Of a stretch of 41,037 nt of DNA, positions 1 through 41,037 are shown one piece after another. The notes beneath the pieces were generated by a model. The model was not told the origin of the DNA and made no database searches. It saw only the letters and a list, made by a program, of their open reading frames with translations. The translations under genes and the position numbers were made by a program. Every line of letters starts with the position of its first letter. The stretch's first letter is position 1. The DNA is from Clostridiales bacterium (GTDB taxonomy: Bacteria > Bacillota > Clostridia > Christensenellales > UBA3700): contig SVHF01000016.1 of assembly GCA_015055975.1 (NCBI GenBank), positions 1 to 41,037 on the forward strand. Reading direction: 5' to 3'.

Positions 1-27
1 AATGTAGTAGTTTCAGCATTATTTCGT

Positions 28-72
28 AAAAAGGGGAGCTGCTAAAAATTATTAAGTTTTTTAACAGCCCCT
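28..72 (-). terminator. Intrinsic terminator after the dGTPase-like gene
   Basis: On the minus strand AGGGGCTGTTAAAAA is followed by TTTTTAGCAGCTCCCC and a run of five T. This is a long G+C-based stem starting within ten bases of the stop codon. A close relative lies at the other end of the window in the opposite orientation. Confidence 0.8.
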
Positions 73-78
73 ATTTTT

Positions 79-1092
79 TTACTTGTTCCAGAACTTTGGT
101 ATGAATAAATCTTCAAATGTCTTTACACAATAATGATCGGTAAATGAAGATAAATAATCTGCAACAACTCTATCTCTTGGATATGTTTCTAGAAGTGATC
201 TAAAGAATTCATCTGGAATTCTATATGGATCTTCATAGAAATATTTAAATAATCTTTCTAGAATTTGTACCGCTTTACCTTCTTCTGGTTTAGCTTTCTT
301 ACTTAGGTATACATTTTGATACATAAAGTCATGTAATTGAAGAGTATACTTTTCAATTTCTTTAGATTGATGGATAAATGGCTTATCAAAAGAAGTTTCA
401 ATCATATCTACAATTAGTGTGTTGATTCTATCTGATTTTGAATATCCAAGTGCATCACGAATCTCAACAGGGATGTCTTCTTCTGTTAAAATGCCACCAC
501 GAATAGCATCTTCAATATCATGATTCATATAAGCAAATTTATCTGCGTATTTTACGATTTCGCTCTCAAGTGTTTCAGGATGGTCAGTGTATGGGTCAGA
601 GTGAACTACGATGCCATGTCTAACTTCATAAGTTAGATTCAAGCCTTTTCCATCGTTTTCAAGCAAATCTACAACTCTTAAACTTTGTTCGTAGTGTTTA
701 AATCCACCTTCAACTAATTCATTTAATTTTCGTTCTCCAGCGTGTCCAAATGGTGTATGACCTAAATCATGGCCTAGTGCTGTTGCTTCAACTAAATCTT
801 CGTTTAATCTTAGAGCACGAGCAATAGTTCTTCCGATTTGAGCAACTTCAAGAGTGTGTGTTAAACGTGTTCTATAATGATCGCCTTCTGGAGATAAAAA
901 TACTTGAGTTTTATGTTTCAATCTTCTAAAAGCTTTTGAGTGAATAATTTTGTCTCTATCTCTTTGGTATTCTCCACGTACCAAACATTCAGAGATAGGG
1001 TGCTCTCTACCTTTAGTGTTTTGAGACAATTGAGCATACTTGCTAAATGTTAATTTTTCAACTTCATTTACGTAATCTTTGTAATTTCTCAT
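79..1092 (-). CDS. dgt: dGTPase-like HD-domain triphosphohydrolase
   Basis: This is a 337-residue member of the deoxyguanosinetriphosphate triphosphohydrolase-like family, cytosolic enzymes that hydrolyse dNTPs to the nucleoside and triphosphate. The metal-binding HD signature is complete: His79 in RTRLTHT, His108-Asp109 in GHDLGH, further His112 and His117, and the late Asp184 in YADKFAY. The length is normal for the short Gram-positive form. It is transcribed away from dnaG. In many Clostridia a gene of this family sits just upstream of dnaG, which supports the assignment, but here the orientation is divergent. The exact substrate cannot be told from sequence. The ATG is chosen because no upstream in-frame start exists and a promoter ends 7 bases before it. 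Confidence 0.9.
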   Translation of the reverse strand: MRNYKDYVNEVEKLTFSKYAQLSQNTKGREHPISECLVRGEYQRDRDKIIHSKAFRRLKHKTQVFLSPEGDHYRTRLTHTLEVAQIGRTIARALRLNEDLVEATALGHDLGHTPFGHAGERKLNELVEGGFKHYEQSLRVVDLLENDGKGLNLTYEVRHGIVVHSDPYTDHPETLESEIVKYADKFAYMNHDIEDAIRGGILTEEDIPVEIRDALGYSKSDRINTLIVDMIETSFDKPFIHQSKEIEKYTLQLHDFMYQNVYLSKKAKPEEGKAVQILERLFKYFYEDPYRIPDEFFRSLLETYPRDRVVADYLSSFTDHYCVKTFEDLFIPKFWNK

Positions 1093-1098
1093 ACCTTC

Positions 1099-1127
1099 AT
1101 TTTAGGGACTAAAAAAAATATAGTCAA
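1099..1127 (-). promoter_or_regulatory. Promoter of the dGTPase-like gene
   Basis: On the minus strand TTGACT and TAAAAT are separated by 17 bases. The -10 box ends 7 bases before the ATG, so transcription should begin at or next to the first base of the start codon. The AAGG in the gap would then not be transcribed. Confidence 0.5.
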
Positions 1128-1337
1128 TTACAAAATGCCAAACTACTTGAAAGTGTCCTAATTTGAGGACATTTAGGCGAGAAAACAGGCTCTTATTTTA
1201 TTTATAAAGGAAAATGAAAAACCAGCAAAGATAGAAAATAAAGATATTAAAGATATTGAAGAATGATCTTGGGTCTATCTTTTTTAGATAAGTAAGGCGT
1301 TTTTATCACCCTCTAAAAAAACAATTAGAAATTTGTA

Positions 1338-1365
1338 TTGACAAAATTTTTTTGTAGATTACAAT
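1338..1365 (+). promoter_or_regulatory. Promoter of the dnaG-rpoD operon
   Basis: TTGACA and TACAAT are separated by 16 bases, about 90 bases upstream of dnaG. A perfect TATAAT at 1434-1439 lies closer to the gene but has no -35 partner and would start transcription inside the ribosome binding site, so the upstream pair is preferred. Confidence 0.6.
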
Positions 1366-1456
1366 ATAGATACATTTTTCGTAAACCCAATATATATAAA
1401 TAAATATTTTAGGAAAATGAGAATTTTTGCACGTATAATATTATGAGGAGTATTTC

Positions 1457-3217
1457 ATGGACGAGTATTCTAGGTTTATAGACGAATTAAAACAAAAAGC
1501 TAACATTGTCGACTTAGTAGAGCAATATTCACAGGTTCAACGCCGTGGAAGTAGATATTTTGCGTGCTGTCCATTACATGTAGAAAAGACTCCATCTTTT
1601 TGTATTTATCCAGATTCGAATTCATATTATTGTTTTGGTTGCCACAAGCAAGGTGATGCTTTTACTTTAATTGAGGAGATGGAAAAGACAGACTTTAAAG
1701 GAGCTGTTGAATATCTAGCTAAAAGATATAACATGGAAATCCCAGAATTTAAGGGAGATGCTTCTTTAAGACAAGCAAAGAAAAAGAGAGATAGATTATA
1801 CGAATTAACAAAAGAAACAGCAACTCACTATTACAACAATCTAATGAGTGATAAAGGCAAAGAAGCTAGAGAATATTTAGCATCAAGAGGTTTAGATGCA
1901 AATACTATTCGTAATTTTGGATTAGGATTTTCGATAGACAAGTTTGATTTGCCAAAGCACTTAAAATCAAAAGGATTTACAGTTGATGAGATGGTAGAAG
2001 CAAAAGTTGCTTATTCTACAAAGCAAGGAGTATACGATCCTCAATTTGGAAGATTTGTAACGCCAATATTAAATAGCACAAGAAACGTTGTAGCATTTGG
2101 TGGTAGAATCCTTGGCAAAAAGGTAGATGGGGTTGGAAAGTATTATAATTCTTCAGATTCGTTTATTTTCCATAAATCTAACGAATTGTTTGGCCAACAC
2201 ATCGTAAAGAATCTTAGAAACATAGATAACGTTGTATTAGTTGAAGGATACATGGATGTTATTTCTTTATACCAAGCAGGCATACATAATGCAGTAGCTT
2301 CAATGGGAACGGCTCTAACAAAAGAACAAGCTCACATCATTACTAGATATGCAAAGAAAGTATATTTTATGTACGATGGCGATGAAGCTGGGCAAAAAGG
2401 AATGCTTAGAGGTGTAGATATTCTAAAGGCTGAAGGGCTTGATGTTAAAGTTGTAGTTTTAGAAGATAATCTAGATCCAGATGAATACATAAAGAAATTC
2501 GGGGCAGAGGCAATGAAGCAAAAGATATATTCTGGCGCGATTCCAATGTATGAATACAAGATTAAAGATGTAGAGAAAAACTACAATCTAAAATCCCCAG
2601 AAGAGCGTGGCGAGTTTGCTTCAAAAGCCGTTGAATGTATAAAAGATATTCCATCAAAAGCTCAAGCTGAGCCATTGATAAATTATATACAAGCAAAATC
2701 AGGTATTTCACAGCAAACGTTGTTTGAGCTATTTAGTTCAGTTCAACAAGGCAAGGAAATTAAAGCTCCTACGCTTAAAACAAAGATTGCCAATGATAAT
2801 ACATCAAAAGCTTTAAGATTTATCATATATGCGGCATATGGCGGTATAGATGGGGTAGTGGTCAAAGACGAATATGCTAATTGCATAGACGACGAAAACA
2901 TGAAAGCATTATATGAAAACTTTAGATTACATCAAGGAGATTTGACAATTGAAGATTTAGAAAACCAAATTGACGATAATCCTGAAGTTAAACCAATTTT
3001 GGATTATGCAAAGCAAATTGGAGACAAAGTAGCAAAGAAACATTTCTATGATTCTAGACGCCAAGTTTTATTAACATATTGCGAAAAAAGAAAGAGAGAA
3101 TTGTTTGTACAGATGGCGGAGACAGAGAACGGTATAGAAAGAAACGAGCTATTAGTCCAATTTGACGAATTGCAAAAATATATCGATTCTATAAAACAAG
3201 GGAAAATGGAGGTATAG
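1457..3217 (+). CDS. dnaG: DNA primase
   Basis: DNA primase makes the RNA primers for lagging-strand synthesis together with the replicative helicase. The 586-residue protein shows the usual order. The N-terminal CHC2 zinc finger has Cys38, His41, Cys59 and Cys62. The catalytic core includes the Toprim motifs VEGYMD (Glu263) and DGDEAG (Asp307, Asp309), which hold the metal ions. A helical C-terminal part from about 440 should bind the helicase. GAGGAG stands 7 bases before the ATG. The stop codon directly abuts the rpoD start, as in the classic macromolecular-synthesis operon, but rpsU is not present here. Confidence 0.97.
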   Translation: MDEYSRFIDELKQKANIVDLVEQYSQVQRRGSRYFACCPLHVEKTPSFCIYPDSNSYYCFGCHKQGDAFTLIEEMEKTDFKGAVEYLAKRYNMEIPEFKGDASLRQAKKKRDRLYELTKETATHYYNNLMSDKGKEAREYLASRGLDANTIRNFGLGFSIDKFDLPKHLKSKGFTVDEMVEAKVAYSTKQGVYDPQFGRFVTPILNSTRNVVAFGGRILGKKVDGVGKYYNSSDSFIFHKSNELFGQHIVKNLRNIDNVVLVEGYMDVISLYQAGIHNAVASMGTALTKEQAHIITRYAKKVYFMYDGDEAGQKGMLRGVDILKAEGLDVKVVVLEDNLDPDEYIKKFGAEAMKQKIYSGAIPMYEYKIKDVEKNYNLKSPEERGEFASKAVECIKDIPSKAQAEPLINYIQAKSGISQQTLFELFSSVQQGKEIKAPTLKTKIANDNTSKALRFIIYAAYGGIDGVVVKDEYANCIDDENMKALYENFRLHQGDLTIEDLENQIDDNPEVKPILDYAKQIGDKVAKKHFYDSRRQVLLTYCEKRKRELFVQMAETENGIERNELLVQFDELQKYIDSIKQGKMEV

Positions 3218-4363
3218 ATGGAAAACCAATTAAGCGAAGAACTATTACAAGCTATGGAAGTTCTAAAATCAAAAGCTCAAGACAATGTTATTTCAACAGA
3301 TGATGTTGAAGCATTAGGCTTGGATGTAGATACTAGAGTTAGTATTTGCTCTGAACTAAAAAAAGAAGGCTATGCTATTGAAGATACTTCAATGACAGAA
3401 TACGAAAAAAGCCTACTTGATGATATCGGTTCAGAAACAACAATTGATGACTCAGTTAAAATTTATTTAAAGCAAATTGGACAAGTAGCACTATTATCTG
3501 GTGATGAAGAAACAAAGCTTGCTGTTCAAATGAGAGATGCTCAAGAAGCAAAACAAGCACTAGAAAATCCAGATCTAACACCAGAGGCAAGAGAAGGTTA
3601 CGAAGCTGTTGTAAAGCAAGGTAATAAGGCTAGAAAGAGATTAATAGAAGCTAACTTAAGATTAGTTGTATCTATTGCTAAAAAATATGTTAACAAAGGT
3701 ATGCAATTCTTGGATTTAATTCAAGAAGGTAACATGGGCTTGATGAAAGCTGTAGAAAAATTCGATTACACAAAAGGATTCAAATTCTCTACATATGCTA
3801 CATGGTGGATTAAGCAATCAATAACTCGTGCTATTGCTGACCAAGCAAGAACAATTCGTATCCCAGTTCATATGGTAGAAACAATTAATAAAGCAGGAAG
3901 AGTTTCAAGACAATTACTTCAAGAATTAGGCAGAGAACCAACTCCAGAAGAAATTGCAGAAAAGATGGGCGTTCCAGTAGAGAAGATTAATGAGATTCAA
4001 AAGATTTCTCAAGATCCAGTTTCTTTGGAAAAACCAATCGGTGAAGAAGAAGACAGCAAGATGATTGACTTTATCGAAGATAATGATACTCCATCTCCAT
4101 CAGCATTATCTGAAGCAACAATGTTGAATGATAAACTAAACGAAGTATTAGCTACTTTAACACCAAGAGAAAATGAAGTTATAAGACGTAGATATGGTCT
4201 TGATGATGGTAAGCCAAAGACTCTAGAAGAAGTTGGAAGAGAATTCAACGTTACTCGTGAAAGAATCAGACAAATTGAAGCAAAAGCTTTAAGAAAGTTA
4301 CGTCATCCAGGTAGAGCTAAGAAGTTGAAAGATTTCTTAGACGAAGATTCTTATGAATATTGA
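3218..4363 (+). CDS. rpoD: RNA polymerase primary sigma factor (sigma-70/SigA)
   Basis: This is the primary sigma factor, which directs RNA polymerase to TTGACA/TATAAT promoters like those found through the window. The 381-residue protein has a short region 1.1, region 1.2 near 76-105 and region 2 near 143-215, including [16 protein letters not shown] and the -10 recognition stretch [17 protein letters not shown]. Region 3 spans about 225-300. Region 4 spans about 310-372, with [14 protein letters not shown] and the helix-turn-helix [20 protein letters not shown]. Its length matches Firmicutes SigA and lacks the large non-conserved insert of proteobacterial RpoD. The start codon follows the dnaG stop with no spacing, and its Shine-Dalgarno GGAGG is inside the dnaG end, which suggests coupled translation. 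Confidence 0.97.
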
Positions 4364-5009
4364 TAAACGTCTACGCTCGATTATAAACGAGATAGATGGT
4401 AAAACATTGGTAGATGTCGGTTGTGACCACGGGAAAGTAACTTATTATTCTATTAAAGAAAAACGAGTTAAAAAGGTTATTGCAACTGACATTAGCCAAA
4501 AGTCACTAGCAAAGTGCGTTGATCTAATCAACAAGGCGAAATTTAAAAACGTAGATTTTAGATGCGGAGATGGGCTAGAAGTTGTAAAGGATAACGAGGC
4601 AGATATCGTGTGCATTGCTGGAATGGGCGGATACGAAATAATAAAGATTTTATCTAAAGCGCCTCAAGGTATAAAAAAACTTGTGCTTTGTCCTCATCAA
4701 GATGTAGAAGCTCTAAGATATTATCTTAAAGATAATTGGTATTTAGATAAAGACTATACAGTTTATTTTGGTAAGCATTTCTATAATGTAATTGTTTGCA
4801 CAAAAGGTCGTGATTCATTATCTAAAAAGCAAATGCTTTTAGGGAAAGATGATTTGTCTAATAAAGACTACGTTAAAAAGCTTGAATCACTAAAAGAAAA
4901 GTACACAAAGATTCAATCTAAAAATATTCCTTCTGAAAAATATAATCAATGTGAGGAATATTTGAGCATGATAAGGGAAGAGTTACATGGAAGCAAAAAA
5001 GATATTTAA
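4353..5009 (+). CDS. trmK: tRNA (adenine-22-N1)-methyltransferase
   Basis: TrmK methylates N1 of adenine 22 in the D-loop region of some tRNAs, using S-adenosylmethionine. The 218-residue protein starts with [11 protein letters not shown] (residues 19-29), the SAM-binding glycine motif in the family-specific form. It continues with the ATDIS acidic loop and the characteristic [14 protein letters not shown] (83-96). The C-terminal third is lysine-rich and helical, as in the family. The gene overlaps rpoD by 11 bases and the next gene by 23 bases. The rpoD-trmK-nif3 order is common in Firmicutes and supports the call. Confidence 0.93.
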
Positions 5010-5736
5010 AATCATAGAAAAGCATGCGCCACTATCACTCCAATTAGATTTTGATTCATCAGGATTTAATGTAGGAAATAGAGAGGCCGAAATTGTTGGA
5101 GTTTTAGTATCTGAAAATGTTACACACGAAGTAATTCAAGAAGCAATAGACAATAATTGCAATTTGATTATTTCGCACCATCCTGCAATCTTTGGGGAAG
5201 ATATTGATGAATTCACTCAAAGCATTGTAGCTTTTGCTCACGATAATGAAATAACTCTATATAGTGCACATACAAATTTAGATGCCGTAGAAGGCGGGTT
5301 AAATGATAAATTGTGTGAATATCTAGGAATTGAGGTTGAATCAGGATTTGGTACTTGTTCAAGAATTGGACATTTCAAAAAACCTGGCACGCTTAAAGAT
5401 AAAGCAAAAGAAATCGGTAAATTATTAAACGATACACACATAAGAACAGTTGGTAATTTAGATAGAGAATTAAAGACAGTTTGTGTGTCTTGTGGATCTG
5501 GCGGAAGAGATGATGCCATGGTTGAAGATATTAAAGGAAAGAACGTTGATGTAGTAATCGGCGGTGAAAATAAGTTGTCATTAGCATTAAAAATGCAATA
5601 TTATGATATATGCCTAATAGAAACAGGTCACTATAATAGTGAAATACTTTGCAAAGATATATTTGCAGATTGGTTAAAAGATATAGGCATTAAAGTAGTA
5701 AAGAGCACAAAAGATGTTAATCCTTATAACGAATAA
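4987..5736 (+). CDS. Nif3-like dinuclear metal center protein
   Basis: This belongs to the NIF3/YbgI/YqfO family, ring-shaped hexamers with two metal ions per subunit. Their biochemical role is still debated, with GTP cyclohydrolase I-like claims for some members. Metal ligands are visible in ISHHPAIF (His64, His65), AHTNLDAVEGG (His95, Asp99) and the C-terminal IETGHYNSE. At 249 residues it is the compact form, without the PII-like insertion of B. subtilis YqfO. It overlaps trmK by 23 bases and is followed 14 bases later by the zinc-ribbon protein, a pairing frequent in bacteria. Confidence 0.9.
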   Translation: MEAKKIFKIIEKHAPLSLQLDFDSSGFNVGNREAEIVGVLVSENVTHEVIQEAIDNNCNLIISHHPAIFGEDIDEFTQSIVAFAHDNEITLYSAHTNLDAVEGGLNDKLCEYLGIEVESGFGTCSRIGHFKKPGTLKDKAKEIGKLLNDTHIRTVGNLDRELKTVCVSCGSGGRDDAMVEDIKGKNVDVVIGGENKLSLALKMQYYDICLIETGHYNSEILCKDIFADWLKDIGIKVVKSTKDVNPYNE

Positions 5737-5750
5737 AAAGGAGAAAAAAT

Positions 5751-6455
5751 ATGAATATAGCAAAAATTTTAGAATTACAAGATTTGTATATTGAGGCTGG
5801 AAAGATTAACAAAGAGTTTGAAGACTCAGAAATTAATAAGAAATATATTAAGGCTAAAGATAGCAGAAGTGCAGCTAAAAATGCAATCCAAGAAATTCTA
5901 AAACAAGCAGATGATTACCAAGTAGCACTAGGTGCATTGTCTAAGCAAATAGACAACCTTGCTGACGAAGCTAAGGAAATTTCAGATTCAGATTATGACG
6001 GAATTGAAATGGATGAATTAAACGATGAAAAGGTAAGCATCGATAACTGCAAAAAAGAAATCCAAGGACTAGTTTCAAAAATAGACGGAACAAAGCAAGC
6101 TTTACAAGCACTATTTAGAAAGATTTCTATGGTTGTAAATGAATATAAAAAATATGACACAGAAAGAAATGCTTTAAAACCAAAGTTCGAAGAAGCAAGT
6201 CTTCAAACAAAGCAAAAGTTTGACGAAATAAACAGCAAGGTTAAAGCATTAAAAGATTCAATGAACGAATCAGATGTAGCATTATATGAACAAACTAAAG
6301 CTGCAGTTGGGAAATCTAGAGTAGTAGTTAAGTTAACAGCTACAAACTGCGGTGGTTGTGGTATGGAACTAGAACCAAGCGCATATCAAAAGATTCTTGC
6401 AGATAAGTATGGAAAGTGCCCAAGCTGCGGAAGAATCGTATATATTCAAGAATGA
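5751..6455 (+). CDS. Coiled-coil protein with C-terminal C4 zinc ribbon
   Basis: The 234-residue protein has two parts. Residues 1-190 are charged and heptad-like, predicting a long antiparallel coiled coil. The C-terminus is a zinc ribbon with Cys200, Cys203, Cys223 and Cys226. This is the layout of the DUF164/zf-RING_7 family (CdsZ-like zinc-ribbon proteins), thought to bind nucleic acid but without a settled role. AAAAGGAG precedes the ATG. The gene follows nif3 and overlaps the next gene by four bases (ATGA), so it is translated as part of the operon. Confidence 0.85.
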   Translation: MNIAKILELQDLYIEAGKINKEFEDSEINKKYIKAKDSRSAAKNAIQEILKQADDYQVALGALSKQIDNLADEAKEISDSDYDGIEMDELNDEKVSIDNCKKEIQGLVSKIDGTKQALQALFRKISMVVNEYKKYDTERNALKPKFEEASLQTKQKFDEINSKVKALKDSMNESDVALYEQTKAAVGKSRVVVKLTATNCGGCGMELEPSAYQKILADKYGKCPSCGRIVYIQE

Positions 6456-6997
6456 AAATAGAGAATACTAAACAAGTAATTCTACGTCCTCTACTATTAG
6501 GCCTTCTTGGCCTTGCTGTAGGGGGCGGACTTTTTATTTATTATTACTTCTTTAAAGAAGAGGTTTCTGTTGCAGCATACGTCATTAATGGCGCTATAGC
6601 ATTATTTGGCGTAATAGGCATGGTTTCTACAATTTATGTGTCAATTGTGCAATATCTAAAGTTGAAGACTAAAAAAGAAGGCCAAATTGTAAAAGCACAA
6701 TATGTATCGCATGAAACGAATGTAACTCAATCAAAAGTTAACTATTACAAAGTAACATATAAATATGAAATCGGTGGTGTGAGCGTTGAAAAGACGTCAC
6801 CTAGCGAATTTGAATGGAAAGAGGTTCTAACTCTAAAAGCAGCCAAAGATTTTCAAATTAGAGTATTAAATGGGCGTGTAGTGTTAGATTGCGATTTAAA
6901 TCAAATGTTCAACGACAATAAAGATGCTGTTTTGGAACTTGAGAATAGATATAACAAGGCAAGAGAAGAAGTAGCAAAGATTGTTTCAAATAAGTAG
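6452..6997 (+). CDS. Two-helix membrane protein of unknown function
   Basis: I do not recognise this 181-residue protein. An ATGA overlap with the preceding stop fixes the start at 6452; the longer frame beginning at 6416 would bury the zinc-ribbon end. Two hydrophobic segments, about 11-31 and 36-60, form a hairpin in the membrane. The remaining 120 residues are soluble, with beta-rich sequence and then a charged helix. The topology resembles proteins with a small DUF3592-type extracytoplasmic fold, but that is only a shape resemblance. It is the last gene of the dnaG operon; the sequence after it is the control region of a toxin-antitoxin pair. Confidence 0.7.
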   Translation: MKIENTKQVILRPLLLGLLGLAVGGGLFIYYYFFKEEVSVAAYVINGAIALFGVIGMVSTIYVSIVQYLKLKTKKEGQIVKAQYVSHETNVTQSKVNYYKVTYKYEIGGVSVEKTSPSEFEWKEVLTLKAAKDFQIRVLNGRVVLDCDLNQMFNDNKDAVLELENRYNKAREEVAKIVSNK

Positions 6998-7098
6998 TTT
7001 GCGCGTATAATCCTAACAAAGCGCAAAATTTGCGCAAGTATTTTTGTTTAAGCGCAAAATTTGCGCGTAAAAGTTGACATTAAGCGCAAATATTGCTA
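6998..7098. promoter_or_regulatory. Phased palindromic operators of the MNT/HEPN pair
   Basis: Two identical palindromes GCGCAAAATTTGCGC lie at 7021-7035 and 7052-7066. A degenerate third, GCGCAAATATTGCTA, lies at 7084-7098. A half-site TTTGCGC at 6998-7004 is in register with them. Centres are at about 6997, 7028, 7059 and 7091, that is 31, 31 and 32 bases apart, close to three helical turns. The third site fills the spacer between the -35 and -10 boxes. The likely ligand is the helix-turn-helix of the antitoxin encoded next. Confidence 0.75.
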
Positions 7099-7102
7099 TT
7101 AT
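7074..7102 (+). promoter_or_regulatory. Promoter of the MNT/HEPN operon
   Basis: TTGACA (7074-7079) and TATTAT (7097-7102) are separated by exactly 17 bases. The -10 box ends 9 bases before the ATG at 7112. The transcript is therefore predicted to have almost no leader, in agreement with the lack of a Shine-Dalgarno sequence. Confidence 0.7.
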
Positions 7103-7111
7103 GAAATTACG

Positions 7112-7582
7112 ATGAATGAACTTAAACAAATAAGAGTACAAAATAATATTACCCAAGAACAAGCTGCTAAAATGCTTAATGTTTCTAGACGCTCATACCA
7201 AATGTATGAGTCTGATTCATTTGTTAACAATAATAAGTACGATTATTTACTTACTAAAATGCGTGAAAAGTTTTATATCGATGAAACGCATGGCATACTA
7301 AAGATTGAGGATATAAAGAAGATAGTTCAAGAAGTTTTAGATAAATATGAAGTAAGGTCATGTTATTTGTTTGGGTCATATGCTAAAGGCGTTGCTACAG
7401 AGAAGAGCGACGTAGATTTATTTATTGACACGAATACTACAGGCTTGGATTATTTTGGATTAATAGAAGAGTTGAGAGAAAGTTTAAAAAAGAAAGTAGA
7501 TTTGTTAGATATTTTGCAAGTAAATAATAATACAAAATTGTTAAGCGAAATATTGAAGGATGGTATTAAGATTTATGGCTAA
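7112..7582 (+). CDS. mntA: MNT-domain antitoxin with N-terminal helix-turn-helix (MntA-like)
   Basis: This 156-residue protein joins two domains. Residues 1-35 form an XRE-type helix-turn-helix (ITQEQAAKMLNVSRRSYQMYE), and about 65-156 form a minimal nucleotidyltransferase. The signature is complete: Gly88-Ser89, ten residues, then Asp100-Val-Asp102, matching GSX10DXD, with a later carboxylate in KKVDLLD. In characterised MntA-HepT pairs the nucleotidyltransferase adds AMP units to a tyrosine of the HEPN toxin and so silences it. The start at 7112 is chosen because it begins the helix-turn-helix and lies just after the promoter; the longer frame from 7061 would start upstream of the transcription start. 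It overlaps hepT by 8 bases. The fused DNA-binding domain suggests it is also the repressor of the palindromes upstream. Confidence 0.88.
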   Translation: MNELKQIRVQNNITQEQAAKMLNVSRRSYQMYESDSFVNNNKYDYLLTKMREKFYIDETHGILKIEDIKKIVQEVLDKYEVRSCYLFGSYAKGVATEKSDVDLFIDTNTTGLDYFGLIEELRESLKKKVDLLDILQVNNNTKLLSEILKDGIKIYG

Positions 7583-7892
7583 AGATATTGAATTGTTAAA
7601 AACAATAAGCTCAGACATAGAGTTTATATTAAAAGTTACAGAGAATATGACATTAGAACAATTTGAAGAAGATGAACTTACTGCAAGTGCTGTTTGCTTT
7701 AAATTTGTTCAGATATCTGAAAATGCTTCCAAGATTTCGCAAGAATTTATGATTGGCCATAATAATATACCTTGGCAAAAAATTAAAGGGATGCGTAATA
7801 GAATAGTGCATGATTATGGAAATGTTTCATTGAGTATTGTGTATGCAACGATACAAAATGATTTGCCAAAAATATTAGAATTAATAAAATAA
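7575..7892 (+). CDS. hepT: HEPN-domain toxin (HepT-like)
   Basis: The 105-residue, all-helical protein belongs to the DUF86/HepT branch of HEPN ribonucleases. The active motif is RNRIVHDY at residues 74-81, which fits RX4HXY with Arg74, His79 and Tyr81; the tyrosine is the residue AMPylated by MntA in studied pairs. HEPN toxins of this kind cut RNA, in some cases tRNA. The ATG at 7575 overlaps the end of the antitoxin gene by 8 bases, which couples their translation. The frame can be extended to 7560, but that start has no better ribosome binding site. All motif residues are intact, so the pair looks functional. Confidence 0.88.
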   Translation: MAKDIELLKTISSDIEFILKVTENMTLEQFEEDELTASAVCFKFVQISENASKISQEFMIGHNNIPWQKIKGMRNRIVHDYGNVSLSIVYATIQNDLPKILELIK

Positions 7893-7939
7893 AGAAATCT
7901 TAAAGAATTTTTGTATAAGAGAGAAAGAAAGCCAGATAA

Positions 7940-7968
7940 AAAATAACGAGGTCGCTCCTCGTTATTTT
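7940..7968. terminator. Bidirectional terminator between hepT and dapB
   Basis: A perfect 12-bp stem (AAAATAACGAGG with CCTCGTTATTTT) has a five-base loop TCGCT. A+T flanks on both sides let it serve hepT on the plus strand and dapB on the minus strand. Confidence 0.85.
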
Positions 7969-7986
7969 ATTGATTCATCTTTTTTA

Positions 7987-8748
7987 CTATATAGATTTAA
8001 CTAAATCTTGCATGTTGTACATGCCAGGATTCTTAACAGTTGTTAAGTACTTAGCAGCTCTTATAGCACCCTTAGCAAATACAGCTCTTGATTGAGCTTC
8101 ATGAGATAAAGTTACAACTTCGTCTTGAGAGATGAATAAAACATCATGCTTTCCAACTATTGTGCCACCACGAACAGCGTGGATACCAATTTCTTTCTTT
8201 TCTCTCTTTTTATTTGTTTCATGTCTTCCATAAACAAATTCTTTTTGGTTGTTGTATTCTTCATTGATTGCATTAGCAATAGCAATAGCTGTTCCAGATG
8301 GAGCATCAACCTTTTGGTTGTGATGTTGTTCAATAATTTCTATATCGCAATCTTCACCTAAAAGTTGAGATGCCTTTCTTGCTAAGTCGATTAAAAGATT
8401 AATACCTATGCTCATATTGCTTGATCTAAAGATAGGAACAATTTTAGAAGCTTCATTGATTTGAGCTAATTGTTCTTGTGAGTATCCAGTAGTGCAGATA
8501 ACAGCAGGAACCTTGTTCTTTGTAATATATGCTAGGATATCATCTAGGGCATCAGCTCTAGAAAAATCGATTAGCGCATCAACTTTAATATTTATTTCGC
8601 TAGCAGATTTAAAAACAGGAACATCAAACTTTGCTGGATCAGCAAACTTATCTACGCCACCACAAAGTGTAGCTTCATTATCTTTTTCTAATCCTTCGAT
8701 TAGCATTTTTCCCATTTTTCCGCCAATTCCATAAATTAAAATATTCAT
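7987..8748 (-). CDS. dapB: 4-hydroxy-tetrahydrodipicolinate reductase
   Basis: DapB reduces 4-hydroxy-tetrahydrodipicolinate with NAD(P)H in the diaminopimelate and lysine pathway. The nucleotide-binding loop YGIGGKMGKM is at the N-terminus. The family active-site block EIIEQHHNQKVDAPSGTA carries the catalytic His and Lys. The length of about 253 residues is normal. Two ATGs stand side by side; the second (8748) is chosen because AGGTGA is only one base from the first (8751). It is the last gene of asd-dapA-dapB, 8 bases after dapA, and so falls under the lysine riboswitch. Confidence 0.95.
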   Translation of the reverse strand: MNILIYGIGGKMGKMLIEGLEKDNEATLCGGVDKFADPAKFDVPVFKSASEINIKVDALIDFSRADALDDILAYITKNKVPAVICTTGYSQEQLAQINEASKIVPIFRSSNMSIGINLLIDLARKASQLLGEDCDIEIIEQHHNQKVDAPSGTAIAIANAINEEYNNQKEFVYGRHETNKKREKKEIGIHAVRGGTIVGKHDVLFISQDEVVTLSHEAQSRAVFAKGAIRAAKYLTTVKNPGMYNMQDLVKSI

Positions 8749-8756
8749 CATTTCAC

Positions 8757-9632
8757 CTATATTATATTTAGTTCTTTCATTAAGCCTTCAAGCTTTAGAG
8801 CCTTTTCGTCGTTCATTGGAGTTAGAGGCATTCTTAAAATGTTCTTGCAAATACCCATTCTCGATGCAGCATATTTAACAGGGATTGGGTTAACTTCATA
8901 GAATAGACCAGCAAATAGTGCCTTATATTTTTCAAATATAACTTTGGCTTTAGCATAGTCATTTTCTTGGCAAGCTTTAACGATAGATGCTGTTTCTTTT
9001 GGAAGGATGTTAGAAGCAACAGAAAATAATCCGGCTCCACCTGCTTGCATAGCTTCGATAATCATTTCATCATCGCCAGAGTAGTAGTTGATTTGAGAAC
9101 CTTTAACGGCTTTAGCCATTTCAATAATTTGATCAGCTTTACCGCATGCATCCTTAATACCTTGAACATTCTTAATATCTGTCATTCTCTTTAGAGTTTC
9201 AGGTAAGATGTTTACACCTGTTCTTGGAGGAACATTGTAAGCAATAACTGGAACAGGAGATGCTTCAGCGATTGCTTTATAGTGTAGGTATAATCCGTTT
9301 TGTGTACATTTGTTGTAATAAGGTGTTACAACTAAAACTCCATCAGCACCAAGCTTTGCAGCTTCTAGTGTATTTTCAATAGATGTTCTAGTGCAGTTTG
9401 TACCTGTACCAACAATAACAGGAACACGATGGTTAATCTTCTTTATAGCAAAGTCAATAACCTTTGTTTTTTCGTCGTGAGTCATTGTAGGTGGTTCACC
9501 TGTTGTGCCAGCAACTAACAAACAGTCAATACCGTTTGCAATTTGCATTTCTAATAAATTTTCAAAAGCTTCAAAATCGATTCCATCTTCTGTGAAAGGA
9601 GTGATTAAAGCTGTGCCTGTTCCCTTGAACAT
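8757..9632 (-). CDS. dapA: 4-hydroxy-tetrahydrodipicolinate synthase
   Basis: DapA condenses pyruvate with aspartate semialdehyde, the committed step towards diaminopimelate and lysine. The 291-residue TIM-barrel protein carries the expected residues: Thr43-Thr44 in AGTTGEPPT, Tyr106 in the VTPYYNK block, Tyr132 in AYNVPPRTG, and the Schiff-base Lys160 in VQGIKDACG. AGAGG lies 7 bases before the ATG. It lies 26 bases after asd and just before dapB. Position in the L-box operon makes the biosynthetic role, rather than that of a related aldolase, secure. Confidence 0.96.
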   Translation of the reverse strand: MFKGTGTALITPFTEDGIDFEAFENLLEMQIANGIDCLLVAGTTGEPPTMTHDEKTKVIDFAIKKINHRVPVIVGTGTNCTRTSIENTLEAAKLGADGVLVVTPYYNKCTQNGLYLHYKAIAEASPVPVIAYNVPPRTGVNILPETLKRMTDIKNVQGIKDACGKADQIIEMAKAVKGSQINYYSGDDEMIIEAMQAGGAGLFSVASNILPKETASIVKACQENDYAKAKVIFEKYKALFAGLFYEVNPIPVKYAASRMGICKNILRMPLTPMNDEKALKLEGLMKELNII

Positions 9633-9658
9633 AGTAATACCTCTTAGATTTTCTTAGT

Positions 9659-10684
9659 TTAGATTTTGTTATTCTTGATCATATATTCAGCAATTTGTAC
9701 AGCGTTTGAAGCAGCACCTTTACGAATATTGTCTGCGCATACCCAAATGTTGCATCCGCTATCTACTGTGTCATCCATACGGATACGTCCAACATAAACT
9801 TCGTCATGTCCTGTAGACAAAATTGGCATAGGGTATACATTGTTAGCAGGATCATCCATAATAACAATATGTTCTTGAGTCTTTAAAGCATTGATGATGC
9901 CTTCCTTTGTAGCAGGCTTTTTAAACTCGATGTTAATAGATTCTGAGTGAGAATTCAAAACTGGAACTCTAACTGTTGTAGCAGTAACCTTGATTGATTG
10001 ATCTCCAAGAATCTTCTTTGTTTCCCAAATCATCTTCATTTCTTCTTTTGTATATCCGTTTTCCATGAAGACATCGATGTGTGGAAGACAGTTGTTAGCA
10101 ATTTGATATGGGAACTTCTTTGTTTGATATTCTGTTCCATTTACAAATGCTTTTAATCCTTCGATTAAATCATTGTATCCAGCAACACCAGCACCAGATA
10201 CAGCTTGGTATGTGCTATATACAACTCTCTTGATACCAAAAGCATCGTTTAATGCCTTAAGTGGTAGCATAGCTTGAATTGTAGAGCAGTTTGGATTTGC
10301 GATGATACCATGGTTCCAATCGACATCTTGTGGGTTAACTTCTGGAACAACTAGTGGAACATCTGGATCCATTCTCCATTGAGCTGAGTTATCTATAACT
10401 AAAATGCCGTGTTTAACGAAAACAGGTGCAAATTGTTTAGATGTAGCACCACCAGCACTAAATAGAGCAATGTCGCATTTTCCTTCAAGCTTTGCAACAT
10501 TTTCATCAGTTAATTCAATAACTGTATGGTCTTTGCCCATAAAATTGATAACTTTTCCAGCACTCTTTGCTGAAGCAAATAAATAGTAGTTATCTACTGG
10601 TAATTGTTTTTCTGTTAGAACTTCTAGGAACTTATTTCCTACCATTCCTGTTGCGCCTACAACGGCAATATTATACTTTTTCAT
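9659..10684 (-). CDS. asd: Aspartate-semialdehyde dehydrogenase
   Basis: Asd reduces aspartyl phosphate to aspartate semialdehyde, the branch point of lysine, threonine and methionine synthesis. It has the NADP-binding motif VVGATGMVG (residues 8-16), the catalytic Cys133 in NPNCSTIQ, and a later HSESINIEF block. The frame is open up to 10720, but the start at 10684 is preferred. It gives the usual MKKYNIAVVG beginning and has AAAAGGAGA 7 bases upstream, and it makes a 341-residue protein of normal size. It is first in the operon, about 50 bases behind the lysine riboswitch. Confidence 0.95.
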   Translation of the reverse strand: MKKYNIAVVGATGMVGNKFLEVLTEKQLPVDNYYLFASAKSAGKVINFMGKDHTVIELTDENVAKLEGKCDIALFSAGGATSKQFAPVFVKHGILVIDNSAQWRMDPDVPLVVPEVNPQDVDWNHGIIANPNCSTIQAMLPLKALNDAFGIKRVVYSTYQAVSGAGVAGYNDLIEGLKAFVNGTEYQTKKFPYQIANNCLPHIDVFMENGYTKEEMKMIWETKKILGDQSIKVTATTVRVPVLNSHSESINIEFKKPATKEGIINALKTQEHIVIMDDPANNVYPMPILSTGHDEVYVGRIRMDDTVDSGCNIWVCADNIRKGAASNAVQIAEYMIKNNKI

Positions 10685-10718
10685 TTTTATGTCTCCTTTT
10701 GACAAAATGTTTATATAC

Positions 10719-10750
10719 AAAAAATGTGCAGTGTATAGAGGTACCGCACA
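10719..10750 (-). terminator. Terminator-like hairpin of the lysine riboswitch
   Basis: On the minus strand TGTGCGGT (10750-10743) can pair with ACTGCACA (10732-10725), including one G-T pair, followed by six T. The ten-base loop is almost entirely the 3' strand of riboswitch P1, so the hairpin and P1 are unlikely to form together. Confidence 0.5.
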
Positions 10751-10919
10751 AAAGATAGCTTAAAGCACTCCATCATCACGATGACAGTTGAGAGGATCTT
10801 TTCCTTTTCAACCAGCTAAATTAATAACAAGTTTTAATTTAACTTCGGCGATAGTTCCTTTTGTTAGCACTTCTTGCAGCGTTTTTCCTAACTACTTATA
10901 ACGACCGCGCCTCTATAAA
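10732..10919 (-). ncRNA. Lysine riboswitch (L-box) upstream of asd-dapA-dapB
   Basis: Read on the minus strand, the aptamer closes with an eight-pair P1, TATAGAGG near 10918-10911 and CCTCTATA at 10741-10734. Between them the L-box landmarks appear in the right order: GGAAAAACGC, TCGCCGAAGT, GCTGGTT, CAACTGTCA and TGGAGTGCT. The downstream genes make lysine precursors, as expected. High lysine should shut the operon off. The expression platform is unusual: see the hairpin at 10719-10750 and the finding on its geometry. Confidence 0.93.
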
Positions 10920-10927
10920 CTGAGCAA

Positions 10928-10957
10928 ATATTAACACACATACGCAAAATAAGTAAA
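10928..10957 (-). promoter_or_regulatory. Promoter of the asd operon
   Basis: On the minus strand TTTACT and TAATAT are separated by 18 bases. The -10 box ends at 10928, so transcription would start near 10921, at the 5' edge of the riboswitch. Confidence 0.5.
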
Positions 10958-11072
10958 GCAAAATAAATATATTTATTATTACTTTGCCAAAAATATATTG
11001 ATAAAGCCTAATAATAATGCCCGGTTTTTTCACGCGATTGCAAAATAAATAAATGTATTTTATATAAGGGGT

Positions 11073-11101
11073 TTGTTAAATTTATCAAAATAGTGTATTA
11101 T
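11073..11101 (+). promoter_or_regulatory. Promoter of the 11.1-15.5 kb gene group
   Basis: TTGTTA and TATTAT are separated by 17 bases, about 30 bases upstream of the gene at 11133. The stretch 10958-11072 between this and the asd promoter is A+T-rich with no other recognised feature. Confidence 0.55.
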
Positions 11102-11132
11102 CTTTATTGAATTTATTTTCGGAGACAAGAAT

Positions 11133-12164
11133 ATGAGTTATGTACAAACATTGGCGAGCAAATTAACTTTAACGCCAGATTTAAGTCCTGTAGATAGAGA
11201 TAGAAACTATAAGGGAAGAATTAGACAAATCTTCTCAACAATTTCATCTCACGCACTTCAAACACTACTTATTAACTTGTTGGGTGTACTATTCTGGGCA
11301 CCACTTGTTATTGTGTTTATGTATGTGCTTCCACAAATAATTGAAAATGGAATATTGGCAGATTACTCATTTACTGGTTCTTTAGGAATCGGTTATGGGG
11401 CAACTCCAATTGAAACAATAAACGAAGCTATAACAAAGTTATATGATGCAAGAGTTTTATATAGCTTAGCTTTAATTACTCCATGTGTTATGTTTGCATC
11501 TATTGGTATGAGCGGTGTATATAACTGCATGAGAAACTTATTATGGGGAGTTGAATGCAAAACATTTAAGCATTTCTTCCTAGGTATTAAAAGACACTGG
11601 TATAAATTCTTAATCGTATATACATGTTTAGGAATTTTAGCTACTGGATTTGTCGTATCATTACTTAAGATTCAATTAGCTTATGCAATAGGACAAGCTC
11701 CAAATGCAGGTTGGTGGGTACTTTGTATCTTCAGTGGTCTTTTAGGATTAATTGCAGCTTTATATTCAATGATTTTAGTTCCAATGCTAGTTACATATAA
11801 ATATGATGAAAAATGGTATAAGAACTTTGCAATTTGTTTGAAGAATTCTGGAATTATACTTTGTATATCTCCACTTCAAATCTTCTTTGTAACAGTTATA
11901 TTAGCTGTACCAATGATTATGTGTCTATTCCCACAAGCTAAGTGGTGGTTAGTAATAATCCTAGCAATTTACGGAATAGTATTCTATGCGCTTGCAAATA
12001 TATCTTATTCTCAATTCTATTCAGATAACTACATTTATTATCTATACAATAGAGGCCAAGAAGAAGTTAAAAAGCAACAAGCAAAAGAAGCAAAGTCTCA
12101 ACAAAAAGCACAACAAAAGGCTCAACAACAAAATAGACCAAGCTATAAAAAGCGTAAAAAATAG
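11133..12164 (+). CDS. Multi-pass membrane protein, YesL/DUF624-like
   Basis: The 343-residue protein has about six hydrophobic helices, near 45-65, 105-135, 165-185, 200-225, 240-265 and 270-290. A motif between helices, MRNLLWGVECKTFKHFFLGIKRHWYKF, resembles the DUF624/YesL pattern of a conserved loop followed by an aromatic amphipathic helix. That family is of unknown function. After the last helix comes a 35-residue tail made of Lys, Gln and Ala ending in SYKKRKK, which is cytoplasmic by the positive-inside rule. GGAGA precedes the ATG. It heads a run of closely spaced genes (methyltransferase, Hsp33, TPR protein), but these neighbours give no clear hint of a job. Confidence 0.7.
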   Translation: MSYVQTLASKLTLTPDLSPVDRDRNYKGRIRQIFSTISSHALQTLLINLLGVLFWAPLVIVFMYVLPQIIENGILADYSFTGSLGIGYGATPIETINEAITKLYDARVLYSLALITPCVMFASIGMSGVYNCMRNLLWGVECKTFKHFFLGIKRHWYKFLIVYTCLGILATGFVVSLLKIQLAYAIGQAPNAGWWVLCIFSGLLGLIAALYSMILVPMLVTYKYDEKWYKNFAICLKNSGIILCISPLQIFFVTVILAVPMIMCLFPQAKWWLVIILAIYGIVFYALANISYSQFYSDNYIYYLYNRGQEEVKKQQAKEAKSQQKAQQKAQQQNRPSYKKRKK

Positions 12165-12166
12165 AT

Positions 12167-12877
12167 ATGGAAGCTTACACAATACTTGCCAAGTATTATG
12201 ATTCCTTGATGAAGGATTTTAATTACGATGCATATCTTGAATTCATAAAAGGGTATGTAAAGGGCGAGGGTGTAGATTTGTGTTGTGGCACAGGCGAGAT
12301 GACAATCCGTCTTGCAAAGCAAAAATGCAAGATGATAGGAATGGATTTAAGCCAAGATATGCTAAATGTTGCAAGAGACAAGGCAAGAAAGAATTTCCAA
12401 AGTATTATTTTCATTCAAGAAAACATAATAGATTTTGATCTTCCACATAAGGTAGATTTTGTCACTTGTGTTTGCGATGGATTAAATTATATAAACGATG
12501 AAGATATGAAAAAAGCTATTAAAAATATAGCAGGCAAAATTAAGCAAAATGGGTATTTTATTTTTGATATCTCATCTCAATATAAGCTTGAAAATATTCT
12601 TGCAAATAATACGTTCTGCGAAGACACAAATAAAGCTACATATATCTGGTCTAATAAATTAGAAAAAGATAAAGTATCTATGCAAGTATCTTTCTTTGAA
12701 AAGATAAAAGGGGATACATATAGAAGAATTGACGAAAATCAAGTGCAATATGTTCATAATTTAGATTTAGTTAAATCTATGTTAGAAGATTTCGAATATA
12801 AGGTATTCGATGGAACTACATTTGATGAAGTAAAAGACAATTCACAAAGATTGTTATTTATAGCAAAAAGGAAATAG
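12167..12877 (+). CDS. Class I SAM-dependent methyltransferase
   Basis: This 236-residue protein is a stand-alone class I methyltransferase. It begins with TILAKYYDSLM, a start typical of the small-molecule methyltransferase group next to tRNA or folding genes. Motif I is GVDLCCGTGEMTIRLA (about 35-50) and motif II is IGMDLSQDML. DFVTCVCDGLNYI (about 93-105) corresponds to motif IV. The substrate cannot be inferred. It begins two bases after the membrane-protein stop and ends two bases before hslO, so all three are probably cotranscribed. Confidence 0.85.
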   Translation: MEAYTILAKYYDSLMKDFNYDAYLEFIKGYVKGEGVDLCCGTGEMTIRLAKQKCKMIGMDLSQDMLNVARDKARKNFQSIIFIQENIIDFDLPHKVDFVTCVCDGLNYINDEDMKKAIKNIAGKIKQNGYFIFDISSQYKLENILANNTFCEDTNKATYIWSNKLEKDKVSMQVSFFEKIKGDTYRRIDENQVQYVHNLDLVKSMLEDFEYKVFDGTTFDEVKDNSQRLLFIAKRK

Positions 12878-12879
12878 AA

Positions 12880-13716
12880 ATGGACACAATTAAAAGAGCA
12901 ATGCTATTTGAAGGAAAGGCAATAGTTGATGTTTTAGATACAACAGAGATTGTACAACAAGCTATTAATTTCCATAATCTTTCTGACGATGCAGCAAAAG
13001 CGTTAGGACAAATTCTAACGATTGGTGCATTCATATCTTCTGGATTTAAATCAAATGGAAATAAATTAACAATAATTGTTGATGGCAAAGGAAATGGCGG
13101 AAAGATAGTTGTGTCAGCAGATACGGGTGCAAAGGTTCGTGGATATATTCAAAATACGCGCGCAATGGGCGATATACAAAGCGTTATTGGAAGAGATGGA
13201 TATATTAATGTAATTAAAGATTTCGGCCTTAAAGAGCCTTATAATGGCCTTAGCGAAATAGTTACAGGAACACCTTCCATGGATTTTGCATATTATTTTA
13301 CAAAATCTGAGCAATTGCCATCAGCTATTTCTTTAGATGTTGATGTAAAAAATGGCAAGTGTTTAAAAAGTGCAGGAATTATTGTTCAACCAATGCCAAA
13401 TTGCACAGAAGAAGTAATTGTTATCTTAGAAGATATTGTATCTCAAATGAAAAACATAGCATCCATCGTTGAAGAAAAGGGAGCACAAGGTGTTATAGAT
13501 TTCTATTTTTCACATTTCCCAATGAAGCAATTAGATGATGTTAATCCAGCATATGTTTGTTCATGTTCTAAAGAAAAAGTTTCACAAATGCTTGTAACGC
13601 TTGGAAAAGAAGAATTACAAAGCATTGTTAAAGAAAATGGTAAGATAGAAGTAGGATGTCAATTCTGCAACAAAAAATACCAATATTTTGAGGAAGACAT
13701 AGAAAAGCTATTTTAA
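12880..13716 (+). CDS. hslO: Redox-regulated chaperone Hsp33
   Basis: Hsp33 is a cytosolic holdase chaperone switched on by oxidation. The 278-residue protein has the N-terminal core with LGQILTIGAFISSGFK and the family loop VRGYIQNTRA. The C-terminal zinc switch has Cys227-x-Cys229 and Cys260-x-x-Cys263, the exact CXC/CXXC pattern. Reduced, the four thiolates hold zinc; peroxide combined with unfolding releases it and activates the chaperone. Such a protein suits an anaerobe that meets oxygen, in line with the rubrerythrin group near the end of the window. It is tightly packed between a methyltransferase and a TPR gene. Confidence 0.96.
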   Translation: MDTIKRAMLFEGKAIVDVLDTTEIVQQAINFHNLSDDAAKALGQILTIGAFISSGFKSNGNKLTIIVDGKGNGGKIVVSADTGAKVRGYIQNTRAMGDIQSVIGRDGYINVIKDFGLKEPYNGLSEIVTGTPSMDFAYYFTKSEQLPSAISLDVDVKNGKCLKSAGIIVQPMPNCTEEVIVILEDIVSQMKNIASIVEEKGAQGVIDFYFSHFPMKQLDDVNPAYVCSCSKEKVSQMLVTLGKEELQSIVKENGKIEVGCQFCNKKYQYFEEDIEKLF

Positions 13717-13719
13717 TTT

Positions 13720-15516
13720 ATGAAAACAATTAAGATGCCAGTAAGCGCTAAAGAGTTTAAAAAACTCGCAGATGTTAAATTAGTAGAAGGGGATGTAACT
13801 GCAGCTCTTCATTATTTGTCTTCGGCAATTAAAGATCCAACTCTTACTCAAAAAGCTTTAAATCAATATAAAAAAGATTATTCAAGAGCACTTTCGATGC
13901 GTTGCAAATACGGCTATGCAAACGAGGTGCTTTTTAATGTTTTATATGATAATCCAAAAGATAAAGAAGCATTATCTTTAGTTATGTATAACTACCAAGC
14001 TCTAGGTTTGAAAGATCAAGCTCAATATTATTATGATAAATGCAAGGATTATCTAAACAAGAAAAAGAAAAGTTTTATGAACTTTTTGAGCAAGACTCCA
14101 AACGATACGCTTCTTATTGATGGGGAAGAATATCCAATTGAAGAAATCACAGAAGAAGCTGTTGATGAATTCTTAGGTGGAGATTTACTAAAAGAGATTA
14201 AACAAGAAAAAGAAAAAAGCATATTTACAGTTGTTGATGCATCTTCAAGATTTAGAGAGAAAATTGCAAAAATGTATGAAGCGGCTTCCAAGGAAGACTA
14301 TGCTTTAGCTATAGATTATGCAAATGAAGCAACAAAAGAACAAGTTCCTGATTCCGAGAAAGTTATAGCATATTACACCAAAGGTGTAGCGTTGATGCTT
14401 ATGAACTATCATAGAGAGGCTCTAGAATATGTAAATTCGGTCATAGACAAGTGCCCAAATGATTTTTCTATGAACATCTTAAAATGCGAAATTTTGGCTC
14501 ATATGAAGGACAAGGGCGGACTTATTAGTTCATTGCAATTTTTCAATTCAAGACCACTTGATGAAGTCATGCCTTTTGATAGAATTCTATCTTTATATTT
14601 GCAATTTAGGTTATTTGATGAGGGCTTAGAATTTATTAAACCTCGAATGAAATTTTTTTCTGATTCATACACGCTAAATACTTATCTTGGCATGTTGTAT
14701 TTCAATATAGGGGAGATAAAAAAGGCTAAATCTATCTTTTCAAATCTTAACGGATTGTATGGCGATTTATGCGATGCAAGACATTTAATTAATTATATAA
14801 ATTATGGAATTGAAAGGCCAATGTTAGTGTCTCCATATGTTGGCAATATTGTTGAACTAACAACTCAATATACTAACGAAATGTGTATGTATTTAGAGCA
14901 AGAAGATGTCTCTGCAGTCACATATGCAACAATGGATATTGGCAACTTTGTTGCCAAGATTAAGTGGTTAGCCATAAATAATGCCATAGATATTGCTATT
15001 GCTGCTATTGAAAAATTATATATCGTAGACACTTCAAAATTATCAGATAAAACACTAACAAAATTAGGAATTTTAAAAATGGAAATTAGCAAGCTTTTGG
15101 TTTGCGTTGAAGAACTTCCAGTCTCTGTTCGTGAGTGCATTGCTCATTATCAAATTTTATCTGAGCATAATGTTACTGTTGTTTCAAATGGATATTTCTA
15201 TATCGAAGATCCAGATACAGCAATTTCCTTCCTAGACGTTCCGCAATGCGTGCAACGTGCCTTTTTACGAGCTTTTGCGTTTGCAATTGTTAGAAGTAAA
15301 GAATTGTATGATGAAGTAATGAAATTCGCGGTTAATTTAAATGCCATTTATCTTGAACGTAATTTAAATTGGAGAAGCGAATATGCAGCATTTGCTGTTA
15401 TTTTGTATTATGCTTACGGAAGAATAGACGTAACAGATATTTTGCCAGGCTTCAAATTTAATAGACAACTTTACAAAAATTATATTCGAGATTTAACTGG
15501 CGAAGAGCTAGATTAA
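13720..15516 (+). CDS. Large tetratricopeptide-repeat protein
   Basis: The 598-residue protein is almost all helical. TPR-like units are easy to see in the first half, for example AALHYLSSAIKDPTLTQKAL, EVLFNVLYDNPKDKEALSLV, ALDY/ALIDYANEATKE-type helices near 195-215 and EALEYVNSVIDKCPNDF near 235. No signal peptide or membrane helix is present, so it should act in the cytoplasm as a protein-binding scaffold. The second half has more divergent helices and may be a separate domain. It starts three bases after hslO and is the last gene before a new promoter. The partner is unknown. A large TPR protein beside hslO occurs in other clostridial genomes, but I cannot attach a function to it. Confidence 0.75.
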   Translation: MKTIKMPVSAKEFKKLADVKLVEGDVTAALHYLSSAIKDPTLTQKALNQYKKDYSRALSMRCKYGYANEVLFNVLYDNPKDKEALSLVMYNYQALGLKDQAQYYYDKCKDYLNKKKKSFMNFLSKTPNDTLLIDGEEYPIEEITEEAVDEFLGGDLLKEIKQEKEKSIFTVVDASSRFREKIAKMYEAASKEDYALAIDYANEATKEQVPDSEKVIAYYTKGVALMLMNYHREALEYVNSVIDKCPNDFSMNILKCEILAHMKDKGGLISSLQFFNSRPLDEVMPFDRILSLYLQFRLFDEGLEFIKPRMKFFSDSYTLNTYLGMLYFNIGEIKKAKSIFSNLNGLYGDLCDARHLINYINYGIERPMLVSPYVGNIVELTTQYTNEMCMYLEQEDVSAVTYATMDIGNFVAKIKWLAINNAIDIAIAAIEKLYIVDTSKLSDKTLTKLGILKMEISKLLVCVEELPVSVRECIAHYQILSEHNVTVVSNGYFYIEDPDTAISFLDVPQCVQRAFLRAFAFAIVRSKELYDEVMKFAVNLNAIYLERNLNWRSEYAAFAVILYYAYGRIDVTDILPGFKFNRQLYKNYIRDLTGEELD

Positions 15517-15547
15517 TTCAAATTATTCACAACATAACTTTTTTCCC

Positions 15548-15576
15548 TTGTTTATAAAATATACGCGTGATATAAT
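15548..15576 (+). promoter_or_regulatory. Promoter of the pgsA-valS group
   Basis: TTGTTT and a perfect TATAAT are separated by 17 bases. A TG one base before the -10 box gives an extended -10 (TGATATAAT). It lies 42 bases upstream of the pgsA start. Confidence 0.65.
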
Positions 15577-15618
15577 CTTTTTTACGAGTGCATATAATTG
15601 CGCGTAAGGAGAATGAGA

Positions 15619-16347
15619 ATGCAATTTAAAAAAGAAGACTTATTCACAATTCCAAATATCCTAACTTATGTTAGATTCCTTTGTCTTCCAATTTACATTG
15701 CCTTTATGTGTGTTTGCTTCAATGCAGAAGACCCAATCAAGAGAAGTACATGGCTAATTGTATCTTTCTTAGTGTTTATTTTTGCTGAAGTAACAGACAT
15801 CATCGATGGCAAGGTTGCAAGAAAGTACAACATGGTCACAGATATTGGAAAGGTCATGGATCCAGTTGCAGATAAGTTGATGCAATGTTTTGGTATTTTA
15901 ATGGTCGCTATTGTGAAAACTAAATGGGTGCAAAACGTTTGGTTTATTTGGGTGTTCGTGGGCGTGTTAATCGCAAAAGAAATATTTATGGGTGTGCAAT
16001 CTAAATATTTCATGAGAGCATCTAAAAGACAAGTAGAGCAAATGGCAAACAAGGTCGGAAAGGCTGGAGCTGCTGTGAACTTTGCTGGAATTATCTTAAC
16101 TTTCTTATTAGGGTTAGATAATGTGTTTGGTTGGTTTAGCGTCCCTCAAGTCGTGTTAGATGTAATTTATTACACAACAATGGTTGTATTACTAGGCGCT
16201 TGTGTTCTTCAAATTTATGCTGCAACTCAATATACAGTGAAGTATGCAAAGCAATTAAAAGCATTAAGAGAAAGTGGTATTTTAGATACATTAGATAGAT
16301 ACGGAAACCCACTACCTCAAGATGAAAATAAAGAGGAAACAAAATAA
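15619..16347 (+). CDS. pgsA: CDP-diacylglycerol-glycerol-3-phosphate 3-phosphatidyltransferase
   Basis: PgsA joins CDP-diacylglycerol and glycerol 3-phosphate to give phosphatidylglycerol phosphate, the precursor of the main anionic lipids. The CDP-alcohol phosphotransferase signature is complete: Asp60, Asp63-Gly64, Ala67-Arg68, Gly77, Asp81 and Asp85. About five to six membrane helices follow the IPNILTYVRFLCLPIY start typical of PgsA. The frame is open from a TTG at 15598, and ATGs lie at 15613 and 15619. The last is taken because AAGGAG sits 7 bases before it but only one base before 15613. The gene overlaps the next by one base (TAATG). Other CDP-alcohol transferases are less likely given the N-terminus. 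Confidence 0.88.
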   Translation: MQFKKEDLFTIPNILTYVRFLCLPIYIAFMCVCFNAEDPIKRSTWLIVSFLVFIFAEVTDIIDGKVARKYNMVTDIGKVMDPVADKLMQCFGILMVAIVKTKWVQNVWFIWVFVGVLIAKEIFMGVQSKYFMRASKRQVEQMANKVGKAGAAVNFAGIILTFLLGLDNVFGWFSVPQVVLDVIYYTTMVVLLGACVLQIYAATQYTVKYAKQLKALRESGILDTLDRYGNPLPQDENKEETK

Positions 16348-16607
16348 TGTATGTACTTAGTGGACTTTTCGATTGGATACAATTTAGTACCGATAGAATT
16401 AAAAACCCACTAGTTATAACAGGATTAGTGATAATCGTTTTAGGAATAATATCTGCGATTGTTGCAAACCCAGTGAATAATTTGCAAAAGGTACAAGACT
16501 TTGAAACAAAAAAAGGCTTAAGCGATGTATTTATTGCAGGCGTTCTACGAATAGGTGGATACGCACTAATAGTTATAGGCTGTATATTAGCAGCTGTAGT
16601 TAAATAG
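16347..16607 (+). CDS. Small two-helix membrane protein
   Basis: I do not recognise this 86-residue protein. It has two hydrophobic helices, about 22-42 and 62-84, joined by a polar loop NPVNNLQKVQDFETKKG. The ends are short, so it is a simple membrane hairpin. Its ATG overlaps the pgsA stop by one base, and valS follows 25 bases later, so it is likely expressed with them. Translational coupling to pgsA hints at a membrane-lipid or envelope context, but nothing in the sequence fixes a role. Confidence 0.7.
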   Translation: MYVLSGLFDWIQFSTDRIKNPLVITGLVIIVLGIISAIVANPVNNLQKVQDFETKKGLSDVFIAGVLRIGGYALIVIGCILAAVVK

Positions 16608-16632
16608 AAATAATTGATGGAGATATATAAAT

Positions 16633-19248
16633 ATGGAAATGGAGAAAACTTATAATCCTCAAGAGTTTGAAGGAAGAATTTATCAAGATTGGTTAAAGAA
16701 TGGTTATTTTACTGCAAAGGTAGATAAGAAAAAGGAGCCATTCACAATCGTCATTCCACCACCAAACATTACTGGACAATTACATATGGGCCACGCTCTT
16801 AACGATACAATTCAAGACGTTATCGTTAGATTTAAGAGAATGCAAGGCTATTCTACATTGTGGCTACCAGGAACAGACCACGCATCAATTGCTACAGAAG
16901 TTAAGATTGTAGAGAAGATGAAGTCTGAAGGTATAACAAAAGAAGATATCGGTCGTGATGGCTTCTTAAAGAGAGCTTGGGCTTGGAAAGAACAATATGG
17001 CGGAAGAATCGTTGAACAATTAAAAAGATTAGGTACATCTTGCGATTGGTCAAGAGAAGCTTTCACTATGGATGAAAGATGCTCAAGAGCAGTTAAAGAA
17101 GTATTCGTTAAGTTATATAATAAAGGCCTTATTTATAAAGGTGCTAGAATCATCAACTGGTGTCCTTGCTGTAAAACTGCTTTATCTGATGCAGAAGTTG
17201 AATACGAAGAACAACCAAGCCATTTGTGGAATATTAGATATCCACTAAAAGATGGCACAGGTGAAATCATTGTTGCTACAACAAGACCAGAAACATTATT
17301 TGGTGATACAGCTGTAGCTGTAAATCCAAAAGATGAAAGATATAAGGATATGATTGGAAAAGAGCTTATCCTTCCTTTAACCGATAGAACTATTCCAGTT
17401 ATTGCAGATGAATATGTAGAAATGGATTTCGGATCTGGTGCTGTTAAGATTACTCCAGCTCATGACCCTAACGACTTTGAAGTAGGACAAAGACACAACC
17501 TTGAAGTTATAAGAGTTATGAACGATGATGGTTCTTTAAATGAAAAGACAGGAAAATACAACGGCATTCCTAGAGAAAAGGCTAGAGATATCGTTTGCAA
17601 GGATTTGCAAGATCAAGGATATATGGTTTCTATCGAAGACTATACGCACAATGTTGGTCAATGCTATAGATGTCATTCAAACGTTGAGCCAATCGTTTCT
17701 CAACAATGGTTCGTTAAGATGGAACCTTTAGCAAAGCCAGCTATTAAGGCTGTTAGAGATAAGAAAACTGTATTTATTCCACAAAGATTCTCAAAGATTT
17801 ACTTCAACTGGATGGAAAACATCAAGGATTGGTGTATATCTCGTCAACTTTGGTGGGGACATAGAATTCCTGCATATTATTGTGAAAAGTGCGGAGAAAT
17901 GGTTGTTGCAGAAGAAGAACCAAAGGTTTGCCCAAAGTGTGGATGCACACACTTCAAGCAAGATGAAGACGTTCTTGACACATGGTTCTCATCAGCTCTA
18001 TGGCCATTCTCAACATTAGGATATCCAGAAAAGACAGAAGATTTGAAATATTTCTATCCAAACTCACTTTTGGTTACAGCTTACGATATTATCTTCTTCT
18101 GGGTTGCTAGAATGATATTCTCAGGAATAGAGCATATGGGTGAAGTTCCATTCCCAGAAGTTCTAATTCACGGTATCGTTAGAGACAAATACGGCAGAAA
18201 GATGTCTAAGTCTTTAGGAAATGGTATTGACCCACTACAAATTATCGATCAATATGGTGCTGACTCATTGAGATATTCATTAACTCAAGGTATAGCTCCA
18301 GGTAGCGATACAAGATATATCGACGAAAAGACTGAATCAGCTAGAAACTTCATCAACAAGATTTGGAATGCTTCAAGATTTGTTTTAATGAATGCTGAAG
18401 GCAAGAAGATTAAGAAGATGGGCGAATTTAGATTGAACGATTCAGATAAGTGGATTCTATCTAAATTAAACGCAACAATTAAGGATGTAACAAAGAACTT
18501 AACTAAATACGAATTAGGCTTAGCTTCAGCTAAGTTATATGATTTCGTATGGAGTGATTTCTGTGATTGGTATATTGAACTTTCTAAGACTACTTTATAT
18601 GGAGAAGATGAAGATGCAAAAATAAATACACTAAGTGTATTAATCTATGTTTTAGAAAACATCTTGAAATTAATGCATCCATATATTCCATTTGTAACAG
18701 AAGAAATTTATCAATTCCTTCCAACAACAAAGGGAACAATCGTTTTAGCAAAGTGGCCTGAAGCTGAAAAGAAATATGCATATGCTAAAGAAAGAAAAGA
18801 ATTTGAATCTGTTATGGAAGTAATTAAAGCCATCAGAAATATGAAGGCAGAAAGAAATGTTGCTCCATCAAAGAAAGTTTCAATTTCTTTATTCAATTCA
18901 AACATTAAGGCTAAGAATGTATCATACATTCAAAAGCTTGCAGGAGTTTCTGATGTAAACTTCATTGATACAAAAGAAGGATTAGATAAGAATGCAGTAT
19001 CACTATTTGGTTCATATGGTGAAGTTATCGTTCCACTTGGCGAACTTGTTGATTTAGCACAAGAAAAGGCAAGACTTGAGCAAGAATTAAAAGTAATGGA
19101 AAAGGAAATTGCAAGAAGCAAAGGAATGCTTGCAAATCCAGGATTCGTTGCTAAAGCTCCAAAAGCTTTGATTGAAAAAGAAGAAGAAAAGTTAAAGGCT
19201 AACACAGATAAGTTTAATAAACTTAAGGCTCAAATAGAGAGTATGTAA
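16633..19248 (+). CDS. valS: Valyl-tRNA synthetase
   Basis: ValRS charges tRNA-Val. The 871-residue class I synthetase has PPPNITGQLHMGHAL with the HIGH-type motif at residues 51-54 and KMSKS at 523-527. It has the editing domain (ATTRPETLFGDTAV) and zinc-knuckle-like Cys pairs (WCPCC near 176, CEKCGEM and CPKCGC near 418-438). The C-terminal coiled-coil arm, from about 805, is rich in Lys and Glu and pins the tRNA. The length is usual for Firmicutes. No T-box leader is present, because only 25 bases separate it from the preceding gene, so any amino-acid control would have to act at the pgsA promoter. Confidence 0.97.
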   Translation: MEMEKTYNPQEFEGRIYQDWLKNGYFTAKVDKKKEPFTIVIPPPNITGQLHMGHALNDTIQDVIVRFKRMQGYSTLWLPGTDHASIATEVKIVEKMKSEGITKEDIGRDGFLKRAWAWKEQYGGRIVEQLKRLGTSCDWSREAFTMDERCSRAVKEVFVKLYNKGLIYKGARIINWCPCCKTALSDAEVEYEEQPSHLWNIRYPLKDGTGEIIVATTRPETLFGDTAVAVNPKDERYKDMIGKELILPLTDRTIPVIADEYVEMDFGSGAVKITPAHDPNDFEVGQRHNLEVIRVMNDDGSLNEKTGKYNGIPREKARDIVCKDLQDQGYMVSIEDYTHNVGQCYRCHSNVEPIVSQQWFVKMEPLAKPAIKAVRDKKTVFIPQRFSKIYFNWMENIKDWCISRQLWWGHRIPAYYCEKCGEMVVAEEEPKVCPKCGCTHFKQDEDVLDTWFSSALWPFSTLGYPEKTEDLKYFYPNSLLVTAYDIIFFWVARMIFSGIEHMGEVPFPEVLIHGIVRDKYGRKMSKSLGNGIDPLQIIDQYGADSLRYSLTQGIAPGSDTRYIDEKTESARNFINKIWNASRFVLMNAEGKKIKKMGEFRLNDSDKWILSKLNATIKDVTKNLTKYELGLASAKLYDFVWSDFCDWYIELSKTTLYGEDEDAKINTLSVLIYVLENILKLMHPYIPFVTEEIYQFLPTTKGTIVLAKWPEAEKKYAYAKERKEFESVMEVIKAIRNMKAERNVAPSKKVSISLFNSNIKAKNVSYIQKLAGVSDVNFIDTKEGLDKNAVSLFGSYGEVIVPLGELVDLAQEKARLEQELKVMEKEIARSKGMLANPGFVAKAPKALIEKEEEKLKANTDKFNKLKAQIESM

Positions 19249-19249
19249 T

Positions 19250-19894
19250 ATGGGGAAATATAAGTATTTGTTCTACGATTTTGATGGCACTATTGCAAAC
19301 ACCTACGATGGCGTAGCTGAAGCTATGGAGATGGTGTTTAATGCCTATAACCTAAACGTAGACAAAGCCTTATACCCAAAATATATTGGACCTCCTATTA
19401 ATGATACTTTTGCATCATATTTAGGAAGTAAAGAAAAAGGATATGAAGCAGCATATTTGTTTAGACAATACTATAACGAAAATGGCTGCATAGATAAAAC
19501 AGTAGCATACGACGGAATTAAAGAAACATTCAAAAGTCTATACGAAAAGGGATATAAAGTTTGTATCGCTTCTTGTAAAAAACATGAGGAAGCAATAATG
19601 CTTCTAAAGAGATTCGGGCTTTTTGAGTATGTAGAATTCGTTTCGGGCCTATGCTATAATGTTAGAGAAACAAAGAAAGCTGTGCTTTCATATGCGGTAG
19701 AGCAATTAAACGCAGATATTAAAGATTGTGTCATGATAGGGGATACAAGATTTGATGTAGAAGGTGCAGAAGAAGTCGGCATGGATTGCATACTATGTTT
19801 GTGGGGATTTGGTGATTATGAGGCCATTAAAAACAAAAACGTAGTTTATAGAGCAAAAGATCCATACGATGTAGAAAAATATATCGAGGAATAA
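19250..19894 (+). CDS. HAD-superfamily phosphatase, phosphoglycolate phosphatase-like
   Basis: The 214-residue protein is a HAD hydrolase with an alpha-helical cap between motif I and motif II. Motif I is YDFDGTIANT, with nucleophile Asp10 and Asp12. Motif II is KVCIASCKK, and motif IV is VMIGDTRFDVEGA with the acidic pair. The start KYKYLFYDFDGTIANTYDG resembles the Gph/PpaX group, which removes phosphate from phosphoglycolate or pyrophosphate. The real substrate is uncertain, as is usual in this family. It starts one base after valS and ends one base before a membrane-protein gene. Confidence 0.85.
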   Translation: MGKYKYLFYDFDGTIANTYDGVAEAMEMVFNAYNLNVDKALYPKYIGPPINDTFASYLGSKEKGYEAAYLFRQYYNENGCIDKTVAYDGIKETFKSLYEKGYKVCIASCKKHEEAIMLLKRFGLFEYVEFVSGLCYNVRETKKAVLSYAVEQLNADIKDCVMIGDTRFDVEGAEEVGMDCILCLWGFGDYEAIKNKNVVYRAKDPYDVEKYIEE

Positions 19895-19895
19895 T

Positions 19896-20762
19896 ATGAG
19901 AAAATATTTTATTCAAACGGTTGAATATGCTAAGAAGAATTGGGTGTCAGTTTTATTGCACGTCTTAATTCCAGCAATTTTATATACAATATTCATTAAT
20001 CCAACAAGTTCATTTGACTATGTAATGACAAACATTAAAGAGTTAGATGTACAACATGCTTATCAAATATTCGTAACAATTAACGATGGATCAAGATGGA
20101 ATAGTTGGGAATATGTATTGTTCTATTTCTTAATTGCTGCAGCAACTTTAATAGTATTTAGTTCATTTATTGGAAATGTCCAAAACAAAATGAGATATGG
20201 TAGAACCATATATGAAGGTTTTGGCGGTGTATTTAAGAGAACAAACGAGAATTTCTTCGCAACACTTCGAGCAGGAATTGCTTTAGTTGTAGCAATGGAA
20301 GTATACGCTCTAATTATGAGTGTTGTTATCTATTTTGTCATTAAGGTTTCTGCAAATGCTGCAGTTAGAATTATTCTTGTAAGTTTAATAGGCGGAGGAT
20401 TTATTATTGCGATGTTCTATGGTGCTGCATGGCTTGCATGTGCGCTACCAAACATGACAATGAGAAACGAAGGCTTATTTAAGAGCATTAAGCGCTCAAT
20501 GAGCATGGTAAAGGACAAGCAAATAAAAATCTTCGGAGACTTTGTTTTGCCTATCGTAATAAGCTTTATTCCACTTCTTATCTGTTCTGCATTTGATATA
20601 GCTTTCGATCACGTAATTTTAACGATAGTTAAATACGTTTGTATATTCATATTCTATTTATTCAGCTTTGCATATTACATCATCTTGATGTATGTAATCT
20701 TCTTCGATGTAAATGAAATTGAAAGAGAAGATTTAAATTTGCAAAATAAGTGGAGGATATAA
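19896..20762 (+). CDS. Six-helix membrane protein of unknown function
   Basis: The 288-residue protein has six hydrophobic segments, near 15-32, 68-90, 118-142, 150-180, 205-230 and 238-260. A loop IKRSMSMVKDKQIKIFGDF sits before helix five. The pattern (polar N-terminal helix, long first loop, positively charged inner loops) is like the membrane domains of the glycerophosphodiesterase-associated and DUF975-type families, but I cannot name a family. The stop overlaps the start of the next gene by one base, and that gene codes for another protein of the same topology, so the two may form a pair in the membrane. Confidence 0.7.
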   Translation: MRKYFIQTVEYAKKNWVSVLLHVLIPAILYTIFINPTSSFDYVMTNIKELDVQHAYQIFVTINDGSRWNSWEYVLFYFLIAAATLIVFSSFIGNVQNKMRYGRTIYEGFGGVFKRTNENFFATLRAGIALVVAMEVYALIMSVVIYFVIKVSANAAVRIILVSLIGGGFIIAMFYGAAWLACALPNMTMRNEGLFKSIKRSMSMVKDKQIKIFGDFVLPIVISFIPLLICSAFDIAFDHVILTIVKYVCIFIFYLFSFAYYIILMYVIFFDVNEIEREDLNLQNKWRI

Positions 20763-21715
20763 TGCTTACTAAGAACATTAACAGTATCTTTTTATCTAAG
20801 GCAACACTAGTTTTTAAGATGGTTCTATTCTTGTTAATCATCGTTTTAATATTCAGCGTTATAGCTTTCTCAATTATTATGCCAGTATCAAAAGGTTTAA
20901 GAGCAGATATAGAGCAAGTAGGTCTTGGATATAAATTTGCAAGCTATGTTGAAGCTACATTAACGAACACTAATCCAGAAGAAGCTAGAGTAGAGCTTTT
21001 AGATGCAATATATAAAATAGATGATATTATGGCAAACTGGAATGGTGCAGTAATAGGTGCTATTGTTACTTTTGTTATATTAGCAATTCTATATGGCATT
21101 GTTTATTTCATGTCTTACTATACAATAAGTGATATTTTAAATAACTTTATGTCATCAAATAGTAAATATGGATTTGCAGCAAACTTTATTGCAAACGCAA
21201 AAAAGAGTTTTATATTTTCTATATGGTATACATTATATGTAATTGGTGTATATGTAGTAGGATTTGGTGTAGCAATTGGAATTGGACTTCTAATTGGTAG
21301 ATGGAGCGCATCGATCGGATTATTTGTTATGTATCTATTAGCAATTGGAACGCTAGCAACAAGACGTGCTGTAACGCCATTTTGGATGCCTGCAATGGTT
21401 GCAAAGGATTTATCTTGTAAAGATGCTTTCTATAAGAACTTCGAGCTTCTAAAGGGCAGATTTTGGAAGACATATGGTGCATACTTCATGCTATATCTAT
21501 TAGCTGTAGTATTATTCCTTGGTTCAAGTATTTTGACTTTTGGCGTTGCTATGATATTTGCATTCTGTGCAGTTTGGTTATATTTCCAAATTAGAGATAT
21601 GGTTGCTTTCTATCATATTAATGGAATGAAGTATTATATCGATGAACAAACAGTTATCGATCCAAAGAAGATTTATAGAGACGCAGTTCTAGACGAAGAG
21701 AATTTTAAACTATAA
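20762..21715 (+). CDS. Six-helix membrane protein, partner of the preceding gene
   Basis: The start is set at 20762, inside TAATG at the end of the previous gene, because TGGAGG stands 6 bases before it; the frame opens 12 bases earlier. The 317-residue product has a first helix at 15-40, a long polar loop of about 55 residues, then helices near 97-120, 150-190, 195-215, 238-262 and 263-280. It ends in a polar tail, DEQTVIDPKKIYRDAVLDEENFKL. The loop sequence CKDAFYKNFELLKGRFWKTYGAYF resembles the amphipathic inner loop of the preceding protein and of the one at 11133. Function is unknown. It is the last gene of the valS group and is followed by a strong terminator. Confidence 0.7.
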   Translation: MLTKNINSIFLSKATLVFKMVLFLLIIVLIFSVIAFSIIMPVSKGLRADIEQVGLGYKFASYVEATLTNTNPEEARVELLDAIYKIDDIMANWNGAVIGAIVTFVILAILYGIVYFMSYYTISDILNNFMSSNSKYGFAANFIANAKKSFIFSIWYTLYVIGVYVVGFGVAIGIGLLIGRWSASIGLFVMYLLAIGTLATRRAVTPFWMPAMVAKDLSCKDAFYKNFELLKGRFWKTYGAYFMLYLLAVVLFLGSSILTFGVAMIFAFCAVWLYFQIRDMVAFYHINGMKYYIDEQTVIDPKKIYRDAVLDEENFKL

Positions 21716-21733
21716 AATTTAATAGAATTTAAG

Positions 21734-21763
21734 ATGTGCGAGGTTATACCTCGCATATTTTTT
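21734..21763 (+). terminator. Terminator of the valS gene group
   Basis: A ten-pair stem runs from ATGTGCGAGG to CCTCGCATAT with loop TTATA, followed by six T. It lies 19 bases after the membrane-protein stop. Confidence 0.88.
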
Positions 21764-21765
21764 GC

Positions 21766-21796
21766 AAAAAATTTCCGGCCTTCTATATTTGCCGGA
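21766..21796 (-). terminator. Terminator of the 6S-like RNA
   Basis: On the minus strand TCCGGC and GCCGGA pair around an 11-base loop, followed by AATTTTTT. It lies just downstream of the structured RNA on the same strand. Confidence 0.7.
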
Positions 21797-21807
21797 TATT
21801 TAGCATG

Positions 21808-21969
21808 CCTTATAGGTGATTGTAAAAACCCGCGTTATGTGCAGGGTGGGTCCACTATGTGATGGTTTTTGTAATCCTCTGAACGAATTTCGTAAAGGGG
21901 CGCGCCAGCTGCCATCCATCTCATGTCCCTTAATCGAATTGGGGGTACACATATACACCCATAAGGTTC
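21808..21969 (-). ncRNA. ssrS: Structured small RNA, probably 6S RNA
   Basis: This minus-strand unit has a consensus promoter, a rod-like RNA of about 162 bases and a terminator, with no credible reading frame. The ends pair: CCTTATGGGTG with CACCTATAAGG, eleven pairs. The middle opens into a large bubble, then GATGG pairs with CCATC, and the tip is CCTTTACGA with TCGTTCAGAGG. On the 3' side of the bubble is a small hairpin, CCCTGC with GCGGG, preceded by ACCCACC. Size, closing stem, open centre and the small 3'-side hairpin agree with 6S RNA, which binds the primary sigma-70 holoenzyme in stationary phase. I could not run a covariance search, so another rod-shaped RNA is possible. Confidence 0.55.
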
Positions 21970-21975
21970 ATTATT

Positions 21976-22004
21976 AGTATAAGCAATATGTCTATATATT
22001 TCAA
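21976..22004 (-). promoter_or_regulatory. Promoter of the 6S-like RNA
   Basis: On the minus strand TTGAAA (22004-21999) and TATACT (21981-21976) are separated by 17 bases. Transcription would start near 21969, three bases before the closing stem of the RNA. Confidence 0.7.
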
Positions 22005-22156
22005 TACTTGAAGCTAAAATTTTACATTCAAAAATTTGATGCAACAGGGGTGCAACTTCCGATAAATGCGAGAAAATTCGATGTTTTCAAAGAAGTGTGA
22101 CTCAAAGTGTGACAACTATATTAATGCTATTTGTTAAAAGAAAAAGAAATTTTCTT

Positions 22157-22185
22157 TTGCGCTATAGGGCTATTTGATATATAAT
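22157..22185 (+). promoter_or_regulatory. Promoter of asnS
   Basis: TTGCGC and TATAAT are separated by 17 bases, 30 bases upstream of the asnS ATG. The palindrome AAAAGAAATTTTCTTTT lies directly upstream of, and touches, the -35 box. Between it and the RNA promoter (22005-22140) are two direct repeats AAGTGTGAC and two TGCAAC, with no gene. Confidence 0.6.
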
Positions 22186-22215
22186 ATAATGCGTATTAAA
22201 TAAGAAGGCGAACTC

Positions 22216-23607
22216 ATGGAAAAATTAACACTTAAAGAATTAAATACTCGCTACAATGAATTAGGCGGGAAAGAAGTAGAAGTTTATGGTTGGGTAAGAA
22301 CAATCAGAGATAGCAAGAATTTTGCTTTCATCGAATTACACGATGGAACATTCTTCAAAACAACTCAAATCGTATTAGACGCAATATTTGCAGATTACAA
22401 GAATATCGTATCTCAAAACGTTGGTGCTGGGTTAAAGGTTGTTGGTGAAGTAGTTGTTACTCCTGAAATGAAGCAACCATTTGAAATTCATGCAAAGGAA
22501 ATTACAGTTGAAGCAACTTCAACTCCAGATTATCCACTACAAAAGAAGCGTCATACACTTGAATACTTAAGAGAGATTGCTCACTTAAGACCAAGAGCAA
22601 ATACATTCCAAGCTGTATTTAGAGTAAGAAGTGTAGCAGCACAAGCTCTACATGCATTCTTTGCTTCTCGTGGATTTATTTATGTAAATACACCTATTAT
22701 CACAGGATCTGACTGCGAAGGTGCTGGTGAAATGTTCGAGTTAACAACACTTGATATGGAAAACCTTCCAAAGACAGAAGACGGAAAGGTAGATTACAAG
22801 CAAGATTTCTTCGGAAAGAGAGTAAATCTTACGGTTTCTGGACAATTAAGTGCAGAATGCTATGCGCTTGCTTTTAGAAATGTATATACATTTGGACCAA
22901 CATTTAGAGCAGAAAAGAGCTACACAAATAGACATGCTGCAGAATTCTGGATGATTGAGCCTGAAATGGCATTTGCTGATTTAAAAGACGATATGGATAT
23001 CCAACAAGATATGATTAAGTACGTAATCAAAGACGTTCTAGAAAAGTGCCCAGAAGAATTAGCATTCTTCAACAACTTTATGGATAAAGGTCTTTTAGAT
23101 AGATTAAACCACATTGTAAATTCAGATTTTGCAAGAATCACATATACAGAAGCTGTAGAAATTCTTGAAAAGCATAAGGATAAGTTCCAATATCCAGTAT
23201 TCTGGGGAGCTGATCTTCAAACAGAGCACGAAAGATTCATTACAGAAGAAGTATTCAAAAAGCCAACATTCGTTACAGATTATCCAAAGGAAATTAAGGC
23301 TTTCTATATGAGACAAAACGATGATGGAAAGACTGTTGCTGCAGCTGATTTATTGGTTCCAGGTGTAGGCGAAATTTGTGGCGGTAGCCAAAGAGAAGAA
23401 AGAATGGACTTACTTACAGCAAGAATGGCTGAATTAGGCTTAAAGGAAGAAGATTATTGGTGGTATTTAGATCTTAGAAAGTATGGTGGTGTAAAGCACT
23501 CAGGCTTTGGTCTAGGATTTGAAAGATTAATTATGTATCTAACAGGTATGCAAAACATTAGAGACGTAATTCCATTCCCAAGAACAACAGGATCAGCAGA
23601 ATTCTAA
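22216..23607 (+). CDS. asnS: Asparaginyl-tRNA synthetase
   Basis: AsnRS charges tRNA-Asn. The 463-residue class IIb enzyme has the N-terminal OB-fold anticodon-binding domain ([24 protein letters not shown], two separate strands, residues 20-44). It has motif 2 [15 protein letters not shown] followed by WMIEPEMA, and motif 3 [16 protein letters not shown] near the C-terminus. The [15 protein letters not shown] form distinguishes AsnRS from AspRS, which has RDED there. AGAAGGCG precedes the ATG. It stands alone between the 6S-like RNA and tRNA-Thr. I see no T-box in its leader, which is only about 25 bases long from the predicted start. Confidence 0.96.
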
Positions 23608-23624
23608 TATTCTGCAATCCAATT

Positions 23625-23700
23625 GCTGGCGTAGCTCAGCTGGTAGAGCAACGCACTCGTAACGCGTAGGTCGCAGGTTCGAATCCCGTCGCCAGCTCCA
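23625..23700 (+). tRNA. tRNA-Thr (anticodon CGU)
   Basis: The 76-base cloverleaf starts with GCTGGCG, which pairs with CGCCAGC. It has D-stem GCTC/GAGC, anticodon loop CTCGTAA (anticodon CGT), T-loop TTCGAAT, discriminator T and an encoded CCA. Two stem positions are A-C mismatches: base 31 with 39 in the anticodon stem and base 51 with 63 in the T-stem. Both lie where common threonine tRNAs have T on the 3' strand. The gene is still likely to fold. A terminator follows within 12 bases. Confidence 0.93.
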
Positions 23701-23889
23701 TTAGAGTTAAGTATAGCTGATACGTAAGTATTGGCTATTTTTTCTTTTATAGGCATAAATACTGCAAATATTAATGATTTATAGGGTATTTCTACAATAA
23801 ATATAACAGTAGTAGTATATATATCATTTATATATAAAATTAAATCGTTAAATTATTATTAATCGTTAAATTACTACTTACTATATATA
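23699..23889 (+). repeat. Direct repeat copy A, immediately downstream of tRNA-Thr
   Basis: The segment begins with the last two bases of the tRNA CCA end (CATTAGAGTTAAGTATAGC) and matches 25688-25875 at roughly nine bases in ten by eye. It holds a terminator hairpin, the sequence AGTAGTAGTATATATA, and two TCGTTAAATTA units 18 bases apart. Weaker likeness continues to the CGTGACA and RGGTYA motifs downstream. It has no gene. The remainder up to the MATE gene (23890-24128) is A+T-rich and holds only the motifs listed separately. Confidence 0.85.
23713..23748 (+). terminator. Terminator after tRNA-Thr (copy A)
   Basis: ATAGCTGATAC pairs with GTATTGGCTAT around a GTAA tetraloop, 11 pairs, followed by TTTTTTCTTTT. 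In copy B the same stem has C-G in place of a T-G pair and a GCAA loop, so the structure is kept. Confidence 0.88.
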
Positions 23890-23933
23890 AACATACTATA
23901 AGAGAAGAAATATAAATTATATAAATACCCCCA

Positions 23934-23956
23934 CGTGACACGTGACAAACGTGACA
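23934..23956. repeat. Triple CGTGACA motif (copy A)
   Basis: CGTGACA occurs at 23934, 23941 and 23950, nearly back to back. Copy B carries CGTGACA at 25916 and AGTGACA at 25929 in the equivalent position. It may be a protein binding site. Confidence 0.45.
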
Positions 23957-24037
23957 GTTTTTTACTTTTTACTAATGCTATTAGTATGGCATTGTATTAA
24001 TTAGCTAGTATTTTTGTATATTGTATTTTAAAAGTGT

Positions 24038-24066
24038 AGGTTATTGACCTTCAAAAATGTAGGTTA
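24038..24066 (+). repeat. Two RGGTYA units 23 bases apart (copy A)
   Basis: AGGTTA occurs at 24038 and 24061 with AAAAATGT before the second. Period and core match the four-unit array in front of the ATPase gene (25991-26082), so this looks like a shortened relative of that array. Confidence 0.5.
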
Positions 24067-24128
24067 ATGAGGTTAAAAAGAAGAGCATTAGATAATCTGG
24101 TAGTTTGATTGAAAATGATTTCAAATAA

Positions 24129-24157
24129 TTGAATTTTAGCTCTAAAAATGATAAAAT
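24129..24157 (+). promoter_or_regulatory. Possible promoter of the MATE gene
   Basis: TTGAAT and TAAAAT are separated by 17 bases. Transcription would start near 24164, giving a leader of about 70 bases that contains the attenuator hairpin. A palindrome TTGAAA-ATGA-TTTCAA lies just upstream, near 24108-24123. Confidence 0.4.
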
Positions 24158-24192
24158 TTAAACATCTGATGAGTTGTTATCCTCTTGAATAA
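24148..24192 (+). CDS. Possible leader peptide of the MATE attenuator
   Basis: A 14-codon frame (MIKFKHLMSCYPLE) runs into the 5' arm of the attenuator hairpin; an internal ATG at 24169 would give MSCYPLE. A ribosome stalled here would cover the arm ATCCTCTT and keep the terminator open. There is no clear ribosome binding site, and the predicted promoter would start after the first ATG, so the frame may be fortuitous. Confidence 0.2.
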   Translation: MIKFKHLMSCYPLE

Positions 24193-24235
24193 CGTAAGTC
24201 CAGTCAGGGATTTTCGTTAGAAAGGGGATTTTTTT
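24179..24235 (+). promoter_or_regulatory. Attenuator hairpin overlapping the MATE ribosome binding site
   Basis: ATCCTCTT (24179-24186) pairs with AAGGGGAT (24222-24229). Inside, after a small internal loop, TAACG (24190-24194) pairs with CGTTA (24215-24219). The 3' arm is followed by seven T, the last of which touches the ATG at 24236. The same 3' arm contains the Shine-Dalgarno AAGGGG. The hairpin should therefore both end transcription and block translation unless something opens it. Confidence 0.7.
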
Positions 24236-25612
24236 ATGAACGAAAATAAAATGGGATCACACCCAATTAATAAAATATTATGGACTATGGGATTACCTAT
24301 GGTTTTTTCTATGGTGTTGCAGGCCCTTTATAATGTTGTAGACACAGTATTTGTAATCAATATGGGCGAAGAAGGAATTAAAGCAAATTTGGCTTTAACG
24401 TATGTCTTTCCAATTCAAATATTTATGATTGCAGTAGGCGTTGGAACTGGTATTGGTATAAATGCACTACTATCTAGAGCATTAGGTGAAGGTGATAAGA
24501 AAAAAATTGGATTAACACTTGGTAATGGTATTTTTGTAGGCACAGCGATTTATATTATATTTTTATTATTTGGTTTATTTGCCTCAAAATGGTTTTTATC
24601 TATTCAAACAAATGATGTAGAAATAATTAATATTGGAACTGAATATTTAAAAATAGTAACAATTTTGTCTTTTGGTGCTGTAGGGTTTAATGTGTTTGAA
24701 AGATTTTTACAAGCTACAGGTAAAACACAATATTCAACTATAGCCCAAGTTGCAGGGGCAGTAACTAATATTATCTTAGATTATATTTTTATTTATCCAT
24801 GTAAAATGGGTGTTGCAGGTGCAGCATATGCAACAATCATAGGACAAATTGTTTCATTATTAGTTGCTGTAATATTTCATTATTTCTTTAATAGAGAAAT
24901 TAAGCACGGAATAAAGGATATGGTTCCTAATAGAAGAATTATAGGTAGCATTTATAGGGTTGGATGGTCTGCTATGCTAATGCAAGCATTATTATCTATT
25001 AATATGTTTGTTATGATAAAAGTTTTTTCAATTACTCAGGACGCTGAAATAATAAATGGCACTTATGGTATATATTATAAAATTCAACAAATAGCTTTAT
25101 TTTCATGCTTTGGATTGAGTAATACTATAATTTCTTTGTTAGCATTTAATGTAGGATTAGGAAATAAAGAAAGAATAAAAGCGTGCATAAAGTGGGGCAT
25201 TATTGATACAATAATTGTTGCAGGAGTAATTACAATTATATTTGAATTATTCGCTAGTCCTATTGCTAATTTATTTGGATTAACTGCGCAAGGAAATAAT
25301 AAAGAACAAATAGTATCATTGTGTCAAACATCAATCAGGATTGCTTCAATTGGATATGTTTTCATGGCGATTTCGCTTGCAATACAAGGTATTCTTCAAG
25401 CGTATAGAAAATCAGTAACACCTTTATTTATCTCTTTGCTAAGATTAATAATCATAATTGTACCTATCGCTTTAATTTTTATTAACTTTGAAAATGCAAA
25501 AGATGTGATTTGGTGGGCATTCCCAATTACAGAAATACTAACTGCCGTTGTTTCATTAATACTATTAAAGTTTACAAAAGAAATAAAGGAGGCATACTCG
25601 ATTGAAGTATGA
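24236..25612 (+). CDS. MATE-family multidrug efflux transporter
   Basis: The 458-residue protein is a member of the MATE (MatE, NorM/DinF-like) family of Na+ or H+ driven exporters of cationic drugs and other small molecules. It has the expected twelve membrane helices in two halves. The N-terminal LWTMGLPMVFSMVLQALYNVVDT carries the typical start of helix 1 and 2, and the GVGTGIGINALLSRALGEGD loop is diagnostic. Length is normal, so the gene is intact. It lies alone between two direct-repeat copies downstream of tRNA-Thr, which suggests it was gained as a unit. The hairpin in front of it implies inducible expression. The substrate cannot be told from sequence. Confidence 0.9.
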   Translation: MNENKMGSHPINKILWTMGLPMVFSMVLQALYNVVDTVFVINMGEEGIKANLALTYVFPIQIFMIAVGVGTGIGINALLSRALGEGDKKKIGLTLGNGIFVGTAIYIIFLLFGLFASKWFLSIQTNDVEIINIGTEYLKIVTILSFGAVGFNVFERFLQATGKTQYSTIAQVAGAVTNIILDYIFIYPCKMGVAGAAYATIIGQIVSLLVAVIFHYFFNREIKHGIKDMVPNRRIIGSIYRVGWSAMLMQALLSINMFVMIKVFSITQDAEIINGTYGIYYKIQQIALFSCFGLSNTIISLLAFNVGLGNKERIKACIKWGIIDTIIVAGVITIIFELFASPIANLFGLTAQGNNKEQIVSLCQTSIRIASIGYVFMAISLAIQGILQAYRKSVTPLFISLLRLIIIIVPIALIFINFENAKDVIWWAFPITEILTAVVSLILLKFTKEIKEAYSIEV

Positions 25613-25660
25613 GTACGCAAAACTCACTAAGGGTACGCACTTTTCATGAAGGGGTACGCA
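25611..25660 (+). repeat. Three GTACGCA direct repeats after the MATE gene
   Basis: GTACGCA recurs at 25613, 25633 and 25654, at spacings of 20 and 21 bases. The second and third are preceded by GG and share AAG before them. The first overlaps the MATE stop codon. They end just before the second direct-repeat copy. No hairpin terminator of normal form is seen here. Confidence 0.55.
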
Positions 25661-25687
25661 AATTGTATCAAATGTTATGTTTCTAGA

Positions 25688-25875
25688 CATTAGAGTTAAG
25701 TATAGCCGATACGCAAGTATTGGCTATTTTTTCTTTTATAGGCGTAAATGCTGCAAATATTAATGATTTATAAGTAATTTCTGCAATAAATATGGCAGTA
25801 GTAGTATATATAGCATTTATATATAAATTTATATCGTTAAATTATTATTCGTTAAACTACTACTTACTATATATA
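25688..25875 (+). repeat. Direct repeat copy B, between MATE and ATPase genes
   Basis: This is the second copy of the tRNA-flanking segment, 1989 bases after copy A, starting with CATTAGAGTTAAGTATAGC. No other tRNA sequence precedes it. It keeps the terminator hairpin, the AGTAGTAG/CTACTACT arms and the two TCGTTAAA units, here 15 bases apart. The stretch 25876-25990 is A+T-rich, with the CGTGACA and AGTGACA motifs at 25916-25935 and no gene. Confidence 0.85.
25702..25737 (+). terminator. Terminator within copy B
   Basis: ATAGCCGATAC pairs with GTATTGGCTAT around a GCAA loop, followed by TTTTTTCTTTT. It would end transcripts coming from the MATE gene. Confidence 0.85.
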
Positions 25876-25990
25876 GGCATATATAAGAACATATTATTTT
25901 TAAAGTATACTCTTACGTGACAGATAATAGTGACATGCTTGATTAATGGATGAAATATGCATATCATATAAAAATCTTAATAGTAAAACT

Positions 25991-26082
25991 GGGTCATTTT
26001 AATTTAAAAATATGGGTCATTTCAATTTAAAAATATGGGTCAGTGATATTGACAAATATAGGTCAGTTTGATAACATATATG
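25991..26082 (+). repeat. Four-unit 23-bp direct-repeat array upstream of the ATPase
   Basis: Units start at 25991, 26014, 26037 and 26060, each exactly 23 bases apart. The core is GGGTCA in the first three and AGGTCA in the fourth; units one and two are nearly identical and continue with ATTTAAAAATAT. The fourth core lies between the -35 and -10 boxes of the gene downstream, so the array is likely an operator. Confidence 0.8.
26049..26077 (+). promoter_or_regulatory. Promoter of the AAA ATPase gene
   Basis: TTGACA (26049-26054) and TAACAT (26072-26077) are separated by 17 bases. The spacer includes the fourth repeat core AGGTCA. AAAGGAG stands upstream of the ATG at 26110. Confidence 0.6.
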
Positions 26083-26109
26083 TGAACAATATAAAGGAGT
26101 TGTGATTCT

Positions 26110-27399
26110 ATGAAGAAAATAACTAATGATTCTACATACAAAGCAAGAATAGTTGATGAACTAGTAAAAAAAGATTTGAGAATATTCGGTGCTATTTGTA
26201 TTGAAGGACCTAAATGGTGTGGAAAAACTTGGACATCATCACATCATGCTAATAGCGAATTTCTTGTTGGTGATCCAAGTGGCAATTTTTCTAATAGAAT
26301 GCTTGCTGAACTTGAACCTTATACCGTTTTAAAAGGAGATGCTCCTCGCTTAATTGATGAATGGCAAGAAGTTCCAGCATTATGGGATGCAACAAGAGCT
26401 TTTGTTGATGAAAGTGGTGGTAAGGGTCAAATAATTTTAACGGGATCATCAACGCCAGTTAATAAAGGTGTTTTGCATAGTGGTACAGGAAGAATTAAAA
26501 GTATTAGAATGAATACGATGTCATTATATGAATCAGGTGATTCAAGCGGGATTATTTCGTTAAAAGATTTATGTGAAAATAAATTTGAATCAAAAGTGGT
26601 AGAAGAAACAAATCTTGAAAAACTAGCCTATTTAATTGTTAGAGGCGGATGGCCTGGAAATATCGATGTTAGTGTAAATGATTGTGATGAACTAGCTTTA
26701 GGATATATGGAGAATGTTGCAAAAACAGATTTAAAACAATTAGATAAAGATATTGATTATAATGAGCATAAAGCAAAGCTTATTTTAAAATCACTTGCTA
26801 GAAACGAATCAACAACTGTTTCTAATCAAAGTATATTAAATGACATAATAGAAAATGATAATTCATCCATTAGCAAAAATACTTTATCCAAATATTTAGA
26901 TGCGTTTAATAGAATGTTTTTATTTAACAATCAAGAACCCTTTTCATCAAACATAAGATCTTCTTTACGTGTTAAACAAATGGAAAAAAGACATTTTTCT
27001 GATCCCGCAATGGCATGTGCAATGCTTAAATTAACTCCAAAGAAAATGATGAATGATTTAAAAACTTTTGGTTTTATGTTTGAAGCAATGGTTGAAAGAG
27101 ATTTGTCTATATATGCTCAAGCTATAAATGCCAAATTATTTCACTACCAAGATTATAAAAATAATGAAATTGATGCAGTTATAGAACTTGAAGATGGCAA
27201 TTGGTGTGCCATAGAAATAAAATTAGGATTAAACAAAGTAGAAGAAGGCTCAAACAATTTAATCAAAGTATGTAAAGATATAGTTGATAATGGTGGTAAA
27301 GAGCCTATAATGAAATGTGTTATTTATGGTGTTGGTAATATGGCATATAAAAATGCTGATGGAGTTTATATTATCCCGATAACTGCATTAAAAAATTAA
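26110..27399 (+). CDS. AAA_14/DUF4143 ATPase with PD-(D/E)XK-like C-terminus
   Basis: This 429-residue protein has the AAA_14-DUF4143 layout. Walker A is GPKWCGKT (33-40), Walker B is LIDEWQ (81-86) and a sensor-1-like LTGSS is at 110-114. A helical middle part follows with winged-helix character near 225-275. The C-terminus carries residues spaced as in PD-(D/E)XK nucleases: Glu325 in GFMFEAMVERD, Asp355 in NEIDAVIE and Glu369-x-Lys371 in AIEIKLG. The family is widespread in gut bacteria and poorly understood. Here it stands behind its own repeat array and promoter next to a tRNA-linked duplication. It may be an ATP-driven DNA-binding protein, but activity is not shown. Confidence 0.85.
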   Translation: MKKITNDSTYKARIVDELVKKDLRIFGAICIEGPKWCGKTWTSSHHANSEFLVGDPSGNFSNRMLAELEPYTVLKGDAPRLIDEWQEVPALWDATRAFVDESGGKGQIILTGSSTPVNKGVLHSGTGRIKSIRMNTMSLYESGDSSGIISLKDLCENKFESKVVEETNLEKLAYLIVRGGWPGNIDVSVNDCDELALGYMENVAKTDLKQLDKDIDYNEHKAKLILKSLARNESTTVSNQSILNDIIENDNSSISKNTLSKYLDAFNRMFLFNNQEPFSSNIRSSLRVKQMEKRHFSDPAMACAMLKLTPKKMMNDLKTFGFMFEAMVERDLSIYAQAINAKLFHYQDYKNNEIDAVIELEDGNWCAIEIKLGLNKVEEGSNNLIKVCKDIVDNGGKEPIMKCVIYGVGNMAYKNADGVYIIPITALKN

Positions 27400-27425
27400 T
27401 GATACTTATTACAGGAGGAGTCAAG

Positions 27426-27989
27426 ATGAAAAAAGAAATAAAAACAACAGAAGCTATATTTCCAATGCCAGTTTTATTAATATCTACATTTAATGAAGAT
27501 GGAAGCGTTGATGTTATGAATGCTGCATGGGGAACAATGATAGAAAGAGATTATGTTGCACTAAATTTAACGGAAACTCATAAGACAGTAAAAAATATTA
27601 AACAAAGAAAAGGATTTGTAGTTCATATTGCAGATGCAAAGCATGTTGTAGAAGCTGATTATTTTGGCGTTGTATCAGGAAATAAGGAGCCAAATAAATT
27701 TAAAAAATCAGGATTAACATTTACTAAATCTCAATTGGTTGATGCTCCAATTATTAATGAACTTCCTATTGCAATTGAATGTGAATTCATTGAATATCAA
27801 GATAGTCAATACGGAATTGGTGTAGTAGGTAAAGTAGTAAGAACATCAGTTGAAGAAGAAAATCTAGTTGGTGGAAAATTAGACATAGATAAGCTAGAAG
27901 CAATTTCGTTTGATCCATATACTCATGGCTACTATAAAGTAGGAACAAGAGTAGGTGAAGCTTTTAAAGATGGATTAAAAATTAAATAA
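27426..27989 (+). CDS. Flavin reductase-like FMN-binding split-barrel protein
   Basis: The 187-residue protein belongs to the flavin reductase-like split-barrel family, which binds FMN and often moves electrons from NAD(P)H to a partner. It begins AIFPMPVLLISTFNEDG and has the core MNAAWGTMIERDYVALNLT and KNIKQRKGFVVHIAD stretches, with a later YYKVG near the end. The start at 27426 is chosen because GGAGGAG lies 6 bases before it; the frame opens at 27399. It is the first of five small genes of related flavour (hydrolase, cyclophilin-like lipoprotein, antibiotic biosynthesis monooxygenase fold). The substrate is unknown. Confidence 0.82.
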   Translation: MKKEIKTTEAIFPMPVLLISTFNEDGSVDVMNAAWGTMIERDYVALNLTETHKTVKNIKQRKGFVVHIADAKHVVEADYFGVVSGNKEPNKFKKSGLTFTKSQLVDAPIINELPIAIECEFIEYQDSQYGIGVVGKVVRTSVEEENLVGGKLDIDKLEAISFDPYTHGYYKVGTRVGEAFKDGLKIK

Positions 27990-28022
27990 AATTGGATAAT
28001 ATATTTGAAGGAGAAGATAATC

Positions 28023-29000
28023 ATGAATACTATTACTACAGAATGGGATAAATGTTATCCAAAAAACGAAAAAGTAAATCATAAAAAGGTTAGTTTCAAG
28101 AATCATTTTGGCATTGAACTTGTTGCGGATTATTTTTCGCCTAAAGGTGTAAGCGGAAAACTTCCAGCAATTGCTTGCTGTGGAGCTTTTGGAGCTGTTA
28201 AAGAACAACATTCTGGACTTTATGCGCAAGAAATGGCAAGCCGTGGATTTATTACAATTGCATTTGATCCATCATTTACCGGCGAAAGCGATGGCGAGCC
28301 AAGGTATATGAATAGTCCAGATATAAATGTTGAAGATTTCCAAGCAGCAGTAGATTATTTATCAAACTTGGAAGAAGTTGATAGTGAGAAAGTTTCAATC
28401 ATAGGAATTTGTGGTTGGGGTGGAATGGCACTTCAAACTGCTTGTATAGATACAAGAATAAAAGCAACTGTTGCTATTACAATGTACGATATGAGTAGAG
28501 TAAGTGGCTGTGGATATTATGATAGCGAGGACAGCGAAGAAGCTAGATACCAAAAACGAGTTAACTTAAATAATCAAAGAACAATTGATTTCAAAAATGG
28601 TAGTTATAAACTAGCTGGCGGAACTATTCCACTTGATTTAGTTAAAGACATGGATGTTCCTGTATTTGTAAAAGATTATTCAGAATATTATAGAGGTAGA
28701 GCATATCATAATCGCTCATTAAACAGCAATAATGGCTGGAATGTAACAGCATCAAGTTCTCTTATGAATACAAGATTATTTACTTATGCAGGCGAAATTA
28801 GAAATGCAGTTTTACTCGTTCATGGCGAAAAAGCTCATTCATTATATTTTGGGCAAGATGCATTCAAATTGCTAAAGGGTGATAATAAGGAATTCTTGTT
28901 AGTAAAAGATGCGACTCATTGTGATTTGTATGATGGTGGAGTGAACCATGATAAAATCCCATTTGATAAAATAGAGGCATTTATTAAGAAAAATATTTAG
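28023..29000 (+). CDS. Alpha/beta hydrolase, dienelactone hydrolase-like
   Basis: The 325-residue protein is an alpha/beta hydrolase. The nucleophile elbow is GICGWGGMA with Cys130 in place of serine, as in dienelactone hydrolases. The catalytic His is probably His299 in DATHCDLYD. The acid should lie near LLVHGEKAHS (265-272). The oxyanion region is ACCGAFGAVKEQ. A lid-like insert spans about 155-245 and is rich in Tyr and Asn. The start at 28023 follows GAAGGAGA; the frame opens at a TTG at 28005. No signal peptide is present, so it acts in the cytoplasm. Its place after a flavin reductase and before a cyclophilin-like lipoprotein suggests a shared operon. Confidence 0.83.
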   Translation: MNTITTEWDKCYPKNEKVNHKKVSFKNHFGIELVADYFSPKGVSGKLPAIACCGAFGAVKEQHSGLYAQEMASRGFITIAFDPSFTGESDGEPRYMNSPDINVEDFQAAVDYLSNLEEVDSEKVSIIGICGWGGMALQTACIDTRIKATVAITMYDMSRVSGCGYYDSEDSEEARYQKRVNLNNQRTIDFKNGSYKLAGGTIPLDLVKDMDVPVFVKDYSEYYRGRAYHNRSLNSNNGWNVTASSSLMNTRLFTYAGEIRNAVLLVHGEKAHSLYFGQDAFKLLKGDNKEFLLVKDATHCDLYDGGVNHDKIPFDKIEAFIKKNI

Positions 29001-29002
29001 TT

Positions 29003-29470
29003 ATGAAGAAAGTATTGTGTTTTTTGTTGCTCATGGTTTCAATTATTGGGCTTGTCGGATGTAATAGTTCTTCTAAAGAAGAAAAAGAGCCAGTAAAGCC
29101 AACTGTGGAGATTGAAGATATGATTTTAAAGATTGATGACCAAATTATCGATATAACATGGGAGAATAATGATTCTGTAAATGAACTAATGGCATATGCT
29201 AAAGACGGGCTTTCAATAGAAATGCAAAGATATGGCGGATTTGAACAAGTTGGGCCAATAGGCAAAACTATTAAAAGCAACAACTCGCAAATGACAACAA
29301 CTCCAGGAGATGTTGTTTTATATTCTGGGAATCAAATAGTTGTTTTCTTCGGAACAAATACTTGGAGTTATACTAAACTTGGGCATATAAACCTAACTCA
29401 AAATGAATTAAACGATTTGTTGAACAAAAGCAGTGTAACATTACGTTTGGAAGAAAAAATCGACGAGTAA
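29003..29470 (+). CDS. Cyclophilin-like lipoprotein
   Basis: The 155-residue product starts with a lipoprotein signal peptide: MKK, a hydrophobic run and the lipobox LVGC with Cys20. Mature sequence begins NSSSKEEKEPVKP, a flexible linker. The rest matches the small cyclophilin-like fold (Cyclophil_like2 type): ITWENNDSVNELMAYAKDGLSIEMQRYGGFEQVG, split over two strands and a helix, then TPGDVVLYSGNQIVVFFGTNTWSYTKLGHI. These domains resemble cyclophilin in shape but are not shown to be isomerases. The protein should be anchored on the outer face of the membrane. It starts three bases after the hydrolase gene. Confidence 0.82.
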   Translation: MKKVLCFLLLMVSIIGLVGCNSSSKEEKEPVKPTVEIEDMILKIDDQIIDITWENNDSVNELMAYAKDGLSIEMQRYGGFEQVGPIGKTIKSNNSQMTTTPGDVVLYSGNQIVVFFGTNTWSYTKLGHINLTQNELNDLLNKSSVTLRLEEKIDE

Positions 29471-29494
29471 ATAAATCTAAAATAGGAATGCATT

Positions 29495-29815
29495 ATGATA
29501 ACAATTAATATTTACTATAAAGGCGAAAAAGACAACGCAAGATTATTTGCAAACGAAATGCAAAAATCAGGCATTGTAGCTAAAATTAGACAAGAAAAGG
29601 GAAATATCCGTTATGAATATTTTTATCCTGTTTTAGATCCTCAAACAGTATTATTGATAGATAGTTGGGAAAACCAAGAAGCAATAGATATTCATCATAA
29701 TTCACCTATGATGAAAGAGATTGCAGCTCTAAGAGAAAAATACGATTTACACATGGTTGTAGAAAAGTACGAATCACTAGATGATAATAGTGATGAAAAA
29801 TATATTCGAAAATAA
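29495..29815 (+). CDS. Antibiotic biosynthesis monooxygenase-fold (ABM) protein
   Basis: The 106-residue protein has the ABM/YgiN-like ferredoxin fold: first strand MITINIYYKG, central helix KDNARLFANEMQKSG, YEYFYPVLDPQTVLLIDSWENQEAIDIHH in consecutive strands, and IHHNSPMMKEIAALREKY as the conserved helix. Members act on quinones or other aromatic substrates or simply bind them. It contains no metal site. It lies 24 bases after the lipoprotein gene and is probably the last gene of that group. Confidence 0.75.
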   Translation: MITINIYYKGEKDNARLFANEMQKSGIVAKIRQEKGNIRYEYFYPVLDPQTVLLIDSWENQEAIDIHHNSPMMKEIAALREKYDLHMVVEKYESLDDNSDEKYIRK

Positions 29816-29868
29816 AAATATAATTTTGAAATTTGGGTTATTATGTTATTGTAAGTTTGGGAGCTTAT

Positions 29869-30234
29869 ATGGAAATAAAAAGACTAGGTTTTGATTTTAC
29901 AGTATGCAAGTTAAAAGATTATAAAGACGTTGATCTATCTCACGATTATTATTTTTTAGCACAAACCGACGAAGAGATTTCTTTAGTGTGCAAAACTGAA
30001 GATACTCCAAAGGATGCGTTAGTTGTAGATAATGGTTGGAAAGGCTTTAGGATACAAGGTATATTAGATTTTTCTTTGATTGGAATTTTATCTAAAATAT
30101 CTACTATACTTGCTAATGAAAAGATAGGTATATTTGCAATATCTACATATAATACAGATTATATATTAGTAAAAAAAGAAAATTTTGAAAGAGCGCTAAA
30201 AGCTCTAAAAGATAGCGGATATACAATAGTATAG
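29869..30234 (+). CDS. ACT-domain protein
   Basis: The 121-residue protein contains two ACT-like halves of the COG3603/ACT_7 (CASTOR-like) kind. EISLVCKTEDTPKDALVVDNGWKGFRIQG and LDFSLIGILSKISTILANEKIGIFAISTYNTDYILVKKENFERALKAL are matched stretch by stretch. ACT domains usually bind amino acids, so this may be a small ligand sensor. The frame opens at 29833, but the ATG at 29869 is taken because GGGAG lies 5 bases before it and the longer part is unlike the family. It is followed 10 bases later by the CDF transporter. Confidence 0.8.
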   Translation: MEIKRLGFDFTVCKLKDYKDVDLSHDYYFLAQTDEEISLVCKTEDTPKDALVVDNGWKGFRIQGILDFSLIGILSKISTILANEKIGIFAISTYNTDYILVKKENFERALKALKDSGYTIV

Positions 30235-30244
30235 AGGAAGGAAT

Positions 30245-31378
30245 ATGCAAGAAGAAGATATTGATGTATTAACAGTAAATCGCGAAAAAGCCATTGTAAA
30301 GACAAGTGTTATCGGAATTATAGCGAATATATTCCTTGTGGGATTTAAGGCGTTTGTTGGCCTTGTTTCAAATTCTATTGCTATCATTTTAGATGCAGTA
30401 AACAATTTATCCGATGCATTATCTTCTGTTGTAACCATAATTGGCGCAAAGCTTGGCGCAAAACAGCCAGATAAAAAACATCCTTTAGGGTACGGAAGAA
30501 TAGAATACATAAGTTCTATGATTGTCGCTGCATTGGTTATATATGCAGGTATAACGGCGTTCGTTGAATCAATAAAAAAGATTATTACGCCTGAAGCCGC
30601 AGAATATAGCACAGTTTCAATTATTATTGTAGCTGCAGCAATCGTTGTGAAATTGCTGTTAGGATTATATGTTAAAAAGCAAGGAAAGGTTGTAAATTCT
30701 AGCGCACTAAAGGCGTCTGGTTCTGATGCGCTTTTTGATGCAATATTATCATGCTCAGTATTGCTTTCTATGATTATATATTTGGTATGGGGCATATCAC
30801 TAGAGGCATATGTTGGTATTTTAATTTCATGCTTTATCGTAAAAGCTGGTCTTGAAATGATGTTAGATACACTAAACGATATTATTGGCAAAAGAGAAGA
30901 TGCTGAAATTAGTAACAAATTAAGAGAAATAATAAGCGCTGAAGATCAAGTTTTAGGTGTTTACGATATTACAATCTTCAATTACGGCCCAAATAAGAAT
31001 TATGGTTCTGTGCATGTAGAACTTCCAGATACATTAAGTGTTGACGATGTAGATAGAATTACAAGAAAAATACAAGTCGATGTATTCCAAAAAACAGGGA
31101 TTATCTTAACAGGTATAGGAATATATTCATTTAATACATCGGATGATGAAGCTGCAAAGATGAGAAACACAATTCAAAAGACAGTTTTATCTCATGATTG
31201 GGCTTTGCAAATGCATGGATTCTACGCAGATACAGAAAAGAAAACTTTAAGATTTGATACAGTAATTAGCTTCGATATAGAAAAGGCTGAAGCTATGCAA
31301 ATATTGCGTTCAGAAATAACTGCTTTATATCCAGATTATGAAGCAATAATAGTTCTTGATTCAGATATTTCAGATTAA
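30245..31378 (+). CDS. Cation diffusion facilitator (CDF) efflux transporter
   Basis: CDF proteins export divalent metal ions by proton exchange as dimers. The 377-residue protein has six membrane helices in residues 18-205 and a long cytoplasmic C-terminal part with a second, duplicated-looking domain. The transport site residues are Asn53 and Asp57 in helix 2 (AVNNLSDALS) and Asp161 and Asp165 in helix 5 (SGSDALFDA). An Asn-Asp/Asp-Asp site is typical of manganese exporters such as MntE, so Mn2+ is the likeliest substrate by inference. PDKKHPLGYGRIEY is the diagnostic loop after helix 2. GAGGAAGG precedes the ATG. Confidence 0.88.
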   Translation: MQEEDIDVLTVNREKAIVKTSVIGIIANIFLVGFKAFVGLVSNSIAIILDAVNNLSDALSSVVTIIGAKLGAKQPDKKHPLGYGRIEYISSMIVAALVIYAGITAFVESIKKIITPEAAEYSTVSIIIVAAAIVVKLLLGLYVKKQGKVVNSSALKASGSDALFDAILSCSVLLSMIIYLVWGISLEAYVGILISCFIVKAGLEMMLDTLNDIIGKREDAEISNKLREIISAEDQVLGVYDITIFNYGPNKNYGSVHVELPDTLSVDDVDRITRKIQVDVFQKTGIILTGIGIYSFNTSDDEAAKMRNTIQKTVLSHDWALQMHGFYADTEKKTLRFDTVISFDIEKAEAMQILRSEITALYPDYEAIIVLDSDISD

Positions 31379-31441
31379 TTATAAATTCAAGGTCTTATTT
31401 TTTATAAATAAGCGTGTTATAATTTGATTGGGGGTAATATT

Positions 31442-31885
31442 ATGGATATTCAAATCAAAACTATGGAATTATATCAAAGAGATGAAGCTTTGGATTTAAT
31501 TTGGAAAGTATTTATTAAATATGAGGCACCAGATTATACAAAAGAAGGAGCCGATGAATTTTTCAAATCTATTCACGACGAAAATTGGTTAAATCAAATT
31601 AAGATGTATGGAGCTTTCGATAAAGAAAGATTAGTTGGTGTTATTGCCACTCGTGAAGAAGGCACCCATATTGCTTTGTTCTTTGTGGATGGAGAATATC
31701 ATAGAAAGGGAATAGGCAGACAATTATTTGAAAGAGCTTTAAAAGATAATAAGGTTAACTATATGACAGTTAATTCTTCTCCATATGCTGTTCCTGTTTA
31801 TAAAAAGTTAGGATTTGAACCTACAGATTTTGAGCATGAGAAAAATGGCTTAAGATTTACCCCAATGAAATACCAAGTACAATAA
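31442..31885 (+). CDS. GNAT-family N-acetyltransferase
   Basis: The 147-residue protein has the GNAT fold. The acetyl-CoA pyrophosphate loop is FVDGEYHRKGIGRQLFERAL (RKGIGR), followed by the beta-5 strand and the VPVYKKLGFEP motif near the end. The substrate is unknown. The start at 31442 is taken because GGGGG lies 8 bases upstream; the frame opens at a TTG at 31424. A TATAAT at about 31417-31422 with a weak -35 may drive it. It is followed with no gap by the TIGR04076 gene. Confidence 0.85.
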   Translation: MDIQIKTMELYQRDEALDLIWKVFIKYEAPDYTKEGADEFFKSIHDENWLNQIKMYGAFDKERLVGVIATREEGTHIALFFVDGEYHRKGIGRQLFERALKDNKVNYMTVNSSPYAVPVYKKLGFEPTDFEHEKNGLRFTPMKYQVQ

Positions 31886-32200
31886 ATGAAGAAAGTTAGA
31901 ATAACAGTTAAAAAGATAGTATGCCATGAGGATTTAATAAAAGAATATGAAAATCCAATTGAGCATGCTTGCGATATGAAATTAAACCAGGTCTTTATTG
32001 CAAATGGAGATAAAAGACCTGATGGTTTTTGTGATAGCGCATGGGATAGTGTTTATCCATTTGTAAAAGAATTAGCAAATGGTGGTGGGAATTTTTATGA
32101 TGGCTGGATGAAGAATAGAAAATCAGCTATGATTTCTTGTAATGATGGATTTAGGCCAGTTAGCTTTTATCTTGAAGCACTAGAAGAGGAGGCAGATTAG
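31886..32200 (+). CDS. TIGR04076 family protein
   Basis: The 104-residue protein matches TIGR04076, a family of unknown function. Recognisable points are MKKVRITVKKIVCHEDL at the start, the internal Cys in EHACDM, DGFCDSAWDSVYPFVKEL, then LANGGGNFYDGWM and ISCNDGFRPVSFYLE at the end. Its conserved Cys and His suggest a metal or redox site, though this is not established. The ATG directly follows the acetyltransferase stop, so the two are cotranslated. Confidence 0.78.
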   Translation: MKKVRITVKKIVCHEDLIKEYENPIEHACDMKLNQVFIANGDKRPDGFCDSAWDSVYPFVKELANGGGNFYDGWMKNRKSAMISCNDGFRPVSFYLEALEEEAD

Positions 32201-32208
32201 TAGATATT

Positions 32209-33858
32209 ATGAAGAAACATTCTTATTTAGCAATAGTCTTAATTTTAGCAATAGTTTTATGTTTGTTTATTCCTTCTTGCTCGAAAAAAGTAGAAGATTC
32301 GGATATTGTAATTGTTTATACAACCGATGTTCATTGTGGGGTAGACGATAATATTGGTTATGCATCACTTGCTGCATATGTCAAAAAGACAAAAGAGCTT
32401 AGCAAGAATTTCACTCTAATTGATGCCGGCGATGCGATGCAAGGTAATTTGATTGGAAGTTTATCTAAAGGCAAATATATCATAGATATAATGAACGCAT
32501 TGAATTATGATTTGTATGCTATTGGTAATCATGAATTTGATTATGGCATAGACGAATTATCTCAAAGAATAGATCAATTTAAGGGCGAATTTATTTCTTG
32601 TAATTTATCATACACCGGCAAAAAAGAAAATAAGATAAGCAAGGTGAAACCTTATTCAATTAAAGATTACGGCTTTGCTAAAGTTGGATTCGTTGGAGTT
32701 ACTACTCCTACAACTTTAGTTAGTTCAAATCCAGCCAACTTTGTTGAAGATGGAGAAGTTGTGTATTCATTCCATGCGGATACGCTTTTTGATGAAGTAC
32801 AAAAGAATATTGACGAATGCAAAGCAAACGGATGCAAGTATGTTGTTTTAGTTTCGCACCTTGGCTATCTAGATAATTATAAGCCATATTCTTCAGTTGA
32901 TTTAATCAATAATACAAGCGGAGCTATAGCTGTTATTGATGGGCATTCTCACCAAGTTGCTTCTTGTAATTACTATAAAAATAAGGCAGGACAAATGATT
33001 CCGCTTTGCGCTGCAGGATATAAGATGAATGTAATAGGAAGAATTACTATTACAAAAGATGGAGATGTCCAGCTTGGAATTATTAATTCATATCCTCAAA
33101 AAGATCAAGACGCTCAAGATTTAATTGACGGAATAGAAGCAAAGATAGATGAAGAAGTTTCAAAAGTTGTAGCAACGAGCGATTTAGCAATGTCAATATA
33201 TGATGCTGCTGGAATTAGAATGGTAAGATCTAGAGAAGTTGCCATTGCGGATGTTGTTGCAGATTCTTATAGGGACGCATCTGGTGCCGATATAGCATTT
33301 GCAAATGGCGGCGGCGTGAGAGCAGATTTAAAATCTGGAGATATTACATATGGTGATATTAAAAATGTATTACCATTTGATAACACTCTATGTCTAATTA
33401 AAGCAACAGGTGCTCAGATTTTGGATTATTTAGAATTTGCTGCAAGAAAAACAGAACATGAATATACAGATGGCACAAAAGCTATTGGTGAAAATGGAGC
33501 CTTTGCTCAAACATCTGGATTAACCTATACAATAGATACATCTATTGCAAGTAGTGTTGTTGTAGATGAAAGTGGGAATTTCGTGAAGGTAGATGGCGAA
33601 AGAAGAGTTAAAAACGTAAAAGTTCTTCAAGGTGATGAATACGTCGCAATCGATCCTGAAAAGACTTATACAATATGTTCGTTAGATTTTATTTTATTAG
33701 ACGGCGGAGATGGTGTTGTAATGTTTAAGGAATGCGAAGTCATATCTAAAAATGTAATGCTAGATAGCGAAGCATTAGTAAGATATATCGTTGATGTATT
33801 ACATGGCAGTTTAAAAGATAAATACGAAACGGTTGGAAATAGAATAATAATCGTTTAA
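32209..33858 (+). CDS. 5'-nucleotidase/2',3'-cyclic phosphodiesterase family lipoprotein
   Basis: The 549-residue protein is an exported nucleotidase of the UshA/YfkN type. It opens with a lipoprotein signal peptide ending at Cys24 (FIPSC), so it is anchored outside the membrane. The metallophosphatase domain shows TTDVHCG, DAGDAMQGN, GNHEFDYG, SHLGYL and DGHSHQ in order, all the two-metal ligands. The C-terminal substrate domain has FANGGGVRADL and ILLDGGDGVVMF. It should release phosphate and nucleosides from extracellular nucleotides or UDP-sugars. The specific substrate is open. It is followed by a membrane PAP2 phosphatase, which would be a sensible neighbour for phosphate salvage. Confidence 0.9.
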   Translation: MKKHSYLAIVLILAIVLCLFIPSCSKKVEDSDIVIVYTTDVHCGVDDNIGYASLAAYVKKTKELSKNFTLIDAGDAMQGNLIGSLSKGKYIIDIMNALNYDLYAIGNHEFDYGIDELSQRIDQFKGEFISCNLSYTGKKENKISKVKPYSIKDYGFAKVGFVGVTTPTTLVSSNPANFVEDGEVVYSFHADTLFDEVQKNIDECKANGCKYVVLVSHLGYLDNYKPYSSVDLINNTSGAIAVIDGHSHQVASCNYYKNKAGQMIPLCAAGYKMNVIGRITITKDGDVQLGIINSYPQKDQDAQDLIDGIEAKIDEEVSKVVATSDLAMSIYDAAGIRMVRSREVAIADVVADSYRDASGADIAFANGGGVRADLKSGDITYGDIKNVLPFDNTLCLIKATGAQILDYLEFAARKTEHEYTDGTKAIGENGAFAQTSGLTYTIDTSIASSVVVDESGNFVKVDGERRVKNVKVLQGDEYVAIDPEKTYTICSLDFILLDGGDGVVMFKECEVISKNVMLDSEALVRYIVDVLHGSLKDKYETVGNRIIIV

Positions 33859-33901
33859 TAATTTTTAGTTATACTAAAATGGTAATAAGGAGGACTAGAT
33901 T

Positions 33902-34828
33902 ATGAAGAATATGAGGATACCATTATTAAGCGCACTTGGGGTTGCCATTGTAGCGTTAATATTTGGTTCTATATTTGATTATCAATTATCAAGTGCAATC
34001 GCAAGTTCAACAAATGGATTTGGATTGTTTATTTCGGTAATAGCACCAACAATAGGTTTTTGCGGATTTGCATTTATTGGCGGTGGATTTTTTGCACTAG
34101 GGTTAAAGCAACAAAAGCTTTGGGTAAAAATTGTATTTATAGCTTTAGCTATTGTAGCTTTAGGCGTCACAGTTAACTATGCAGGAAAAGAATATTTTGG
34201 AATAAACGGCTTTGTAGATAAAGCTCCTATGTTTGTTGGATATCTAACAGCAGGGATTTGTGGCCTTGCGGCTGAAGTTGGGGGCTATTTCACATTTAAA
34301 GATTGCAAGAATGAAAAAGCATGGATCCCATTCCTTTGCGTGTATATTGTCCTATTTTTAGTTTTAATCTGTGGAATTACAGGATTAAAGAGCTTAATGC
34401 ATCGTCCAAGATATAGAACAGTTTTAGACCAATCAATTGTTCCATTCCATAACTGGTGGCAAAGATGTGCAAATTATAAAGACTATATCGCTTTAGGTAT
34501 ATCTAAAGAAGAATTCAAATCATTCCCATCTGGTCATACTGGCGAAGCAGCAATATTGATTGTAGTATCAATGTTTGCGCCACTTGCAGATGATAGATTG
34601 AAAAAGGCTCAATTACCTATGTTTATCGGATCTTGTTGTTTTGTAATGCTAGTAGGTTTTTCAAGAATCTTAGCCGCTGCGCATTATCTAAGCGACGTTT
34701 CAATGGGCGCTTTAATTACTTTAGTATTTGCATGTATTGCAAATGAAGTATTAATAAAATATGTAAAACCAACAAAAATTGAAGAAAAAGTTGAAGAAGG
34801 CCCAAAAGAAGTTGAGGAGGTTAAATAG
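33902..34828 (+). CDS. PAP2-family membrane phosphatase
   Basis: The 308-residue membrane protein has about eight helices and the three PAP2 signature blocks. These are KSLMHRPRYR (about residues 162-171, shorter than the classic KX6RP), FPSGHTGEA near 202 and SRILAAAHYLSDV near 255-267. Such enzymes remove phosphate from lipids such as phosphatidic acid, phosphatidylglycerol phosphate or undecaprenyl diphosphate, with the active site facing outward. The C-terminus is a charged KVEEGPKEVEEVK tail. GGAGG lies 9 bases before the ATG. Its stop overlaps the GTG of a small lipoprotein gene. Confidence 0.88.
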   Translation: MKNMRIPLLSALGVAIVALIFGSIFDYQLSSAIASSTNGFGLFISVIAPTIGFCGFAFIGGGFFALGLKQQKLWVKIVFIALAIVALGVTVNYAGKEYFGINGFVDKAPMFVGYLTAGICGLAAEVGGYFTFKDCKNEKAWIPFLCVYIVLFLVLICGITGLKSLMHRPRYRTVLDQSIVPFHNWWQRCANYKDYIALGISKEEFKSFPSGHTGEAAILIVVSMFAPLADDRLKKAQLPMFIGSCCFVMLVGFSRILAAAHYLSDVSMGALITLVFACIANEVLIKYVKPTKIEEKVEEGPKEVEEVK

Positions 34829-34950
34829 TGAAGAAATTTGCAATCATTTTGATTGTAATAGTGCTTGCACTAAGCGTGTCTTTATGTGCATGCCAAGCTA
34901 AAGTTAACACTCAACCAACAAATATTGAGGCCTGGCTTACCACAATTTAG
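34828..34950 (+). CDS. Small 40-residue lipoprotein
   Basis: This short gene starts with GTG, overlapping the PAP2 stop by one base, 7 bases after GGAGG. The product begins MKKFAIILIVIVLALSVS, a clear signal peptide, and continues to a lipobox LCAC, so lipidation at Cys22 would leave a mature peptide of only 19 residues (CQAKVNTQPTNIEAWLTTI). Coupling to the PAP2 gene suggests they act in the same place on the outer face of the membrane. I know no family for it. It is a genuine candidate because start, signal, lipobox and overlap all fit. Confidence 0.65.
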   Translation: MKKFAIILIVIVLALSVSLCACQAKVNTQPTNIEAWLTTI

Positions 34951-34957
34951 ATAAATT

Positions 34958-34996
34958 GTTAAATTTTTAACTAAAATAACTTGTTAAATAATTAAC
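34958..34996. promoter_or_regulatory. Paired palindromic operators before the dehydrogenase gene
   Basis: GTTAAATTTTTAAC (34958-34971) and GTTAAATAATTAAC (34983-34996) share GTTAA-N4-TTAAC and lie 25 bases apart. The second covers most of the -35 box, which fits repression. The cognate regulator is unknown. Confidence 0.6.
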
Positions 34997-35009
34997 GATA
35001 TGTTATAAT
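34981..35009 (+). promoter_or_regulatory. Promoter of the short-chain dehydrogenase
   Basis: TTGTTA and TATAAT are separated by 17 bases; transcription should start near 35016, leaving a leader of about 28 bases. Confidence 0.7.
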
Positions 35010-35043
35010 GCTTCCGATAACAAAATTTGGAGGCATTATTTTT

Positions 35044-35829
35044 ATGTTTAATTACAAAGGTAAAGTAGTAGCAATCACAGGTGCATCTTCAGGATTAGGT
35101 AAGCAAATGGCTTATGGATATGCTGAACAAGGTGCAAATCTAGTTTTATTAGCAAGAAGAGTTGAAAGACTTGAGGATACAGCAAAAGATCTAGAAGCAA
35201 AATTTGGTATTAAAGTTCTTCCAGTTAAGTGCGACGTTACATCTGAAGAATCAATCAATTCAGCTGTAGCAGCAGTAGAGAAGGAATTTGGTCACTGTGA
35301 AGTTTTAGTTAACGATGCTGGTGGCGAAAAGGGAACAGGTACACCACTTTTAGATTACAAGAAGGAAGATTGGGAATATACTCTAAATCTTGATTTAACA
35401 TCAATCTTTGCTGTTACAAAGGCTTTTGGTAATTTAATGAAGAAGGCAATGGCTGATGGCAAGCAAAAATATGGTAGAGTAATCAATATCGCTTCTATCT
35501 ATGGTTTAGTTGGTAACACAGCTATCCCTACAATTGCATACCACTCAACAAAGGGTGCTGTTGTAAACTTCACAAAGGGTGCTGCTGCAGAATTAGCTCC
35601 AGCTGGAATTACAGTTAACGCTATCTGCCCAGGATACTTCTACACAGAATTAACAACAGATACATTAAATTCTGATTACTTCCAAGAATTTGCAAAGAGA
35701 ACAGTTCCAATGCAAAGATATGGTAAAGAAGGCGAATTAAATTCAGCTGCTATCTTCTTAGGTGCTGAAGAATCTTCTTACGTAACAGGACAAGCCATCG
35801 CAGTTGACGGCGGATATACTTGTGTATAA
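35044..35829 (+). CDS. Short-chain dehydrogenase/reductase (FabG-like)
   Basis: The 261-residue protein is a classical short-chain dehydrogenase. It has the NAD(P)-binding motif TGASSGLG near residue 12, NDAGG near 88, the catalytic Ser in INIASIYG, Tyr-x-x-x-Lys in YHSTKGAV, and the typical PGYFYTELT. Relatives include 3-oxoacyl-ACP reductase and gluconate 5-dehydrogenase; the substrate is not decided by sequence. The frame opens at 35008, but GGAGG 9 bases before the ATG at 35044 fixes the start. Its codon use is strongly biased to the common codons, which suggests high expression. It is a single-gene unit between a double operator and a strong terminator. Confidence 0.9.
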   Translation: MFNYKGKVVAITGASSGLGKQMAYGYAEQGANLVLLARRVERLEDTAKDLEAKFGIKVLPVKCDVTSEESINSAVAAVEKEFGHCEVLVNDAGGEKGTGTPLLDYKKEDWEYTLNLDLTSIFAVTKAFGNLMKKAMADGKQKYGRVINIASIYGLVGNTAIPTIAYHSTKGAVVNFTKGAAAELAPAGITVNAICPGYFYTELTTDTLNSDYFQEFAKRTVPMQRYGKEGELNSAAIFLGAEESSYVTGQAIAVDGGYTCV

Positions 35830-35854
35830 TTAGTATATTAAGGGAGAAGACAAA

Positions 35855-35884
35855 GGGCTGGATTTAATCCAGCCCGAATTTTTT
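35855..35884 (+). terminator. Terminator of the short-chain dehydrogenase
   Basis: GGGCTGGATT pairs with AATCCAGCCC around a minimal loop, followed by GAATTTTTT. On the minus strand the T run is short, so the hairpin serves mainly the plus strand. Confidence 0.85.
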
Positions 35885-36500
35885 ATTTAATGAAGTTTGT
35901 AAATATTTTTTTCTCGCCTTTAGGCAATCCAAATTTTTCTTTTCCAAGCGCTATCGATTTCATTAAAAATACCATGTTTTCGGCAACAACTCTTGCATTT
36001 TGCAAACCTTCTTGATCTTCTGCAATTTGGCCTTTAGCTCCACCAAAGCCATTGTTCCAATACATTCCAGATGCAATTGGCATTTGAGAAATAGTGAAGT
36101 ATTTATTTAATACATCAAAAGTGGCCTCTGTGCCACCACGACGAGCCACAGCAAATGCAGCACCTACTTTCATTTTTAAATCAAATGGTGAGCTATAGAA
36201 CAATCTATCTAAAAAGCTAATTAATGTTCCATTTGGAGAAGCATAATAAACTGGAGAGGCAACAAGTAAACCATCTGCATCTTTGAAATACTTTGCTGCT
36301 TCATTTACTTCATCTTTAATTGCGCATTCGTCATGAGTTGAGCAATATCCGCATCCAGCACAGCCTCTAATATTCTTTTGACCAACGTCGATTATTTTAT
36401 ATTCGATTCCTTCTTTTTCGAATACTTTACATGCTTCATCTAAAAGGATTGTTGTGTTTCCATTTTTTCTTGGACTTCCATTTAAAATTAATACTTTCAT
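35883..36500 (-). CDS. Iron-sulfur flavoprotein of the NADPH-dependent FMN reductase family
   Basis: The 205-residue protein has a flavodoxin-like fold with the FMN phosphate loop NGSPRKNGNT (residues 7-16). It has a compact cysteine cluster GCAGCGYCSTHDEC: Cys47, Cys50, Cys53 and Cys59, CX2CX2CX5C, as in the iron-sulfur flavoproteins of archaea and Clostridia. These bind a [4Fe-4S] cluster and FMN and can detoxify oxygen or peroxide with help from ferredoxin or rubredoxin. SPVYYASPNGTLISFLDR is a further family block. GGAGG precedes the ATG. It is divergent from the rubredoxin gene. Confidence 0.85.
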   Translation of the reverse strand: MKVLILNGSPRKNGNTTILLDEACKVFEKEGIEYKIIDVGQKNIRGCAGCGYCSTHDECAIKDEVNEAAKYFKDADGLLVASPVYYASPNGTLISFLDRLFYSSPFDLKMKVGAAFAVARRGGTEATFDVLNKYFTISQMPIASGMYWNNGFGGAKGQIAEDQEGLQNARVVAENMVFLMKSIALGKEKFGLPKGEKKIFTNFIK

Positions 36501-36523
36501 ATACGCCTCCGAAATATACTTTA

Positions 36524-36551
36524 AGTATAATCTAAATATTTAATAATTCAA
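36524..36551 (-). promoter_or_regulatory. Promoter of the iron-sulfur flavoprotein
   Basis: On the minus strand TTGAAT and TATACT are separated by 16 bases, about 24 bases before the ATG. Confidence 0.6.
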
Positions 36552-36612
36552 GTGGCAAAAGTTTGGGGAAGCGCAATGAATAGTTGTAAAGTTTATTTAA
36601 ATAAATCGCATA

Positions 36613-36641
36613 TTGAATAGACAAAATATATATGATATATT
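36613..36641 (+). promoter_or_regulatory. Promoter of rubredoxin
   Basis: TTGAAT and TATATT are separated by 17 bases, 30 bases before the ATG. It has the same -35 hexamer as the divergent flavoprotein promoter. Confidence 0.6.
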
Positions 36642-36670
36642 TATAGCAAGAGCAAAAGGAGGAAATTTCT

Positions 36671-36826
36671 ATGAAATATGTATGTCAAGTATGCGGATAC
36701 GAATACGACGAAGAAGTAGGCGATCCAGATAACGGAATCGCACCAGGAACAAAATTCGAAGACCTACCAGATGATTTTGCATGCCCACTTTGTGGCGTTG
36801 GTAAGGACGAATTTGCTCAAGCTTAA
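36671..36826 (+). CDS. Rubredoxin
   Basis: This 51-residue protein is a complete rubredoxin, a one-iron electron carrier in the cytoplasm. The iron is bound by Cys5 and Cys8 in [16 protein letters not shown] and by Cys38 and Cys41 in [13 protein letters not shown]. The middle [19 protein letters not shown] is the standard sequence. One change is notable: the usual Trp before the second Cys pair is Phe here (DDFACPLC). AAAAGGAGG precedes the ATG. It lies between the iron-sulfur flavoprotein and a mannosidase, with rubrerythrin 2.5 kb further, and probably passes electrons to one or both of these redox proteins. It is followed by its own terminator. Confidence 0.96.
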
Positions 36827-36851
36827 TTAATTATTGATAAAATAATGCAAG

Positions 36852-36877
36852 TTGAGAGACTATGGTCTCTCAATTTT
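36852..36877 (+). terminator. Terminator of rubredoxin
   Basis: TTGAGAGAC and GTCTCTCAA form a nine-pair stem with loop TATG, followed by four T. The ribosome binding site of the mannosidase gene begins only a few bases later. Confidence 0.8.
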
Positions 36878-36895
36878 GTAGAAAGGGGTTAATAA

Positions 36896-39298
36896 ATGAA
36901 CAAACTATTACTAAATGGCATTTGGCATCTAGAATCACAAGATGGTGCATATAAGGCTGATGGCAATGTGCCAGGAACAGATTTTGGTATTCTCATTAAA
37001 GCAGGACTTTTGAAAAATCCATTAATTTCAGGGGATGAGAAAGAAGCACTAGTTACTGCCGAGAAAGATTTCACATTCTCAAAAGAATTTAAAGTAGATA
37101 AAGACATTTTAAAGAGCGAAAATATAAGACTTAGATGTTTTTGCGTTGACACTTTGTGCTCAATTTATTTAAATGGCGACTTGGTCGCAGAATTAAATAA
37201 TTCATATATCCCACTTGATGCGGATATTAAAAGCGCAATTAAAGAAGGAACAAACAATTTAGTATTTGAATTCCATTCTGCATATAAATATATTAGAGAT
37301 AGACAACAAAAAGCAGCAATGCCAGGGAACTTCAATGGCGTTGATGGTATTCCATATATAAGAAAGCCAGGATGCCATTTTGGTTGGGACTGGGGCCCAT
37401 GTGTTCCATATTCAGGAATCTTAGACGATATCTATATTGCTTCATTTAATGAAGAGATTTCAAATATCTCAATAAAGCAAGATACAACGAAGGATCTAGC
37501 AAAGCTAGAATTATCTGCTGATGGCGCTAAAGAGATAGTTGTTATATCTCCAAAGGGCGAAGAATTTAAAGTTGAAAATGGAAAGGTTGAAATTAAGAAA
37601 CCTCAACTTTGGTATACAAGAGAATTATCTGAAACAAAGACTCAACCTCTATACACAGTTAAATTCATAGGCGACGAAGAAACTATTGAGAAAAAGATAG
37701 GATTAAGAAGCTTGTATTTAGATCAATCTAAAGATGAATTTGGAACAGACTTTGCTTTAATGATAAATGGTGAAAGAGTATTTGCAAAGGGAGGTAATTT
37801 AATTCCTTTTGCAGCAATCTTTGAAGATATAACAACAGAGACTGTTGATTATTATTTAAATTTGGCTGTTGAATCCAACTTCAATATCATAAGAGTTTGG
37901 GGTGGTGGTAGCTACGCTAACGAATATCTTTTAAATAAGTGTGATGAATTAGGATTACTTGTTTGGCAAGATTTTTGCTTTGCATGCCAACTATATCCAT
38001 TCTACGAAGAAGATTTCTTAGCAAATGTAGTTAAGGAAATAGAGCTTAACGTAAAGAGAGAATCACTTCATCCATCAGTTGCATTATTCTGTGGTAATAA
38101 TGAAATTGAAACAATGTATTCTTGGATGCCAAAGGGCACAAAGCTATTAAAGGCATACAAGGAATTCTTCTATGATATTATGCCAAAGACATTAGATGGC
38201 ATTACTCAAGTATCATATATTCCTACATCCCCACTAGGATCTGATTTTATGGAAAACATTTCTTCAGACAATTTTGGAGATACTCATATGTGGAATGTAT
38301 GGCATGGTTTAAAGAAGCTTGATTATTATCAATTAAGATGGTCAAGATTCTTATCTGAATTTGGTCTTGAATCACTTCCATCTAATAAGGCTATAAATAC
38401 TTTCTGTTCAAAAGAGGAAGATTACGATATTACATCAAAGGCATTCAATTCTCACCAAAAGTGTATTGGTGGTAATAAGAAGATGCTATTCTATCTAACA
38501 GAAATGTTTGATTTCCCAAAGCACTTTGATGCGCTTCCATACCTAACAGGTATAGTTCAAGCAGAATGTATTAAAAATGCAGCCGTTCATTTTAGACAAA
38601 ATAAGGGAAGATGTAATGGTGCTATTTATTGGCAATATAACGATGTATGGAATTGTCCAAGCTGGTCATCAGTTGACTTTGAAGGTATTCCAAAAGCACT
38701 TCAATATAAGGCAAAAGAATTCTTTAATCCAGTAACGCTTACTTGCCAAAAAGAAAATGGACAAGCAACTATCTTTGCTCATAACGATACTCTAAAGCAA
38801 AAAGCTTTTGACATAAAAATTGAAGAATATGCTATAAAAGACAATTCGCTTTTAAATACATACACATATAATGTTAAAGTTGAACCAAATAGCTTTTTAC
38901 ATGTTGCGACCCTAAAGGCGAAATTGGACTCAGTTTTGAAAATTACGTACAACAATGAATCAATTTACGAAATCTTCAATAAGCCATCTAAATTGCCTTT
39001 AAATAAGGTTAAATTCGAAACAAAGCTTGATGGAAAGAAATTAACTATTAAAGCTTTAGATAATTTCGCGTATAATGTAATGGTAGAATCAAATGCTATT
39101 GCATCAGAGAATTATTTCTCACTTTTAAAGGGAGAAGAAAAGACAATAACTTTGGATAGAGAGCCAGGGGAGATTAAGATTGTATGTGCAAATAACATTG
39201 ATTTTGATAAAAATAAAGTACGCAAGTTCTTCTTTAGATTCTTCTATAGATTAGAGCCAATGAACATTGCGAACTTCATGTACTATTCAAGAACATAA
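36896..39298 (+). CDS. GH2-family beta-mannosidase
   Basis: The 800-residue enzyme belongs to glycoside hydrolase family 2 and fits the beta-mannosidase branch, which removes terminal beta-mannose from oligosaccharides. It has the N-terminal jelly-roll with WHLESQDG and [13 protein letters not shown], the latter block being typical of beta-mannosidases. The TIM barrel has [30 protein letters not shown] in adjoining strands, acid/base Glu403 in CGNNEIE and nucleophile Glu488 in LSEFGLES. It lacks a signal peptide, so it works on imported sugars. No sugar transporter is next to it. AAAGGGG precedes the ATG. Rubrerythrin follows after 11 bases, perhaps on the same transcript. Confidence 0.9.
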
Positions 39299-39309
39299 AG
39301 GAGGTAAAT

Positions 39310-39843
39310 ATGGAATTAAAGGGTACAAAAACAGAAAAGAATTTAATGGAAGCATTTGCAGGCGAAAGCCAAGCTAGAAATAAATACACATATTTTGCTT
39401 CAGTTGCGAAGAAGGAAGGATATGAGCAAATTTGTGAAATCTTCCAAAAGACAGCAGATAACGAAAAAGAACACGCAAAGATGTGGTTCAAAGAATTAAA
39501 GGGAATTGGTAATACAGCTCAAAACCTTAAAGCTGCAGCAGATGGCGAAAACTACGAATGGACAGATATGTATGAACAATTCGCAAAAGATGCTGAAGAA
39601 GAAGGATTCGTTGAACTTGCTAAAAAGTTTAGAGCAGTAGGCCAAATTGAAAAGGCTCACGAAGAAAGATATAGAAAGCTTCTAAACAACATTGAAATGC
39701 AAGCGGTATTTGCAAAGAGCGAAGAAAAGATGTGGGAATGCAGAAACTGTGGCCATTTAGTAATTGGCAAAGAAGCTCCAGAAGTATGTCCAGTTTGCAA
39801 CCATCCACAAAGCTATTTCGAAGTAAGAAAAGAAAACTATTAA
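39310..39843 (+). CDS. Rubrerythrin
   Basis: Rubrerythrin reduces hydrogen peroxide in anaerobes. The 177-residue protein has the four-helix diiron domain, with [15 protein letters not shown] (first Glu and helix), [12 protein letters not shown] (ExxH), [27 protein letters not shown] in two helices, and the C-terminal rubredoxin-like domain [11 protein letters not shown] and [11 protein letters not shown] with four Cys. Both parts are intact. GGAGG precedes the ATG, 11 bases after the mannosidase stop. Together with rubredoxin and the iron-sulfur flavoprotein it forms a local peroxide and oxygen defence set, interrupted by the mannosidase. Confidence 0.96.
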
Positions 39844-39862
39844 TTACTATTAATATGAAAGT

Positions 39863-39896
39863 AATTTGGCGGGGTCCACTCGCCAAATTCTTTTTT
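39863..39896 (+). terminator. Terminator of rubrerythrin
   Basis: AATTTGGCG and CGCCAAATT form nine pairs around the loop GGGTCCACT, followed by C and six T. Confidence 0.88.
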
Positions 39897-39908
39897 CTCA
39901 AAAATGTC

Positions 39909-39937
39909 TTGAAATAGGGACATCTTTAGAATATAAT
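39909..39937 (+). promoter_or_regulatory. Promoter of the WYL regulator
   Basis: TTGAAA and TATAAT are separated by 17 bases, 32 bases before the ATG. The inverted repeat ATGTC/GACAT overlaps the -35 box. Confidence 0.7.
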
Positions 39938-39969
39938 AGAAGTCCACACTTAAAAATTGAGGGAAAAGT

Positions 39970-40956
39970 ATGCCAAAGAAAGATAGCGATTATAAAATCA
40001 AATTATTGGTTCTTTATGAGATTCTAAAACAAAATACAGACGAGAACAAAAGATTAACAACAAAGGAACTTATTTCTATGCTTGCCGCTAAAGGTATTTC
40101 ATGCGATAGAAAGATTCTTTATAACGACATTAAGACTCTAAATGATAATGGATTTGAAATCCTTACAGAAAGAGGACAACAAATGGAGTATTATGTTGCT
40201 AATCCTGCTTTTGAAGACTATGAATTGAGAATATTAATCGATACTGTTCAAGCAGCAAAATTCCTAACTCAAGTAAAAACGGATGAATTGACAAATAAAC
40301 TTTTAGGCTTAGCGGGTTCTAATAAAAAGGACTTTGTTAAAGAAAATATCACAATTAAAAACGAAATTAAATCTTCTAACAAAAACATATTCAATCATAT
40401 CGCAGCTATAACTGAGGCTATAAAGAACAATAAGAAAGTTCAATTTAGATATTTTGATTTAGATATTGGCGGGAATAAAATCCCTAGAAATAACAACGAA
40501 TTCTACGTTGAAAACCCAATTGATTTAGTAATTAGAGACGACAAATACTATTTGGTTACATACAGCGAAAAATATGGCGAACCTACAACATATAGAGTAG
40601 ATAGAATGGATAATGTTTGTGCAACAAAGATCAACGCTATAAAGTTTAAAGTAAAAGAAGCGCAAGAATTATCTAATAAATCCTTCTCAATGTATAGAGG
40701 CGAAGATAAGGTTGTAACTATAAAGTTTAATAAGAAGATTTCTGGACAAATCGTAGATAGATTAGGTTGCAATTTCTTCTGTATGGAAGAAACTGATGAA
40801 ACTTGCACAATAAGAGGCACAATTAATGTATCTCCAACATTCTATGCGTGGTGCTTTACTTTTGGTGATGAACTAACAATTTTAGAGCCAAAAGATATAG
40901 TTGAAGAATATAGGAAAAGGTTAGCTAGAGCATATAATAATTTGCCTAAAGAATAA
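39970..40956 (+). CDS. Transcriptional regulator with HTH and WYL domains
   Basis: The 328-residue protein has an N-terminal winged helix-turn-helix (about 10-75), with LTTKELISMLAAKGISCDRKILYNDIKTL split over two helices, and TLNDNGFEI as the wing. A WYL domain (about 140-245) follows, including KVQFRYFDL and KYYLVTYSEKYGEPTTYRVDRM, and then a WCX-like C-terminus. WYL proteins are ligand- or nucleic-acid-sensing regulators. The ligand and the targets are unknown. It is monocistronic, with GAGGGAAAAG before the ATG, and its own promoter bears an inverted repeat, so self-regulation is plausible. Confidence 0.85.
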   Translation: MPKKDSDYKIKLLVLYEILKQNTDENKRLTTKELISMLAAKGISCDRKILYNDIKTLNDNGFEILTERGQQMEYYVANPAFEDYELRILIDTVQAAKFLTQVKTDELTNKLLGLAGSNKKDFVKENITIKNEIKSSNKNIFNHIAAITEAIKNNKKVQFRYFDLDIGGNKIPRNNNEFYVENPIDLVIRDDKYYLVTYSEKYGEPTTYRVDRMDNVCATKINAIKFKVKEAQELSNKSFSMYRGEDKVVTIKFNKKISGQIVDRLGCNFFCMEETDETCTIRGTINVSPTFYAWCFTFGDELTILEPKDIVEEYRKRLARAYNNLPKE

Positions 40957-40960
40957 AAGT

Positions 40961-41002
40961 AGGGGCTGTTAAGAAATAAATTCTTAGCAGCTCTATTTTT
41001 TT
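40961..41002 (+). terminator. Terminator of the WYL regulator; copy of the window-end repeat
   Basis: AGGGGCTGTTAAGAA is followed after a short loop by TTCTTAGCAGCTCT and seven T. Sequence and downstream TTACGAAAT match the terminator at the other window end, inverted. The final bases (41003-41037) contain AACAACTTGTTGTT, an inverted repeat, with no gene. Confidence 0.8.
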
Positions 41003-41037
41003 GCAGTTTACGAAATCCTTAACAACTTGTTGTTAAG

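Follow-up and report, generated by a model that had tools for sequence, protein, structure and literature searches.

We propose that the leader of a MATE family efflux transporter gene in the window, by which we mean the whole 41,037-nucleotide stretch of DNA analyzed here, is probably a compact riboswitch of the ON type, from a class not described before, that senses a toxic compound. Sequence and comparison place the predicted transcription start immediately ahead of a hairpin of a kind that measures 32-42 nucleotides and whose bases are also needed by an intrinsic terminator. The gene itself (24236-25612, on the forward strand like all the leader features given below) encodes 458 amino acids, and its product is a MATE transporter by membership of TIGR00797 and PF01554, with the curated cut-off exceeded; the nearest solved structure by sequence is that of BH2163. 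A promoter scan places a sigma-70-like promoter at 24129-24157, made up of a -35 box TTGAAT (24129-24134), a 17-nucleotide spacer and a -10 box TAAAAT (24152-24157), from which transcription is predicted to begin at about 24164.

A preliminary description of this DNA had recognized a terminator hairpin ahead of the MATE gene, and the hairpin is real: each of its parts was located by direct reading, and the same fold was predicted by ViennaRNA within 24080-24260 (z = -2.9), with only one of 200 dinucleotide shuffles folding as well. The terminator spans 24179-24235. Its outer stem has eight pairs, one of them G-U, between ATCCTCTT (24179-24186) and AAGGGGAT (24222-24229), and its inner stem joins TAACG (24190-24194) to CGTTA (24215-24219). 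To these we add a third stem of six pairs that had escaped the earlier reading, AAGTCC (24196-24201) with GGATTT (24208-24213). Seven T at 24229-24235, the first of which pairs with A24179, adjoin the ATG at 24236, and the Shine-Dalgarno sequence AAGGGG (24222-24227) lies within the 3' arm of the stem. Also present is the short frame ending PLE-stop that had been seen to overlap the 5' arm; it occupies 24169-24192, with the letters ATG AGT TGT TAT CCT CTT GAA TAA and the translation MSCYPLE-stop. A simple terminator scan missed the hairpin because its stem is interrupted. The terminator is, moreover, only the OFF half of a switch.

The ON half is a second, aptamer-like hairpin of about 42 nucleotides at 24166-24207, which competes with the terminator and carries most of the conservation. 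In its general form the element is a 32-42-nucleotide hairpin with two short helices and an asymmetric internal loop in which GNGYN stands opposite GUAARUCCR. P1 is formed by the nucleotides just 5' of GAGUN pairing with those just 3' of GUAARUCCR, and P2 is the stretch between them, closed upon itself. In the window, P1 pairs CUGAU (24166-24170) with GUCAG (24203-24207), the internal loop consists of GAGUU (24171-24175) on its 5' side and GUAAGUCCA (24194-24202) on its 3' side, and P2 (24176-24193) is GUUAU-CCUCUUGA-AUAAC with an eight-nucleotide loop. The hairpin and the terminator share bases and are therefore mutually exclusive; the calculated folding energies are -21.5 kcal/mol for the terminator and -6.3 kcal/mol for the aptamer hairpin alone.

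The same leader anatomy was found in eleven MATE homologues of other genomes, and homologues 50-58% identical to the window protein have the same element in front. Two strands are conserved in their leaders, NGAGUNGC, which directly follows the -10 box, and GYGUAARUCCAR, which lies farther downstream, and the terminator alone does not account for them. Most relatives use the second strand as the terminator's 5' arm; in Roseburia sp. 831b and [Eubacterium] eligens it is the first strand that provides the terminator arm, while the second lies in the loop. Since the role of arm switches between the two strands, the conserved part is the competitor of the terminator and not the terminator itself. 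Comparison of homologous MATE leaders thus shifts the conservation from the terminator to the competing hairpin.

Both helices of the hairpin show strong covariation. In an alignment of 34 sequences without the window, eight of the nine pairs were changed on both sides and none of 500 shuffles reached the score, the rows having been pre-filtered for at least two P1 and at least two P2 pairs, which makes the counts lean towards structure. The same lean applies to an alignment of 64 copies that was fitted to the model, where all nine pairs were changed on both sides and sliding the partner destroyed the signal. The two P1 pairs adjacent to the loop were canonical in all 63 distinct rows, with five and three pair types. 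A test of P1 free of this lean, which took matches by sequence only with no pairing filter and contains a few spurious rows, gave 106 of 117 pairs, where 2000 shuffles gave 84 ± 3 and never more than 93. The internal loop varies little: across the 64 copies, G6, U39, A40, A41, C44 and C45 are invariant, G8 is kept in 63, and G38 and U43 in 62. Y9 and R42 form a pair in nearly all rows (UA in 30, UG in 26, CG in 5, CA never), which makes a short non-canonical stack within the loop probable. Two further interpretations of the conserved blocks were discarded. One had the 5' block form a pseudoknot with the terminator loop, and it was given up because the pairing is nested, in P1, and flanks the block. 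The other, a DNA operator, was rejected because the two conserved strands form no palindrome and lie at variable distances from each other, and because their flanks covary as pairs.

The first covariance model (R1) was built on the terminator form and found relatives, but it missed the window copy because the terminator of the window is built differently. It was later replaced by an aptamer model (R2) built from 34 other sequences, leaving out the window and its near-identical relative. In the 41-kb window R2 gave a single match, exactly at 24166-24207 (E = 8.7e-4), with all nine pairs canonical. With model R3, the window element was the only copy in its own genome (27.6 bits), and of 37 genomes in its own family exactly three have the element, the same three in which this MATE gene turned up, whereas the remaining 34 lack it. 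Gene-blind searches recovered it in 38 of 297 genomes of the order with R1, some of the weaker matches being due to chance, in 29 of 291 genomes of the class with R2 (around 10%), and in 5 of 229 genomes across the phylum.

The surroundings of the element recur together with it. A -10-like hexamer lies no more than 20 nucleotides upstream of P1 in 69 of 72 copies, mostly 4-8 nucleotides away, compared with 38 of 72 in a control stretch. A U-run terminator with at least five pairs to aptamer bases follows 70 of the 72, with the terminator fold the more stable in all 70; the aptamer strand used is the 3' strand in 53 and the 5' strand in 17. When the arms were shuffled, five cross pairs could still be formed in half of the shuffles, while the mean energy changed from -22.9 to -9.3 kcal/mol; the overlap of bases alone is weak evidence, and the energy difference is the stronger part. 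The two exceptions among the 72 are matches on viral contigs with neither promoter nor terminator and are probably chance. Viral contigs hold 38 stretches with the exact pattern, and among these contigs convincing copies with promoter and terminator were confined to the metagenome contig L142. Tandem copies, each with a terminator of its own, occur in [Eubacterium] eligens (L053, 1770-1803 and 1861-1894), in L074, and in L142 (4265-4298 and 4591-4625). Those of [Eubacterium] eligens, which in strain ATCC 27750 stand ahead of EUBELI_RS11270, and those of L074 precede MATE genes, and in L142 the first copy stands before a short open reading frame and the second before a MATE gene. Two marks of a riboswitch are therefore found here, namely a conserved and structured 5' UTR aptamer with covariation, and an expression platform exclusive with that aptamer, whose bases the terminator shares in 70 of 72 copies.

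The element stands ahead of drug pumps in many gut Clostridia. Exporters make up about 85% of the 73 genes found downstream of it: 54 encode MATE transporters of two subfamilies, 6 MFS transporters, and 2 ABC exporters. The remainder comprises three CarD genes, three genes for proteins with a Cu-amine-oxidase N domain, single genes for UvrA, TetR, and a cytidylate-kinase-like protein, and two genes that were left unclassified. CarD-like transcription factor genes follow the element in L102, L109, and L111 (L122, L125, L126). Genes for Cu-amine-oxidase N-terminal domain proteins, an odd partner for drug exporters, follow it in L118, L127, L128, and L129, where L127 and L128 were assigned by eye and where the domain is fused to esterase-type domains (PF20434, PF00756) in L118 and L129. 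The uvrA gene occupies 587-3231 of L115, with a recA-like gene further downstream (open reading frame at 3735). Exporters fit a small toxic molecule, and UvrA and CarD would fit a compound that causes stress. The mixed set as a whole, with exporters, CarD, UvrA, surface proteins with the Cu-amine-oxidase N domain, and TetR, does not point to one metabolite, which counts against the riboswitch reading.

The element and its gene show signs of moving as a unit. Positions 24024-25595 of the window are 97.3% identical to 2789-4360 of L009, a metagenome-assembled genome from a different assembly titled Acholeplasmatales bacterium RUI103, and outside this block no similarity was found between the window and the L009 locus. 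This suggests a recent transfer of switch and pump. An intergenic repeat of some 200 bp, in two direct copies that are 90-92% identical (23699-23895 and 25688-25881), flanks the MATE gene with its leader, a layout such as insertion of a cassette or duplication of a flank would leave. Switch and pump probably travel together, to judge from these similarities. No near DNA match was found in phages, and no relative of the window MATE protein on viral contigs.

Ribosome-stalling leader-peptide attenuators control resistance genes in Firmicutes. The preliminary description had proposed that a drug that slows ribosomes opens the hairpin, for which an antibiotic would have to stall the ribosome on MSCYPLE. 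Like the erm and vmlR attenuators, the window leader stands before a resistance-type gene and has a terminator and a Shine-Dalgarno sequence in a stem, and the frame at 24169-24192 does exist and does overlap the 5' arm. Unlike in those systems, however, no leader peptide is conserved: NCG stands where the start codon would be in 30 of 64 copies, and of the 34 copies with a start, 14 have no in-frame stop inside the element while the remaining frames end after 3-11 codons. The predicted transcript, moreover, leaves about 5 nucleotides before the ATG, with no Shine-Dalgarno sequence. What is conserved is RNA pairing and a non-coding internal loop, and the seeming start codon lies within P1 and the loop of this RNA. 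We judge the frame to be a by-product and not a leader peptide, and stalling on it is highly improbable; the terminator would be opened by the competing hairpin, formed by upstream sequence, and not by a translating ribosome. A plain constitutive terminator or attenuator that senses nothing, and whose conservation reflects recent common descent, would agree with the terminators that follow 70 of the 72 copies examined in detail and with a window block 97% identical in a second genome. It is scarcely credible, however, given that both loop strands hold constant, in dozens of families and ahead of genes of unrelated types, where the helices vary freely.

The hairpin might alternatively be an antiterminator bound by an RNA-binding protein, of the BglG/LicT RAT type or another, with the protein sensing the drug and stabilizing the hairpin. 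RAT antiterminators (BglG/LicT, SacY) are hairpins of about 30 nucleotides with one or more conserved internal loops, which overlap a terminator and are bound by CAT-domain proteins. By analogy, the size and logic of the element are those of a RAT, with an imperfect hairpin of about 30 nucleotides, a conserved internal loop, and overlap with a terminator, and the mixed target genes fit a small regulon. Yet a search of 26 genomes, of which 25 carry the element, found no CAT_RBD domain (BglG family), while positive controls were matched; ANTAR proteins are absent from 15 of the 25 element genomes, no regulator gene recurs beside the elements, and the unit of gene and element looks mobile on its own. 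We consider a protein antiterminator unlikely, if worth keeping in mind. A further candidate is the known guanidine-IV riboswitch, or else its Gd4v variant; the two are found ahead of MATE genes and share the regulatory logic and gene type seen here, Gd4v being gut-enriched as well (PMC7736828, PMC9788692). Such an identity is very improbable, since those RNAs are about 95 nucleotides long with two hairpins and a loop-loop pseudoknot, as against one nested covarying hairpin of 32-42 nucleotides here; R3 matched nothing in 30 loci around SMR (sugE-type) genes; and the 73 downstream genes, two of them unclassified, include no sugE/SMR or transaminase class.

A riboswitch of a new class remains the reading we prefer, and comparison with known systems bears on its novelty. 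None of the 4227 families of Rfam 15 matched the element, whether in the window or in those relatives that were scanned, at gathering or permissive thresholds, and no description of the element was found in Rfam 15 or in the text of open papers, a search that leaves figures, supplementary alignments, and subscription journals outside its scope; novelty is thus probable. (The window also holds a lysine riboswitch at 10755-10923 on the minus strand, Rfam RF00168, 90 bits.) The HMP-PP (thiS motif) riboswitch is a very small terminator-embedded aptamer, mutually exclusive with the terminator and acting as an ON switch (PMC6478431). Our element resembles it in small size, exclusion with a terminator, and ON logic; the thiS motif, however, consists of P1 and a possible pseudoknot, shares the terminator tip as P2, and precedes only thiamin-pathway genes, whereas ours is a nested hairpin with an internal loop and has exporters downstream. 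Guanidine-IV (GGAM-1, mepA motif) is an antitermination ON switch often found before MATE or SMR exporters in Firmicutes (PMC7736828, PMC12186494), with two hairpins, a kissing-loop pseudoknot, a length of about 95 nucleotides, and sugE as its commonest gene (PMC7736828). It shares with our element ON antitermination and MATE genes, but here there is one hairpin and no sugE was seen. Gd4v is an orphan variant of guanidine-IV, gut-enriched, with a terminator platform and some MATE genes downstream, and it has the guanidine-IV architecture plus an extra hairpin on the terminator, with PRK07324 transaminases downstream in over half of cases (PMC9788692). Orphan status, MATE genes, and terminator are alike in the two, but the architecture differs and no transaminase was seen downstream of ours; guanidine-IV and Gd4v were set apart here by their published descriptions, not by consensus figures or alignments. 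In one further locus, L037, an SMR gene is preceded at about 1380-1480 by two hairpins and a terminator, a leader that might be a guanidine-IV riboswitch.

Terminator and aptamer exclude each other and the terminator is the more stable, so the riboswitch would be OFF by default and ON when the hairpin is held. In the absence of ligand the terminator would form and transcription would stop ahead of the exporter gene. A small toxic molecule may bind the hairpin at its conserved internal loop while the RNA is leaving the polymerase, and the aptamer so held would block the terminator arm and let transcription run into the exporter, which would then remove the molecule sensed. The earlier suggestion that a small molecule opens the terminator stands as far as a terminator before a MATE exporter is concerned, and opening by a molecule is probable. 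Dual control of transcription and translation, also suggested, finds a counterpart in structure only: the readthrough RNA of the window copy, if refolded, may also be poorly translated, with its Shine-Dalgarno sequence in the 3' arm of the terminator, but this placement is peculiar to the window copy and L009. Elsewhere, in the leaders inspected by eye, the Shine-Dalgarno sequence follows the U-run, and translational control, if present, is therefore a local addition.

More tentatively, and with somewhat less than even confidence, we suggest that the element represents a widespread riboswitch class in Clostridia, at 32-42 nucleotides among the smallest, in which one toxic compound, possibly an antibiotic or a host or microbial gut product, may be sensed directly by RNA as a xenobiotic and turn on a regulon in which unrelated multidrug exporters are joined by CarD, UvrA, and surface proteins. 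The class would add a very compact antitermination design, with the aptamer within the first 45 nucleotides of the transcript and a terminator that can be built from either of two conserved aptamer strands. To our knowledge, the natural substrates of most multidrug exporters are not known. An RNA that controls unrelated MATE, MFS, and ABC exporters would report a molecule that gut bacteria treat as a threat, and a hairpin of about 40 nucleotides offers a ready binding assay for finding it.
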